DNA from: Desulfobacterales bacterium | GTDB lineage: Bacteria > Desulfobacterota > Desulfobacteria > Desulfobacterales > SpSt-501 | Reading direction: 5' to 3' | Assembly: GCA_025454255.1 (NCBI GenBank) | Contig: JALOOU010000021.1 | Span: forward strand, 1-64,000 | DNA length: 64,000 nt | Shown: positions 1 to 64,000 of the stretch, piece after piece | Layout of the letters: each line of letters starts with the position of its first letter | Numbering within the stretch: position 1 is the first letter of the stretch | The notes under the pieces: generated by a model | What the model saw: the letters and a program-made list of their open reading frames with translations, nothing else | The model's database searches: none | Told to the model about the DNA's origin: nothing | Position numbers and translations under genes: made by a program

Positions 1-165
1 TGGCAAATGGAGTGATGGCACGCTGCGGTACAGCTGCGATCCTATCGCAATCACACGGAATTATGCAGTGCCGCATTTTTTTATTGACACAACATGGCGG
101 CGCCAGTAGATAAAGGTCAGCAATGTTGCTTTTATTTTAACTGACCAAACACATGGAGAAAAGCG

Positions 166-471
166 ATGCCCGTCCAGCCGACCGAAAAAGAAGAGGAATA
201 CTTCGCACAGCTCGAATTTGAACGTCTGAAAAAGGTGGAGCAGGAAAAGCAGCAGAAACTGGCCGCTTCCGAAAAGGAGCGGTTAAAAAAGCTTCATTAC
301 ATGCAATGCCCGAAATGCGGGATGCATCTTGTTGAAATCGAATATCGCGGCATCAAAATCGACCGCTGTTCGGAGTGTGAAGGCATCTGGCTTGACAAGG
401 GCGAGCTGGCGGGGCTAACCGATATGGGCGAAAACGTTCTCGGCAAGCTCTTTTCGGTTTTCAAGAAATAA
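166..471 (+). CDS. zinc-ribbon (zf-TFIIB type) protein
   Basis: CPKCGMHLVEIEYRGIKIDRCSECEGIWLDKGEL matches the TFIIB-type zinc ribbon pattern (CxxC..CxxC, WLDxGEL). Confidence 0.85.
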   Translation: MPVQPTEKEEEYFAQLEFERLKKVEQEKQQKLAASEKERLKKLHYMQCPKCGMHLVEIEYRGIKIDRCSECEGIWLDKGELAGLTDMGENVLGKLFSVFKK

Positions 472-745
472 ATCATCCCACCCGACGCCCTGGCGGGCGG
501 CAGCCTACCGAGAGGTCGTTTCAAATAAGCATAAGGAGATGGCTTCAGGCAGCAGTGACCGACGGCAGCTTGAAGATGGCAAGCAGCTTCTTTGCGTTCG
601 ATTTATCCAAGGCTATCGGCGCAGGGATCTGGCTCCCGGTTTCAGTAACTCTTTATCGTAACGTTTATATCGAGCGAAACAGGGATAAGCTGGAGGCAGG
701 GTCAAATTTCACCCTGCCTCCAGCAACAGACTGCAGAAAATCAAA

Positions 746-1246
746 TTAGTTGGTTTTAAACTTTCTTCTAAAACCAGCCAACCCGATCAAGCCTGCCCCA
801 AGAAGAAGCAGAGAAGCCGGCTCCGGTACCGCTTTGGGCCTGAGAAAGGAAATATGGCTAACGTCGTAGCGGTAGGTCGTGCCAGTTTGGAGAATATCAT
901 CCCCGTTAAAAAGTGATAATGGTTCAATACCATTATCATCTTTATACAGATACGATTTGTCATTTGGCCCATCTACCTTGACGAGGGCATAATCCCATGC
1001 GAATCCAGGATTATATGTAAAGTTGGTTTTACCACTTAAGCCATCTATTTTGAAAAAAGTATAAGACGAATTGATATTGTCCAGGGTCATTCCAAGGACA
1101 GTTGCAAAATAGTTCAATTCGTTTGCCTCGTTCGGAGGGCTAATAAATTCACTAGCCATTAATGTGTCTATAGGCACTGACCATGCCGGTGCCGCTACAA
1201 GAAGCATCACTGCAAAAAAACAAACCGGCAAACATGATTTTTTCAT
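746..1246 (-). CDS. secreted PEP-CTERM sorting-domain protein
   Basis: N-terminal signal peptide; C-terminus VPEPASLLLLGAGLIGLAGFRRKFKTN is a PEP-CTERM tripartite signal. Confidence 0.9.
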   Translation of the reverse strand: MKKSCLPVCFFAVMLLVAAPAWSVPIDTLMASEFISPPNEANELNYFATVLGMTLDNINSSYTFFKIDGLSGKTNFTYNPGFAWDYALVKVDGPNDKSYLYKDDNGIEPLSLFNGDDILQTGTTYRYDVSHISFLRPKAVPEPASLLLLGAGLIGLAGFRRKFKTN

Positions 1247-1801
1247 AATTTCCTCCCGGTATCATCCACCTCTGAATGGAATAGTTCGAAAATTTTCAAT
1301 GACCAAGTCGGGTTTAATCAGTTGTCTCATGCGCAGATCTTTGACGCTTCGCGGTTTTTCTCCTCCTTCCGTGGCAACCAGGCTGTCTCCTTCTGAGATC
1401 CACGGCTTTCCGTCCTCAAGAAACCCTGAGGTAGGCTTTCGCTTGGATTATTTGCTTTCTGCCAACACATTTCGTGATTTAGCAAAAATCGTGCAGTGTT
1501 TGCTGCCGGTCAAAAATTAGTGAATAATTAGCAAGTTATAAAAATAGAGCGTTGAATCCGGAAGCCTTTTGGTCACAACGGTAATCAAAAAAAGGGAAAA
1601 TATTCCCAAAAATAGGGCATGAACTAATCAGAGATGGGAATCAAGTAAGTCAATCTAAACTATCCTAGCAGGGGAAGGCCACATGGCATCATCCACTTTG
1701 GGTGATATTCAAACCGGCCTGCACAAAAGAACTACCAAGGCGCTATTGCCAGTTCCTCATCGCGCCTGGTAGAGTCATCATCAGGAGCAACTCGATCTGC
1801 C

Positions 1802-3730
1802 ATGGAAGCCACCGGGGCAACTAAAAACAAGGCCAGCCTCCTGCTGATGTTGCAGCGGCGTTTCTGGCCTCTCTTCTGGACCCAGTTTTGCGGAGCTCTC
1901 AACGACAACTTGTTCAAAAACGCCCTGGTGATTCTGATCACCTTCCAGTCCTACCAATTGGCGGGGCTGTCGGCCGAACAAGTCGTGGCGCTGTGCGGCG
2001 GGGTTTTTATTCTGCCTTTCTTTCTTTTTTCAGCGCTCGCCGGACAGATCAGCGATAAAGTCTCCAAGTCGACCCTGATGGTCTGGATCAAGGCCTGGGA
2101 GATTCTGGTCATGGCCGTGGGGGCGGTGGGGTTCTTGACCGGGAATTTCCCGTTGCTGCTCATGGTGCTCTTCATGATGGGCCTGCAGTCCACTTTTTTC
2201 GGCCCCTCCAAGTACAGCAGCCTGCCCGAGCTGCTCCCCGACCATGAACTGGTGGCCGGCAACGCCTACGTGGAAATGGGAACCTTTCTCGCGATTCTGC
2301 TGGGAACCATCCTGGGCGGCCTCCTGATCGGCGTACCAGACAACGGCGCCCGGCTGGTCAGCGCCGCGGTGTTGTTTTTTGCCGCCGCAGGCTGGTTGAC
2401 GAGTCTGAAGGTCCCATACCTGAAACCCGCCTGTCCGCTGCAGGTCGTGCAGGGCAACATTTTCAGCAGTACCGCCGGCATTCTCGGCGTAGCCCGGAGG
2501 AGCCGCAGCGTATTTCTCTCCATTCTGGCGATTTCGTGGTTCTGGATGCTGGGGGCGATGGTGCTGTCCATTCTGCCGGCCTACTGCAAGGACACGCTTA
2601 ACGCCGATGAGCATGTAGTGACACTTTTCCTTGCACTGTTTTCGCTGGGCGTCGGCATCGGTTCGCTGGTCTGTGAAAAATTGAGCTTCAAACAGTTGGA
2701 ACTGGGTCTGGTGCCGGTCGGCTCTTTCGGCATTTCCCTTTTCGCTTTCGATATTTTTCTCGCGGGCCAGCCCGCCTGGGCAAACGGCCAGGTTACGGTG
2801 GGGATTTTGCTGCGGTATGCAGCGGGCTGGCGTATCGTTGTGGACCTGCTGCTCTTTTCGATTTTCAGCGGGTTTTTCATCGTGCCGCTCTACACCCTGA
2901 TCCAACAGCGGTCAGAGGCGGCCCTGCGCTCGCAGATCATCGCCGCCAACAATATTCTGAACGCCCTCTTCATGGTCGTGGGAGCCTTGCTGCTGACCCT
3001 GCTGTTTGCCGCCGGGGCTGCGGTCCCCGATGTGTATCTGGTCATCGCCCTGCTGAATCTGGCGGTGGCCCTTTACATCTACACGCTGGTGCCGGAGTTC
3101 CTGTACCGCCTCATCTGCTGGGCGCTGGCGCGCTGTCTGTATCGCCTGAAAATCGAGGGGCGCGATCACATCCCCGTGCAGGGTCCGGCCATTTTGGTGT
3201 GCAACCACGTCACCTTCGTGGACTGGCTCATTCTCGCCGGCGCCACCCAAAGACCGGTGCGCTTTGTGATGCACTACAGTTTTCTGAAAATCCCCCTGAC
3301 CGGCCGCATCTTCCGCGACGCCAAGGTGATCCCGATTGCCGGTTCCAAGGAGAATCCGCTCATACTGGATGCTGCGTTTGACAGAATTTCGGAAGAACTC
3401 GGCCAGGGAGAGATCGTGTGCATTTTTCCGGAGGGCGAACTAACGCGCGACGGACGCCTCAACCCCTTTCGCCACGGTATCGAGCGCATTGTCAAGCGCA
3501 ACCCCGTGCCGGTGATCCCCATGGCCCTCCGTGGGATGTGGGGAAGTCTTTTCTCGCGCAAACACCGGAGCTATTGGTCAAAACTGCGTCACAACCGACT
3601 ATGGTCGCAAATCACGCTCACCATCGGTGAACCGGTCCGCGCCGATCAGGCACGGGCGCAGCTGCTGCAGCAGATTATCGGAAAAATGCTCGACGAAACA
3701 GCGCCGGCAATTGAAAAACGGCGGCATTAA
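1802..3730 (+). CDS. MFS transporter (LplT-like) fused to PlsC-type 1-acyl-glycerophosphate acyltransferase
   Basis: 12-TM MFS-like N-terminal part; C-terminal acyltransferase motifs NHVTFVD and FPEGELTRDGRL. Confidence 0.85.
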   Translation: MEATGATKNKASLLLMLQRRFWPLFWTQFCGALNDNLFKNALVILITFQSYQLAGLSAEQVVALCGGVFILPFFLFSALAGQISDKVSKSTLMVWIKAWEILVMAVGAVGFLTGNFPLLLMVLFMMGLQSTFFGPSKYSSLPELLPDHELVAGNAYVEMGTFLAILLGTILGGLLIGVPDNGARLVSAAVLFFAAAGWLTSLKVPYLKPACPLQVVQGNIFSSTAGILGVARRSRSVFLSILAISWFWMLGAMVLSILPAYCKDTLNADEHVVTLFLALFSLGVGIGSLVCEKLSFKQLELGLVPVGSFGISLFAFDIFLAGQPAWANGQVTVGILLRYAAGWRIVVDLLLFSIFSGFFIVPLYTLIQQRSEAALRSQIIAANNILNALFMVVGALLLTLLFAAGAAVPDVYLVIALLNLAVALYIYTLVPEFLYRLICWALARCLYRLKIEGRDHIPVQGPAILVCNHVTFVDWLILAGATQRPVRFVMHYSFLKIPLTGRIFRDAKVIPIAGSKENPLILDAAFDRISEELGQGEIVCIFPEGELTRDGRLNPFRHGIERIVKRNPVPVIPMALRGMWGSLFSRKHRSYWSKLRHNRLWSQITLTIGEPVRADQARAQLLQQIIGKMLDETAPAIEKRRH

Positions 3731-3735
3731 AAATC

Positions 3736-3927
3736 GTGGGTATGAATTTCAAGGCGGAGTTGAAACGTTTGCCCGAGCGGCGCTCCGCGGCTGGGGTTGA
3801 GGTCGCTCTCGCAGGCGGTTTGGCGCTGCGCACGATGGGCATTTTTCCGTTGACGAAGGACGTGGACTTCCTGATCCCGGAGGAGAGCGCAGCGATCGTC
3901 GATAGGATCATGACGGAACTCGGCTAA
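3736..3927 (+). pseudogene. truncated nucleotidyltransferase-like fragment
   Basis: 63 aa; VALAGGLALRTMGIFPLTKDVDFLIPEE resembles the N-terminal half of a nucleotidyltransferase fold (GG..TKDVDFL), then a stop codon. Confidence 0.45.
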
Positions 3928-3930
3928 GGG

Positions 3931-4998
3931 TTATTCAGGTGTATCTTCCTTCTCCGGTGCAGGCGTTTCGGCCACCTCCGGGCCAAGCAGGATAGCAAGT
4001 GGCCGGGTCTGGGGGCTCGAGTCCAGTACAGTCAACAGCAGCATGGTAAGGGGCACCGCCAGGAACACTCCCACGGTCCCCAGCACCCAGCCCCAAAACA
4101 ACAGCGAAAGGAAAACCGCCAGCGTTGAGATGCCGAGCCCACGGCCCATGATTCGGGGCTCAAGGATGCTGCCGATTACCGTATTGACGACGATGTAGCC
4201 CAGCGCGACCAACAGTGTTACCTGCAAGTCGGTTTGCACGAGGGCCGTCAGCAGCGCCGGTACCGCCATCAGCAGGCCGCCGATGAAAGGGATGAAGTTC
4301 AGCAAAAAGGCCAGGATGGCCCACAAGGCAGTATAGTCTATCGCAAGCATCCACAGCCAGCCCCATATGCAAAGCGCCGTGGCCAGACTGGCGAGGCCTT
4401 TGATCAACATGTAGCGATTGATGCCGGTGAATAAACGCTCGAGCCTGAGTTCGGCCTCCGCATGGAGCCGAAAGGCCTTCTTCAGCTTGGTGTGAAGGCC
4501 GGGGGCCTCGAGCAGCATGAAGACGGCGGACAGCAGCACAAGCAGCCCGGTGCCGAAAGTGCTTCGCATGTTGGCCAGGGCAACCCGCACAAGATCGGTC
4601 GCTATGCTCGGGTCTATGATGTCCTTGACGGCTTCGCTGGCCATCTCTACACCGGTTCCTTCCAGCCAGAGGCCGAATTGATCTCTCAGCACAGTCAGAC
4701 GCTCACGATACCCGGGAAGGCTGTCACGGAATCCCTCCAACTGTCCGGTGAATACCAGCGCCAGAAAACTGCCGGCCTCAAGCAGCAGGATCACGGTTAC
4801 CGGCAAGGTGATGAATTGCGGCACGCGTTTGCGGCGCAGCCAGCGCAAGGGGGGCGTGAGAATGACCACAATGAATGCGGCGAGAAGCACTGGCCCCACG
4901 ATCGATGCCGCCGACTGCAAGGCGAGGATCGTAACGGCGATGGCCGCCGCGACGATCACGGCCCGGGCGATGGGAGAGAATCCACTGATAAGGCTCAT
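3931..4998 (-). CDS. AI-2E family transporter (PerM/TqsA-like membrane protein)
   Basis: 355 aa polytopic protein with the family C-terminal block (PRIMGRGLGISTLAVFLSLLFWGWVLGTVGVFLAVPLT). Confidence 0.9.
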   Translation of the reverse strand: MSLISGFSPIARAVIVAAAIAVTILALQSAASIVGPVLLAAFIVVILTPPLRWLRRKRVPQFITLPVTVILLLEAGSFLALVFTGQLEGFRDSLPGYRERLTVLRDQFGLWLEGTGVEMASEAVKDIIDPSIATDLVRVALANMRSTFGTGLLVLLSAVFMLLEAPGLHTKLKKAFRLHAEAELRLERLFTGINRYMLIKGLASLATALCIWGWLWMLAIDYTALWAILAFLLNFIPFIGGLLMAVPALLTALVQTDLQVTLLVALGYIVVNTVIGSILEPRIMGRGLGISTLAVFLSLLFWGWVLGTVGVFLAVPLTMLLLTVLDSSPQTRPLAILLGPEVAETPAPEKEDTPE

Positions 4999-5065
4999 AA
5001 TTGGATTCCTTGATAAAATGTAGAAGTAGAAGCAATAGAAGGGGACGCTCTCAACATTTGAACAT

Positions 5066-6103
5066 TCAAGAAAGAGTGTAGCCGTTTTTCTGCGCTATAA
5101 CCTCGCCCCTCGCAACCGACTGGCTGACGGCGGTTATTGATATTTTCAGCCGCTTTGCCAGGGATGACATGTTCAGCCCAATGAGCCTGACCGCCCAGTA
5201 GCAGAGCAGACTGCGCGCTTCTACCCTTTGCCGATGCTTGCCGGCAGCCCATACCGCCTCCAAGGGCATACCCATTTGGGTTGCGACCCTTTGGGCGATC
5301 GTGTCAAGGTTCAGACCCATGGCCCTCAATTGGTAGCTTCGCTTAAGGTTTTCGTTTGCTGCTGCGAGGAGCTCATTCACATAATCGCCATCGCCAAGGA
5401 TGCGCTCATCACCCTTCATATACGCTTTCTGTCGCCGCTGTTTTTTGAGCTCTTCCCATCCACCAAGACTGCGAACCAGCCCTCCGCCGGTCAACTCTGG
5501 TCGCTGTCCGCGTTCGATTCCTTCGCACAGGAATGCGCGATAGTTCCAACGCGCCGAGCGCCCGCGGCGGCCGAATCGACTTAATACGGACTCGCTATCC
5601 TGCCAATCAGCCGTCTGCAGGCCCATGAGCACGCTATGGCCGCTGTAGGGGAAGCTATCGAGAGCCTCAACGCTGCTGACAATTCTGGCGCGCAGCGGAT
5701 TCAAATGAATATAGCGCACAAGTTCCAGTAAATAAGGCTCCTCTTGGCATAAAATGGACTTGTAGCGGTTCTGGAAAAGGTGCCCACAGCGCCGGTGGCG
5801 GTGGTTATAAACGACGGCATACCCTGTGAGCAACCGTCGCATCAGCCCGGCCACCGGGGAGAGGCTGGAGCGCAACAGCAGATGGAAATGGTTGGGCATC
5901 AGCGCCCAAGCATAACAGGCCGTCTGCGTTTCGGGTAGAAGCGACGCCAGTCGGTCAATAAAGCGACCACGGTCCAGGTCATCCTGGAAGATGACATTGC
6001 GGTTGATTCCGCGGCCAATAATGTGGTGAATGGCCCCCGGGGCATCGATGCGGGATTTTCGCGGCATGATGTGGTGGATATAACAGCAGGAAAAAAATTT
6101 CAA
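5066..6103 (-). CDS. REP-associated tyrosine transposase (Y1_Tnp / TnpA_REP)
   Basis: MPRKSRIDAPGAIHHIIGRGINRNVIFQDD, YAWALMPNHFHLLLR (HUH-type NHFHLL) and YIHLNPLRARIV; probable start at MPRKSR. Confidence 0.93.
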   Translation of the reverse strand: MKFFSCCYIHHIMPRKSRIDAPGAIHHIIGRGINRNVIFQDDLDRGRFIDRLASLLPETQTACYAWALMPNHFHLLLRSSLSPVAGLMRRLLTGYAVVYNHRHRRCGHLFQNRYKSILCQEEPYLLELVRYIHLNPLRARIVSSVEALDSFPYSGHSVLMGLQTADWQDSESVLSRFGRRGRSARWNYRAFLCEGIERGQRPELTGGGLVRSLGGWEELKKQRRQKAYMKGDERILGDGDYVNELLAAANENLKRSYQLRAMGLNLDTIAQRVATQMGMPLEAVWAAGKHRQRVEARSLLCYWAVRLIGLNMSSLAKRLKISITAVSQSVARGEVIAQKNGYTLS

Positions 6104-6169
6104 GTTTAAATATTAAGAGCGTCCCCCAAGTGCATTAAGTTTAAATATTAAGAGCGTCCCCCAAGTGCA
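6102..6169. repeat. two tandem 33-bp direct repeats at the RAYT right end
   Basis: AAGTTTAAATATTAAGAGCGTCCCCCAAGTGCA at 6102-6134 and 6137-6169, identical by eye. Confidence 0.9.
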
Positions 6170-6200
6170 AGTGCAGTGCCCATAAAACGGGCGCCTGGTG

Positions 6201-6632
6201 TCATTTGATTTTCCAGGTGGCGGGCCGGGAAGAGGTCGATGGGCTCCTCTCAACTGAAATCGTTTTGCCCCTGAACGTCAAAGCCCCCCCGCCGCCGGTC
6301 TTGACGCTCCAGCTGTAATCGCGGCCCATGTCCAGATCGAGCGCCGCAAAAAGGGACTCGTCATCGACCCAGCCGCCGTCTGAAATTTTAAGCTTGGACC
6401 ACGTCAGGGTCTCCCTGCTGTTCAGTTCGCTTTCGACCCATGCAAAGCTCTTTTCAACCGCCGTAGCGTCCAGAGCGGAAACCCGCGAAACGGCAAAGGT
6501 GCCGATGATGCTCAAGATGACCAGCACGGCAATGATCTCGATGAGCGTGAAGCCCTCGTCGTTCATTACCGGCTGCGTATGGAATTTTGATTTTTTCATC
6601 TCAGCTTCCTGGGCAAAGTATCTTTCCTTCAT
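6201..6632 (-). CDS. type IV pilin/pseudopilin-like prepilin with N-methylation motif
   Basis: MNDEGFTLIEIIAVLVILSIIGTFAVSRV prepilin cleavage motif (G|FTLIE). Confidence 0.85.
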   Translation of the reverse strand: MKERYFAQEAEMKKSKFHTQPVMNDEGFTLIEIIAVLVILSIIGTFAVSRVSALDATAVEKSFAWVESELNSRETLTWSKLKISDGGWVDDESLFAALDLDMGRDYSWSVKTGGGGALTFRGKTISVERSPSTSSRPATWKIK

Positions 6633-6775
6633 TTCGAAACCCTTGACTTGCCCTACAGATATGCAATGATGGTGCCAAAAAATTAAAACAAATTGAAGAT
6701 GAACAAATTCATGGCGTTAAAGGTTTATTAGGGGCAAAAGAAGTCAGAATATGTAATTCCATTTCATAAGTTTTT

Positions 6776-7324
6776 ATGAAAAAAAATTCCTACTATAATC
6801 CAGCATCCCCAACGGGCAGTATGAATGAAATCGCCACGAGGAAGACGACCATGGCTAACCCGATGCGGCAGCGTGCCATCAGTGGTGTGAGGCAGGGCGA
6901 TGTGTTCAAATGCCGGCGCACTTTTTCGCTCGCGGAAACCCTCTCCTTCGGCGACCTCACCCGCGACTACAACCCGGTGCACTACGACGAGCGCTGGGTG
7001 GCCCTCAAGGGCTACCGGGGAGTGATATGCCATGGGCTCCTGGTCGGATCGATGATCTGCGAATTCGGCGGCCAGGTCGGCTGGCTAGCCACCGGCATGA
7101 ACTTCAGGTTCAGAAAACCCGTTTACCCCGGGGATACGGTCGAGTGCACCGTCACGATCACTAAAGTCGAGGCGAGCGGGCGGGCCGAGGCGGAAGGCAT
7201 TTTCACCAACCAGAGGGGTGAGCAGGTCGGCAGCGTCCAGCTGAAAGGATTTTTGCCGTTGGCCCCGGAAAGTGAGCTTTTGAGGAAGATGACCGCGGAG
7301 GGAGATCCCACCAACAAACTTTGA
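6776..7324 (+). CDS. MaoC-like (R)-specific enoyl-CoA hydratase family protein
   Basis: Hot-dog hydratase motif FGDLTRDYNPVHYDERWVALKGYRGVICHGLL; the start may be the internal ATG at 6851. Confidence 0.85.
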   Translation: MKKNSYYNPASPTGSMNEIATRKTTMANPMRQRAISGVRQGDVFKCRRTFSLAETLSFGDLTRDYNPVHYDERWVALKGYRGVICHGLLVGSMICEFGGQVGWLATGMNFRFRKPVYPGDTVECTVTITKVEASGRAEAEGIFTNQRGEQVGSVQLKGFLPLAPESELLRKMTAEGDPTNKL

Positions 7325-7490
7325 CCGCTTCCTAAAAACCCCACTATCTGCGTTGCGGTTCATCCCCTGGCGGCCGCGGCGTGCGATCCGCGCGCCGCAG
7401 CCACCACGGAATTTGCGCGTCTTGATCTTGGTTTTTTTAGAGCGTCGTCCGTGTCAGGGACGTTTCACGGGCCTTTAAGAGCTTGCAGCG

Positions 7491-7616
7491 CCTCGGATCA
7501 CGGTTGCCTGCAGGGCGGAAGGACGAATCGAAAGCGCCGCAGCCTGAACCGGTTGTGAGCACCTTCGCGCGGGCGGCAATCCCGCCTCGGCAGGACCCCC
7601 GGCCGTTAGACGGGGC
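7491..7616 (-). repeat. dispersed 126-bp intergenic repeat, copy 1
   Basis: Reverse complement aligns without gaps to 54647-54772; 26 mismatches in 126 by hand count. Confidence 0.85.
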
Positions 7617-7667
7617 TATCCGCTTCGGTTAACTTCGATGGCGGCACAAAGGGGCCGTTTGCGCGGA

Positions 7668-8903
7668 TCACGATCCGCCGAACGCGCGGGCGGCCGCAAA
7701 AACGGCTACGCCCGCCAGGAAGGTCACGGTCACCGGGCCAACGAGCAGCCGGTAGGTTTTGCCCATGTCGGCCCGGTAGTACTCGAGCGTCATCACGTAG
7801 CAGGAGTGGACGGGGGAGAGCAGGTGCGCGCAGATCCCGGCCCCCAGCCCCAGCATCACGAAGGCGGCCGCCGACCCGTCCGAGGGCAGCAGAGGCAGCA
7901 GGACCGGAAAGCTCAGGCCGACGAAGGCCGTGGTGTAGCCGGTGATGAAGGCGATGAGCGCGGGGACCATGGCGACCAGCACGGCCGCGGGCATGCCCAT
8001 GCGCGTCAGGTCGGCGACGATGCCCACCATGGCGTTGCTCGCGGTCAGCATCTCCTTGAACACCATGATGCCCCAGACCAGGAAGGCGAGCTCCAGCGAG
8101 AGGTGCCGGCGCGCCAGCAGCTGAAGCCGCGCCGCCGGGATGCGATAAAGAAAAACGATCCCGGCGGTGACCCCGAGCATGGCGTAGGCCAGGTGGATGC
8201 CGCCGCCGACCGTGAGGAGAATGACGATGAAAAACGGAGCCAGATTCCAGGCAAACGTCGCCAGATGCCTTCCGCAGGCAGCGGGCGTCAAGCGGATCCC
8301 GGAGGAGCGGGGCGGTCGAACGCCCCTGAAGCCGAGCACGACTCCGCCCGCAATCGCCGCCGCCGTGAGCGGAAGGTTGATGAGGACGAGATCGCCGACC
8401 GGGATGCCGACGATCCCGGCCGTGAGGAAGACGGCGGGGAAGGTCGGCAGCGTGTACTCCCACACGTGGCGGAACCAGTAGTTCAGAAACGTGCGCCGCT
8501 CGGGGCTGAGCCCCAGTTCGTCGGCAGCCTCGGAGACGAGCGGGGCGGAGAGCATGGCGCCGCCGACCACCGGCAAAAGCCCGATGACGGCCGGGATGAC
8601 GGCCACCGTGACCCGCGCGTCCCGGAACACCATGCTCAGGGCGGAGATGGCGCGCTGCATGCTGCCCTGCTCTTTCGTGATGGCGCTGAAGAGCAAAACC
8701 AGCTGCAAGGCGAAGACGATTTTCAGGCTCTCGGCGTCCAAGAATCCGCTGCGCGCCGCGGATGCGATCTGCGCCGGGGAGAGGCCGAACATAAGGCCGA
8801 TGGCGGCGGCGCTGGCGAAGAGGGCGATGCTCAAGCGGAACTTGAGCCGGACCAGCAGGATGAGGGCGGCGATGACGACGCCGAGTTTGGCCAGATCGCT
8901 CAC
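7668..8903 (-). CDS. DUF401 family membrane protein (permease-like)
   Basis: Polytopic protein of about 411 aa from a GTG start at 8903; GLSFPVLLPLLP and LGAGICAHLLSPVHSCYVMTLEYY are typical of DUF401. Confidence 0.75.
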   Translation of the reverse strand: MSDLAKLGVVIAALILLVRLKFRLSIALFASAAAIGLMFGLSPAQIASAARSGFLDAESLKIVFALQLVLLFSAITKEQGSMQRAISALSMVFRDARVTVAVIPAVIGLLPVVGGAMLSAPLVSEAADELGLSPERRTFLNYWFRHVWEYTLPTFPAVFLTAGIVGIPVGDLVLINLPLTAAAIAGGVVLGFRGVRPPRSSGIRLTPAACGRHLATFAWNLAPFFIVILLTVGGGIHLAYAMLGVTAGIVFLYRIPAARLQLLARRHLSLELAFLVWGIMVFKEMLTASNAMVGIVADLTRMGMPAAVLVAMVPALIAFITGYTTAFVGLSFPVLLPLLPSDGSAAAFVMLGLGAGICAHLLSPVHSCYVMTLEYYRADMGKTYRLLVGPVTVTFLAGVAVFAAARAFGGS

Positions 8904-9053
8904 GGAGAACCGCCGGGTCTCTCCCCCGCCGCGGCCTGCGCGGCGGCGCGGCGCACCCGGGCGGCCGCGCAAAAGAGGGCGTTGGCGGATGTGCAAGGCG
9001 CGGCGTGCGGCCGGGCAGCGGGTGTCGTTATCGCCTGCATGCAGCGGCAGGCC

Positions 9054-10271
9054 TCAACCCGGGTTGCGCATCAGGGAGCGCAGCCGACCGGCCACGGCGT
9101 CGATGAACCCTTCGGTGGTCTCGTGCGCCCTGGGGCGGGGGGTCATCAACGGCACGAGGTCCTTGGTGACGGTGCCCGCCTCGATGCAGCCGATGACGGC
9201 GGCTTCCAGCGTTTCGCCGAAGCGCACCACTTCGGGGGTGCCGTCCAGCTCGCCGCGTTTCTTGACGGCTCCCGTCCAGGCGAAGATCGAGGCCACCGAG
9301 TTGGTGCTGGTGGGGTTGCCCTTGAGGTGCTCGTAGTAGTGGCGCCGCACGGTGCCGTGGGCGGCCTCGAACTCGAACTGGCCCTCGGGGGAGACGAGCA
9401 CCGAGGTCATCATCCCTAAGCTGCCGAAGCCGGAGGCCACCACGTCGGAGAAGACGTCCCCGTCGTAGTTGCAGAGCGCCCAGAGGAAGCCGCCCTCGTG
9501 TTTGACGGCCTGGGCCGCGGCGTCGTCGATCAGCATGTAGCGATACGAGATCCCGGCGTGCGAGAGCTCGGCGCCGTGCGCGCGGGTCTCCTCCTCGAAC
9601 ACCGACTTGAAGAAGGCGTGGTATTTCTTGCTGATGGTGTCCTTGGCCGAGAACCACAGGTCGACCTTCTCGCTCAACGCGCAGGTGATGCACGCGCGGG
9701 CGAAGGAGCGGATCGATTTCTCCAGGTTGTGAATGCCCATCACCACTCCGGGCCCCTTGAAGTCGTGCAGCAGCAGGCGGGTCTCGGCGCCCCCGGCCGG
9801 GGTGTAGACGATCTCCACCCGGCCCGGACGGTCCACGACGAGCTCGACCCCGCGGTAGATGTCCCCGTAGGCGTGCCGGCCGAGGATGATGGGCTTCTGC
9901 CAGCTGCGCACGGCCGGGGTGATGTTCTTGACCAGGATGGGCTTGCGGAAGACCGTGCCGTCCAGTATCGAGCGGATCTGGCCGTTGGGGGAGGGCCAGG
10001 CTTTCTTGAGCTGGTACTCCTCGACGCGTTCGGCATCCGGCGTGATGGTGGCGCATTTCACGCCCACCCCGTAACGGCCGATGGCGTGGGCGGACTCGGT
10101 GGTGATCGCATCGTCGGTCTCATCGCGCATCTTCACCCCGAGGTCGAAGTACTTCAGCTCCACGTCGAGAAAGGGCAGGATCAGCTTCGCCTTGATCATG
10201 GCCCAGATGATCCGCGTCATTTCGTCGCCGTCGAGCTCGACGATCGGGGTCGCAACCTTTATTTTCGCCAT
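9054..10271 (-). CDS. icd: NADP-dependent isocitrate dehydrogenase, eukaryote-like type
   Basis: [45 protein letters not shown] matches the eukaryotic-type NADP-IDH N-terminus; 405 aa. Confidence 0.93.
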
Positions 10272-10299
10272 CGCGGGCCTCCTTCAGCAGCCGCTTTCG

Positions 10300-12234
10300 C
10301 TACGCCGCCGTGATGTGGTTCAACAATCCGCCGGCCAGGAGCACGGCGGTCTGCTTTTCGGAAAGCGCATAGGTGCATTCGATAACCGCGCCGGAGCGCC
10401 CGTTGCTCAGGACGACCGGCCGCCCGGCGGCGATCGCCCCGCGCCAGTTCTCGGCCGTCAGGCCGTCGCCCGGGTCGATCCGTTCGTAGTCGGCCGGGTC
10501 GCGGAAAACCAGCGGCACGATGCCGAAGTTGACCAGGTTGGCCGAGTGGATCCGCTCGAAGGACTTGGCCACCACCGCCTTCACGCCGAGGTACATCGGG
10601 CACATCGAGGCGTGCTCGCGACTGGACCCCTGGCCGTAGGACTCCCCGGCGACGATGAGGTTGTGAATGCCCTTGGATTTGTTTTCCAGGCAGCGGCCGG
10701 CAAACGAGGGGTCGACGTGCTCGAAGACGAACTGCGCGTAGCGCGGCACGTTGGAGCGGTACTTCAGCCGCGCGCCGGCCGGCGTGATGTGATCGGTGGT
10801 GACGTTGTCGCCGAGCTTGATCATCACACGGCCGGAAAGCCCTTGGGCCATTGGATCGCTGCGGGGGGGCTCCCCGATGTTGGGCCCGCGCAGGATCGGT
10901 TCCGCTCTGCGCGCCGGGTCGGGGAAGATGAACATGCTGTCGTCGACGCGGTAGGCCTCCGGCTCCTCAATCCTGGGGCAGGCGATCCCCAGCCGGTTCG
11001 GCGCCGTGAGCTTTCCGGTGACGGCGGCCGCGGCGGCCACCTCCGGGCTGCAGAGGTAGACCTGGGCATCCTGCGTGCCGGAGCGCCCCTCGAAGTTCCG
11101 GTTCGAGGTGCGCAGGGAGACCGCGCCGCTCCTGGGCGAGAAGTGCACCCCCACGCAGAACCCGCAGGCGCTCTCCAGGATGCGCGCCCCCGCGCCGATG
11201 AGCTCGTTCAGCGCCCCGTTGTGGACGAGCGTGCGCAGAATCTGCCGGGAACCGGGGGCGACCCCGAGGCTGATGCTGGGGGCGACGGTTCGCCCGCGCA
11301 GCACGGCGGCGGCCGTCATCATGTCCCGGTAGGAGGAGTTGGTGCAGGAGCCGATGCAGACCTGGTCCGCGCGCAGCCCCTCCACCTCGGAGAGCTTTCT
11401 GACGTTGCCGGGGCTGTGCGGGGCGGCGACCAGAGGCTCTATCGCGGCGAGGTCGACCTCGATGGTGCGCTCGTAGGCCGCGCCGGCATCCGCCGAGAGC
11501 GCCACCCAGTCCGCTTCCCGGCCCTGGGCCCTGAGGAAGCGCCGGGTGGTCTCATCGGAGGGGAAGATCGAGGTCGTGACCCCCATCTCGGCGCCCATGT
11601 TGGCGATCGTGGCGCGCTCGGGGACGCTCAGGGTTTTCACCCCGTCGCCGCCGTACTCGAGCACGACCCCGACGTTGCCCTTGGTGGTGAGCAGGGAGAG
11701 CATGTGCAGCACGACGTCCTTGGCCGAGACCCATTCGCGCAGCGCGCCCGAAAGCCGAACGAGAAAGACCCGCGGGCAGACGAGCGGGAAGGGCCCGCCC
11801 CCCATGGCCACGGCCACATCCAGGCCGCCGGCGCCCACGGCGAACTGGCCGACGCCGCCGCCGGTGGGCGTGTGGCTGTCCGCCCCGAGCAGAGTGGTGC
11901 CCGGCTTGCCGAAGCGCTCCAGGTGGACCTGGTGGCAGATTCCGTTACCGGCCCGGGAGAAGACCGCGCCGAAGCGGGCCGAGGCGCTCTGGAGGTAGAG
12001 GTGGTCGTCGTTGTTTTCGAAGCCGATCTGCACCGTGTTGTGGTCGATGTAGGTCACCGAGAGGTCCGTGCGGACGGTGTCGACGCCCAGGGCTTCGAAC
12101 TGCAGAAACGCCATGGTCCCGGTGGCGTCGTGGGCCAGCGTCTGGTCGATATGCACCCCGATCTCCCGGCCGGGGACATAGGCCCCCTCCCGCAGATGGC
12201 CCTGGAGAACCTTCTCAACGATATTCCGTGCCAT
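10300..12234 (-). CDS. acnA: aconitate hydratase (short, Aquifex-type putative aconitase)
   Basis: 644 aa; VGGLDVAVAMGGG, CIGSCTNSSYRDMM, CGFCVG Fe-S ligand segments, C-terminal swivel domain with YGQGSSREHA. Confidence 0.93.
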   Translation of the reverse strand: MARNIVEKVLQGHLREGAYVPGREIGVHIDQTLAHDATGTMAFLQFEALGVDTVRTDLSVTYIDHNTVQIGFENNDDHLYLQSASARFGAVFSRAGNGICHQVHLERFGKPGTTLLGADSHTPTGGGVGQFAVGAGGLDVAVAMGGGPFPLVCPRVFLVRLSGALREWVSAKDVVLHMLSLLTTKGNVGVVLEYGGDGVKTLSVPERATIANMGAEMGVTTSIFPSDETTRRFLRAQGREADWVALSADAGAAYERTIEVDLAAIEPLVAAPHSPGNVRKLSEVEGLRADQVCIGSCTNSSYRDMMTAAAVLRGRTVAPSISLGVAPGSRQILRTLVHNGALNELIGAGARILESACGFCVGVHFSPRSGAVSLRTSNRNFEGRSGTQDAQVYLCSPEVAAAAAVTGKLTAPNRLGIACPRIEEPEAYRVDDSMFIFPDPARRAEPILRGPNIGEPPRSDPMAQGLSGRVMIKLGDNVTTDHITPAGARLKYRSNVPRYAQFVFEHVDPSFAGRCLENKSKGIHNLIVAGESYGQGSSREHASMCPMYLGVKAVVAKSFERIHSANLVNFGIVPLVFRDPADYERIDPGDGLTAENWRGAIAAGRPVVLSNGRSGAVIECTYALSEKQTAVLLAGGLLNHITAA

Positions 12235-12339
12235 GGTCTCTTCTCTTTCTAAAGGGTTGGGCGCCGCCGGGGCTCACGCCGCCGACCGCAGCCGGCGGCT
12301 CGAGCGGTCCGCGCCGGCAGCTCTGCAGAAGCGGTCGTT

Positions 12340-13701
12340 TCATTCGAGCAGCCGCGTCAGGCCGCGGATATCCCCGAGCGCGTCCAGCGACTCGACGGCG
12401 CCGATGATCCGGTCGGCGCGATCGGCGGAAACGGCCCCCGCCGAAAGACTCCTGAACTTGGCGGCGACCTCCGCAAAGCTCAACGGGCGTTCGCCGGAGC
12501 CCTTGGGGAAATCGACCCGGCATTCGATCCGGCGCCCGTCTTTCAGCGCAATCTCCACCCGGTTGGCGTAGCGCTCTGGGTAGAGCCGATCGATGTCGGG
12601 GTCCACCTCGATTGCGACCCGGCGGGCCAGGTCGAGCACCGCCGGGTCCGCCAGGCGGCTTTCAGCGAACTGGGCCAGCAGCGCCGCGCCGTCGAGCAGG
12701 GTCACCGCCACGATGTACTGCAGGCTCATCTGGGCCTGCACGATCCCGGCCGGCCGGTAGTCGAACCCGCACTGCACCTCCACCCCGCGGGCGGTTTTCA
12801 CGCGAACGGCCGCGACCTCCTGCGCTGAAAAGGCATGCCGGCGCCTCAGCTCCAGCACCGCATCGACCGCCGAGTGGGAGCTGGCGCAGCAGGCGTAGGG
12901 CTTGATGTTCACATCCGTGCCGAGAAACGTCGATTCCAGCCCGTCGGTGGCCCGTGCGAGATCGACCGCATCCGAGGTCGCCCGGCAGAACCCTCCGTCG
13001 GCGGCTTCCAAAATGCGGGTCGGCCCCCGGAATCCGTCCTTGGCCAGAAACGCGGCCATGACCCCGCTCTGGCTCGCCCGGCCCGGGTGGAAGCGCTTGC
13101 TCATGGCCCCGTCGGCCAGAAAGGCCCACAGGCCGGCGGACTGGGTTCCCGCCAGGCCCAAGGCGCTTGCCATGTCATCGGCCGAGAGCCCCAGCAGCCG
13201 GCCGGCGGCAGCGGCCGCACCGAAGGTGCCGGTGGTTCCGGTCAGGTGCCAGCCCTTGAGCCGCGAGGCGTTCGGCCCGGTGGCGAGGCTGACCCGAATC
13301 ATGGTCTCATAGCCGGCGGCCACGGCGGCGAGCACCTCCGGCCCCGCGGCGCCGAGCGCCTCCCCGACGGCAACGGCGGCCGGAATCACCGGGGCCCCCG
13401 GGTGGATCTTGGCGTTGTGGTAGTCGTCGAAGTCGAAGCCGTGGATCATGACTCCCAGCCCCAGCGCGACGTTGGCGCACGGGCCCTGGAAATGCCGGCC
13501 CCAAAGGGTCGCTTCGGGAGTGCCGCCCTGGGCCGCCACCCAGCGGTTGACGATCTCGGCCCAGGGCAGAGAGGCCCCGTGCAGCCCGCAGCCGATGGCA
13601 TCGAGGAGGGCGATCTTCAGCTTCCGGACGAGCGGCGCGGGCAGGTCGGCGAAGGTCAGCCGCGCGGCGAACCCGGCCAGTGTGCGGGTGATGTTCTCCA
13701 T
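12340..13701 (-). CDS. MmgE/PrpD family protein
   Basis: 453 aa; MIHGFDFDDYHNAKIHPGAPVIPAAVAVGEALG, KRFHPGRASQSGVMAA. Confidence 0.92.
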   Translation of the reverse strand: MENITRTLAGFAARLTFADLPAPLVRKLKIALLDAIGCGLHGASLPWAEIVNRWVAAQGGTPEATLWGRHFQGPCANVALGLGVMIHGFDFDDYHNAKIHPGAPVIPAAVAVGEALGAAGPEVLAAVAAGYETMIRVSLATGPNASRLKGWHLTGTTGTFGAAAAAGRLLGLSADDMASALGLAGTQSAGLWAFLADGAMSKRFHPGRASQSGVMAAFLAKDGFRGPTRILEAADGGFCRATSDAVDLARATDGLESTFLGTDVNIKPYACCASSHSAVDAVLELRRRHAFSAQEVAAVRVKTARGVEVQCGFDYRPAGIVQAQMSLQYIVAVTLLDGAALLAQFAESRLADPAVLDLARRVAIEVDPDIDRLYPERYANRVEIALKDGRRIECRVDFPKGSGERPLSFAEVAAKFRSLSAGAVSADRADRIIGAVESLDALGDIRGLTRLLE

Positions 13702-13710
13702 GGCCTCCGC

Positions 13711-15210
13711 TCACGCCCCCGCGAGCATTTTGGGCTTCTTGAAAATGGGGTAGACGATCGAGACGAGCGCCCCCGCGAGCAGCACGATGCTGATCGGGCT
13801 GGCGACCAGCCCGAGCGGGCTTCCGCCCGAGAGCAGCAGGGCCCGGCGCAGCGACAGCTCCGCCAGGTCCCCCAGGACCAGCGCCAGGATGCACGGGGCC
13901 ACCGGCACCCCGCACTTGCGCATGAAGTAGCCGATGATCGAGAAGGCGAACATCAGGAACATGTCGTCCACGCTGTTGCTGATCCCGAAGGCGCCGATGA
14001 CGCACAGGATCATGATGGCCGCCGAGAAGATCGAGTAGGGCAGGCGGTTCAACTCGAGGAAGAGCCGGATGGCGGTGCCCGCCAGCACCAGCAGCAGCAG
14101 GTTGGTGAGCAGCATGGCGACGAAGATCCCGTAAATGATGTCGGGCCGGGTGGCGAGCAGCAGCGGGCCGGGCTGCATCCCGTGGATCATGAAGGCGGCC
14201 ACCAGCATGGCGGTGGTGTTGCTGCCGGGCAGCCCCAGGGAGAGCAGCACCGTCATCGAGCCGCCGGTGGAGGCGTTGTTGGCGGATTCGGCGGCCATCA
14301 GCCCCTCCACCGCGCCCTTGCCGAATTTTTCCGGCTCGTGCTTGGCCGTGCGCGCCGCCTCGCCGTAGGCCAGGAAGCTTGCGATGGTGGCCCCGGCCCC
14401 GGGCAGCGCGCCGACGATCGTGCCGATGATCGGGGAGCGGATCATGGTCAGCCAGTATTTCCGGAAGAGCGAAAACGGGGGCAGCTCCCGCATCAGGCCG
14501 CGGTACTCGACCCCGCCCTTGTACTCCTTGAAGGGCTCCTCGGCTTCGATCAGGATCTCGGAGACGGCCAGCAGCCCGACCATGGCCACCACGAAGTTGA
14601 TCCCGCCGAGCAGGGTGACGGTCTCGAAGGTGAAGCGCTCCTCGCCCGTGATGCCGTCGGTGCCGACCGTTGCCAGGAAGAGCCCGAAGAAACAGGAGAG
14701 AAAGCCCTTGAGCATCGAGCCGCCCGAGAGGCCCGAGACGACGCTCAGCCCCAGCACGGTGAGCGCGAAATACTCGGCCGGCCCGAAGCGCAGGGCGAAA
14801 TTGGCGATCAGCGGGGTGGCGACGATCATGACCACGACGCTGAAGAGCCCGCCGAAGATCGAGCAGAGCAGGTAGACCCACATGGCGTAGGCGGCCTTGC
14901 CCTGCTTGGCGAGGGAGTAGCCCTCGATCACCGTAGGCACCGATGAAGGCTCGCCCGGGATGCCGAAGAGGATCGAAGTGATGGAGCCGCCGGTGATCCC
15001 CCCCAGATAGGCGCCGATCAGCAGCACGAAGGCGGTCATCGGCGAGAGCGTGTAGGTGAAGGAGAGGATCAGGACCACTCCCATGGAGGTGCTGATGCCC
15101 GGCAAGGCCCCGGCCAAAAGCCCCCAGAGGGAGCCCAGGGCCATCGCGAGCAGGTTCTGCGGCATCAGCACCGTGGTGAACGCCTGCCAGTAAAGGTCGA
15201 ACATGGCCAA
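13711..15210 (-). CDS. tctA: tripartite tricarboxylate transporter large permease (TctA)
   Basis: GALPGISTSMGVVLILSFTYTLSPMTAFVLLIGAYLGGITGGSITSILFGIPGEPSSVPTVIEGY. Confidence 0.96.
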   Translation of the reverse strand: MAMFDLYWQAFTTVLMPQNLLAMALGSLWGLLAGALPGISTSMGVVLILSFTYTLSPMTAFVLLIGAYLGGITGGSITSILFGIPGEPSSVPTVIEGYSLAKQGKAAYAMWVYLLCSIFGGLFSVVVMIVATPLIANFALRFGPAEYFALTVLGLSVVSGLSGGSMLKGFLSCFFGLFLATVGTDGITGEERFTFETVTLLGGINFVVAMVGLLAVSEILIEAEEPFKEYKGGVEYRGLMRELPPFSLFRKYWLTMIRSPIIGTIVGALPGAGATIASFLAYGEAARTAKHEPEKFGKGAVEGLMAAESANNASTGGSMTVLLSLGLPGSNTTAMLVAAFMIHGMQPGPLLLATRPDIIYGIFVAMLLTNLLLLVLAGTAIRLFLELNRLPYSIFSAAIMILCVIGAFGISNSVDDMFLMFAFSIIGYFMRKCGVPVAPCILALVLGDLAELSLRRALLLSGGSPLGLVASPISIVLLAGALVSIVYPIFKKPKMLAGA

Positions 15211-15222
15211 TCCTCCCTGGTT

Positions 15223-15729
15223 CTAATAGAACAGGCGGCTGAACTCGGCGAAGACCCCGACTCCCTTCGGAAAGGGGATCGTGATGAATTTCGCGAACAC
15301 GCCGACGATGATGGCGGTCAACAGCACCGGCGCGATGAGCAGCACCGTTTTGCGCCTCTCGCCCAGGGCCAGGGCGAAGGCCGGGATGAAGACAAAGGTC
15401 GCCAGGATGAACCCGACCCAGGGGACTGCGATCATGTAGACCAGAAAGCAGGCGGCGCTCAGGGCCACGGTGAGGCGCTGACGCCTTTTTTCGGCGAGGG
15501 CCTCGGGCGTCGGCATCTCGGCGGCGGGGGCGGCCCGCCGGTATTTTTGAATGCTCCCGGCCAGCAGGACGACGCTCAGCACGGCCGATGCCCCGAGCGC
15601 AAGAAAGGGCCACAGGCCGCTGCCGATCTCGCCCGGCCGCCCCTGGCCCATCAGCCCGATGGCCTGGATCAGCATGAACCCGAAGAAGGCCGTTGAGGCC
15701 CCGAAGAAGACGATCTCCCCTTTTTTCAT
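15223..15729 (-). CDS. tctB: tripartite tricarboxylate transporter small subunit (TctB)
   Basis: 4-TM protein between tctA and tctC; start at MKKGEIVFFG (15729). Confidence 0.85.
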   Translation of the reverse strand: MKKGEIVFFGASTAFFGFMLIQAIGLMGQGRPGEIGSGLWPFLALGASAVLSVVLLAGSIQKYRRAAPAAEMPTPEALAEKRRQRLTVALSAACFLVYMIAVPWVGFILATFVFIPAFALALGERRKTVLLIAPVLLTAIIVGVFAKFITIPFPKGVGVFAEFSRLFY

Positions 15730-15812
15730 GGCGCACCTGCCTCTGTTGGGGGGGTGCAGGCTGCGCGCCTGCACCCCGAATCATCCAGGGCGGCTGAACG
15801 CCTCCCCAACCG

Positions 15813-16787
15813 CTATTTCACGTAGCCCAGCTCCGTGAGGACATCGGTGTAGAATTTGATTTCCGACCCCCAGTAGGCCCGGGTCTCCTCCGGCCCCAGG
15901 AAGCCCGGCCGCACATCCAGGTGGTTGTCCTGGATGTATTTGACGTACACCGGGTTCTCCAGGGACTTCTTGATCACGTCGAGCAGCAGTTTCTGCCGCT
16001 CCGGCGGGGTCCCTTTCTTCACGCCCCAGGCCCGCATCAGGCCGTGGTCGTAGTTGACCTTGAGCTCAACCGAACTGGGGACATCCGGCAGCGCGGGGTG
16101 CCGTTTGTCCATGATCACGCACAGGGCCTTGAGCTTGCCGGCGTTGATCAGGGGCAGGGTCTCGGCCAGCTCCTCGACGGCGCCGGTGATGTGGCCGCCC
16201 AGAATGGCCGCCTTGATCTCGGCCCCGGAGTCGAAGGGCACGAAGGTCACCTGCACGCCGGCCTCCTTGAAAAACGCCACGGTCTGGATCTCCGACCACC
16301 CGCCGGGGGAGGTGCCCGCGAACTTCAGCATCTTCGGGTTCTTCTTGCCGAAATCGATGAGTTCGGCGAGGGTCTTGAACTTCGAGTCGCCGGCCACGAT
16401 CACCCCGGAGGTGTCCCACTGGATCCGGCACAGCGGGTCGAAGTCGTTGAGGATGTGGGCGCGGGTCTTGGGCTTGACCGCGTCGATGAGATGGGAGGTG
16501 GTCACGGCCAGGACGGTGTAGCCGTCGGCCGGCTGCTGGGCGACGTAGAGCATGCCCTTGGTGGCCCCGCCGCCGGGCATGTTGTTGACCACCACACCGT
16601 GCTTGAGCTGCGGCTTCATGCCCTCCACGACCGCCCGCGCGGCCGTGTCGCTGCCGCCGCCGGCGCCGAAGGGGACGAGGATTTCTATCGCCCGCTCGGG
16701 GAACTGGGCCGAGGCGGGGCTGGCCGCGGCCAGGACCGCGCCGAAAATGAGGACAACCATCCAGGAAAGCGTCTTGCCGTGTTTCAT
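15813..16787 (-). CDS. tctC: tripartite tricarboxylate transporter substrate-binding protein (TctC/Bug family)
   Basis: Signal peptide then FPERAIEILVPFGAGGGSDTAARAV. Confidence 0.95.
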   Translation of the reverse strand: MKHGKTLSWMVVLIFGAVLAAASPASAQFPERAIEILVPFGAGGGSDTAARAVVEGMKPQLKHGVVVNNMPGGGATKGMLYVAQQPADGYTVLAVTTSHLIDAVKPKTRAHILNDFDPLCRIQWDTSGVIVAGDSKFKTLAELIDFGKKNPKMLKFAGTSPGGWSEIQTVAFFKEAGVQVTFVPFDSGAEIKAAILGGHITGAVEELAETLPLINAGKLKALCVIMDKRHPALPDVPSSVELKVNYDHGLMRAWGVKKGTPPERQKLLLDVIKKSLENPVYVKYIQDNHLDVRPGFLGPEETRAYWGSEIKFYTDVLTELGYVK

Positions 16788-16818
16788 CTGCTGCCTCCTT
16801 TGCGTTGTGGGTGTTGGC

Positions 16819-17973
16819 TCAGTTCTCTTCGAAACAGCGCTTCGGCACCAGCACGAAGCCCTGCATCAGGCGGCGGGCCGTGCGGCCCAGGACGGCTTCA
16901 CGGTAGATGGCGGCATCCCCGGAGGTCTCGATGACGGCGCCGATCTCGAGGGCGCCGCCCGGATGGCCGAAGCGCAACAGGGGCTTTCCGGCCGCCGCGG
17001 GGCCGAGCATTTCGTGGACCACCGTGCCCGCGAGCATGGCGGCGCCGACGGTGCAGATGCCGCCGGTGACGGCGTAGGAGCGGTGCAGGAAGCCCATGGA
17101 CATGATGCGGGCGGTGAAGTCGATGCCCCCGGCATGCACGGGTTCGCCGTCGGCGGCCCGGTAGGACTGCGGCGGTGAGACGACGGCGATTTTGGGAACG
17201 GCCTGCTTGCGGCGCGCCTCTTCGGGCGAGGCCGCCAGCCCGATGGCGACCGAGGCGTGGCTGCGGATCGTCTCCAGGGTGGAGCGGACCTCCGGCGAGT
17301 CGAACTCGTCGATCTCGGCTCCCGAGAGGCCGAGCGCATCGGCCGGTACGAACACCACCGGGTTGGCGGCGTCCATGATGGAGAGCCTGATCTTGCCGAG
17401 CGACGGGATGGCAAGCGTGTCCTGGCGACTGCCGGTGGGCAGGAGCCTGCCGGTCATCGACCCGCCGGGGTCGGCGAAGCGCAGTGTGATCCGGGACCCG
17501 GTGCCGGGCACGCCGGCGATGGCGTAGTCGCCTGCTTCGTCGAAGCGGCCGTCCTTCACCGGGATCTCGGCGACGATCCGCTTGCCGGTGTTCTTCTGGA
17601 AGATCCGGACGCGGGTGACGGGCTCCTCGGCCCGGACCAGCCCTTCGTCCACCGCGAAGGGGCCGACGGCGGCCGACATGTTGCCGCAGTTGCCGTTGTA
17701 CTCGACGATGGGCCGGTCGATGGAGACCTGGCCGAAGTGGTACTCCACGTCGTAGGCCGGGTCCTGCGAGGGTCGGATGATGGCGGTTTTGCTGCTTTGG
17801 GAGATGGCCCCGCCGATGCCGTTCATCTGCCGGCGGTAGGGGTCGGGGCTGCCGTAGGCGGCCAAGATGACCCTGTCCCTGACCGCGGGGGCCGCCGGCA
17901 GGTGGTCCCGCTGGAAGAACAGCCCCTTGCTGGTGCCGCCGCGCATCAAGACGGCGGGAATTGCCTCCTGCAT
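16819..17973 (-). CDS. PrpF family isomerase (2-methylaconitate / aconitate isomerase-like)
   Basis: MQEAIPAVLMRGGTSKGLFFQRDHLP...IGGAISQSSKTAII...NGNCGNMSAAVGPFAV is typical of PrpF; start at 17973. Confidence 0.93.
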   Translation of the reverse strand: MQEAIPAVLMRGGTSKGLFFQRDHLPAAPAVRDRVILAAYGSPDPYRRQMNGIGGAISQSSKTAIIRPSQDPAYDVEYHFGQVSIDRPIVEYNGNCGNMSAAVGPFAVDEGLVRAEEPVTRVRIFQKNTGKRIVAEIPVKDGRFDEAGDYAIAGVPGTGSRITLRFADPGGSMTGRLLPTGSRQDTLAIPSLGKIRLSIMDAANPVVFVPADALGLSGAEIDEFDSPEVRSTLETIRSHASVAIGLAASPEEARRKQAVPKIAVVSPPQSYRAADGEPVHAGGIDFTARIMSMGFLHRSYAVTGGICTVGAAMLAGTVVHEMLGPAAAGKPLLRFGHPGGALEIGAVIETSGDAAIYREAVLGRTARRLMQGFVLVPKRCFEEN

Positions 17974-18167
17974 GGCTCCCTCATCCTTGTCGTTGCCTGG
18001 CGTTGGAAAGCGGTGGACCCGGGTGAAGGGTCTATCCTCTGTGCGCGCCGGCGGGGCCAAGACCTCTGCCGCCGCACGGAATAACGCCCCCTGCCCGACC
18101 TGTGCGCAGACGGGATCCTGCCCGATTCGCCTTGCGAAGTAAACAGGGTCGTGCTGAATCGTACTTC

Positions 18168-18183
18168 TGCAGGAAAGATGCCA
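18168..18183 (-). promoter_or_regulatory. sigma-54 (-24/-12) promoter upstream of the prpF-tct operon
   Basis: Minus strand TGGCATCTTTCCTGCA: GG and GC correctly spaced versus TGGCAC-N5-TTGCA; lies between an EBP gene and the operon. Confidence 0.65.
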
Positions 18184-18192
18184 AATGCGCCC

Positions 18193-20109
18193 TTACTGGA
18201 GCCCGAGTTCCTTCATCCGCCGCCACAGCGTGGTGCGGCCGACCCCCAGCAGCCGCGCCGCCCGGGTGCGGTTGAAGCGCGCCTGCTGGAGCGCCGCGAC
18301 GATTGCGCCGGGCGGCGGATCGGCAGGATCCGCCCTCTGCGAGGCCAGGGTGGCCTCCCTGCCTGCACGGGGAGCCTGCTGCGGATGTTCGTTGATATCG
18401 ATCAGCTGCCGGTAAAGCCGCTCCAGGCTCTCTTCCCCGCATGCAAAGCTCTGGTTGAGCACCAGCTGTTCGGCGAAGTGCTTCAGCTGCCGGACATTGC
18501 CGGGCCAGGCATAGGCGGCGAGCCGCTGGACGTAGGGTTGCGGCAGCTCGCAGGGCGCGATGGCGTACTTGGCCGCATAGTGAGCCAAAAAATGCCGCAG
18601 CAGCAGCGGGATGTCCTGCGTCCGCTCCCGCAGCGGCGGGATCGAGATCCGCAGGACGTTCAGGCGGAAAAAGAGGTCCTTGCGGAAGCTTCCCTGCTGG
18701 ACCGCCTGCCAGAGGTCCTTGCCCGCCGCTGCGATCACCCGGACATCGATCGGGATTTTGTGGTCCCCGCCGACGCGCATGACCTCCCTTTCCTGGAGCA
18801 CGCGCAGCAGGCGCAGCTGGACGCTGAGGCTGGTGGAGTCGATTTCGTCCAGAAAGAGGCTGCCTTCGTGGGCGAGCTCGAACAGGCCGGGCTTGCCCCC
18901 CTTCTTGGCCCCGGTGAAGGCGCCTTCGTCGTGGCCGAAGAGTTCATTCTCGAGCAGGTGCTCGGCCAGGGCCGAGCAGTGAACGGAGACGAACGGCCTG
19001 CGTCTGCGGCGGCTGAGGTTGTGGATGCTCTGGGCGATGATCTCCTTGCCGGTCCCGGTCTCCCCGGCGATCAGGATGCAGGAGTCGGTCTTCGCGAACT
19101 CGCGGCTCAATTCGGCCACGTGCGTCATGATCGGGCTGGCGTGGATGAGGTTCTCCAGGCCGTATCGGGCGACGAACCCCTTGGCGAGCGTCCGGCGCAC
19201 CCGGTTCTCGGATTTCATCACGTGGGCCGCCGCCCGGAAGGAGGAGACGACGCCCAGAAGCTCCCCATCGAGCAGCACCGGGGTGTGGTTGGAGATGAAC
19301 ATTTCATCCCGGATGCGCTCGATGCTGTCCAGCACGGGGGCCTTGGTGTGGCGCACGCGCGTGATGGCGGTAAGCGGAATCAGGCGTGAGACCGGCGCGC
19401 CGACAAGGCTGTCGGCCGCCGCCGCGAACATCCGGCAGGCCGCCCGGTTGATGGTGGTGACGCGGCCGCTCGGGTTGGTGGCGATGATGCCCTCGGAGGT
19501 GGCATCGATGATCGACTGATAGCGGCGTGCCGCGGCCAGCTGCTGCCGCTGGGACCATACGACGGAACGGGCGTTTTCGACCGTTTCGTTGAGCTCCTCC
19601 TCCGAGGTTATCATCTCCGAGAACCGGATGCCGACCTCGGCCGCGAAGCGCTGGGTGGTCGCCCCGCCGACCGCCACCTCATACCCGGCCTCGGCCGCCG
19701 CACGGATGACGCGCCCCAGGCTGGCGGAATCCGTGTAGATCTGCTGCGCGAAATCGATCTCCATGAACTCCTTGACAAAATCCGCGATCGGCCGCAGGTC
19801 GCGAAAGCTCGGCATGAAGATCCTGCGGCCCAGCTTCGAGGCCTCTCTGATGCTCCTGAGGGCGTTCAGCGAGGATTGGGGCAGCGAGAGGACCGGAATT
19901 GCGAGGTTTTCGCGCAGCAGATGGGCGGTGCCGCGCCGGCCGATGATCACCTCGACGCCCTCTGCGGCCATCTGCCGGCCGGCTGCGATCGCCGAATCCA
20001 AGGCCTGGTAGGAAGCCTTGAGGAGAATGTCGCGCTGCTCGGAGAGCTTTTTCAGGCTCGCGTTTATCGATGGGCTCGATACCATGATGCCGATGCAGAT
20101 GGGTTTCAT
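18193..20109 (-). CDS. sigma-54-dependent transcriptional activator with PrpR N-terminal domain and PAS domain
   Basis: PrpR_N-type N-terminus, PAS (YQSIIDATSEGIIATNPSGRVTTINRAA), AAA+ (GETGTGKE, GAFTGA), C-terminal HTH (ARLLGVGRTTLWRRMKELGL). Confidence 0.95.
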   Translation of the reverse strand: MKPICIGIMVSSPSINASLKKLSEQRDILLKASYQALDSAIAAGRQMAAEGVEVIIGRRGTAHLLRENLAIPVLSLPQSSLNALRSIREASKLGRRIFMPSFRDLRPIADFVKEFMEIDFAQQIYTDSASLGRVIRAAAEAGYEVAVGGATTQRFAAEVGIRFSEMITSEEELNETVENARSVVWSQRQQLAAARRYQSIIDATSEGIIATNPSGRVTTINRAACRMFAAAADSLVGAPVSRLIPLTAITRVRHTKAPVLDSIERIRDEMFISNHTPVLLDGELLGVVSSFRAAAHVMKSENRVRRTLAKGFVARYGLENLIHASPIMTHVAELSREFAKTDSCILIAGETGTGKEIIAQSIHNLSRRRRRPFVSVHCSALAEHLLENELFGHDEGAFTGAKKGGKPGLFELAHEGSLFLDEIDSTSLSVQLRLLRVLQEREVMRVGGDHKIPIDVRVIAAAGKDLWQAVQQGSFRKDLFFRLNVLRISIPPLRERTQDIPLLLRHFLAHYAAKYAIAPCELPQPYVQRLAAYAWPGNVRQLKHFAEQLVLNQSFACGEESLERLYRQLIDINEHPQQAPRAGREATLASQRADPADPPPGAIVAALQQARFNRTRAARLLGVGRTTLWRRMKELGLQ

Positions 20110-20127
20110 CGGATTCCCGCGCGTTCA

Positions 20128-20175
20128 GGAACTGTTTCAGCAAAACGGATCGTTTCAGTCGGAACAGTTTGTTCC
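20128..20175. promoter_or_regulatory. candidate operator cluster upstream of the PrpR-type regulator
   Basis: Perfect inverted repeat GGAACA-GTT-TGTTCC (20161-20175) plus related half sites GGAACTGTTTCAG and CGTTTCAG, 20-65 bp upstream of the regulator start. Confidence 0.5.
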
Positions 20176-20223
20176 ATAGCCCAAGCCGTTGCGATGCACA
20201 AGCGGTTTCGTCCCGCGACCGGC

Positions 20224-22095
20224 TCACGGGCGCTTCCCGCTCAAAGGCTCAAGCCAGATGACATCGTAGGGCTGGAATCCGATTTCCAGGGCGCCCTGCC
20301 GCGCGCTCCACTCCCGCCCGGCGATCACGTCGCGCCAGCGCGCGGCTCGGACCGGCAGGCGCTCGAGCGGGATTGAGAGCGGCACCACCCGGTTGCTGAC
20401 ATTGGTCATAGCGAGGATGTGCGCGTTGTTCTCCGGCGCCGAGCGCCACACGCAGAACACCTCGGGGCGGAGCATCAGCACCCGGTGCGCCCCGTTCGGG
20501 TGGAAACTGCGCAGCCGGGTCCGGGCCGCCAGCATGGGGCCCAGCCGGCGGCTCAGAATGGCGAGCTTGGAGCCGGGCCGTTTCATTTCCGCGGCGATGC
20601 CGGCCGCATCGATGCGCCCGCGGTTCACATCGCGCTTGACCCCGGTTTCGCGGGCGAGCTCGGTGTCGTTGGCGCTTCCCAGCGCGCCGTGGATGTAAAG
20701 GCCGGGAACACCGGGGATTGCCAGCGCGAGGCTGCGGCAGGCCAGGTAGCGTTTGACCTGAAATTCGATATCCTCCTCGCCGGCGGCGCCGTTGATGGCG
20801 CTCCACCAGGTGGCGTTGATTTCGTAGGGCTCCGCCTGCCCGCCCGCGGTCATCTTGAACGACACGAGGGCGCCGCGCGTCTGCGCGGTCCGGACCAGGG
20901 CATCGATCTCCTCGGCGGGAAGAATCCCCTTCACCCCCATCAGGCCGATGCCGTCGTGGGTGTCGAGGATGTTGAAAAAGGTGGCGGCCGGCGAAGGGGC
21001 CCGGATGCCCGCCGCCCAGTGCGCGAGGGCGGTGGCGTCCTCGCGGTAGAAGGTGTGCAGGGCGAGCGGGGGCAGGGCGAAATTGTACACCATGTGGGCT
21101 TCGTCCGTGCCGTCGCCGAAGTAGGAGACGTTGTCGGCATGCGGCACGTTGGTCTCGGTGATCAGGGCGACCCCGGAGGCGGCCGTGTCCATCACGTCGC
21201 GGATCAGCTTGACGATGGCGTGGGTCTCCGGCAGGTGGACGCACTCGGTGCCCGGCTCGGCCCAGATATAGGTGACGGCGTCCAGCCGCAGGATGTCCGC
21301 TCCGTGGCGGACGTAGAACAGCAGCCCGTCGATGATCCGCAGGAGCACCTCCGGGCTTCTGAAGTTGAAATCGACCTGGTCGGCCGAAAACGTGCTCCAG
21401 ACCCAGCGGGGGCCGTTGAGGGTGTCGAAGCGCGTCAGGATGTCGGAGGTCCGCGGCCGGAAAATCTTGCTGCGCTGGTCGGCCGTGAGCTCAGCGGGAG
21501 AGGCGTAGGCAATGAAGAAATTCCGGTAGAGGGGGTTGCCGTTCACGTACTCCCGGAACATTTCGCTGCGGGAGGAGCAGTGGTTGAGCACGGCGTCGAA
21601 CATGAGATCGTAGCGGCGCTTCTGGTCGCGGATGTCGTCCCATGTGCCCAGCTTCGGGTCCACCCGGTTGAAATCCACGACCGCAAAGCCCCGGTCCGAC
21701 GAATAGGGAAAGAAGGGCAGCAGGTGGATGGTGTTGACGGCGCCGCGGTTGTAGGTGTTGACGAACGCATGCAGGGTGGCGAGCGGGCTCTGCCCATCGC
21801 CGTGCACGATGTCCCCGTAGGTGATCAGCACCAAGTCCCTTTCGGAGAAGCGCTCGGCGGGTTCGTAGCGGCGCTCTTTGGCGATCATCTCCGGTGGCTT
21901 GTGGGCGCAGTGGACCTGGATGATGCGCTCGAGCTCCGGCAGCCAGGCGTCGGCCTGCGCGGCGCCGTAAAGAAATTCGAGCCGCGCGCGCATCCGCCTC
22001 CGCCGCTCGCCGGGAATCCGGAACAGGGGCCGCGTGTAGTCCGGCTCCGGCCGGTAGAAGGTGCGCGTGCGCAGCGTTGCGGGGCGAAGGTCCAT
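20224..22095 (-). CDS. GH13_18-like glycoside phosphorylase (sucrose / glucosylglycerate phosphorylase family)
   Basis: LITYGDIVHGDGQSPLATLHAFVNTYNRGAVNTIHLLPFFPYSSDRGFAVVDF; catalytic motifs DILRLDAVTYIW, ALITETNVPH, NILDTHDGIGL. Confidence 0.85.
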   Translation of the reverse strand: MDLRPATLRTRTFYRPEPDYTRPLFRIPGERRRRMRARLEFLYGAAQADAWLPELERIIQVHCAHKPPEMIAKERRYEPAERFSERDLVLITYGDIVHGDGQSPLATLHAFVNTYNRGAVNTIHLLPFFPYSSDRGFAVVDFNRVDPKLGTWDDIRDQKRRYDLMFDAVLNHCSSRSEMFREYVNGNPLYRNFFIAYASPAELTADQRSKIFRPRTSDILTRFDTLNGPRWVWSTFSADQVDFNFRSPEVLLRIIDGLLFYVRHGADILRLDAVTYIWAEPGTECVHLPETHAIVKLIRDVMDTAASGVALITETNVPHADNVSYFGDGTDEAHMVYNFALPPLALHTFYREDATALAHWAAGIRAPSPAATFFNILDTHDGIGLMGVKGILPAEEIDALVRTAQTRGALVSFKMTAGGQAEPYEINATWWSAINGAAGEEDIEFQVKRYLACRSLALAIPGVPGLYIHGALGSANDTELARETGVKRDVNRGRIDAAGIAAEMKRPGSKLAILSRRLGPMLAARTRLRSFHPNGAHRVLMLRPEVFCVWRSAPENNAHILAMTNVSNRVVPLSIPLERLPVRAARWRDVIAGREWSARQGALEIGFQPYDVIWLEPLSGKRP

Positions 22096-22119
22096 TTTCC
22101 TCCTGGCGGCGGCCTGCGC

Positions 22120-22452
22120 CTAGCGGCGCCGCAGGCCGGGTTTCATCCGTTTAAGGACGCGGCTCTCCGGGCCGCGGTCCAGGTCGTCCAGGGCGAAGTC
22201 GAGCGCCGCTTCGAGCAGGGCGGATTTGTTGTCCACGGCCGCGCCGGCGAGCTTCAGCTGGTAGAATTTCTTGTTGAAGCGCTCGAGGAGCTCATCCGGG
22301 AGGTAGAAGCCGGCCTTGCGTTTGAGGTCGGCGGTCATGCCGGCGCGCTTCGCGGCGGAGGACGGGGCGCCGCGGGGGCCGCAGGCGGCAGCGACCGGGT
22401 CCGGGCCGACATCCTCGAAAAGATCAGGCGGTTTCACGCGCTGCTTGTTCAT
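22120..22452 (-). CDS. small basic protein, probable DNA-binding partner of ParA
   Basis: 110 aa, overlaps the 3' end of the parA-like gene; central FYLPDELLERFNKKFYQLKL...NKSALLEAALDFAL resembles a ribbon-helix-helix segment. Confidence 0.55.
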   Translation of the reverse strand: MNKQRVKPPDLFEDVGPDPVAAACGPRGAPSSAAKRAGMTADLKRKAGFYLPDELLERFNKKFYQLKLAGAAVDNKSALLEAALDFALDDLDRGPESRVLKRMKPGLRRR

Positions 22453-23209
22453 CGGTTTCCACCCTCCTCACCAGCGTTTCGTAGTCGCGGGCGGCCACGC
22501 AGCCGGGGTCGTGCTCGAAGATGGTCCGCCCGAACGCCGGCGCCTCGCACAGGCGCACCGTCTGGTGCACCGGCGCGCACAGCTGCCGGGAGAAATAGCG
22601 CCCCAGCTGCTCCAGCATCTGCTGGCCGTGGCGGGTGCGCCGGTCGAAGAGGGTCGGCAGGATGTATTTGAGGCGCAGCTCGGGGTTCAGCTTCTGGGCG
22701 CTCTGCAGGTAGCGGAAGAAGGTCTTGAGCCCCTCCAACGCCGGCCCCTGCAGGGCAACGGGGCAGAGCACTTCGGTGGCCGCCATCAGAATGTTCACGC
22801 TCAGCACGTCCCAGCCGGGTGCGCAGTCGAAGATCAGATAGTCGATGCTGCCCTCGCGCGGGACCAGTTTGTGCCGCAGGATGCTCTCGCGCACCTCGCG
22901 CGGCTGCTCCCCGAGCCAGGTCTTCAGCTCCGCCAGGCGAATGCCGCCGGAGAGGACCCAGAGGTTCTCGCGGGCGCGGAACACGGCGCTGTTGCGGGTC
23001 ACCGGGCAGCCGTCGTGGGTGCGCTCGGTGACGAACTCCGCCAGGCCGTAGGGCGGGTTCACGCCCAAAAATTTGGCGACCTGGTCCTGGGTGTCGCAAT
23101 CCACGAGCAGCACCCGTCGGCCGCGGGCAGCGAGCCCGTCGGCGAGGCTGACGGCGGTGGTGGTCTTGCCGACCCCGCCCTTGGCCATGGCAACGGCGAT
23201 GGTGCGCAT
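22424..23209 (-). CDS. ParA/MinD-family partition ATPase (second ParA)
   Basis: MRTIAVAMAKGGVGKTTTAVSLADGLAARGRRVLLVDCDTQDQ deviant Walker A; YLIFDCAPGW. Confidence 0.93.
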   Translation of the reverse strand: MRTIAVAMAKGGVGKTTTAVSLADGLAARGRRVLLVDCDTQDQVAKFLGVNPPYGLAEFVTERTHDGCPVTRNSAVFRARENLWVLSGGIRLAELKTWLGEQPREVRESILRHKLVPREGSIDYLIFDCAPGWDVLSVNILMAATEVLCPVALQGPALEGLKTFFRYLQSAQKLNPELRLKYILPTLFDRRTRHGQQMLEQLGRYFSRQLCAPVHQTVRLCEAPAFGRTIFEHDPGCVAARDYETLVRRVETDEQAARETA

Positions 23210-23335
23210 GCCGGTGTGAGGCTCCTGTTATCTTATTCTTCTATATAAGAAATATCGAATTCTTGAAAATAATGCAACTGTTTTTTTCCCCACCGTTCTT
23301 CACGGCGCGGCGGCGGAGGAGGTCTATCCGAGCCC

Positions 23336-23605
23336 TCAGCCCTTCTTCAACTCAACGAGGGTGGCCCCCCAGCCGCCGGCGTCGGCCGGGGCGTCCTTAA
23401 ACGAGCGCACCTTCGGGTTGCGGCGCAGCAGCCCCTGAATCCGCATCTTTTGCGTCCCCGTGCCCTTGCCGTGGATGATGCGTACCGAGAAAAACCCGAG
23501 GCGCAGGCACTCTTCGATGTAATCCTCGATCAGGTTGGGGATGTCCCGGGGATGGAAGGTGTGCAGGTCCAAAACATCCGTGATAGAGATGCGGATCGGC
23601 TCCAT
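23336..23605 (-). CDS. Smr domain protein (MutS2 C-terminal-like)
   Basis: LDLHTFHPRDIPNLIEDYIEECLRLGFFSVRIIHGKGTGTQK (LDLH and HGKGTG). Confidence 0.92.
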   Translation of the reverse strand: MEPIRISITDVLDLHTFHPRDIPNLIEDYIEECLRLGFFSVRIIHGKGTGTQKMRIQGLLRRNPKVRSFKDAPADAGGWGATLVELKKG

Positions 23606-23750
23606 AACTCTTGCTCCCGACAGCGGCCGCCTGGGGGCCGTTTGTCTTTTGCAGCCGGATAGAATATTTTTTTAACGACCGGCGCCTTGAATTTTTTGGC
23701 CGCGTGCGGCCTCGACACCAGAGCCACCCCTCCCGGGCCCAGGAGCACGT

Positions 23751-24374
23751 ATGGATCTGATTGCGCAGAATCTGCCTCGGGTTGCCCTCTGGGCGGCCGC
23801 CTACCTGCTCGGGTCGATTCCCTCGGGACTGGTTTTAGCACGGGCGTTCGGCAACGTCGACATCCGGCGCCGCGGCAGCGGGAACATCGGCGCCACCAAC
23901 GTGGCGCGGGTGGCCGGGGCAGGCTTGGGGCTGGCGACCCTGACGGCCGACGTCTTAAAGGGAGCCCTGCCCGTCTGCCTCGCGCAGCGGTTGGATCCGG
24001 CCGAGGCGTCGTGGGTCGCCGCCGCGCTGCTGGCCTTCCTCGGCCACCTCTTTCCCGTTTTCACCGGCTTCCGCGGCGGCGGCAAGGGAGTGGCAACGGC
24101 CCTGGGAGGCTTCCTGGTGTTGGCGCCGGCGGCCGTGGGCGCCGGCGCGGCGGCGTTTGCGGCGGTCTTTGCCGCCGGCCGCCGGGTTTCGGCGGCCTCC
24201 CTCGCCGCGGCGCTCCTTCTGCCGGCCGCGGCGGCGTTGATGGGCCAGCCGCCGGTGGTGTGGGCCGGTGCGGCGGGTGCATCCGTCTTGATCTTCTGGC
24301 GCCACGCAGAAAACATCCGGCGCCTGCTGGCCGGTACCGAACCCGTGTTCCGCTTCGGCCGCCCCCGCGGCTGA
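23751..24374 (+). CDS. plsY: glycerol-3-phosphate acyltransferase PlsY
   Basis: YLLGSIPSGLVLARAFGNVDIRRRGSGNIGATNVARVAG and GHLFPVFTGFRGGGKGVATALG. Confidence 0.96.
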   Translation: MDLIAQNLPRVALWAAAYLLGSIPSGLVLARAFGNVDIRRRGSGNIGATNVARVAGAGLGLATLTADVLKGALPVCLAQRLDPAEASWVAAALLAFLGHLFPVFTGFRGGGKGVATALGGFLVLAPAAVGAGAAAFAAVFAAGRRVSAASLAAALLLPAAAALMGQPPVVWAGAAGASVLIFWRHAENIRRLLAGTEPVFRFGRPRG

Positions 24375-24389
24375 ACCGGACCCCCCGGG

Positions 24390-26132
24390 CTATCGGAGCC
24401 ACGCCCAGGCGAGGGCCAGTATTCCTCCCAGCAGCAGGTGGCTTTCGACCCAGACCTCCAGCCGCAGACCCGGCAGAATCGCCCCCCTCTCGTAGGCGAG
24501 GACGATGGCGAGCATGCACGCCGGGCAGGCCGCAAGCAAGACCCCCAGACCCGGCACGATCCCGAGTGCGGCCGCAAGCGGCAGCCCGGCGATGAGGGCG
24601 ACCAGCAGCCCCTTCAGCAGCTGCAGTGATTTTTTTTCGCCCAGCAGGATCGCGATCGTCTCCTTGCCCACCAGCCGGTCGCCCTGCATGTCGAGAATGT
24701 CGAAGAAGGCGGTGCGCACGAAGACCAGGCCGGCGGTCCACAGAAAGACCACGGCATGGGTCCACCCGTAATCGGCGGAGGGCTGCGACAGCGGCGGCAG
24801 CGCCGCCGTGGCCACCGCCCAGGCCAGGGCGATGAGAACGGTCTTGGAGCCCGGAATGTCGCGGATCCTCCGGAACATGAACCCGGCCAAGGACTTGGGG
24901 ATCAGGTAGAGGTTGTAGGAGAGCCCCATCAGGCTCATGACCAGCAGCACCATAAACGGCAGCAGCCCCTGGCTGAAGGCGATCAAAAGCCCGGCGGCGC
25001 CGCACACCAGCGCCGCGGCGGTCAGCGGGAGTCTGCGTCGCTCGTAGAACCTCGCGCGGTCGGGGTCGTTGTAGCGGTCGGCCCGGCTGCCGGTGAGGTG
25101 ATTGAGAATGTGCATGGACTGCACGTACAGGAAGGACATGAGCACAAACGGCAGGCGGGGGCCGACCGCCTGGAGCTGCGCGGCCGCGTAGCACAAGCCG
25201 CCCGCCGCCACCGCCACGACCAGGTTGGTGAGCAAGGCCGTGTGCATGATCGCGTGCACGGCCTTGTGAAGGGGCGAGCGGTGGCGGAACACCATGGCTT
25301 CGAGGCCGACGATCACCTTGCGGATCACCCAGTTGGGGGTGGAGGCGCCCGCCGATATGCCGATGGAGCGGGCGGCGAGGATCGGGCCGAGGTCGATGCC
25401 CTCCAGATCCGCCGCGCTCTCCAGGAGGTATGCCGGCTTGCCGCTCTGCCGGGCGATTTCATAGAGCCGGCGGGTGTTCCCGCTTTCGCGCCCCCCGACC
25501 ACGATGACGGCATCCACCGCGGCCGCCAGCTGCTGGACCTCCTGCTGGCGCTTTTCGGTGGAGTCGCAGATGGTCTCGAACACCGTGTAGTGGGGGTGGC
25601 GGCGGCCGGCCCAGTCTCTGACCTTTTCGTAAAAGGCGGTGTTCTGGGTGGTTTGCGCGACCAGAATGGCCCGATCGAATGCCGGCAGGGCGTCGAGCTC
25701 CTCGATGCTGGCGACCACATGGCCGCGGCTGCCGGCATAGCCGAGCAGCCCGATGACTTCCGGGTGGTCCTTTTCGCCGACGATGATGACCGCGGATCCG
25801 AGCCGGGCGTGCTTGCGGATGATGGACTGCACGCGGATGACCCGCGGGCAGGTGGCGTCGATGACGTGAAAGCCGGCCCGTTTCAGCCGTTTCTTGGTTT
25901 CCGGCGGGACCCCATGGGCGCGGATCAGGACCGTGCCGGCCGCGCACTCCGGGATCGTCTCCAGCGCCCGGATTCCCTTGGAGGCGAGCAGCTCCAGCAC
26001 TTGCGGGTTGTGGATGAGCGGCCCGTAGGTGCAGATCGGCTCGGTCTGCTTGGCCGGTGCATCGAGCACCATCTCCACGGCGCGGCGCACCCCCATGCAG
26101 AAGCCGGACATCTTGGCGATGACGATGCGCAT
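24390..26132 (-). CDS. ispH: fusion: IspH (HMBPP reductase) N-terminal domain + UbiA-type prenyltransferase C-terminal domain
   Basis: IspH cysteines in MSGFCMGVRRAVE, DATCPRV, CDSTEKRQQEV; after about residue 290 a polytopic domain with NHLTGSRADRYNDPDRARFYERR and DILDMQGDRLVGKETIAILLG. Confidence 0.9.
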   Translation of the reverse strand: MRIVIAKMSGFCMGVRRAVEMVLDAPAKQTEPICTYGPLIHNPQVLELLASKGIRALETIPECAAGTVLIRAHGVPPETKKRLKRAGFHVIDATCPRVIRVQSIIRKHARLGSAVIIVGEKDHPEVIGLLGYAGSRGHVVASIEELDALPAFDRAILVAQTTQNTAFYEKVRDWAGRRHPHYTVFETICDSTEKRQQEVQQLAAAVDAVIVVGGRESGNTRRLYEIARQSGKPAYLLESAADLEGIDLGPILAARSIGISAGASTPNWVIRKVIVGLEAMVFRHRSPLHKAVHAIMHTALLTNLVVAVAAGGLCYAAAQLQAVGPRLPFVLMSFLYVQSMHILNHLTGSRADRYNDPDRARFYERRRLPLTAAALVCGAAGLLIAFSQGLLPFMVLLVMSLMGLSYNLYLIPKSLAGFMFRRIRDIPGSKTVLIALAWAVATAALPPLSQPSADYGWTHAVVFLWTAGLVFVRTAFFDILDMQGDRLVGKETIAILLGEKKSLQLLKGLLVALIAGLPLAAALGIVPGLGVLLAACPACMLAIVLAYERGAILPGLRLEVWVESHLLLGGILALAWAWLR

Positions 26133-26165
26133 CGGCGCCGCTACCTCTTGCGGCCCGGCGCGGAA

Positions 26166-26357
26166 TCAGCCGGCCGGCTCAAGCAGCACCTTGTTTTGCC
26201 CCAGAGAGACCGCGCGGATCCGGGCTCGGACGAATTTTTGCTCGCCGAAAATGGAGACCAGGCGCAGTCCCGCGCCGTCCGGTTCGATCGTGTCGACATT
26301 TTCCATCAGCAGCCGCTGCTCCCGGCCGTCGATCAGATAGGCGCTGGCTTCGCACAT
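26166..26357 (-). CDS. CooT-like nickel-binding protein
   Basis: 63 aa; MCEASAYLIDGREQRLLMENVDTIEPDGAGLRLVSIFGEQKFVRARIRAVSL, N-terminal Met-Cys-Glu. Confidence 0.8.
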   Translation of the reverse strand: MCEASAYLIDGREQRLLMENVDTIEPDGAGLRLVSIFGEQKFVRARIRAVSLGQNKVLLEPAG

Positions 26358-26369
26358 GGGGCCTCCGGT

Positions 26370-26795
26370 TCAACCGCGGCCTTCGATCATCGGCCGCAAA
26401 TGGGTTTCGATCAGCTCATCCACGAGTTTGGGCAGCGGCAGCAGGGAGGAGCCGGCCACGGTGACATTCTCCTGGGAGAGCGGCAGCAGCAGCTTGGGGG
26501 CCGGGCTGGATGCGACCGTTTCCGCGATCCCCGGGCTGACCTCGCCCATCATGGCGTTCGCCAGCACGATGCCGATGGGCCCGATCACGACGTCCACCGT
26601 CGGCACGGTCCGGCGGATGGCGTTTTCGCCGGTGGCGCCGCAATTGGCGCGGGCCTTGAGCATTTGGGCCGTGGCGATCGCGTTCGTCCCCAGGGCGATG
26701 ATTTCGACCGATTCGCCGAACGCCTGCTTCAGCTTGCGGATGATGCTGCTGCCGATGCTCCCGCCCTGGCCGTCGATGATGCATATTTTTTTCAT
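26370..26795 (-). CDS. DUF3842 family protein
   Basis: MKKICIIDGQGGSIGSSIIRKLKQAFGESVEIIALGTNAIATAQMLKARANCGATGENAI. Confidence 0.8.
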   Translation of the reverse strand: MKKICIIDGQGGSIGSSIIRKLKQAFGESVEIIALGTNAIATAQMLKARANCGATGENAIRRTVPTVDVVIGPIGIVLANAMMGEVSPGIAETVASSPAPKLLLPLSQENVTVAGSSLLPLPKLVDELIETHLRPMIEGRG

Positions 26796-26807
26796 GCCAC
26801 GCCCGCG

Positions 26808-27329
26808 TCAGAGCTTGGAGGCCTTGTTCAGATCGTGGCGCACCCGCTTGGAGAGCCGGCGGCCGGTCCCTTTCTTGCGTGTGTCGACCCGCCGGGGCGG
26901 GGACTCTTCTTTGAACGTGTCGGCCCCCTGAAGCGCGGCTGCCTGCGCCAGGCGATGTTCGAACTCGCGGGAGTCGATGGCGGCGGCGCCGCAGGCGTGC
27001 GCGGCGCGGGCGACGGCGGCGTCCGAGCTGACCACCAGCGCCTTTTCGCGCTCCTGCCGTGCCAGCCGCGCAATGACGGCGTCGGCGGTTTCCCCCCGGC
27101 GGGAAAACAGGATGTGGATCCCGCTCTGCACGTCGCGGGCGCTCGCGAGGCCGGGGGCGTCCACGCCGTCGAACACCACCGTGATGCGGTGGGGCTTGAG
27201 CTTGCGGTAGGCCGCCAAGCCGGCGACGAGGGCCGCGCGGCCGAGGGCGATGTCGCGGCGGTCCAGCCGGCTGAGCTCGGGCGATTGGCGAATCAGATTG
27301 TAGCCGTCAACGATGATGTGGATCGCCAT
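26808..27329 (-). CDS. NYN domain protein (YacP-like)
   Basis: MAIHIIVDGYNLIRQSPEL...ITVVFDGVDAPGL...SGIHILFSRRGETADAVIARLA...VVSSD. Confidence 0.9.
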   Translation of the reverse strand: MAIHIIVDGYNLIRQSPELSRLDRRDIALGRAALVAGLAAYRKLKPHRITVVFDGVDAPGLASARDVQSGIHILFSRRGETADAVIARLARQEREKALVVSSDAAVARAAHACGAAAIDSREFEHRLAQAAALQGADTFKEESPPRRVDTRKKGTGRRLSKRVRHDLNKASKL

Positions 27330-27392
27330 GATGCCGTTGGGCGCTGGAGAGCCGTGCCTGCGCTGCGGATGAACCCCAACGCGGTGTCCGGG

Positions 27393-28292
27393 TCAGCGGC
27401 TCGACTGACGCAGCCGCGCGAGCAGTTGGTCCAGATCCTCCAGGGAGTAAAACTCGATTTCGATCCGCCCGGTCCGCCGCCCCGATTTGCGGATGACGAC
27501 CTTGGTGCCCAGGTGGCGGGAGAGCTCCTCGGAAAGACCGGCCAGCTGGGTGGCCTCCGGGGTCTGCGGCGCCGCCCGGCTTTTTTTCTTCTCCGATTTC
27601 AGGCGCCGCACCAGCGCTTCGGCCTCCCGCACGGATAGCTCCCGGGCGATGACCGCGCGCCAGGCGGCCAGCTGCTGGGCGGCGTTTTCCGCGCCCAGCA
27701 GCGCGCGCGCGTGTCCCATGCTGATGCGGCACGCGAGAATGCTCGCCTTGATCTCCTCGGGCAGCTGCCGCAGGCGCAGAAAGTTGGCCACGGCCGAGCG
27801 GCTCTTGCCCACGCGGGCGGCGGCCTGGTCCTGGGTGAGCTGGAATTGGTGGATCAAGCGGTGATAGGCCTCGGCCTCTTCGACCGGATTGAGGTTCTCG
27901 CGCTGGATGTTCTCCACCAGCGAGAGCTCGAGCAGTTGGTCGTCGCTGACGGTCTTGACCACCACGGGCACGCGGGCCAGCCCGGCCCGACGGGCCGCCC
28001 GCAGGCGTCGCTCCCCTGCGATCAGCTCGAAGCCGGCCTCCGATCGGCGCACGATCAGCGGCTGCAGGACCCCCTGCCCGCGGATCGAAACGGCGAGCTC
28101 CTCGAGTTCTTCCTCGGCGAACTGGCGGCGGGGCTGGAAACGGTTCGGGTGGATGAGGCCGATGTCGCATAGGAAGAAATCCTCGCCGCCGGCAGCGGAC
28201 TCGGCCTCGGGGATCAAGGCTCCCAGCCCGCGGCCCAGGGCGAGCTTCTTGCGCTTGGCGATCAAATCCGGAGGGGGGGGGTGTTTGTCCAT
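27393..28292 (-). CDS. parB: ParB/Spo0J chromosome partitioning protein
   Basis: LGRGLGALIPE; RFQPRRQFAEEELEELAVSIRGQGVLQPLIVR; ELIAGERRLRAAR. Confidence 0.95.
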   Translation of the reverse strand: MDKHPPPPDLIAKRKKLALGRGLGALIPEAESAAGGEDFFLCDIGLIHPNRFQPRRQFAEEELEELAVSIRGQGVLQPLIVRRSEAGFELIAGERRLRAARRAGLARVPVVVKTVSDDQLLELSLVENIQRENLNPVEEAEAYHRLIHQFQLTQDQAAARVGKSRSAVANFLRLRQLPEEIKASILACRISMGHARALLGAENAAQQLAAWRAVIARELSVREAEALVRRLKSEKKKSRAAPQTPEATQLAGLSEELSRHLGTKVVIRKSGRRTGRIEIEFYSLEDLDQLLARLRQSSR

Positions 28293-28295
28293 GTC

Positions 28296-29081
28296 CTATG
28301 CGGATGCAGCGCTGGTTTCGAAAGTGGGGGTCATGATCTCCCGGGCCAGCTCGATGTAGCTCAGAGCGCCCTGGGAGGTCGCATCGTAGAGAATGATGGG
28401 TTTGCCGAAGCTGGGCGCTTCGCCCAGCCGGATATTGCGGGGAATCGTGGTTTTGAACACCAGGTCCTTGAAGTGCTTTTCCGCCTCCGCGGCCACCTGG
28501 TGGGCCAGGTTGGTGCGCCGGTCGAACATGGTGAGCAGGATCCCGGTGATCTCCAGGCCGGGGTTGAGAGCGCGTTTGACGCGTTTGACGGTCTGCAGCA
28601 GCTGGCCGAGCCCCTCGAGCGCATAGAACTCGCACTGCAGGGGAATGATGAGGGAGTCGGCCGCCGTGAGGGCATTCAGGGTGAGCAGGCTGAGCGAGGG
28701 CGGGCAGTCGAGAATGATGTAGTCGAACTGCGGCCGCAGCGGGGCGATCAGCTCCCGCAGGCATTTCTCCCGCTCCGGCGCGGCCATCATCTCCACTTCG
28801 AAACCGATGAGCTCCACGTTGGCCGGAATGACTTTCAGGCAGGGCAGAAGGCTGTCGCGCACCAGGCCCTGCCCGGCGGCCTCGCCGAGCAGCCCTTGGT
28901 AGAGCGTTTGGCTGAGAGCGTTCTTGTCGAGCCCCATGCCGGAGGTGGCGTTGGCCTGGGGGTCGCAGTCCACCAGCAGGGTGCGTTTTTCGAACACAGC
29001 CAGCGAGGCGGAAAGGTTGATCGCCGTCGTGGTCTTGCCGACCCCGCCCTTCTGGTTGGCGATGCAGATGACTCTGACCAT
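28296..29081 (-). CDS. parA: ParA/Soj chromosome partitioning ATPase
   Basis: MVRVICIANQKGGVGKTTTAINLSASL; start at 29081; the longer ORF-track start is not supported. Confidence 0.95.
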   Translation of the reverse strand: MVRVICIANQKGGVGKTTTAINLSASLAVFEKRTLLVDCDPQANATSGMGLDKNALSQTLYQGLLGEAAGQGLVRDSLLPCLKVIPANVELIGFEVEMMAAPEREKCLRELIAPLRPQFDYIILDCPPSLSLLTLNALTAADSLIIPLQCEFYALEGLGQLLQTVKRVKRALNPGLEITGILLTMFDRRTNLAHQVAAEAEKHFKDLVFKTTIPRNIRLGEAPSFGKPIILYDATSQGALSYIELAREIMTPTFETSAASA

Positions 29082-29288
29082 GCGGCAGCGTCTACCACAA
29101 AAAAACTCGTTTGAAAAGCGCGTGACATTGTGCCATACTGGCACTACCTTGATAACTATAGCCCGGCGGACGATCGCCGCATCCGCCTGCCGAAGCGTCC
29201 GCCCCGCCGCCATCTTCCTGTTGACTCCTCCAGGGCTCTCTTTCGGAAACGGTGCATGCGGCGGCAAGGCCGGCATGGAATTGGAATC

Positions 29289-30725
29289 ATGCAGCGCCCG
29301 TTTTGGCATTCGCTGATCTGTTGGATCCTGGTGGCGGTTGCCCTCACCAGCCTCGCCGTTCCACGCCCGGGGCATGCCATCACCCTGGGGGAGGAGGAGG
29401 AGCTCTCGCGCCAGATCATGCGGATCATTTTCAAGCGGTTTGAAATCCTCCCGGACCCCTACGTCGCCGCCTATGTCTCCCGCATCGGCCAGCGGATCCT
29501 CGCCGCGTTGCCGGAGCAGCCGTTCCGGTATCACTTCTATGTGATCAAGGACGACTCCTACAACGCCTTCGCCACCCCCGCCGGCCACATCTTCGTGCAC
29601 ACGGGGCTGCTGCAGGCCATGGACCGGGAGGAGGAGCTCGCGGGGATCCTGGCGCACGAAATCGCCCACGTCTATTGCCGGCACATTTCCCAAAAAATCG
29701 AGCTATCCAAAAAAGTCGGCTGGGCGCAGCTCGCCGGGATGGCCGCCGGCGTGCTGCTCGGCGCCGCCGGCGGGGCCGCGGCGCTGGGAGGGGCCTTGGC
29801 CATGGGCTCTCAGGCGGCCGGGGCGACGGCGCAGCTGGCGTTCAGCCGCGAAAATGAAATGCAGGCCGACCAGGTTGGGCTCAAGCTGCTCACCGATGCC
29901 GGCTACCGCTCGGACGGCCTGGTGGCGATCCTGAGAAAAATCCGCGGCAAGCAGGCCTGGGGCAAGGAGCAGATCCCGGTCTACATGATGACCCACCCCG
30001 CCATCGAGGACCGCATCGTCTACACCGAGAACTGGGTGGACGACCACACGACCGAGCTGAAGAATCTGCCGGCCGCCGACCCGGCGGCCTTCGAGCGGAT
30101 CCAGACCCGCATGATCGGGGAGATGGACAACGTGGGGCCTGAATTGGAGAAGCTGGCCGCCGCCGTTCAGCGCGACCCGGCCGACGTCTTGTCCCGCCAC
30201 CGCTACGGGCTTGCCCTGGCGCGGGTCAATCGCTGGGACGAGGCGGTGGCCGAACTCCAGCAGGCCCTTGCGCGCCGAGCCTTCGACGGCTACCTGCTGC
30301 GGGACCTGGGCAAGGTGCTGCTGCTCTCCGGAAGCCTGCCCCAGGCGCAGAAGGCGCTGGAGGGCGCCCGCCTGGCGCTGCCCGACGACCCCGACTGCCT
30401 CTTTTTCCTGGGCCGCGCCCAGCAGGAGCTCGGTCGCGCGGACGAGGCGGTGGTGCTCTATCAGGCCGTCATTCAACGCATGCCGGAATACCGCAACGCC
30501 TATTTTTTTCTGGGCCAGGTGCTGGGGAGGCAAGGGGCGATCGCAGAGGCGCACTACAACCTGGGACTCTATCATCTGCGCGGCTTCGACTACAAAACCG
30601 CCGCCGTTCAGTTCCGGCAGGCCCTGCGCAACAACCCCGATCCCGACCGGCGCGAGCGGGTCGAGCAGCTGCTGCAAAAGACCGAAGCGGAGATCAAGGC
30701 CGAGAAGAAAGCGCTCGAGGGATGA
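29289..30725 (+). CDS. M48 family metalloprotease with TPR repeats (BepA-like)
   Basis: Signal peptide, ELAGILAHEIAHVYCRHIS (HExxH), NEMQADQVGLKLL, C-terminal TPR repeats. Confidence 0.92.
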   Translation: MQRPFWHSLICWILVAVALTSLAVPRPGHAITLGEEEELSRQIMRIIFKRFEILPDPYVAAYVSRIGQRILAALPEQPFRYHFYVIKDDSYNAFATPAGHIFVHTGLLQAMDREEELAGILAHEIAHVYCRHISQKIELSKKVGWAQLAGMAAGVLLGAAGGAAALGGALAMGSQAAGATAQLAFSRENEMQADQVGLKLLTDAGYRSDGLVAILRKIRGKQAWGKEQIPVYMMTHPAIEDRIVYTENWVDDHTTELKNLPAADPAAFERIQTRMIGEMDNVGPELEKLAAAVQRDPADVLSRHRYGLALARVNRWDEAVAELQQALARRAFDGYLLRDLGKVLLLSGSLPQAQKALEGARLALPDDPDCLFFLGRAQQELGRADEAVVLYQAVIQRMPEYRNAYFFLGQVLGRQGAIAEAHYNLGLYHLRGFDYKTAAVQFRQALRNNPDPDRRERVEQLLQKTEAEIKAEKKALEG

Positions 30726-30745
30726 GTCGGCCCTCGGCCGCACTC

Positions 30746-32776
<2,031 letters not shown>

Positions 32777-32837
32777 GGGAGAGGCGGCCGGATCGAATCG
32801 GCTCTCCGGCGGGAGCGGTCGCCCGGGGGGGCGGTTC

Positions 32838-32869
32838 AAAAAGAAGGCCAGCTGCGGGGGCTGGCCTTC
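32838..32869 (-). terminator. intrinsic terminator of the tRNA-Ala gene
   Basis: Minus strand GAAGGCCAGC-CCCCGCA-GCTGGCCTTCTTTTT, perfect stem followed by a T run. Confidence 0.85.
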
Positions 32870-32881
32870 GGGTCTGCGGAG

Positions 32882-32957
32882 TGGTGGAGCTGAGGGGGGT
32901 CGAACCCCTGGCCTCATGACTGCCAGTCATGCGCTCTCCCAACTGAGCTACAGCCCC
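32882..32957 (-). tRNA. tRNA-Ala (anticodon GGC), CCA encoded
   Basis: GGGGCTGTAGCTCAGTTGGGAGAGCGCATGACTGGCAGTCATGAGGCCAGGGGTTCGACCCCCCTCAGCTCCACCA folds as a cloverleaf, loop CTGGCAG. Confidence 0.97.
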
Positions 32958-32973
32958 ACAACGTAACCATGAC

Positions 32974-33002
32974 CCTCTATCAAGCCGGGGCGAGGGTGTC
33001 AA
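32974..33002 (-). promoter_or_regulatory. sigma-70-type promoter of tRNA-Ala
   Basis: Minus strand TTGACA-N17-TAGAGG ending 17 bp before the tRNA 5' end. Confidence 0.65.
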
Positions 33003-33153
33003 TACTCTTTTCCGATCGCGGCGCCCCCCACCATCCGCCGCCGCGGCGCGGGCTGAGGTTGACAAACAGGCAAGGCAAAAATAGAATTATCGATTACATC
33101 GACATCGACATCGTCTGCTGCCGCCTCCGCTTTCAGCCGCAGCCGGGTGCCTC

Positions 33154-33396
33154 ATGAACCCTTACAACAGGCCATCGCGACCGCCCCGCCGCCCACAGGG
33201 GGCTGCCGGTGCGTACACGGATTTCGATGCCACCGAGCTCTTCTGCCCGCAGTGCCGGCGGGCCGTGCCGGTGCGCAAACGCCTCCTGCTGGTGCTGCCG
33301 GAGGGCGACAAGTACGAATACCTCTGCGCACGCTGCTTCAGCACGGTGGGGACCAAGATCAGCCGCGACCAGAAACCGCTGAAGCTGATCGTCTGA
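33154..33396 (+). CDS. hypothetical protein with CxxC pairs (possible zinc ribbon)
   Basis: ELFCPQCRRAVPVRKRLLLVLPEGDKYEYLCARCFSTVG. Confidence 0.65.
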   Translation: MNPYNRPSRPPRRPQGAAGAYTDFDATELFCPQCRRAVPVRKRLLLVLPEGDKYEYLCARCFSTVGTKISRDQKPLKLIV

Positions 33397-33414
33397 CGAA
33401 CGGAGACTTCTGAC

Positions 33415-35307
33415 ATGCTTTACCTGATGCGAAAACACGCCGGGTCCTGGATGGTCAAGATCCTGCTCGGCGCCATCGTGGTCGTGTTCGTTTTCTGGGG
33501 GGTCGGCAGCTACACCCAGCAGCAGGCCGGGATCCTCGCCACCGTGAACGGGGACATCATCTCCCGCGAGGAGCATCGCGCTGAAACCAACCGCCTGCTC
33601 GAACAGGTGCGCCAGAACTTCGGGGCCGGTTTGAACGACGAGCTGCTCAAGGCCCTGCAGGTGGAGCGCCAGGCGCTCGATCAGCTGATCGACCGCGTCC
33701 TGCTGCGGCAGGCCGCGGCCCGTCTGCGCCTGCAGGTGAGCGATGAGGAGTTGTCCCGATCCGTGCGGGGCATCGCCGCGTTCCAGTCGGCAGGGGCCTT
33801 CGATGCGAAGCGCTACCAGCAGATGCTCAGCCTCAACCGGCTGACTCCGGAATCATTTGAGGCGATGCAGCGCGAGGCCTTGCTCACCAGCAAGATCCAG
33901 GGCTTCATCACCGGCAGCGTCAAGGTCTCCGAGCACGAAATTGAGGACTGGTATGCCTGGAACAACACCCAGGTGCGCATCGACCAGGTCAAGTTCTCGG
34001 CCCAGGCGTATGCACAGGTCAGCGCCACCGCCGAGGAGACGGCGCAGTATTTCGAGCGCCACGCGGAGAACTATCGAACCCCACCCGAGGTGAAGGTGCG
34101 CTACGTGCGCTTTCCGGTGGCCGCGGCGCTCGCGCGGGCGGCGCCGGCCGATGCCGAGGTGCGGGAGGAATATGAGGCGAACCCCGATCGTTTCGCGGTT
34201 CCCAGGACCGTCGAGGCGCGCCACATCCTGATCCGGACGGCGGCGGACGCACCGCCGGAGGCCGATGCGGCCGCCCGGGAAAAGACCGCCGGCATCCTGG
34301 CCCAGATCCGGGCGGGCCAGGATTTCGCTGCCCTGGCCAAGCAACATTCGCAGGACGAGGGCAGCCGGGACGAGGGCGGTTTTTTAGGGGCGTTCCAAAA
34401 ACAGCACGTTGTGGCGCCCTTTGCCGATGCGGCCTTCGCGCTGCAGCCGGGGGAGACCAGCGAACCGGTCCGGACCCAGTTCGGCTGGCACCTCATCAAG
34501 GTGGAAAAGGTCAACGAGGGCCGAACACGCAGCTTCGAGGAGGCCAAGCCCGAGATCTCCGCCCGGATGGCCTCCGAGCGCGCCCGCCACCTGGCCTACG
34601 ACGAGGCCGAAGCGCTGTATGATGCGGCGTTGGCGGGCGGGGACTTCGCTGCCGCTGCGGCCGCCCGCGGGGTGGAGCTGCGCACCACGGAATTTTTCAC
34701 CCGCCAGGGACCGGTCCCCGGAATCGACCCGGGTTCGGCCTTCGCGCAGGCGGCCTTTCAGCTGTCGGCCGGCGAGATCGGCGATGTGGTCGATCTCGGC
34801 GACGATTACGCCGTGCTGCAGCTGATCGAACAGCGCCCGGCGCGCGTGCCGGAGCTCGCGGCCGTGGAGGCGCGGGTCCGGCAGGACCTGATCCGGGAGA
34901 AGCAGATCGAACAGGCCGGGCAGGATGCCCGGCGCCTGCTCGCCGAGCTGAAGGCCGGGGTGGCCATCGACCAGGCCGCGCGGCAGGTCAATGCCTCCGT
35001 TCAAACCACCGATTTTTTTAAACGCAGCGGCGGCTCGCCGGAGGAGGGGGTCGCCCCCGAAGTCGTGCGGGCGGCATTTGAACTCTCGGAGCGCGATCCG
35101 CTGCCGGCGGAGCCGGTCAAGACATCCGACGGATACGCGGTGATCCGTTTTCGCGACAGGAAACCGCCCCCCCCCGAGGGGCTTGCATCCGAGCGCGAAG
35201 GGATCCGCCTGCGGCTGCAGCAGCAGAAGCGATCCGCAGCCTGGTCCGCGTGGCTGGAGCAGCTGCGCAAGGAGAGCGTGATCGACCTGAAAAAGGACTT
35301 CACCTGA
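33415..35307 (+). CDS. SurA_N/PpiD-like periplasmic peptidyl-prolyl isomerase
   Basis: Single N-terminal TM (WMVKILLGAIVVVFVFWGVGSY), SurA_N helices, parvulin domain ARHILIRTA...LGAFQKQHVVAPFADAAFALQPGETSEPVRTQFGWHLIKVE. Confidence 0.93.
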   Translation: MLYLMRKHAGSWMVKILLGAIVVVFVFWGVGSYTQQQAGILATVNGDIISREEHRAETNRLLEQVRQNFGAGLNDELLKALQVERQALDQLIDRVLLRQAAARLRLQVSDEELSRSVRGIAAFQSAGAFDAKRYQQMLSLNRLTPESFEAMQREALLTSKIQGFITGSVKVSEHEIEDWYAWNNTQVRIDQVKFSAQAYAQVSATAEETAQYFERHAENYRTPPEVKVRYVRFPVAAALARAAPADAEVREEYEANPDRFAVPRTVEARHILIRTAADAPPEADAAAREKTAGILAQIRAGQDFAALAKQHSQDEGSRDEGGFLGAFQKQHVVAPFADAAFALQPGETSEPVRTQFGWHLIKVEKVNEGRTRSFEEAKPEISARMASERARHLAYDEAEALYDAALAGGDFAAAAAARGVELRTTEFFTRQGPVPGIDPGSAFAQAAFQLSAGEIGDVVDLGDDYAVLQLIEQRPARVPELAAVEARVRQDLIREKQIEQAGQDARRLLAELKAGVAIDQAARQVNASVQTTDFFKRSGGSPEEGVAPEVVRAAFELSERDPLPAEPVKTSDGYAVIRFRDRKPPPPEGLASEREGIRLRLQQQKRSAAWSAWLEQLRKESVIDLKKDFT

Positions 35308-35352
35308 AGCGCAGGTCGCTCGAGGCCGGCGAACACGCACCGGGAGGTGGGC

Positions 35353-35598
35353 ATGGCAGCCAGCAAGCAGGACCGCCAACAGGCATCCGCGAACATCCAC
35401 ATGACCAAAAAGTGCCCGGAGTGCTTCGTCTACCTGCCGCTGCAGGCCAAGGTGTGCACCGCCTGCGGCGCGGCCGTCGGCCCGGTGAACAAACTGGGCC
35501 ACGCTGAGAAGCCCGTGGACGTCAAGGGCTACCTGGTGGCGGCGGCCGCCATCCTGGTGTTCGCGGCCTTCATCTGGTATGCCTTCTTTACGGATTAG
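35353..35598 (+). CDS. small zinc-ribbon membrane protein
   Basis: KKCPECFVYLPLQAKVCTACGAAVG then one C-terminal TM helix. Confidence 0.7.
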   Translation: MAASKQDRQQASANIHMTKKCPECFVYLPLQAKVCTACGAAVGPVNKLGHAEKPVDVKGYLVAAAAILVFAAFIWYAFFTD

Positions 35599-37486
35599 AA
35601 GCGCACATAGCGCTTCTGCAGGACCTCCTCGGGGATCATGTCGATGAACCGCGAGGGGCGGTTGAGAACGATGCCGAGGCCCCGGTCGTAGACCTGGCGC
35701 GGATAAGTGATGAAGAGCCCCTCCTGTGCCCGGGTGGCGGCCACATACATCAAGCGCAGCTCCTCCTCCAGATCCTCCTCGCTGGCCATGGAATAGAGCG
35801 AGGGGAATCTCCCGTCCAACGCCCAAATCACGAACACCGTGTGCCACTCCAGGCCTTTGGCGGAGTGGATCGTCGAGAGGACCAGGCGGTCCTCGCCTCC
35901 GCGCTGATGGTGGGCGGCTCGAGGGCCATGTCGGTCAAAAAGGGGTCCAGGCGCCGGTAGCGCTCCAAAACGCCCAGAAGCTGCTCGAGGTCTTTGGCGC
36001 GCTTGGGGTGGTCGTCGAAATTGCGCCGCAACAGCGGCAGGTAGTACTGCACCACGGCGGCGCCCATTTCGGCCGGGGCAGCGGCGTCGGCGAGGGAGTG
36101 GTAGAGGGCCGCGAGCCGCTCGAGCCCGGGGTGCCGGCGCGTGAGCGCGGAGAGGCCGGCCGCCCCGGCCCCGGACTCGACGATGGCATCGTAGATGCGC
36201 TGGGCGCTGCGGGGGCCGATCTTGTCGATCAGTTGCAAGATCCGGTGCCAGCTGATGCGGTCGACGGGGTTGGCGATCACCCGCAGGTGCGCCAGGACGT
36301 CCTTGATGTGGGCGGATTCGGTGAACTTGAAGCCGCCGACCTTGATGAAGGGGATGGCCTCCCGCGCCAGCTCGATTTCGAGGTCAAAGGAGTGAAAGCC
36401 CGCCCGAAACAGGACGGCGATGCGGTGCAGGGCCACCCCGCGCCGCACCAGCTCCTGGACCTGCTGCACCACGAAGAGGGACTGGCTGTTTTCGTCCTCG
36501 GCCTCGACCATCTGGGGCCGATCGCCGCCGGCGTTGCGGGTGAACAGGTGTTTGGAGAATTTTTCCCGGGCGCGCTCGATGATGATGTTGGTGAGGTCCA
36601 GCACGGGCTGGGTGCTGCGATAGTTCTCCTCCAAACCGATGATGCGGGTGCCCGGAAACATGACCGGGAAATCCATGATATTGCGGAAATTGGCTCCGCG
36701 AAAGGCGTAGATGCTCTGGGAGTCGTCGCCGACGACCATGATGTTGCGGTTGCCTTCGGCCAGCCGGTAGAGGATCTCCGCCTGGAGCTTGTTGGTGTCC
36801 TGGTATTCGTCGACCATCACGTAGCGGTAGGCGGAGGCGATCCGGCGCCGGATCTCCGGGAACTGCTGCAGCAGCCCCTGGAAAAAAACCAGCAGGTCGT
36901 CGTAGTCCAAAAAGTGATGCTCGCGCTTGCGCCGGGTGTAGGCCGCGTGCAGCGCCAGAATCGTATCCAGGTGCTCCAGCAGGTGGGAGTAGTCGCGGTC
37001 GATGAGCTCCTCGAGCGGCAGGGCCTTGTTGACGGCCCGGCTGAATATCGCCGCCAGCGTCCCTTTGCGCGGCAGGGACCGGTCCGGGTTCGGGCCGGCG
37101 GCGTCTTTGCGCAGCAGGCCGATCAACTCCTCGGCATCGGCGCGGTCGATGACGGCGAAGTCCAGCGGCAGCCCCATGGCCGCGCCGTGCTGCCGGAGTT
37201 TCAGATGCGCAAAGGAGTGAAATGTGCCGCCGGAAACCCGTTCGCAGCGGCTGTCCAGAAGGCGGGCCGCCCGCTGCAGCATCTCCTGGGAGGCGCGGCG
37301 CGTGAAGGTGAGCAGCAGAATCGCCGCCGGCGGGACCCCTTCGGCCACCAGCCGAGCGACGCGATGGGTCAGCGTGCGCGTTTTGCCGCTGCCGGCACCG
37401 GCGATGACGAGCAGAGGGCCGTCGGTGTGATCGACCGCGGCGCGTTGCGCCTCGTTGAGCGTATCCTTCAGCGCGGAGGGCAGCAT
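35595..37486 (-). pseudogene. UvrD/Rep-type ATP-dependent DNA helicase interrupted by a single frameshift
   Basis: N-terminal frame has GAGSGKTRTLTHR, MVDEYQDTNKLQAEIL, GLEENYRST; motifs after GLEWHTVFVIWALDGRFPSL...EEELRLMYVAATRAQEGLFI continue in another frame (35595-35837); break near 35891-35900. Confidence 0.85.
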
Positions 37487-37750
37487 CAGATGCCATCCGA
37501 AGCGCCGGTGGGCGGCAAAAAGCGATGCAGCGCCCGCCGGACTGCCGCACGCCGCGCGGCCGAGGGAGGGGTCTGGCGGGTCATCGATTCGGACATGGGG
37601 GGTTTTGTAGCAGAAAACCCCCTCGGCGTCATGCTCTTTTCCGGGCCCCCCGTAGAGCGCCTTGGGTTTGACTTTGCTGATGCGCTGTATTACGAACTGT
37701 TTCGATAGGCTTGCGTCGATCTGCACGTGGCATGAGGGAGGGTGAACGGA

Positions 37751-38086
37751 ATGAAAAAACTTCAAGAACAACTCAAGCTGATTTCCAAAACGCTCTCGCG
37801 CCTGGCCCGGCAGGTGGAAAAGGTGGCCCGCAAAATCGACAAGGCGTCGCCGGCGGCCGGACGCCGGACCGGGAAAAAAGCCCCGGGCCGAGCGGCGCTC
37901 GCGCGCACCGACACGGTGTTGGAGGCCGTCTTCAACGCCATCCGCCGCAGCCGCAACGGGGCGAGCATCTCCCAGCTGATCGGCAAAACGAAGCTCGAAC
38001 CGCGCCAGCTCAGCAACGCGCTCTACAAGCTATGCAAGAAGGGGCTCGTTCGCACCCGGGCACGCGGAGTTTACGTGAAAAACTGA
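37751..38086 (+). CDS. hypothetical protein with C-terminal winged-helix-like segment
   Basis: Basic coiled N-terminus; AIRRSRNGASISQLIGKTKLEPRQLSNALYKLCKKGLVRTRARGVYVKN. Confidence 0.65.
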   Translation: MKKLQEQLKLISKTLSRLARQVEKVARKIDKASPAAGRRTGKKAPGRAALARTDTVLEAVFNAIRRSRNGASISQLIGKTKLEPRQLSNALYKLCKKGLVRTRARGVYVKN

Positions 38087-38297
38087 ACCGCAGCGTCCAC
38101 CGATCCGCTTCAAGCCTCCCCGACCGCCATCGGCGTGGGGAGGGGCATCGGCTGTTGCGTCACGTCGCCGGCTGTGCTATCAGACTGCTTCCGTGTGAAT
38201 TTTCCGCATCCCTCCTCGCCGCGGGCCCTGCCTCCGGAGTGCCGTATGCGGGGGCCTCGCACGCATTCGATTCGACCTGAAAGGACCCGATTCCCGC

Positions 38298-39674
38298 ATG
38301 ACATCCCCGTCGGCATCCAACGGCGTCACCGACGCGATCTGGAAACTGTTCGCCTCGATCCAATTGACCATCGCGCTGCTGCTCTCCCTGGCCGCCACAT
38401 CCGTGGTCGGCACGCTCATCCCGCAAAACGCCGACCCCGCAGCCTACATCTCCGCCTACGGCGAGACCCTGTTCCGCTTTTTCTGGGTCCTCGGGCTGTT
38501 CGACATGTATCACTCGTGGTGGTTCCAAGTGCTGATGGTGATGCTCGCCGCCAATGTGATCGTCTGCTCCGCCGACCGCATTTACGCCCAGCGGCGAATC
38601 CTGCTGGTGCGCCGCCCCCGCTTCCAGGCGGAGCGCTTCCGGAAGCTGCCGGAGCGCGAGGCGTTCGAGGATGACCGCCCCCCGTCCGAGCTGCAGGGGC
38701 TCTACGCCCCGGTTTTCGCCAAGCGGCTGAGCGCGGTGCAGGTGGAGCCGACCGATGCCGGGTTTCTGATGTTTGCGGAAAGCGGCCGCTGGACCCGTTT
38801 CGGCGTCTACGCGGTGCATTTCAGCGTGGTGCTGCTGCTGGTCGGGGGGCTGATCGGCTCGCTCTTCGGCTTTGACGGCTTCGTCAACATCCGCGAGGGC
38901 GACACCGTCCAGCAGATCACGCTGCGCGGCTCCGGGGAACGGCTGCACCTGCCCTTCGCCATCCGCTGCAACGATTTCAGCGTCAGTTTTTATGAAACCG
39001 GCGCCCCCAAAGAGTTTCGCTCCAGCCTGACCCTCCTCGAAAACGACCGCGAGGTGCTGCAGAAGGACATCATCGTCAACGACCCGCTGCGCTACCAGGG
39101 CATCAGTATTTTCCAGTCCAGCTACGGGTCGGTGCCCTCGGAGGAGGCGGTGCTGAGCTTCACCAGCCAGGCCACCGGCATGATCTACCGCCGCGAGGCG
39201 CGGATCGGCGGCGACATCGTGCTGCCCGAGAATCTCGGAGTCTTCGTGCTGCGCGAACTGCGACACAACGCCATGTTCCGGGGGCGTTCCGTGGGGGACG
39301 CCTTCATCGGCACGCTCACGCCGCCGGAGGGCGAGCCCGAGGAGATCATCCTGCCGGTGCGCTTCCCCACCTTCGACCGCATGCGTCGCGGTGCGGTCGT
39401 CATCGCCGTGGACGAGTTCAAGGAGCGTTTCTACACGGGCCTGCAGGTCAACCGCGACCCCGGGGTGTGGGTCGTCTATGCGGGGTTCATTTTGATGCTG
39501 CTCGGCTGTTATGTCACCTTTTTCACGTCGCACCGGCAGGTGTGCGTGGAGGCCGTGCGCCGCGGCGCGAAAACCCGCGTGAGCGTGACCGGCGCGGCCA
39601 ACAAGAACAAACCGGCGCTGATGCGCCGAATGAAACAGCTCTCTCAGGCGCTCAAGGAGTCGACATCGCCATGA
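38298..39674 (+). CDS. resB: ResB/Ccs1 cytochrome c biogenesis protein
   Basis: WKLFASIQLTIALLLSLAATSVVGTLIPQN; periplasmic domain and VNRDPGVWVVYAGFILMLLGCYVTFFTSHRQV. Confidence 0.93.
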   Translation: MTSPSASNGVTDAIWKLFASIQLTIALLLSLAATSVVGTLIPQNADPAAYISAYGETLFRFFWVLGLFDMYHSWWFQVLMVMLAANVIVCSADRIYAQRRILLVRRPRFQAERFRKLPEREAFEDDRPPSELQGLYAPVFAKRLSAVQVEPTDAGFLMFAESGRWTRFGVYAVHFSVVLLLVGGLIGSLFGFDGFVNIREGDTVQQITLRGSGERLHLPFAIRCNDFSVSFYETGAPKEFRSSLTLLENDREVLQKDIIVNDPLRYQGISIFQSSYGSVPSEEAVLSFTSQATGMIYRREARIGGDIVLPENLGVFVLRELRHNAMFRGRSVGDAFIGTLTPPEGEPEEIILPVRFPTFDRMRRGAVVIAVDEFKERFYTGLQVNRDPGVWVVYAGFILMLLGCYVTFFTSHRQVCVEAVRRGAKTRVSVTGAANKNKPALMRRMKQLSQALKESTSP

Positions 39675-40507
39675 CCAGCTCCCTCATCCTGTCCAGCGTC
39701 ACCTTCATCTACGGGTTTGCCGGCGTTCTTTACATCTTCGCCTGGGTCTTCCGAAAGCCGGCGGTCGGCAGGCTGGGCACCGGGGCCGCGCTCATCGGGT
39801 TGATCGGCAACGCGGCCGGCTTCATCCTGCGCTGGGTCGAGTCCTACCAGCTGGGTTTCGGCCGCGCGCCGCTTTCCAATCTCTACGAGTCGCTGATCTT
39901 CTACGCGCTGTGCATCACCCTGGTCTACCTGGCGGTCGAGCGGCGCACGGCCAACCGGGTCATCGGGGCCTTTTCCATGCCGCTGGCCTTTCTGGCCATG
40001 GCCTATGCCTCGCTCTCCCCGAACATCAGCGACCGGATCCAGCCCCTGATCCCCGCCCTCAAAAGCAACTGGCTGATCGCCCACGTGGTCACCTGCTTCC
40101 TCGGCTACGCGGCCTTCGCCGTGGCCTTCGGGGTCAGCCTGATGTACATTTTCAAACGGCAGGCGGAGCCCTCCCGGGGCGGGCAGATGCCGCCCGTCGA
40201 GACCCTGGATGAGTTGACCCATCAGCTGGTGGTCTTCGGATTCCTGTTTCTTTCAGCCGGCATCATCACCGGCGCGGTGTGGGCCAACTCCGCCTGGGGC
40301 CGCTACTGGGGCTGGGACCCCAAGGAGACCTGGTCGCTCATCACCTGGTTCATCTACGCCGCCCTCCTGCACGCCCGGCTGACCCGTGGCTGGCGCGGCC
40401 GGCGCATCGCCTATTTGTCGGTCCTCGGGTTCGCGGCGGTCCTGTTCACCTATTTCGGGGTCAATCTGCTGCCGGGGTTGCACAGCTACCAATCCACGGG
40501 CCCATAA
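39671..40507 (+). CDS. ccsB: CcsA/CcsB-type cytochrome c biogenesis protein
   Basis: WGRYWGWDPKETWSLITWFIYAALLHARL (WWD-type haem-handling motif); ATG at 39671 overlaps the resB stop. Confidence 0.95.
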   Translation: MTSSLILSSVTFIYGFAGVLYIFAWVFRKPAVGRLGTGAALIGLIGNAAGFILRWVESYQLGFGRAPLSNLYESLIFYALCITLVYLAVERRTANRVIGAFSMPLAFLAMAYASLSPNISDRIQPLIPALKSNWLIAHVVTCFLGYAAFAVAFGVSLMYIFKRQAEPSRGGQMPPVETLDELTHQLVVFGFLFLSAGIITGAVWANSAWGRYWGWDPKETWSLITWFIYAALLHARLTRGWRGRRIAYLSVLGFAAVLFTYFGVNLLPGLHSYQSTGP

Positions 40508-40633
40508 CCGCGGCCCTCGGCGAGCCTCTTTCCCCTTGACAACGCCGCGAGGGATACTGTAGGGAATTCCCATTCATTTCCACGTCGGCCGTGCCCCGAA
40601 CGTGATCTTCCCACTTCTTCTGCGGGCCGGCCG

Positions 40634-41263
40634 ATGTGTGCGCTTAAACCCTATCAGCAGGGCGGACTGTCCATGGAGAATCCAAAAGCGAACATCACAT
40701 CGACAGCAGCGGGGCAGCACGAAAAAAAGGATGGGGCCGGCGGGCCGATCATCCTTTTTTTCATTTTGGGGCTGGCGGCCAGCCTCGTGGTGGGATGGGT
40801 CTTCGTCCCGGAGACGTTCTACTACACGAAAGAGCAGCCGATCGACTTCAGCCACGCGGTGCACAACGAGCTGGTCGACAACGGCTGCCAGAGCTGCCAT
40901 TTCTTCCGGGCCGACGGGTCCTATTCCGGCTCCCCGAGGCTTGCCCAGTGCATCGAGTGCCACCAGGAGGCCAACAGCGACGACCCGAACGAAATCAGGT
41001 TCGTAGAGGAGTATGTCAAAAAAGGGCGTGAGGTGCCGTGGCTGGTCTATTCGCGCCAGCCGGCTTGCGTCTTCTTTTCGCATGCCGCGCATGTCAAGAT
41101 GGCCGCTATCGACTGCGTCACCTGCCACGGCCCCATCGGCGAATCCGACAGCCTCAGGCCGTATATGAAGATGGACGACTGCGCGGAGTGCCACGCCCAG
41201 GCCAAGGTGAGTGCCGGCAGCGTTCAGACCCAGAAGGATGGCTGCCTGGTGTGCCACCATTAG
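40634..41263 (+). CDS. qrcA: menaquinone reductase multihaem cytochrome c subunit QrcA
   Basis: Single TM anchor plus CXXCH motifs CQSCH, CIECH, CVTCH, CAECH, CLVCH; first gene of a qrc-type cluster; the start may be 40673. Confidence 0.88.
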   Translation: MCALKPYQQGGLSMENPKANITSTAAGQHEKKDGAGGPIILFFILGLAASLVVGWVFVPETFYYTKEQPIDFSHAVHNELVDNGCQSCHFFRADGSYSGSPRLAQCIECHQEANSDDPNEIRFVEEYVKKGREVPWLVYSRQPACVFFSHAAHVKMAAIDCVTCHGPIGESDSLRPYMKMDDCAECHAQAKVSAGSVQTQKDGCLVCHH

Positions 41264-41330
41264 CAGACCCCCCGGGGGGACCTATTCGCGGACGGACGCA
41301 CAACCTCTTGGAAACCTGAGGGAAGGATAG

Positions 41331-43532
41331 ATGAAAATCGACCGACGCAGTTTTCTGGCATTCGTCATCGGCGGCGCGGCGGGCAGCACGCTCTCTCCGC
41401 TGCCCTGGAAGCTCACCGACGACATCTCCATCTGGACCCAGAACTGGCCCTGGACGCCGGTGCCGCCCAGGGGGGAGCGCACCTTCGTCACCTCCACCTG
41501 CACGCTTTGCCCGGGCGGGTGCGGCATCAGCGTGTGCAAGGTGGACGATCGCGTGATCAAGGTCGAGGGCCTGAAGGGGCACCCGGTAAACGACGGCGGG
41601 ATCTGCCCGCTCGGATTGTCCGCGGCCCAGCTGCTCTATTCGTCGACCCGCGTCCCGGGCCCGCTCAAGAAAGTCGCGGGCGGCTGGCAGGAGGTGTCCT
41701 GGTCCTCGGCCCTGGGGGATATCGCCTTTCAGCTGTCCGAGCTGCGCGCCAAGGCAATGCCCGAATCCGTCGCCTGGATCTCCGAATCCGATCGCGGGAC
41801 GACCGCCGAGCTCTGCAAGCGGCTGCTCACGGTCTTCGGTTCGCCCAACTACATCCGCACCCCCTCGCTGCAGGACACCCTCGAGACCGCCCTGTACCTC
41901 ACTCAGGGGCAGCGGGCCATGGCCGGCTTCGACCTGGAGCAGGCCGATTTCGTTTTGAGCTTCGGCGCCGGGCTGATCGAAGGCTGGGGCTCCCCGGGCC
42001 ACATGCTCCGCGCCCGCAGCGCGATGCGCGCGCACGGGGGGCGGATCACCCACATCGACCCGCGCCTGTCCAAGACCGCCGCCAAGGCCGACCGCTGGAT
42101 TCCCATCCAGCCCGGCACGGAGGGCGCCCTGGCGCTGGGGCTGGCCCACGTGATCATCCGCGAGGGCCTCTTCCGCAAGGAGTTCGTCGACGGCCGCACG
42201 GCCGGATTCGAGGCCTTCAAGCAGCTCGCCGGCGAGGGGTTTGCCCCCGAGGCGGTGGCCAAGCTGACCGGCATCGATGCCAAGACCATCGTCGGCTTGG
42301 CCCAGTCCTTTGCCGGCGCCAAGAAACCGCTGGCGGTCTGCGGCCGCGGCAGCGGGCGGGTCCCCGGCGGCCTTCAGGAGGCGCTGGCGGTCCATTACCT
42401 GAACGCACTGGTCGGCAGCATCAACCGGCCCGGAGGGGTCATCGCCGTGCCGGAGCCGGAGTACATCAACTGGCCGGAGCCGGAGATGGATGCGACCGCC
42501 TCCAAAGGCATGCAGCAGCCGCGGCTGGACGGCGCCGGCTCGAGCGAAGCCCCGCTGGCCCGCTACCTGCTGAACCGGCTGCCCAAGGCGCTGGCCTCCG
42601 CTTCGGCCTCCCCCGTCCAGGCCCTCTTCGTCAGCGGGGCCAATCCTGTCCACGGTTTGGCCGGCACGGCGGCGGTCGCCCAGGCGTTCCGAAAAATCCC
42701 GCTCATCGTGAGCCTCTCCCCCTTCATGGACGAGACGGCCGCCATGGCCCATTACATCCTGCCGACCCACACCAGCCTGGAGCGCTACGAGGACGTGCCG
42801 TCAGCGCTCGGCTTCCCGCGGCCGGTCCTCGGCTTGTCCAAGCCGGCAATCAAACCCCTGCTCAACACCAAGCATGCGGGCGATGTGGTCATCGAACTGG
42901 CCCGGGCCCTGCGCAGCCCGGTGGCCGGGGCCTTCCCCTGGGCCGACTACGAGGGCTGCCTCAAGCAGACCCTGGGCGGCAGCTGGGCAGCGCTGACGAA
43001 GGCGGGGTTCGTCGTGGACGCCAAATTCAGCCCGTCGGGGTTCGAGACCGCCAGCAAAAAATTCGAATTCAAAAACAGCGAGCTCGCCAAGCTGCCGGCC
43101 TTTGCGGCCGCGGCCGCCCCCGGGGACGAACGCTCCTTTCCGCTGCTCCTGGTACCCTACGACACGCTGCGGCTGGCCGTCGGCGCCGTCGGCTCCCCGC
43201 CGTTTTTGATGAAGACGCTCGAGGAGACCGTCCTGCAGCAAGACGACGTGCTCGTGGAGATCAACCCGTCCACCGCCGGCGGGCTGGGGCTGGTCGAGGG
43301 TGCAGCCGCCATGCTGAGCACGCCCCAAGGCCGCGCCCGGGTCCGGGTGCACATCACCGACGGCATCATGCCCGGCCTGGTCGCCATGCCCCGGGGCTTG
43401 GGGCACACCGCCCACGACAAGTTCCTGGCAGGCAAAGGCGTCAACATCAACGATCTCATCGCTCCGGTCGAGGATCCCGCCTCCGGATTCGAAGCCGGCT
43501 GGGGCATCCGGGCCAAGTTGGCAAAGGCCTAA
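41331..43532 (+). CDS. qrcB: menaquinone reductase molybdopterin-family subunit QrcB
   Basis: Tat signal DRRSFLAFVIGGAAGS; TCTLCPGGCGISVCKVDDRVIKVEGLKGHPVNDGGICPLG. Confidence 0.92.
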   Translation: MKIDRRSFLAFVIGGAAGSTLSPLPWKLTDDISIWTQNWPWTPVPPRGERTFVTSTCTLCPGGCGISVCKVDDRVIKVEGLKGHPVNDGGICPLGLSAAQLLYSSTRVPGPLKKVAGGWQEVSWSSALGDIAFQLSELRAKAMPESVAWISESDRGTTAELCKRLLTVFGSPNYIRTPSLQDTLETALYLTQGQRAMAGFDLEQADFVLSFGAGLIEGWGSPGHMLRARSAMRAHGGRITHIDPRLSKTAAKADRWIPIQPGTEGALALGLAHVIIREGLFRKEFVDGRTAGFEAFKQLAGEGFAPEAVAKLTGIDAKTIVGLAQSFAGAKKPLAVCGRGSGRVPGGLQEALAVHYLNALVGSINRPGGVIAVPEPEYINWPEPEMDATASKGMQQPRLDGAGSSEAPLARYLLNRLPKALASASASPVQALFVSGANPVHGLAGTAAVAQAFRKIPLIVSLSPFMDETAAMAHYILPTHTSLERYEDVPSALGFPRPVLGLSKPAIKPLLNTKHAGDVVIELARALRSPVAGAFPWADYEGCLKQTLGGSWAALTKAGFVVDAKFSPSGFETASKKFEFKNSELAKLPAFAAAAAPGDERSFPLLLVPYDTLRLAVGAVGSPPFLMKTLEETVLQQDDVLVEINPSTAGGLGLVEGAAAMLSTPQGRARVRVHITDGIMPGLVAMPRGLGHTAHDKFLAGKGVNINDLIAPVEDPASGFEAGWGIRAKLAKA

Positions 43533-43590
43533 CGCCCATGGGCGGGCCGGCGCAACGGAGCTGAACCACTTGCCACGCGAAGGTGTCTGA

Positions 43591-44391
43591 ATGGATCAAC
43601 ACAACGGCAGCAACAAGAAATTCGGAATGGTGATCGACCTGGACAAATGCACGGGCTGCGGCGCCTGCATGGTGGCCTGCATGGCCGAGAACAACGTGCC
43701 CGTGCGTGAGGACGAAACCAACAAGATGTTGAGCCTCCACTGGATGCGAGTGTATCGGCTGACCAACGGCAAGCCCTTCCCGCAGTCCGAGGAGTGCTTC
43801 CTGCCGCGCCCCTGCCAGCACTGCGAGGGCCACCACGGCCACTCGCCCTGCGTCTCGGTCTGCCCGGCCACGGCCACCGACTACGACATGCACACCGGCA
43901 TCGTGAGCCAGATCCCCACGCGCTGCTTCGGCTGCCGCTACTGCATGGCCGCCTGCCCCTACCATGTCCGTCAGTTCAACTGGTGGGACCCGGTCTGGCC
44001 GGACGGGATGGAGCGGATGCTCAACCCCAACGTGTCGGTGCGCATGCGCGGAATCGTGGAGAAATGCAGCTTCTGCTATCACCGCTATCAGATCGCCAAG
44101 GACAAGGCCTATGCCGAGGGACGGCGCGAACTGCAGGAGGGCGAATACCAGACGGCCTGCACCCAGGCCTGCCCGGCGGGGGCGATCCTTTTCGGCGACC
44201 TGAACAACCCGAAGCATGCGGTGGCCCGGATCGCCCAGCCGGACCCGGCGCGCGAAGGCAAATCGCGCAACCCCAACGCCTTCCGGCTGCTCGAGCGGCT
44301 GGGCACCAACCCCAAGATCTACTACCTGTCCACCAGGGAATGGGTGCGCAAGGCCGGCGACACCGAGGTCAGGAAACCCGAGAAAGCCTGA
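43591..44391 (+). CDS. qrcC: menaquinone reductase iron-sulfur subunit QrcC
   Basis: FGMVIDLDKCTGCGACMVACMAENNVPV, CFGCRYCMAACPYHVRQFNWWDP, CTQACPAGAILFGDLNNP. Confidence 0.94.
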   Translation: MDQHNGSNKKFGMVIDLDKCTGCGACMVACMAENNVPVREDETNKMLSLHWMRVYRLTNGKPFPQSEECFLPRPCQHCEGHHGHSPCVSVCPATATDYDMHTGIVSQIPTRCFGCRYCMAACPYHVRQFNWWDPVWPDGMERMLNPNVSVRMRGIVEKCSFCYHRYQIAKDKAYAEGRRELQEGEYQTACTQACPAGAILFGDLNNPKHAVARIAQPDPAREGKSRNPNAFRLLERLGTNPKIYYLSTREWVRKAGDTEVRKPEKA

Positions 44392-44434
44392 TGCAGGCGC
44401 GCGTGCAACCTAAACCGGCAACGAGGATGAGAAC

Positions 44435-45688
44435 ATGGATTCCGCATTGATTCCCAACGGGGTGAAGCGCTGCTCGATCGGGCAGTTCGCCGTATGGATC
44501 GCCATCAACGGCGCGATTCTGTTGTGGGGCGTCTGGGCGCTGCTGCTCATTTATTTCAAAGGCCTCAACCAGACCAACATGACCAACGCCTACGGCTTTG
44601 CGCTCTGGATCTGGGCGGACCTGGCGGTCATCGCCCTGGGCGGCGGGGCCTTCTTCACCGGGCTGCTGCGCTATATCATCGGCAAAGACGAGCTCAAGCA
44701 CATCATCAACTACGCCGTGCTCATCGGGTTCGTCTGCTACAGCTCGGCCCTGCTGATCCTCGCCATCGACGTCGGCCAGCCCCTGCGGGCCTGGTTCATC
44801 TTCTGGCACGCCAACGTGCACTCGATGCTGACCGAAGTGGCCTTCTGCTTGACCTGCTACTTCGGCGTGCTGACCATCGAATACATCCCGCTGATACTCG
44901 AGAACCGCCAGCTCAACCGGGTGCCCTTCTTCCACCACCTGGCCCACAACATGCACCACATCATGGCGCTGTTCGCCGCCACGGGCGCGTTCCTCTCCTT
45001 CTTCCACCAGGGCTCCCTGGGCGGCGTGACGGGGGTGCTCTACGGCCGGCCCTTCGGTTTTCGCACGGGGCTGCTGGTCTGGCCCTGGACCTTTTTCCTC
45101 TACACCTGGTCGGCGGCGGCCTGCGGGCCCTGCTTCACGATCTTCATCACGCGCATCACCGAAATGGCGACCGGCAAAAAACTCGTCAAAGACAACGTCA
45201 TCGACCTGCTCGCGAAGATTGCCGGCTGGATGCTTGCAACCTACATGGTTGCCAAGATCATCGACACCTGGTACTGGGCAGCGGTTACGGCGCCCTCCAT
45301 GGGTTTCACGCTGATGGATTTTTATTCCAACAACCCCGGGTCGGCCTACGGGATTTGGATCCTGATCGCTGAAATCCTCGTGTGCGGTGTGCTGCCGGCC
45401 GTTCTGCTGCTCATGCCGAGCTTGCGCCGCAACCCCTCCGTGCTCTTCGCCGCGGTGACCCTGGCGGTGCTCGGCGCCTGCCTCAACCGCTGGGTGATGG
45501 TGCTGCAGATGCAGGCGGCGCCGGTGCTGAGCTTCGAGCCCTGGTTCACCTATTTCCCGAGCTGGCAGGAGGTCGCCACCACCATTCTGCCGGTCGCCTA
45601 CGGCGTCATCCTGATATCGCTGTCCTACCGCTACCTGCCGATTTTCCCGCAGGAGCCGGAACTCAATCCGATCGAGGGGGGCAAGTAA
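44435..45688 (+). CDS. qrcD: menaquinone reductase integral membrane subunit QrcD (NrfD family)
   Basis: 417 aa NrfD/PsrC-like polytopic protein directly after qrcC. Confidence 0.94.
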   Translation: MDSALIPNGVKRCSIGQFAVWIAINGAILLWGVWALLLIYFKGLNQTNMTNAYGFALWIWADLAVIALGGGAFFTGLLRYIIGKDELKHIINYAVLIGFVCYSSALLILAIDVGQPLRAWFIFWHANVHSMLTEVAFCLTCYFGVLTIEYIPLILENRQLNRVPFFHHLAHNMHHIMALFAATGAFLSFFHQGSLGGVTGVLYGRPFGFRTGLLVWPWTFFLYTWSAAACGPCFTIFITRITEMATGKKLVKDNVIDLLAKIAGWMLATYMVAKIIDTWYWAAVTAPSMGFTLMDFYSNNPGSAYGIWILIAEILVCGVLPAVLLLMPSLRRNPSVLFAAVTLAVLGACLNRWVMVLQMQAAPVLSFEPWFTYFPSWQEVATTILPVAYGVILISLSYRYLPIFPQEPELNPIEGGK

Positions 45689-45858
45689 TGTTTCCGTTCA
45701 GTTTCGAATGGGTATGGGACATGGGCCACATCGTCTTTCACGGGGGGCTGTGGTACGCGCTTTCGATCCTCGGGATGGGCATGACCTACTGCATCATCAA
45801 GGCGGTATACGACACCGTCAAAAGCAAGGACGGCGGGCACGGCTCCGGCCACCACTGA
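45688..45858 (+). CDS. 56-aa single-TM protein translationally coupled to qrcD
   Basis: MFPFSFEWVWDMGHIVFHGGLWYALSILGMGMTYCIIKAVYDTVKSKDGGHGSGHH; ATG overlaps the qrcD stop (TAATG); a terminator follows. Confidence 0.75.
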   Translation: MFPFSFEWVWDMGHIVFHGGLWYALSILGMGMTYCIIKAVYDTVKSKDGGHGSGHH

Positions 45859-45895
45859 TCCTGTTCTTCCGGGCGACCCAGCGCTCCAGCCGCAT

Positions 45896-45918
45896 CCCCG
45901 CGCGGCGGGGCGCTTTTT
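45896..45918 (+). terminator. intrinsic terminator of the qrc operon
   Basis: CCCCG-CGCGG-CGGGG stem followed by CGCTTTTTAT. Confidence 0.7.
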
Positions 45919-45927
45919 ATTTGCAGA

Positions 45928-46150
45928 AATCGGGTGTTCGGTTTTTAGTTTTTGGTGTTTGGGTCTCAGCCTTACACGCCGCGCGCTGCCGTGCTTCGCC
46001 GGCGAGCAGCTTCAGATTGGGTGGGCGCTGCTTTCAGTCGCGGTTCAGTCGCGCCGCAGTGTCAGGCTGATTGGTTGAACGCTTCGCCCCCTGCACACCG
46101 GACACCGGGCACCGAACACTAAACACCAACAACCAAACACCAGGCACTGC
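45928..46150. repeat. degenerate GGTGTTTGG-type low-complexity repeats in inverted orientation upstream of murA
   Basis: GGTGTTCGGTTTTTAGTTTTTGGTGTTTGGG near 45935 on + and ACCGAACACTAAACACCAACAACCAAACACCAGG near 46120, which is the reverse complement type. Confidence 0.55.
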
Positions 46151-46153
46151 CCC

Positions 46154-47404
46154 ATGGATAAAATCATCATACACGGCGGCCGACGGCTCGAGGGGGAGGT
46201 TCGCATCAGCGGCTCCAAGAACGCGGCCCTTCCGATTTTGATGTCCTCGCTCTTAACGGAGGGGGTCAACACCTACGCCAACGTCCCCGACCTGCGCGAC
46301 ATCGACAGCACCCTGCTGCTGCTGGCCAAGCTGGGCGTGCGCGTGGATGCCGGCGCCGGAACGGTGCGGATCGACGCGGGCGGGCTGAACAGCCACGAGG
46401 CGCCCTATGACCTCGTGCGCAAGATGCGCGCCTCGGTGCTGGTGCTGGGCCCGCTCGTGGCCCGGCTGGGAAGAGCGAGGGTCTCGCTGCCGGGCGGATG
46501 CGCGATCGGGGCGCGCCCGATCAACCTGCACCTGCGCGCGCTGGCGGCCCTGGGGGCCGACATCACCCTCGATCACGGGTACGTCACGGCCAGCGCCTCC
46601 CGGCTGAAGGGCGCGGAAATCTACTTTGACCTCGTCACCGTCACCGGCACCGAAAACATCATGATGGCGGCCGTGCTGGCCGACGGCACCACCGTGCTGC
46701 GCAATGCGGCCTGCGAGCCGGAGGTGGTGGCCCTGGCGGACGTGCTCAACCGCATGGGGGCCGAGATCTCCGGCGCGGGCACCCCCGATATCACCATCCG
46801 CGGCGTTTCGGGGCTGCATGCGGTGGCGGCCGACATCATCCCCGACCGGATCGAGACCGGGACCTTCATGACGGCGGCGGCCCTGACCGGAGGGCTGGTC
46901 ACGATCCGCAACTGCGAGCCGAACCATGTGGGAGCCACGATCGACAAGCTGCGCCAGGCGGGGGCCGAGATCCGGGTCGAGGGCCGCACCATCACGGTCC
47001 GCGGCGGCGATAAGATCCTGAGCGTGGACATCAAAACCCAGCCCTACCCCGGGTTCCCGACCGACATGCAGGCGCAGTTCATGGTGCTGATGAGCGTAGC
47101 CGAAGGCGTCAGCGTCATCTCCGAAACCATTTTCGAGAACCGCTTCATCCACGTGAGCGAACTGCGGCGGCTGGGGGCGGACATCCGGGTTTCCGGGAAC
47201 ACCGCAACGGTGAGGGGCGTGGCGCGCCTCTCCGGCGCTCCGGTCATGGCCACGGACCTGCGGGCCAGCGCCTGCCTGGTCCTGGCCGGCTTGGTGGCGG
47301 AGAACACAACCGAAGTCCAGCGGGTCTATCACCTGGACCGCGGGTACGAGGCGCTGGAGCGGAAGTTTGCGGGATTGGGCGCGGCCATCCGCCGCGTGAG
47401 GTGA
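46154..47404 (+). CDS. murA: UDP-N-acetylglucosamine 1-carboxyvinyltransferase
   Basis: [60 protein letters not shown]. Confidence 0.97.
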
Positions 47405-47529
47405 CGGCAGCGCTGAAAGCCCAATATCGGCGTTGCGCTTCGGCCTCTCCTCGCTGCGGCGTACCCGGTGTACGCCTCACTCGGGCGAGCCTCGCCGCGC
47501 CTTGATCTTGGGCTTTGATCGCTGCCGTC
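47403..47529. repeat. long palindromic element overlapping the murA stop codon
   Basis: GACGGCAGCG...AAAGCCCAA / TTGGGCTTT...CGCTGCCGTC arms at 47403-47424 and 47508-47529; inner palindrome GGCGTAC-CCGGT-GTACGCC. Confidence 0.8.
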
Positions 47530-47664
47530 GAGAGGGCCGGGGAGGGCGACGGGTTCGCTCGCGGCGTTCTCTGCGTCTCGAGACCAGCGGGCGGTGATGG
47601 GCCCGCTGCATGCGGCAACTCATGGTTTCGATGAATTGACATCTTGGTTTGCTCGGGCTTGACC

Positions 47665-50268
47665 ATGGCGCCCACTCATGCTCCGCCGCCCATGATCCAT
47701 GCGCTTTTCCCGGCCGCCTGCTATGCCCGCCCCGTCATCCCGCTGACGATCGCGTTCATGGCCGGGATTGTGCTGGGCTCCCGTGGGACGTGCGGCTGGT
47801 GGAGCGCGGCGTCGCTTGCCGTTTGCCTTGCCGCCGGCGCCATGGTCCTTCTCCGCCTGACGCGGGGGCGACCGGCGCGGTTCTCTCCGCTGGTGCTTCT
47901 GGCGGCGCTGGGGGCGCTCTCCATGCAGCCCTGGTCTTGCCCGCGCCTGCCGGATCATCATGTCGGGCGGTTCGTCGACACCGGACCCTGGGAGATCACC
48001 GGAACGGTCGATGCCCGGCCGCTGGAGTTCGAAAGCCGCACCCGGTTTGCGCTGCGCGCGGAGCACCTGGGCGACGGCGGGAAGCCTCAAGCCGCCTCGG
48101 GCCTTCTGCGCGTCACGCTGATCGGCCCCTCGCCCGCGCTAGAGCAGGGGGACCGCATCGTCTTCAAAAGCCGGATCCGGCCCATCCGGAACTTCAACAA
48201 CCCCGGGGGATTCGACTACCGGCGCACCATGGGGCATCAGGGGGTGTGGGCGGCGGCGGTCGCCGAGGCGGCCGATGTGCTCGTATTGGACCGGACTGCG
48301 AACGGCGGCCTGCTGGGCGTTGTGGACCGGGTTCGCGGGCGTATCGCCCGGCAGATCGATGACGCCGGTCTGGGGTCGGAGGCGGCCGTGCTCAAGGCCC
48401 TGGTCCTCGGCGAGCGCGCCGGGGTCCCCCCCGAGGTGCGCGCGGCGTTCACGCGCAGCGGCGTCAGCCATGTGCTTGCGATTTCCGGGCTGCACATCGG
48501 GATCGTGGCCAGTGCGGCCTTCCTGCTCTTCCGGCGGCTGCTCGGCTTTTCCACGCGGCTGCTGATGACCGGCTGGGCGCGCAAGGGTGCGGCCCTGCTG
48601 ACGCTGGCGCCCGTGTGCCTCTATGCCCTTCTGGCCGGCATGTCGCCCTCCACCCAGCGCGCGCTGGTCATGGCGGTGGTGTTCCTGCTGGCCTTTCTGT
48701 TCGAACGCGAGCACGAATTGATGAACACGCTGGCCCTGGCGGCCCTGGTGATCCTCAGCGTGCATCCGCCCGCGCTTTTTTCGATCTCATTCCAGCTCTC
48801 CTTTGCAGCGGTGGCTGTCATCGTGGCCGGCATGCCCGAGGCCCGCCGCACAGAGAGCGGCGCCCTCCGGCCCATCGCGCCTTCGATGGCCGGGCGCACC
48901 CGGCGCGCGGCCGCGCTCTTCGTGTGGGTGTCGGTTTTGGCGACCGTCGGCACCCTGCCCCTGGTCCTGCATTACTTCAACACGGTCTCCTTCATCAGCG
49001 TGCCGGCCAACATCCTGGCCGTTCCCGTGATCGGCTACGCGGTGGTCTTATTGGGGCTCACCGGCGCGCTGGCGGGACTGGTTTGGCCTGCGGCGGCGGA
49101 GGTGCTCTTCAGCATCGGCGGCCGGATTCTTGCGAACGCCATGAGCGCCATCCAGTGGTTGGCCGAGCTGCCCTTCGCGGCGGTCCAGACCGTGACTCCG
49201 TCCTGGGTCGAAATCGCCTTGTTCTATGCGGCGCTGGGATGCGTCCTGTACATGGTCAAATGCCGCCGGCTGCCGAGGGCCGCTGCACCCGCCGGGGGAC
49301 GCGCCGCCGCCGGGGGCGCCACGGCAGCGGCGGGAAAACGGCTGAGCCTCCCGGACTGCCTGCTGCGGCTTCACCCTGCAGGGGCCCTGCTCGCCGTGTG
49401 CCTTTTCGCAGGCGCGGCGGATGCCGGCTACTGGTTTTACCATCGTTACTGGCACCGCGACCTGCGCATGACCCTGATCGACGTCGGGCAGGGGAGCGCC
49501 GCGCTGCTCGAACTGCCGGGCGGGCGCACGGTGCTGGTGGACGGCGGCGGGTTTTCAGAAAACTCGGAGTTTGACGTGGGGGCCGCGGTCGTTGCACCCT
49601 TTCTCTGGCGGCACAAGATCGCCACGGTCGACCGTCTGATCTTGACCCACCCCAACAGCGACCATCTCAACGGGCTGGTCTTCATCGCGAATCATTTCAA
49701 CGTCGGCTCGCTGTGGACCAACGGCGAGGCCTGGGGCTCCAGCGCCTTCCGGGAGCTGATGCGGGCGGTTGCCGAGCGGGGGATCGAGATGCCCCGCTTC
49801 GAGGAGCTGCCCCATGACTCTCTCCTGAACGGCGTGCGCCTGGAGGTGTTCTACCCGCCACCCGACTACCATGCGCGCAAGGAGACCGATCGCTGGCGCC
49901 GCGACCCCAACAACAACAGCCTGGTAACCCGGTTTTCATTCGGGGAGGTTTCAGTCCTGCTGCCGGGGGACATCATGCGGCCGGCCGAGAAAGAGCTCGC
50001 GCACCTGGCGGGCGGCCGTCTGAGAAGCACCATTCTGGTAGCCCCTCATCACGGCAGCCGCAGCTCCAGCTCCGAGGAGCTGCTGGGGGCGGTTCAGCCC
50101 CGCGCCGTGTTCATCCCCTGCGCCGGCCGCCCGGGTCTGCCTCACCCCCAGGTCCTCGAACGCTACGAAGGCATGGGGGCGAAGGTCTTCCGGACCGACA
50201 AAAACGGTGCCATCCGTTTCGTTACGGACGGACGGCTCCTGGCGATAGAGCCCTTCATCGCGCAGTGA
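47665..50268 (+). CDS. comEC: ComEC/Rec2 family DNA internalisation protein
   Basis: Competence domain (SGVSHVLAISGLHIGIVASAAFLLFRRL) and C-terminal metallo-beta-lactamase domain (LILTHPNSDHLNGLVFI). Confidence 0.95.
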   Translation: MAPTHAPPPMIHALFPAACYARPVIPLTIAFMAGIVLGSRGTCGWWSAASLAVCLAAGAMVLLRLTRGRPARFSPLVLLAALGALSMQPWSCPRLPDHHVGRFVDTGPWEITGTVDARPLEFESRTRFALRAEHLGDGGKPQAASGLLRVTLIGPSPALEQGDRIVFKSRIRPIRNFNNPGGFDYRRTMGHQGVWAAAVAEAADVLVLDRTANGGLLGVVDRVRGRIARQIDDAGLGSEAAVLKALVLGERAGVPPEVRAAFTRSGVSHVLAISGLHIGIVASAAFLLFRRLLGFSTRLLMTGWARKGAALLTLAPVCLYALLAGMSPSTQRALVMAVVFLLAFLFEREHELMNTLALAALVILSVHPPALFSISFQLSFAAVAVIVAGMPEARRTESGALRPIAPSMAGRTRRAAALFVWVSVLATVGTLPLVLHYFNTVSFISVPANILAVPVIGYAVVLLGLTGALAGLVWPAAAEVLFSIGGRILANAMSAIQWLAELPFAAVQTVTPSWVEIALFYAALGCVLYMVKCRRLPRAAAPAGGRAAAGGATAAAGKRLSLPDCLLRLHPAGALLAVCLFAGAADAGYWFYHRYWHRDLRMTLIDVGQGSAALLELPGGRTVLVDGGGFSENSEFDVGAAVVAPFLWRHKIATVDRLILTHPNSDHLNGLVFIANHFNVGSLWTNGEAWGSSAFRELMRAVAERGIEMPRFEELPHDSLLNGVRLEVFYPPPDYHARKETDRWRRDPNNNSLVTRFSFGEVSVLLPGDIMRPAEKELAHLAGGRLRSTILVAPHHGSRSSSSEELLGAVQPRAVFIPCAGRPGLPHPQVLERYEGMGAKVFRTDKNGAIRFVTDGRLLAIEPFIAQ

Positions 50269-50310
50269 CCTGCGCTCAGGCGCCACCACCGAAACGAACG
50301 GGATCCGCCG

Positions 50311-50631
50311 ATGAAATCGACCGCAAGGTTCAAATTCCCGACCTGGATCTGGGTTGCGCTCATCCATTTCGGGTTGAGCAACCTGGTGCTGCCCCTCACC
50401 CTGTCGCTGACCGCCCGCGCCGCCGGCACTTTAGACGGACCGGGTTTCGGCGTGACGCTGCTGGTGCGTCTGACCAAGCTGCTGCATTTGCCCCTGGTGA
50501 CGCTGGCGCTCTTTCCGCGCGAGTGGTTTCCGGGCGGCTGGGTCTACGTGCCCATGGCGTTGAACAGCCTGATCTGGGCGTGCGGGGTGTGCGCGCTCAT
50601 CCGGTTCTACCGTCGGCTCGGACGGCCCTGA
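50311..50631 (+). CDS. small hypothetical membrane protein
   Basis: 106 aa, three hydrophobic segments. Confidence 0.6.
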   Translation: MKSTARFKFPTWIWVALIHFGLSNLVLPLTLSLTARAAGTLDGPGFGVTLLVRLTKLLHLPLVTLALFPREWFPGGWVYVPMALNSLIWACGVCALIRFYRRLGRP

Positions 50632-51239
50632 AGCGGGGCTTGCGGTTTGCGCCGGCGCCGGCGGACCGAAAACCCGAACCGGCCCAGGCTGCGCCCCAGC
50701 GCAAAGTACTCCCCGTGGCCGAAAGCCAGCAGACCCGCCCGCTCCAGGCATAGCCGCCCCCTGGCATCCACCAGGGCCGCGTCCACCTGCACGGCCAGGA
50801 CCTCCGCGAGAAAAAGGGTGTGCGACCCCAGCGCCATATGCGTGCGCACGCGGCATTCGATGTTGAGCGGGCATTCGACCACGATCGGGCAGCTCACCGT
50901 TCGCGCTGCGGCCGGCGTAAGCTTCGCAGCGGTAAACTTGTCCGTCGTGCGCCCGGAGACCATGCCGCACCAGTCGACGGCACGGGTCTGTGCGACGGAA
51001 GGCAGGTTCACCACGAATTCGCCGGTCTCCGCGATGACCGCGTGGGAGTGGCGCTCGGGGCGCACCGAGATGGAGAGCATCACCGGGTCGCTGCACACGC
51101 TGCCGACCCAGGCGATGGTGATGATATTGGGCGCCCAGCCCCGTGTGCCGCCGCAGCTGACCAGCACGGCGGGAACGGGGGCGAGCAGGTTGGCGGGCTT
51201 CCAGCTCTGTTTCCGGTCGAGGGAGGGCTTGGGCGTCAT
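50607..51239 (-). CDS. flavin reductase-like (FMN-binding) family protein
   Basis: PNIITIAWVGSVCSDPVMLSISVRPERHSHAVIAETGEFVVNLPS. Confidence 0.9.
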   Translation of the reverse strand: MTPKPSLDRKQSWKPANLLAPVPAVLVSCGGTRGWAPNIITIAWVGSVCSDPVMLSISVRPERHSHAVIAETGEFVVNLPSVAQTRAVDWCGMVSGRTTDKFTAAKLTPAAARTVSCPIVVECPLNIECRVRTHMALGSHTLFLAEVLAVQVDAALVDARGRLCLERAGLLAFGHGEYFALGRSLGRFGFSVRRRRRKPQAPLQGRPSRR

Positions 51240-51275
51240 GGGCGTGCGACGCTTGATCGCGGACGGACGCACGGA

Positions 51276-52745
51276 TCAGGCCTTCGTCAGCCAGTCGAGG
51301 AGCAGCCGCACGCCGAAGCCGGTGCCGCCGGCCCCGCAATAGGCGGTCTCCTTCTTGCGGTAGGCGGGGCCGGCAATGTCGATGTGCGCCCAGCGCGCTC
51401 CGCCGGCAAACTCGGAAAGGAAAAGGGCGGCCGAAATGGCGCCGCCCTCGCGCGCGCTGGGCATGTTGCTGATGTCGGCAAAGGAGCTCTTCAGCAGCTC
51501 CTTGTAGTCCTCGGGCAGCGGCATCGGCCAGCAGCGTTCATGCGTGCGCTCGGCGGCGGCCAGCAGCTCGGCCTGGAGCGGCGCGTCGCGGGTGAAGAGG
51601 CCGGCGATGGCCTCGCCGAGCGCGACGACACAGGCGCCGGTGAGGGTCGCCAGGTCGATCATCACCTCCGGGGCATAGGCCTTGAGCGCATAGGTCATGG
51701 CATCCGCCAGGATCAACCGGCCCTCGGCGTCGGTGTTGCCGATCTCCACCGTTTTTCCGGAAAGGCTCGTAACGATGTCGCCCGGTCGGGTCGCGCCTCC
51801 GGACACCATGTTTTCCACGAGGGGAATCACGCCGACCACGCGGCGATCGATGTTGAGCGCCGCCGCGCCGAGCAGGGCGGCGGCCACGGCGGCCGCACCG
51901 GCCATGTCGCACTTCATGTCCCCCAGCGCTGGGCCGGTCTTGATATTGATGCCGCCGGAGTCGAAGGTGACCCCTTTTCCGACCAGCACCACGGTTTGCC
52001 TGCCGCGTTTGGGCCGGTGCTCGAGCACGACCAGGGCGGGCCGGTTGCGACTGCCGGCGGCCACGGCCAGCAAGGCCCCGAATTTGCGCCGGCGCAGCTC
52101 GGGCGCGAGAATCACCCGGGCGGTGAGCCCGCCCTTTTTGGCTGCGGCCGTGATCGACCGGGCGAAGGTTTCAGGCGTTTTTTCGTTCGAGGGGGTGTTG
52201 ACCCACTCCCGGGCTAAAATGGTTCCGCGGCAGACGGCTTCGACGCGGGCCGCAAGCCGGGCATACCGGCGCGCGCTGTCGGCGGAAACGATCACATCCG
52301 CGCGCAGCAGCGGTCGGTTCTCCTTTTCCTGTTTGTAGCGGTCGAACAGGTGGTTGCCGAGCACGACGCCCTCCAGCAGCGCGGCGAGTGCGGCTTCGGC
52401 CTCGAGGCCCGCCGCAACGGGATCCGGGGCGGCGACCCACAGCCGCCGGACCCCCATTTGGATGCAGCGTTTGACCCCCTTTCCGGCCGCCTGGCGCAGC
52501 GCCTCCGGGTCGAGGCGGTCGGCTTTTCCGAGGCCGCGGAAGAGGACCTGTTCGACCGGCAGCTGCGGGGGGCGGTGCAGGACGAGCTCCTGGTCTCTCT
52601 TGCCCCGGAAGGACTCCACTCTCATGGCAGTTGCAACCAGGTCGCCGACCACGGAGTCGGAATGCAGCGCCTGGTCCTCGCAGACGGGAATGAGCAGAGT
52701 CTTGACCGCGTGCCGCTTCAGATCGATGGGCGTAAGGTGCAGCAT
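51276..52745 (-). CDS. pepA: leucyl aminopeptidase (M17)
   Basis: VLVGKGVTFDSGGINIKTGPALGDMKCDMAGAAAV and NTDAEGRLILADAMTYA; start at MLHLTPIDLKR (52745). Confidence 0.95.
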   Translation of the reverse strand: MLHLTPIDLKRHAVKTLLIPVCEDQALHSDSVVGDLVATAMRVESFRGKRDQELVLHRPPQLPVEQVLFRGLGKADRLDPEALRQAAGKGVKRCIQMGVRRLWVAAPDPVAAGLEAEAALAALLEGVVLGNHLFDRYKQEKENRPLLRADVIVSADSARRYARLAARVEAVCRGTILAREWVNTPSNEKTPETFARSITAAAKKGGLTARVILAPELRRRKFGALLAVAAGSRNRPALVVLEHRPKRGRQTVVLVGKGVTFDSGGINIKTGPALGDMKCDMAGAAAVAAALLGAAALNIDRRVVGVIPLVENMVSGGATRPGDIVTSLSGKTVEIGNTDAEGRLILADAMTYALKAYAPEVMIDLATLTGACVVALGEAIAGLFTRDAPLQAELLAAAERTHERCWPMPLPEDYKELLKSSFADISNMPSAREGGAISAALFLSEFAGGARWAHIDIAGPAYRKKETAYCGAGGTGFGVRLLLDWLTKA

Positions 52746-52800
52746 GGGCATTCCTCCTTCAGTCTCTGCACTATAGGCAACCTGCCGCGGAAAAGTCAAT

Positions 52801-54156
52801 TTATCCGGAGGCGATGTGCCGCTTCAGCTCGGCGATCCACGTCCAGGAAAAGGCCTCGCGGCGGCAGGGAAACACGCTGTTGTTGGCGCAAAGGGGCTCG
52901 GCGGTGAGGTCGTAGCGCGAAGCGGCCACCGCCTGCGGCCACAGGCTGGTGCCCGGTATCGGCGAATAGTAGGCCAGCAGGGGGCGGACACCGGCCTGCT
53001 TGACCGCGGCGATGGAGCGCAGCACCTCCGCTGCCGGCTGGCCGGGCAGCCCCACCAGGAGATAGGCGCCGACCTGGTCGCGGTTGAACCCGGCCTGAAT
53101 TAGGGTGCGGGCGGCGGCGGCGAACTCCGCGGCGGTGACTTTGCGGTCCAGCTGCCGGTGCTGCGCGCGGTCCGTCGTCTCCAGTCCCAGGCGCAGGGTT
53201 CGAAAGCCGGCCCGAAACATGAGCCCGGCGGTCTCCGGGGTGATCCCGCGGACGTGCACGGCGTTGGGAGTGTGGAAGCGCAGGGGCAGATCGGCGCGCA
53301 CGATGGCCTCGAGCACCGGCAGGGCGTGACCCGGCACATCGGATAGAAACGCATCGTCGTAGAGCGCCACGTCGGCGAGGCCGTGGCGCCGATGCCAATA
53401 GCGCAGCTCCGCGGCGACCGCGGCGGGGCTGCGGCGCAGCCGCCTGCTGTCCATCAGGTTCGCGGCGCAGTAGGCGCAGGCGAAGGGGCAGCCTCGCCGG
53501 GTCAAAAGGGGGAGGAAGGCGATGCGGCGCTGCAACTCCAGCGCCGGATAGGGATAGGCGTCGATGTCATCGGGCGCATGTCGGGGGGCCGCCCGGCAGC
53601 CGGTGTAGCGTGCGACCAGACCGAGGATGGACTCCTCGGCCTGGCCGGCAATCACCTCGTCCGCGCCGCTGACGCGCCGGGCATGCGCGGTGCAAAGCGT
53701 GGCATAGACGCCGCCGAGCACAACGGGCGCATTCGGGTGGATCTCTCGAATGAGGCCGATGGTCTCCTGCACGCCGGTGTACCAATAGGTCATCCCCGAG
53801 GTGACCAGCACCAGATCCGGCGCGGGCCGCGTGCGCAGATCTTCGCGCAACCACCCCGGGTCGATGCCGTAGCGGGAGAAGTGCCGCGGAACGTCTCTGA
53901 GCGGGGCGGGCTTGGGAAGCCGCGTTTTCAGAAACGGCCCGCAGCCGAAGGGCGCTTCGCGGGCCGGGCGCGGGGCGCGGGGGTGAAAGCGGTCCAGGCA
54001 GTCGACGTAGGAGACCCGGCAGCCGTGCTCCCGCAGGATGCCGGCGAGGGTGAGCAGCCCCAGGGGGGAGGCCCAGGCGTCGTAGGCGGCGAAGTCGTGA
54101 ATCCAGGGGTTGATGAGCAGGATATGCGGTGCGTCAGTCTTCGTCATCCGTGGCAA
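52801..54156 (-). CDS. B12-binding-domain radical SAM protein
   Basis: N-terminal B12-binding-like domain; radical SAM cysteines TRRGCPFACAYCAANLM. Confidence 0.92.
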   Translation of the reverse strand: MPRMTKTDAPHILLINPWIHDFAAYDAWASPLGLLTLAGILREHGCRVSYVDCLDRFHPRAPRPAREAPFGCGPFLKTRLPKPAPLRDVPRHFSRYGIDPGWLREDLRTRPAPDLVLVTSGMTYWYTGVQETIGLIREIHPNAPVVLGGVYATLCTAHARRVSGADEVIAGQAEESILGLVARYTGCRAAPRHAPDDIDAYPYPALELQRRIAFLPLLTRRGCPFACAYCAANLMDSRRLRRSPAAVAAELRYWHRRHGLADVALYDDAFLSDVPGHALPVLEAIVRADLPLRFHTPNAVHVRGITPETAGLMFRAGFRTLRLGLETTDRAQHRQLDRKVTAAEFAAAARTLIQAGFNRDQVGAYLLVGLPGQPAAEVLRSIAAVKQAGVRPLLAYYSPIPGTSLWPQAVAASRYDLTAEPLCANNSVFPCRREAFSWTWIAELKRHIASG

Positions 54157-54616
54157 AATACACCATCGAGGTCTTCTTCAGCTCCTCCCGGCTGAAGAGC
54201 AGGCGGTAGCTGTCCACGCCGGCCGCCTGCGACATGCGCCGGGCGGTTTCGCGGCAGGCCGTTTCGTCTTCGGCGTGGATCATGGTGTAGAGGTTGTAGG
54301 GCCAGGCGGGCGCCGGGTTGCGGCGGTAGCAGTGGGAGACCTGGCGAAAGCCTGCCATGATCCGGCCCACCGCGTCGGTGCGCTCCTCGTCCACCTTCCA
54401 GGCGGCCATGGCGTTGGCTTTGTAGCCGGTGCGCTGGTGGCGCAGGGTGGCGCCGAAACGGCGAACAACGCCCCGGGCGCAGAGGCCGCGCAGGGCCTCG
54501 AGCAGGGCCTCCTCGGCGATGCCGAGCCGGCGCGCGATCTCGCGGTAGGGCTGCGCGGTGATGGGCAGGTCCTCCTGGATCGAGGCGATGATCTTTTTTT
54601 CGAGGTCGGTCAGCAT
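54134..54616 (-). CDS. Lrp/AsnC-like siroheme decarboxylase subunit (AhbA/AhbB-type)
   Basis: AsnC HTH plus YRRNPAPAWPYNLYTMIHAED typical of AhbA/B. Confidence 0.82.
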   Translation of the reverse strand: MLTDLEKKIIASIQEDLPITAQPYREIARRLGIAEEALLEALRGLCARGVVRRFGATLRHQRTGYKANAMAAWKVDEERTDAVGRIMAGFRQVSHCYRRNPAPAWPYNLYTMIHAEDETACRETARRMSQAAGVDSYRLLFSREELKKTSMVYFATDDED

Positions 54617-54646
54617 CGGAAAAAAGTGCCTTGAAGTGGTTTCATA

Positions 54647-54772
54647 ACCCCGTCTGACGGCTGGGGGTCCCGCCGTGGCGGGATGGCAGGCCTCGCGAAC
54701 GTGCTCACAACTTATTTAGATTGCTTCGCTTTCGATTCTGCCTCCCGCCTTGCCCGCAACCGTTATCCGGGG
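54647..54772 (+). repeat. dispersed 126-bp intergenic repeat, copy 2, flanked by 15-bp inverted arms
   Basis: Ungapped match to the reverse complement of 7491-7616; arms TGGTTTCATAACCCC (54637-54651) and GGGGTTGTGAAACCA (54769-54783), one mismatch. Confidence 0.85.
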
Positions 54773-54969
54773 TTGTGAAACCATTTCTAAAGTGAGCTAA
54801 CGTTCAAAGTGCCTAAAACGGGGAGGCACACAGGGGCAAGAACGCGAGCAGAACGCGCCGGCATTCAACTGCCACTTTCGCCGCGTTGCGTGTGTCTGCG
54901 GCTAAAAAAAGAAGTACGGTGTCGTTTGCCTTGAGATTGAGCCGTATGCCGGTTTCAACTTTAGACACT

Positions 54970-56088
54970 TTAGCTCGCTTTAGGCATTTTAGCCCCTCTT
55001 GCCTTCGCCCTCTCGCCCTTCTCCGGAAACAGCCTTTCGATCTCCCCGGCGTCGGCCCGGCAGACACCGCGTTCGGTGATCAGTCCGGTGACCAGGCGCG
55101 CCGGGGTGACGTCGAAGGCGAAATTGGACGCCGGGGTGGCCGCCGGACAGATCCGCACCCGGTTGCGGCGTTGGCCGTCCCAGCCGTCGACAAAGCGCAC
55201 CTCGTCCGCTGCGCGCTCCTCGATCGGGATTCCGCGCAGCCCGTCGCTCAGACTCCAGTCGAAGCTGCTCGAGGGCAGCGCCACGTAAAACGGGACATGG
55301 TTGTCCCGCGCCGCGAGCGCCTTGAGATAGGTCCCGATCTTGTTGGCCACATCGCCGGCCGCCGTGGTGCGGTCGGTGCCGACGATGACGATATCCACCC
55401 GCCCATGCTGCATGAGATGGCCGCCGGCATTGTCGGCGACCAGCGTGTGGGGGATGCCGACCTCGGCGAGTTCCCAGGCCGTGAGCCGGGCGCCTTGGTT
55501 CAGCGGCCGGGTTTCGTCCACCCAGACGTGCAGCGGCAGGCCCCGTTCGAAGGCGGTGTAGATCGGGGCGGTGGCCGTGCCGTACTCCACGCAGGCGAGC
55601 CAGCCGGCATTGCAGTGGGTGAGCACATTGACCGGACGGCCGGCGTTGGCGCGGCTCAACGCCTCGATGAGCGGCAGGCCGTGGGCTCCGATCCTTCGGC
55701 AGCGGTCGACTTCGGCGGCGGTGATGGCTGCGGCCTCGGCCCAGGCGGCCGCTCCCCGCCGGAGCGGATCGGGGCAGGCGCGCACGGCGTGCAGCACCCG
55801 GTCGACGGCCCAGCAGAGGTTGACGGCGGTGGGCCGGGCGGCTTTGATCCGCTCTGCGGCCTCCATCAGGTGCGGCTCGTCCGCATTGCGGCGTGCGGCG
55901 CCTGCTATGGCCCAGGCCGCGGTGACGCCGATCAGGGGGGCGCCGCGCACCGCCAGGGTGCGGATGGCCTCGATCGCGTCCGCGACCGTCTTCAGGTCCA
56001 GCACCACCCGTTGGTGGGGCAGCAGGCGCTGGTCGATCACCTGGACGGTCTCGCCGTCCGCGCCTATCCAAATCGGCCGCGGGGTCAT
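54970..56088 (-). CDS. mtnA: S-methyl-5-thioribose-1-phosphate isomerase
   Basis: IRTLAVRGAPLIGVTAAWAIA; LTHCNAGWLACVEYGTATAPIYTA; VDETRPLNQGARLTAWEL; IVGTDRTTAAGDVANKIGTY. Confidence 0.96.
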   Translation of the reverse strand: MTPRPIWIGADGETVQVIDQRLLPHQRVVLDLKTVADAIEAIRTLAVRGAPLIGVTAAWAIAGAARRNADEPHLMEAAERIKAARPTAVNLCWAVDRVLHAVRACPDPLRRGAAAWAEAAAITAAEVDRCRRIGAHGLPLIEALSRANAGRPVNVLTHCNAGWLACVEYGTATAPIYTAFERGLPLHVWVDETRPLNQGARLTAWELAEVGIPHTLVADNAGGHLMQHGRVDIVIVGTDRTTAAGDVANKIGTYLKALAARDNHVPFYVALPSSSFDWSLSDGLRGIPIEERAADEVRFVDGWDGQRRNRVRICPAATPASNFAFDVTPARLVTGLITERGVCRADAGEIERLFPEKGERAKARGAKMPKAS

Positions 56089-56097
56089 GCGGGAGGA

Positions 56098-56469
56098 TCA
56101 GAGCTTCGCCAGGGCGAAGTCGGTTTGCACTTCGCCCTGCAGCACGTGGCGGCGGAAGACCTGGCGCGTCCGGTTGGCGTCCATGTGCTGGTAGACGATC
56201 GGCTCGGAGTCGATCACCTCGACGGTGATGTTGGGCTCGCTGCTGCACATGCCCATGCAGCCGGAGGTGACGACCCGGATGTCCTGCCGGTCGGCCTCGG
56301 CCATTTCGGCCATCAGGGATTTCATGACCTCACGGGCGCCGGCCGCGATCCCGCAGGTTCCCATGTGCACCGTGATTTTAATGCGCACCTCACCGTCGTG
56401 CCGCAGGGCCGTGGCCTTGGTGGTCTCCTCCTTGATGCGTTTGAGGTCGTCAATGGTCAGCTTGGGCAT
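56098..56469 (-). CDS. thioredoxin-like (2Fe-2S) ferredoxin domain protein (HndB/HydA-associated type)
   Basis: HMGTCGIAAGAREVMKSL...VVTSGCMGMCSSEPNITVEV. Confidence 0.88.
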   Translation of the reverse strand: MPKLTIDDLKRIKEETTKATALRHDGEVRIKITVHMGTCGIAAGAREVMKSLMAEMAEADRQDIRVVTSGCMGMCSSEPNITVEVIDSEPIVYQHMDANRTRQVFRRHVLQGEVQTDFALAKL

Positions 56470-57028
56470 GGCTGGTCTCCTCCCTGCCGGAATTGCGGTT
56501 CATCGTTGCGAGCGCCTCGCGAATCCCCTGTTCCACGAGCCGCACCGTGCCGGGGTCGCTTAAGTCCGCGCCGCCCTCGGAGAGCTCCCGGGTGTCGAGC
56601 GAGAATTCGTCCCCATCTACCGTGTGCGAGTAAGCAAAGTCAATATGCGGGTTGCCGATGATCAGCATGGCGAGCGTTGCCGCCACATCGCCGAGGGGGG
56701 CGCGGTCGATGTGGCTGTGGCGGAAAACGGCCGCCACCTCCGTGCCGCGCCCGGGCTCCGCGGCGACGGTGAGATCTCCCTCGCAGCGCCGGGCAGCGGC
56801 CGCCAGCAGCGAGAGCCCGAGCCCCACTCGCCGGGTGGTGCGCGAGGTGATGAAGGGGTCCTCCGGGTTGCTCGCCTTCTCCGGCGGCATGCCGGGCCCG
56901 TCGTCGCGCACGGTGAGTTTCAACCGGTCGGCCGCCAGGGACTCCTCCACCCGGATCTCGATGCGGCCGGCCCCGGCGGTGATCCCGTTCTCGACGACAT
57001 CCAGGATGTGCAGCGACAGCTCCCGCAT
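56450..57028 (-). CDS. ATP-binding (HATPase_c) histidine kinase-like protein
   Basis: LHILDVVENGITAGAGRIEIRVEE, DDGPGMPPE, GLGLSLLAAAARRCEGDL, EPGRGTEVAAVF. Confidence 0.88.
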   Translation of the reverse strand: MRELSLHILDVVENGITAGAGRIEIRVEESLAADRLKLTVRDDGPGMPPEKASNPEDPFITSRTTRRVGLGLSLLAAAARRCEGDLTVAAEPGRGTEVAAVFRHSHIDRAPLGDVAATLAMLIIGNPHIDFAYSHTVDGDEFSLDTRELSEGGADLSDPGTVRLVEQGIREALATMNRNSGREETSHAQADH

Positions 57029-57787
57029 TCAGCTCAGCACTCCCCGGCCCTGCTCCGCGCGCAGCGCCCGTCCGACCTCCCGCAGGCTTGCCGCCGCCAT
57101 CCGGAACGTGGTGGCGGCCCGGCCGATCTCTTTTAGAAAGTGGGCATCCGAGGAGGTGATGCAGGCGCGGGCGCCGATCATCGGAAAGCGTTGCCGGGCC
57201 TGGGCCAGGGGGACCCGGTAGGAGACCTCCACCCCGTCCAGCGCCAGGTCCGGCGGGATGAATCCCAGCTGATTGATGATGCCGTTGGCCGGCCGGTCCA
57301 CATGGGCGCTGATGCTGAGGCCGCCCAGTGCATGCGTGCGGTGCACCACCTGCTCCAGGCTGTGCTGCGTGGCGCCGATCAGGAGCCGCGGGTTTTCGCT
57401 CACCACCTCGTTGTCCTCGTTGGCCACCACCTGGTAGCCGAACACTTCCGGCTGGTTTTCGCCGGGCAGACCGGCGTAGACGAACGCCTGCATGGCGAGG
57501 GCCTGGTCCAGCTCCTCGAAGAGGGCCAGAATGTGGACCTCCTCCCGCGTGCAGACCTCCATGCCCGGCAGCACCGCCAGCCCCGTCCGCTGGCCCGCGC
57601 GCATGGCGGCCGCGGCGTTTTCGGCGGAGTTGTGGTCGCAGACGGCGATCAGTTCGAGGCCCGCCTCCCGACAGCGAAGAATGAGATCGCGCGGGCTCAT
57701 CTCCCAGTCGCCGCAGGGGGAGAGGCAGGTGTGGAGGTGCAGGTCGGCCTTGAACGTCCGCAGGCCGCTGTGCTCAGCGACGGTCAT
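57029..57787 (-). CDS. PHP domain metal-dependent phosphoesterase
   Basis: FKADLHLHTCLSPCGDWEMSPRDLILRCREAGLELIAVCDHNSAEN; SSDAHFLKEIG. Confidence 0.92.
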   Translation of the reverse strand: MTVAEHSGLRTFKADLHLHTCLSPCGDWEMSPRDLILRCREAGLELIAVCDHNSAENAAAAMRAGQRTGLAVLPGMEVCTREEVHILALFEELDQALAMQAFVYAGLPGENQPEVFGYQVVANEDNEVVSENPRLLIGATQHSLEQVVHRTHALGGLSISAHVDRPANGIINQLGFIPPDLALDGVEVSYRVPLAQARQRFPMIGARACITSSDAHFLKEIGRAATTFRMAAASLREVGRALRAEQGRGVLS

Positions 57788-57799
57788 GGGGTCGCGGCT

Positions 57800-58150
57800 T
57801 CAGGCGGCGTCCGGGTTCCCCACGCCGGCCGCATGCAGCCGCCCCGCCAGCTCGTAGGCCGAGTGCGCCGCGATCAGGATCGGGATGCCCTCCTGGTCGG
57901 CTTTGCGGACGGTCTCCTCGTCGGGGGCCCGGCCTCCGGTCAGCACCACCGCCGCCATCTCCCGCAGCACCGCCACGGCGACGATGTTCTGGTGGCCTTG
58001 CACGGTCAGCCAGACGCAGCCCTGGGGGGCATTGGCCATGATCTCGCTCAGCAGGTCGCCGCAATAGCCGCCCCTGATCTCCCGCTCCAACCCTTTGTCG
58101 CCGGTGGCCGCCTGCAGGCCGAATCGCTCGCGCATCTCCCTGACGTTCAT
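57800..58150 (-). CDS. DRTGG domain protein
   Basis: REIRGGYCGDLLSEIMANAPQGCVWLTVQGHQNIVAVAVLREMAAVVLTGGRAPDEETVRKADQEGIPIL. Confidence 0.85.
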   Translation of the reverse strand: MNVREMRERFGLQAATGDKGLEREIRGGYCGDLLSEIMANAPQGCVWLTVQGHQNIVAVAVLREMAAVVLTGGRAPDEETVRKADQEGIPILIAAHSAYELAGRLHAAGVGNPDAA

Positions 58151-59454
58151 TTTCCTTCCTCTCGTTTTTCCGGCTGCCAGCGGCAGTCGTCCAGGTCGGC
58201 TTGCCCCCGCACCACGTCCTCCGCAAAGGTCCGGCAGTCCGGCGCCCCGCAGGCCCCGCAGCCCCATCCGGCCACCTGCTCGAGGATGGACTCGATGCGC
58301 TGCATCTGCTCGAGCGACAGCGCCGGTTTGCGGTCGCCGAAGTGCCGGGTCAGCTCCATCGCATTCTGGTCGGGCTGAAACCGGCCCTTGTCGTAGAGCC
58401 GCAGGATGGTGTTGCGCGGGACCCGCCGCCCCAGCCCGTAGATGTGGAGCATGCGCTGGACGTTGCTCTTGGCAAGGTACTTGTCCACGGCGTTGAGCAC
58501 CCCTCCCAGGCAGCCTTCGCGGCAGGTGCGGAATTCGAAATACTCGACATCCTGGAAAAGCCCCATCTCGATTTTCTGCAGGTACTCGATGGCCTCCTTC
58601 AGGCCGGGCACGGCCATCGATTTTTCGACCTTCATACTGGCGATTTCGCCGCCGGACATCGCCACGAGGGCAGCGTTGCCGGTGGCGCAGGTCTCGAACT
58701 CCAGCAGGGTCTCGGAGAAGGGCGTCCCTTCGTGCAGGATCGTCTCGACCCGCTGTTTCAACTCCGGGTAGATCTCGTTGATCCCGATCGGGATGGCCGG
58801 GTGTTTGCGCGTGGCCGCCATGCCGTCGATCGGCGACACCGCCATGGTCGGGCAGGGGTTGATGTAGTACTTGATCACCTTGCGTCCCTGCGCCTCGTAC
58901 TGGGGGATCAGGCGCTCCCGGACCTCGCGGGCCATCAGCGCCACAGGCCGGAGCACCGGCAGCACATTGGGCAGCAGACTGGGGAACTGGAAGGCGATCA
59001 GCCGCACCACGGCCGGGCAGACCGGGGAGATCAACGGCCAGGGGGCCTCCCGCGATTCCCGGTTGCGGCGGATGAACTCGGCCGCTGCGAGCTGAAACAT
59101 CTCGAGAAAAATGGACATGTCGATGGTGTGGTGAAACCCCATCTGCCGCAGGCCGAGCAGCACGTCCTTGGGCATGGCGTTGGGGAACTGGGCATAGAGC
59201 ACGGGCGAGACGAGGGCGATGGCCACATGGTCCCGGCCGACGGCCTCGGGCGCGCCGCCGGCCGCCGTTACGGCGCCCGCCGCGCAGGTGCGGATGCAGG
59301 CGCCGCAGCCGATGCACAGATCGACCAACCGGATCGAGGTGCGGTTGCGGATGCGAATGGCCCGGGTCGGACAGACCTTCAGGCAGGCGGCGCAGCCGTT
59401 GCAGCGTTCGGGATGAAACCGGACGTACGGGGTGGTTTGGTAATCAGGGGTCAT
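58147..59454 (-). CDS. [FeFe]-hydrogenase C-terminal-like iron-sulfur protein with degenerate H-cluster motifs
   Basis: 2x[4Fe-4S] (CNGCAACLKVCPTRA, CIGCGACIRTCAAGA); L1/L2/L3-like SPVCPAVV, INPCPTMAVSP, FRTCREGCLGG; C-terminal Fe-S CGACGAPDCRTFAEDVVRG. Confidence 0.88.
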   Translation of the reverse strand: MTPDYQTTPYVRFHPERCNGCAACLKVCPTRAIRIRNRTSIRLVDLCIGCGACIRTCAAGAVTAAGGAPEAVGRDHVAIALVSPVLYAQFPNAMPKDVLLGLRQMGFHHTIDMSIFLEMFQLAAAEFIRRNRESREAPWPLISPVCPAVVRLIAFQFPSLLPNVLPVLRPVALMAREVRERLIPQYEAQGRKVIKYYINPCPTMAVSPIDGMAATRKHPAIPIGINEIYPELKQRVETILHEGTPFSETLLEFETCATGNAALVAMSGGEIASMKVEKSMAVPGLKEAIEYLQKIEMGLFQDVEYFEFRTCREGCLGGVLNAVDKYLAKSNVQRMLHIYGLGRRVPRNTILRLYDKGRFQPDQNAMELTRHFGDRKPALSLEQMQRIESILEQVAGWGCGACGAPDCRTFAEDVVRGQADLDDCRWQPEKREEGK

Positions 59455-59798
59455 GCGGCCTCTTTGTTCCCCTCGATGGAAAAGCACATGCGCACGCGGG
59501 TCCCCTGGCCCGGCGCGGAGTCGATGTGGATCTCGTCCGAGTTGTTCTTCATGTTGGAGAGCCCCATGCCCGCGCCGAAGCCCATCTCGCGGGCCTCCTC
59601 GGAGGCGGTGGAGTAACCGGGCTGCATGGCGCGTTCGATGTCCTCGATTCCCGGCCCATCGTCGTTGATCTCGAGGGTCAGCTGGTCGGCCGCGATGTCC
59701 AGGTGGATCTGGCCGTTGCCGCCGTGGATCACCGCATTCATCTCGCCCTCGTAGCAGCAGATCGCGATGCGCCGCACCAGGGCGGGCTCCAGGTGCAT
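59451..59798 (-). CDS. anti-sigma factor-like HATPase_c protein
   Basis: EGEMNAVIHGGNGQIHLDI, INDDGPGIEDIERAM, GFGAGMGLSNMKNNSDEIHIDSAPGQGTRV; the start could lie further upstream. Confidence 0.85.
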   Translation of the reverse strand: MHLEPALVRRIAICCYEGEMNAVIHGGNGQIHLDIAADQLTLEINDDGPGIEDIERAMQPGYSTASEEAREMGFGAGMGLSNMKNNSDEIHIDSAPGQGTRVRMCFSIEGNKEAA

Positions 59799-59856
59799 CG
59801 ACTTGAGGATGTTTTGCGGAGGCTGGCCATGCGGGTACGCTGCAGCCGGCGGCGGC

Positions 59857-60219
59857 TTATCGCCGCCCGTCCAGCCCCGTGAGGCCCAGGGCGTGCAGCC
59901 GGCCGCAGCAGGCGAACATGCCGAAGGGGGTGGAGAAGATCGGCATCCGCTCGTTTTTGGCCACCTCGATCACCTCGGGCAGCGGAACTTTACCGCGCAC
60001 GAAGACGATGGCCACCACCCCGGCGATCTTGGAGGTGCGCACGGTCTGGACGGAGGTCAGCCCGGTCAGCAGAAGGATCCCCTCGGTCGGCCGGGCGAGC
60101 ACATCGCTCATGAGGTCGCTCGCCCCGCAGCGCGTGATCTCGGTCGCGAGCCCGTCCTCTCCCAGCAGCACCGTCGCCTCTAGCACCCGCACGATTTCGG
60201 CCAGTTTCATCGCCTGCAT
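59857..60219 (-). CDS. DRTGG domain protein (second copy)
   Basis: MKLAEIVRVLEATVLLGEDGLATEITRCGASDLMSDVLARPTEGILLLTGLTSVQTVRTSKIAGVVAIVFVRGKVP. Confidence 0.85.
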   Translation of the reverse strand: MQAMKLAEIVRVLEATVLLGEDGLATEITRCGASDLMSDVLARPTEGILLLTGLTSVQTVRTSKIAGVVAIVFVRGKVPLPEVIEVAKNERMPIFSTPFGMFACCGRLHALGLTGLDGRR

Positions 60220-60298
60220 CCTTGACTGTGGGGTCGGCTGAAACATCACACCCGGAGCGGAATTTCGAAGAGCACTATAAAATGGCGGTGTAGGGGTG

Positions 60299-61627
60299 TC
60301 AAGCAGAGGCCGCCGCCATCCTGCGGCAGCCGGCGGCGATGGCCTCGACCCGGCGCATGACCTCTGCCACATCGAACGTCAGCAGGCGCCGGTGGCGCAC
60401 CAGCGGCCTGCCCGCCACCCACACCGCCTCCACATCCGCCCCGGAGGCGGCATACACGACGGCCGAGGCCGGATGGTGCAGGGGGGTCAAGTGCGGCTGT
60501 CGGGTGTCGATGACGATCAGATCCGCCTGTTTGCCGAGCTCGATCGAGCCGATCTCCCGCTCCAGTCCCAGGGCGCGCGCGCCCTCGATGGTGGCCATGC
60601 GAATCGCGCGCTCGGCGGAAATCAGCGTCGGGTCCAAGCCGTCCACCTTGTGGAGCTTGGCCGCCAGGTCCATGGCGGCGAACAGGTCGAGATCGTTGTT
60701 GCTGGCGCAGCCGTCGGTGCCGAGGCCCACGGTGATCCCGGCGGCCAGCATGGCCGCCACCGGCGCGATGCCTGCGCCGAGCTTGAGGTTGCTTTCGGGG
60801 TTGTGCGACACCTTCGCCCCCCGCTCGGCGATGAGATCGATGTCGGCTGCTTCCACCTGCACGCAGTGGACCAGGAGGGTCTGCGGGTCGAGCACGCCGA
60901 TGCGCTCGAGCCATCCGATGGGCGACACGCCGTGCGCGGCCGAAATGAGCTCATGCTCCCGGCAGGTTTCGGCCGCGTGCACCTGGAACAGCAGCCCCAG
61001 CTCCGCGCACAGCCGTTTGGCCGCGACAAGGGTCCGCTCGGAGCAGGTGTAGGGGGAGTGGCAAAAGACCGAGGGGGTGATGGTGCCGGTGCGGCCGAGC
61101 CAGGCGCTCGCGAACTCGCGCGCGGCGCGGATGTTCTCGGCCGGGTCGGCCACGCCCGGCGCCGGGAAGTCGACGACCCCCTGTCCCAGCACCGCGCGCA
61201 GGCCGGCCTCCCGCAGCGCTTCGGCCACGGTGTTTTCGTGAAAATAGCCGTCACAGCAGGTGGTGGTGCCCGAAAGCGCCATCTCGGCGCAGGCGAGCAG
61301 CGCGCCCCAGCGGACGGACGCCGGCGTGATCACCGCCCGCTCGACCGGGAAGATGTGCTCGTTCAGCCAGGCCTCCAGCGGCAGGTCGTCCGCCAGTCCG
61401 CGGAAGAGCGTCATCGGCAGGTGGGTGTGGGTATTGATGAGCCCGGGCATGACGATGCCGCCGCGGGCGTCGCTGAGCTCGCGCGCCGCGGGCAGGGGCG
61501 CGGGTTCGGTTCGCCCGATCGCCGCAATCGTCTCCCCGCGCACCCCGACCCACCCCCCGGCGATGACATCAAAATCCGGGTTGCACGTGAGGATCGTCCC
61601 GTTGTGGATGAGGAGGTCGAAGGCCAT
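60299..61627 (-). CDS. mtaD: amidohydrolase: S-adenosylhomocysteine / methylthioadenosine deaminase-like
   Basis: MPGLINTHTHLPMTLFRGLADDLPLEAWLNEHIFPVE; VHAAET; SHNPESNLKLGAGIAPV; GTDGCASNNDLDLF. Confidence 0.92.
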   Translation of the reverse strand: MAFDLLIHNGTILTCNPDFDVIAGGWVGVRGETIAAIGRTEPAPLPAARELSDARGGIVMPGLINTHTHLPMTLFRGLADDLPLEAWLNEHIFPVERAVITPASVRWGALLACAEMALSGTTTCCDGYFHENTVAEALREAGLRAVLGQGVVDFPAPGVADPAENIRAAREFASAWLGRTGTITPSVFCHSPYTCSERTLVAAKRLCAELGLLFQVHAAETCREHELISAAHGVSPIGWLERIGVLDPQTLLVHCVQVEAADIDLIAERGAKVSHNPESNLKLGAGIAPVAAMLAAGITVGLGTDGCASNNDLDLFAAMDLAAKLHKVDGLDPTLISAERAIRMATIEGARALGLEREIGSIELGKQADLIVIDTRQPHLTPLHHPASAVVYAASGADVEAVWVAGRPLVRHRRLLTFDVAEVMRRVEAIAAGCRRMAAASA

Positions 61628-61693
61628 GGGAAGTCGCTAAGGGAAATGCCTATTATAATGCCTACCGTGCCTAAAATAGTAAGAAAAGGCAGA

Positions 61694-63013
61694 CTACTTC
61701 CTCGCCCGGATGGCGGCCGCCAGGCGATTCACTTCGTCCATCGCCGCTTGCGCATCGAAGGTCAAGATCCGGCGGTCGCGCAGCACGACCCGGCCGGCGA
61801 TCACGACCGTGGCCACGTCGCTTCCGCGCGCGGCGTACACCAGATGGGAGGCCGGGTGGTACATCGGGGTCAGGTGCGGCTTGCGGGTGTCGAGAACGAT
61901 CAGGTCGGCCTGCTTGCCGGCCTCGATCGAGCCGATGCGCTCGCCCAGGCCGAGGGCCCGCGCGCCGTCGATCGTGGCCATGCGCAGGACGGTTTGAGCA
62001 TCCATGACCGTGGGGTCGAGGGTTTGCCCTTTGTGGAGCTTGGCGGCGGTGTCCATCTCCTGGAAGAGGTCGAGATTGTTGTTGCTGGCGGCCCCGTCGG
62101 TGCCGAGCCCCACGCAGATGCCTGCGGCGAGCAAGCGCGGCACCGGGGCGATGCCCGAGGCCAGCTTCATATTGCTCTCCGGGTTGTGGGACACCTTGAC
62201 CGCGTGCGCTTGCAGCAGCCCGATATCATCCTCGGTCAACGCGACGCAATGGCAGGCGAGCACGTTCGGCGCCAGCAGCCCCAGCGCCGCCAGGTGGCCC
62301 ACGGGGGTGCGGCCGTAGCGCGCGATGATCGTCTCCACCTCGCCGCTGGTCTCGGCCAGATGGATCACCATCGGCAGCCCGTGGCGCTGCGCCAGGCGGA
62401 AGGCCCGCTCGAGCAGCTCCGGCCGGCACAGATAGGGCGAGTGGGGCTCGACGGCGACCGAGATCAGCGGGTCGCCGCGGAAGGCATCGATGAGCCGCTG
62501 CGTGCAGGCGAACCCGTTTTCGGCGTCGCCGTAGGCCGGGGAGGGAAAATCGAAGAGCACCTCGCCGACCACGGCGCGCATGCCCGCCTGCTGCGCGGCG
62601 CGGCCGACCGCCGCTGCGAACAGATACATGTCGCAAAAGGTGGTGGTGCCGGAGAGGATCATCTCGGCGCAGGCCAGAAGGGCCCCGCTTCGGACCTGCT
62701 CTGCGTCGAGGCCGGCCTCGGCCGGGAAGATGTGCTCGTTCAGCCAGGCCATCAGCGGCAGGTCGTCCGCCAGGCCCCGGAAAAGGGTCATGGCGGCGTG
62801 GGTGTGGGTGTTCACCAGGCCGGGCATGATGATGCCGCCGCGGGCGTCGATGACCTCGGCGGCCGGCAGGCCGGAGAGCTCCGCCGTTGTGCCGACGGCC
62901 GCGATGCGGCCGTCCCGGACGGCGACGGCGCCGTCCGGGATCACGCGGTTTTCGGCATCCACGGTGAGCAGCAGGCCGCGGTTGAGAACCAGGTCAGCCG
63001 CAGTCGCCGTCAT
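61694..63013 (-). CDS. mtaD: amidohydrolase: S-adenosylhomocysteine / methylthioadenosine deaminase-like (paralogue)
   Basis: MPGLVNTHTHAAMTLFRGLADDLPLMAWLNEHIFPAE; SHNPESNMKLASGIAPV; GTDGAASNNNLDLF. Confidence 0.92.
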   Translation of the reverse strand: MTATAADLVLNRGLLLTVDAENRVIPDGAVAVRDGRIAAVGTTAELSGLPAAEVIDARGGIIMPGLVNTHTHAAMTLFRGLADDLPLMAWLNEHIFPAEAGLDAEQVRSGALLACAEMILSGTTTFCDMYLFAAAVGRAAQQAGMRAVVGEVLFDFPSPAYGDAENGFACTQRLIDAFRGDPLISVAVEPHSPYLCRPELLERAFRLAQRHGLPMVIHLAETSGEVETIIARYGRTPVGHLAALGLLAPNVLACHCVALTEDDIGLLQAHAVKVSHNPESNMKLASGIAPVPRLLAAGICVGLGTDGAASNNNLDLFQEMDTAAKLHKGQTLDPTVMDAQTVLRMATIDGARALGLGERIGSIEAGKQADLIVLDTRKPHLTPMYHPASHLVYAARGSDVATVVIAGRVVLRDRRILTFDAQAAMDEVNRLAAAIRARK

Positions 63014-63833
63014 CGATCGAGTCCAGTATGCGGTTTACAAGCCGCCCCATCCGCGGGGCCGCCTGCCGCGCGGTGGCGATGATCGCATCCACCGAGGCCG
63101 GCTCGGGGCGGTCCGGGTCGTGGACGTTGGTGACCACCGAGAGGCCGAGGACGGCCATCCCGCCGTGGACGGCGGCGATCACCTCCATCACCGTCGAAAA
63201 GCCCACCGCGTCCGCGCCGATGGCTCTCAGGAACCGGATCTCAGCGGGCGTCTCCAGGGAAGGCCCTTTCAGGCCGGCGTAGACTCCGCGGCGCAAGGGG
63301 AGGGTCGCGGCTGCCGCCGCGCGCTCCGCCAGCGACAGGAGGCCCGGGTCGTAGGCGGCCGACATGTCCGGGAACCTGTCCCCCCAGCGCTCTTCGTTGG
63401 GGCCGACCAGCGGGTTTTCGCCGGTCAGGTTGAGGTGGTCGCCGATCAGCATGATATCGCCGGGGCGAAAAGCCGGGTTGAGGCCGCCGGCGGCATTGGT
63501 GACGATGAGGCGGCGCACGCCCATCTCCTGCAGCACCCGGACCGGGAAGACGACCTCGGCCGGCGAGCGCCCCTCGTAGAGGTGGAATCGGCCCTGCAGC
63601 AGCAGGATCGAGCGGCCCTGGACATCCCCCGCCAGGAGTCGGCCGGCATGGGATTCGACTGTGGGCAAGGGAAAGTGCGGGATGGCGTCGTAGTCGAAGG
63701 CCGCGGCCACCTTCAGCCCGGAGAAGGCATCCCCCAAGCCGGTGCCGGCGAGCAGGCCGATGCGGGGGGAGGAGGGGGTCCGCTCCAGCAAAAAGGCGGC
63801 GGCCTGCTTCGCTTTTTCGAGAGGATTCTTCAT
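62994..63833 (-). CDS. purine nucleoside phosphorylase (trimeric PNP/MTAP family)
   Basis: LLAGTGLGDAFSGL, HAGRLLAGDVQGRSILLLQGRFHLYEG, VTNAAGGLNPAFRPGDIMLIGDHLNLTGENPLVG, LKGPSLETPAEIRFL. Confidence 0.94.
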   Translation of the reverse strand: MKNPLEKAKQAAAFLLERTPSSPRIGLLAGTGLGDAFSGLKVAAAFDYDAIPHFPLPTVESHAGRLLAGDVQGRSILLLQGRFHLYEGRSPAEVVFPVRVLQEMGVRRLIVTNAAGGLNPAFRPGDIMLIGDHLNLTGENPLVGPNEERWGDRFPDMSAAYDPGLLSLAERAAAAATLPLRRGVYAGLKGPSLETPAEIRFLRAIGADAVGFSTVMEVIAAVHGGMAVLGLSVVTNVHDPDRPEPASVDAIIATARQAAPRMGRLVNRILDSIDDGDCG

Positions 63834-63854
63834 ATTCGCATCGAACGCCCGGGG

Positions 63855-63883
63855 ATCTTATGTCAGCCCCGCGATCCAGTCAA
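63855..63883 (-). promoter_or_regulatory. sigma-70-type promoter for the PNP-led operon
   Basis: Minus strand TTGACT-N17-TAAGAT, about 22 bp upstream of the PNP ATG (63833). Confidence 0.6.
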
Positions 63884-64000
63884 CTCGAACCTTGCCTCTG
63901 TGCTCCGCAGGCTTGACGCATGCGCGGTTCGGGCCATAGGGGCCATGGTCGGGCCGCCCGCCCGGCGTTGACATTTCTCGGAGGTTGTGGAATAAGGCCA

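Follow-up and report, generated by a model that had tools for sequence, protein, structure and literature searches.

A seven-gene Fe-S, ATPase, DRTGG and PHP cassette inserted before mtnA in Desulfobacterales is probably an accessory module of a HydBC-type redox enzyme

The hyd operon of Acetobacterium woodii includes a gene for a HATPase, HydE, which reportedly lies outside the enzyme and perhaps acts in assembly or signalling (PMC3315566), and in A. mobile hisK and hydD accompany NiFe-HydABCSL but are absent from the holoenzyme (PMC9304861). The cassette described here invites comparison with hydE/hydD of A. woodii HydABCDE and hisK/hydD of A. mobile (Bfu family), which likewise place a stand-alone, reportedly non-subunit HATPase of the histidine-kinase type in a HydBC operon (PMC3315566, PMC9304861). 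It differs from them in comprising seven genes, including a degenerate hydrogenase Fe-S protein, two DRTGG proteins, a PHP protein and a second HATPase, and in being split from hydBC at this locus, among mtn genes. Our search of the literature on DRTGG, PHP and HATPase genes with hydrogenase found nothing on this cassette, and the literature found on comparable MTA clusters does not describe HydBC or this cassette with them.

The window analysed is a stretch of 64,000 nucleotides from a Desulfobacterales bacterium. All eleven minus-strand ORFs reported in a first-pass annotation were found, with the claimed domains, at the coordinates in Table 1, and the gene overlaps and abutments described there are borne out as well. 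PNP and mtaD1 overlap by 20 nt, HATPase-a and the Fe-S gene by 4 nt (ATGA, 59451/59454), the Fe-S gene and DRTGG-b by 4 nt, and HATPase-b and the 2Fe-2S gene by 20 nt; the PHP and HATPase-b genes abut, while gaps of 9 nt and 88 nt separate the 2Fe-2S gene from mtnA and mtaD2 from DRTGG-a, respectively. The seven genes DRTGG-a, GHKL ATPase-a, Fe-S, DRTGG-b, PHP, GHKL ATPase-b and 2Fe-2S are a conserved module, hereafter the cassette.

Table 1. Features of the salvage and cassette locus and its flanks
Feature	Position	Strand	Basis
PNP, purine nucleoside phosphorylase (PNP_UDP_1; inosine/guanosine type)	62994..63833	-	domain and family profile matches
mtaD1, amidohydrolase of the MTA/SAH/5'-deoxyadenosine deaminase group	61694..63013	-	profile matches
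mtaD2, second MTA/SAH/5'-deoxyadenosine deaminase-group protein	60299..61627	-	profile matches
DRTGG-a, 117 aa, DRTGG fold	59857..60210	-	Foldseek TM 0.82 to AF1212
HATPase-a, stand-alone GHKL ATPase, SpoIIAB-like	59451..59798	-	TIGR01925, 70 bits, below cut-off
Degenerate [FeFe]-hydrogenase-fold Fe-S protein	58147..59454	-	Pfam, fold, residue alignment
DRTGG-b	57800..58150	-	Pfam DRTGG, 29.0 vs 25.2
PHP-domain phosphoesterase with PHP_C; metal-ligand motifs kept	57029..57787	-	domain match and alignment
HATPase-b, GHKL ATPase with conserved C-terminal extension	56450..57028	-	domain match and alignment
2Fe-2S thioredoxin-like protein, homologue of NfnB/HoxF/HydB N-terminal domain	56098..56469	-	
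mtnA, 5-methylthioribose-1-phosphate isomerase	54970..56088	-	TIGR00512, 399 vs 279 bits
NirD/AhbA-like AsnC-type gene	54134-54616	-	conserved follower of mtnA in the order
B12-binding radical SAM gene	52801-54156	-	conserved follower of mtnA in the order
Promoter of PNP-mtaD1(-mtaD2), TTGACT-N17-TAAGAT	63855..63883	-	
Near-consensus sigma-70 promoter, TTGACA-N17-TATAGT, at mtaD2 end	60274..60302	-	
Putative promoter of divergent hydC-DRTGG-hydB, TTGACA-N17-AATAAG	63968..63996	+	

The Fe-S protein has a hydrogenase fold (Foldseek probability 1.00, E 1.3e-14; Pfam PF02906, 66 bits) and carries a 2x[4Fe-4S] ferredoxin domain and an RnfB-type 4-Cys C-terminus. Its cubane ligands are C157/C212/C322/C326, as counted from an upstream GTG at 59487. 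The four H-cluster cubane cysteines are present in 83–84 of 84 relatives, the remainder being gaps (one gap), but the proton-relay cysteine (CpI C299, TSCCP) occurs in 0/84, with V/I/T/A/M/L in its place. All four cubane cysteines are kept but the relay cysteine never is, and the protein is therefore almost certainly non-catalytic, judging by residue conservation. Group C [FeFe]-hydrogenases, such as the HydS proteins of Thermotoga and Ruminococcus albus, are putative sensory proteins, and we take the cassette to resemble them in pairing a hydrogenase-fold Fe-S protein with signalling-type neighbours. Unlike in Group C, no PAS domain was found in the Fe-S protein, the relay position is never Cys, and only the four cubane cysteines are kept.

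Among the other cassette proteins, DRTGG-b exceeds the Pfam cut-off, whereas DRTGG-a (start ATG 60210) alone falls under it (PF07085, 22.5 vs 25.2 bits) and is recognised through its relatives, 17/19 family members matching DRTGG at E<=0.001, and through its predicted fold (2ioj, TM 0.82). The N, G1 and G2 ATP-binding boxes of the two SpoIIAB/RsbW-like GHKL ATPases are kept in 73 and 59 aligned members. Domain searches revealed no STAS-type partner or sigma factor for these ATPases among the eleven genes, no receiver, STAS or histidine-phosphotransfer domain, and no DNA-binding domain in the cassette.

Shortly beyond the window edge, from contig position 64057 on, three genes diverge from PNP: the NuoE-like hydC, a further DRTGG gene (the third) and the NuoF-like, Bfu-type hydB. 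The first-pass annotation had seen no hydrogenase catalytic subunits nearby; this holds for HydA, of which none was found in the 87%-complete genome (nor was a second [FeFe] hydrogenase), but hydC and hydB are close by. The two products (NuoE; 2Fe-2S, NuoF and ferredoxin) share the architecture of the Bfu/Stn HydBC core, that is, NuoE/NuoF with extra Fe-S domains. The locus differs from Bfu/Stn enzymes in that no described member has a cassette protein among its subunits and that, where readable, no catalytic subunit follows hydB in the window's genus; in sister families an RnfB-GltD fusion follows hydC/hydB, resembling a Stn-type transhydrogenase. Six NuoF-like genes are present in the window genome. 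The hydC promoter has a TTGACA-N10-TTGTGAAAT-like motif, with no palindromic operator obvious there.

Gene neighbourhoods at 80 cassette loci rule out a one-genome accident and support the view that this type of cassette is found beside electron-bifurcating NAD-linked enzymes. In WOR-3, Stahlbacteria, Aminicenantes and Deltaproteobacteria the same gene order forms part of a single hydC...hydB(-GltD/Fdh) operon (L128-L129, L139, L147-L149, L151-L152); in WOR-3, Aminicenantes and several of the Deltaproteobacteria it is flanked by hydC on one side and hydB on the other. In many Desulfobacterales the cassette is divergent from hydC-hydB(-fdhA). Many contigs being short, hyd genes were seen within the available 10 kb at 43/80 loci; the window's locus belongs to those with a hydC/hydB neighbourhood. 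For most cassettes mtn genes are absent on the available contig and NuoE/NuoF/Fdh genes associate instead, mtnA directly following the cassette at 17/80 loci, while many genomes have mtn clusters without it. A full-length Fe-S orthologue occurs in only 37/194 genomes of the order, so the cassette is optional.

In cassette-free Desulfobacterales (L216-L224, L226) the salvage genes form an uninterrupted PNP-mtaD-adeC-mtnA cluster, and the cassette is therefore an insertion before mtnA. AU tests disfavour a single origin of the cassette-mtnA linkage on the Fe-S tree (p 0.0014; 0.018 without two long branches) and on the mtnA tree (p 0.0165), with the reservation that the p-values are modest and that apparent independence can also come from horizontal transfer. 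A single old insertion event behind every mtn-linked cassette is accordingly disfavoured, and on these trees the linkage appears to have arisen in at least two separate groups. The odd placement relative to the salvage pathway, which the first reading had noticed, is real, and use of the same site in more than one group suggests that it is not wholly accidental. In one group, f4, the cassette is at mtnA with hydBC not close by, an observation that weakens the necessity of a neighbouring HydBC target.

With PNP, two MtaD-like deaminases and MtnA, the locus resembles the deamination route of MTA/5'-deoxynucleoside salvage (MtaD, nucleoside phosphorylase, MtnA), but differs from it in that its PNP is of the general inosine/guanosine type. 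The protein passes the inosine/guanosine model (TIGR01700, 293.5 vs 293.35) and scores far under the methylthioinosine phosphorylase model (49.6 vs 223), which does not bear out its earlier designation as methylthioinosine-type. Among the listed NCBIfam models, both mtaD-like proteins fall below all curated cut-offs, and neither MTA deaminase (MtaD) nor MTI phosphorylase reached equivalog scores. SAH hydrolase and a class II aldolase candidate are encoded elsewhere in the genome, and no MTA nucleosidase scored over cut-off in it. SAM/SAH control was considered and rejected, given the separate SAH hydrolase and an Rfam scan that gave no credible riboswitch match.

The promoter proposed upstream of PNP is present (9/12), but a better one (11/12; 0/200 shuffles equally good) in the gap between mtaD2 and DRTGG-a had been overlooked. 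Its TTGACA-N17-TATA(C/G)T pattern is kept in 10/12 testable mtnA-linked relatives outside f4 (L104 included; the exceptions are L088 and, with a weaker -10, L081), and f4 cassettes have the version TTGACA-N17-TATTTT. Two genomes of the window's genus (G127 and G190) carry PNP-mtaD1 and cassette-mtnA on different contigs. Given this conserved internal promoter and the split units, the eleven genes are probably not the single operon envisaged at first, though some read-through may occur.

We suggest, with reasonable though not high confidence, that the cassette belongs to the HydBC core as an accessory module, that it was inserted, promoter included, before mtnA in a salvage cluster, and that it probably serves the HydBC enzyme rather than controlling MTA recycling. 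This core is common to electron-bifurcating NAD-linked enzymes of the Bfu/Stn type, and the enzyme served could be a hydrogenase, formate dehydrogenase or transhydrogenase. Electrons at the potential of ferredoxin/NADH would be sensed or accepted by the Fe-S protein together with the 2Fe-2S protein. Phosphorylation by the two GHKL ATPases would be opposed by dephosphorylation through the PHP protein, with adenine nucleotides gating this pair of activities at the DRTGG proteins; the HydBC enzyme itself may be the target, post-translationally. Historically, the MTA/purine-nucleoside salvage cluster would already have diverged from hydC-DRTGG-hydB before the cassette arrived. As the cassette would have brought its own promoter to the site before mtnA, mtnA may now be read mainly from that promoter, with PNP-mtaD1-mtaD2 retaining theirs.

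Alternatively, and at a probability we put a little below even, the salvage linkage may be a neutral by-product, the cassette having landed beside hydC-hydB neighbours and mtnA merely using its promoter, a reading compatible with a HydBC accessory function. The hydC/DRTc/hydB genes diverge from PNP within 1.5 kb in 16/30 PNP loci, mainly in cassette-free genomes, so that any cassette joining its partner hydBC would end up next to PNP-mtaD; the separate units in the two same-genus genomes point the same way. However, the insertion before mtnA has been kept although Fe-S identity falls to about 44-60%, and it recurs in at least two groups, of which f4 is without nearby hydBC.

That the cassette assembles the HydBC enzyme or provides it with ATP-driven electron activation, instead of working by phospho-signalling, is somewhat unlikely. 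Three Fe-S-rich regions and two ATPases without receiver, STAS or histidine-phosphotransfer domains would fit such a role, as would the homology of the 2Fe-2S protein to the HydB/NfnB N-terminal domain and the assembly function proposed for HydE (PMC3315566). Phosphate/nucleotide signalling is instead suggested by the PHP phosphoesterase and by the two HPr-kinase-N-like DRTGG domains, and HATPase-a is closest to the SpoIIAB anti-sigma kinase.

Sensing of redox or nucleotides by the cassette in control of MTA/SAH recycling within one operon, as originally proposed, is very unlikely: the recurrent position directly 5' of mtnA and the DRTGG-type neighbours (DRTc) that adjoin PNP even in cassette-free genomes speak for it, but the cassette has its own conserved promoter and lacks a DNA-binding domain, most cassettes lie near NuoE/NuoF/Fdh rather than mtn genes, many mtn clusters do without a cassette, and SAH hydrolase is separate.

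The comparison shows that in several families of the order genes for HydBC-type redox enzymes neighbour those for MTA/5'-deoxynucleoside salvage, an arrangement of which we found no description in the literature. Bifurcating NAD(H)/ferredoxin chemistry could conceivably be coupled to MTA/5'-deoxyadenosine salvage in Desulfobacterales, with DRTGG proteins sensing adenine-derived nucleosides or nucleotides and setting HydBC activity; we regard this as unlikely. If true, such coupling, through the DRTGG protein of hydC-hydB and those of the cassette, would account for the divergence of hydC-DRTGG-hydB from PNP-mtaD-mtnA across many families, and for the fixation of the cassette before mtnA on two or more occasions. 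Where bifurcating enzymes have small HATPase, PHP and DRTGG genes as neighbours, these have so far been recorded, if at all, as "not part of the holoenzyme"; the module defined here, with its seven genes, strictly conserved residues, conserved promoter and broad phyletic distribution, has a role that is directly testable.

The eleven minus-strand ORFs of the first-pass annotation were borne out in order, strand and junctions by an ORF check on the window, and this gene arrangement is real and conserved. The promoter proposed ahead of PNP is also present (9/12 consensus match). The reading of all eleven genes as a single operon was not supported, however, as TTGACA-N17-TATAGT (11/12) lies inside the 88-nt mtaD2/DRTGG-a gap, while the other genes tested in this set have no comparable site upstream. 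TTGACA-N17/18-TATA(C/G)T stands at the equivalent place in 10 of 12 testable mtnA-linked loci (L104 counted in) outside f4, the group of relatives with the cassette at mtnA and hydBC not close by; the exceptions are L088, which lacks it, and L081, with a weaker -10. In f4 the cassette promoter is TTGACA-N17-TATTTT, and similar sites also precede several cassettes unlinked to mtn genes. Furthermore, two genomes of the window's genus (G127, G190) carry PNP and mtaD1 with hydBC on one contig, and the cassette with mtnA on another. PNP-mtaD1-mtaD2 and cassette-mtnA are therefore most likely two units, the first of which may read through into the second.

Features of the contig (the last three in the L169 and L170 region, 64057-66318)
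Feature	Position	Strand	Remark
PNP		-	Purine nucleoside phosphorylase, inosine/guanosine type
mtaD1, mtaD2		-	Amidohydrolases, MTA/SAH/5'-dAdo-deaminase group
DRTGG-a, GHKL ATPase-a, [FeFe]-hydrogenase-like Fe-S protein, DRTGG-b, PHP, GHKL ATPase-b, 2Fe-2S thioredoxin-like		-	Cassette
MtnA		-	
Promoter ahead of PNP	63883-63855		
Promoter ahead of DRTGG-a	60302-60274		
Molybdopterin oxidoreductase, 4Fe-4S ferredoxin-type subunit, NrfD-type membrane subunit	41331-45688	+	Consecutive; respiratory Mo enzyme
NirD/AhbA-like and B12-binding radical SAM genes	52801-54616	-	Follow mtnA across the order whether the cassette is present or absent
hydC	from 64057		Diverges from PNP; outside window
Third DRTGG gene	from 64602		Diverges from PNP; outside window
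hydB	from 65020		Diverges from PNP; outside window; cut by contig end

The salvage genes are consistent with a putative route in which MTA or 5'-deoxyadenosine is deaminated, PNP carries out the phosphorolysis and MtnA the isomerisation. The 4.1-Mb, 87%-complete draft genome encodes an SAH hydrolase and a class II aldolase-family gene, and no MTA nucleosidase in it exceeded the cut-off.

Counting strong matches only, a full-length Fe-S orthologue occurs in 37/194 genomes of the order; the closest named relative is Desulfobacterales MAG isolate Prado109 (87% Fe-S protein identity). In the named-genome neighbourhood scan (80 cassette loci), mtnA lies directly 3' of the cassette in 17, so that the co-occurrence of cassette and mtn genes is not restricted to this genome. 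Cassette-free genomes keep an unbroken mtnA cluster, at its fullest PNP-mtaD1-mtaD2-adeC-mtnA-AhbA-like-radical SAM, and several such clusters diverge from a DRTGG gene or from hydC-DRTGG-hydB with an RnfB-GltD fusion. Because of this, we conclude that the salvage/hydBC divergence is wider than the cassette distribution and that the cassette was inserted ahead of mtnA. On the Fe-S tree, linkage state must change three times, and a single mtn-linked clade was rejected (AU p 0.0014; 0.018 once L104 and L112, both long branches, were removed); the mtnA tree gave a concordant result (p 0.0165).

Two genomes of the genus carry a tandem pair of degenerate hydrogenase Fe-S genes (L076/L035, L077/L036; 76-78% and 61-62% identity to the window's), and L232 (G054) has a remnant of the cassette, just PHP and HATPase-b before mtnA, with two Fe-S genes elsewhere in the genome. 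At L067 (12881-13150, reversed coordinates, and the next gene), L100, L111, L114 and L119, a cNMP-binding (CRP-type) domain fused to the 2Fe-2S domain of the cassette and a short stand-alone CRP-type protein both lie directly 3' of the cassette; no helix-turn-helix is obvious in this CRP-type sequence.

A hydABC set immediately outside the window, which might have explained the cassette, is there in part: the contig runs on to 66318 and carries hydC and hydB, but a PF02906 search of the 87%-complete genome found no protein besides the cassette Fe-S protein. Divergent hydC/DRTGG/hydB genes lie <=1.5 kb from PNP in 16/30 PNP loci of the order, mostly in cassette-free genomes. The HydB homologues combine 2Fe-2S, NuoF and ferredoxin domains, and the HydC homologues resemble NuoE/HoxE. 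The promoter region 5' of hydC (L224, L226, L241, L243 and others) has a conserved motif resembling TTGACA-N10-TTGTGAAAT(G)TT, with no clear palindrome. The gene after hydB or the DRTGG gene at L159:10118-11998, L216, L217, L224 and L226 encodes a fusion of a GltD-like protein with an RnfB-type Fe-S region, which suggests a Stn-like transhydrogenase, perhaps membrane-bound (the N-terminus is membrane-anchor-like in L216, L217 and L224).

The predicted Fe-S protein model (pLDDT 72) matches [FeFe] hydrogenases over its full length. With positions named by what we take to be the equivalent CpI residues, the four cubane cysteines and a C-terminal four-Cys domain are invariant except for gaps among 84 aligned members, and the proton-relay position is Cys in none of the 84, from which we infer that the protein works in redox reactions or electron transfer and does not catalyse H2 turnover. 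Alignments show conserved GHKL N, G1 and G2 boxes in the ATPases and conserved PHP metal-ligand motifs. DRTGG-a has the DRTGG fold (pLDDT 91.5; TM 0.82 to AF1212), its next structural matches being the CBS/DRTGG regulatory region of C. perfringens pyrophosphatase and HPr kinase/phosphatase, and the 2Fe-2S protein resembles the HydB/NfnB/HoxF N-terminal domain. A domain search of the cassette genes found no DNA-binding domain, which makes it unlikely that the cassette itself regulates transcription of the mtn genes; the earlier proposal that it controls MTA recycling is not supported.

In distant lineages (WOR-3, Stahlbacteria, Aminicenantes, several Deltaproteobacteria) the cassette sits within a hydC ... 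hydB(-GltD/Fdh) operon, and in many Desulfobacterales it diverges from hydC-hydB(-fdhA), where an in-frame TGA divides fdhA, the pattern expected of a selenocysteine codon. We consider it probable that the cassette is associated with HydBC. The HydBC enzyme would be the target of post-translational, nucleotide- and redox-gated control, or of assembly, with GHKL and PHP activities working on it in opposition; a phospho-signalling step is our guess, and a somewhat doubtful one. The literature offers as precedent only remarks that HATPases of the HydE type do not belong to the enzyme as subunits (PMC3315566, PMC9304861). The most fitting classification of the cassette is as a HydBC-enzyme accessory module, unusually placed.
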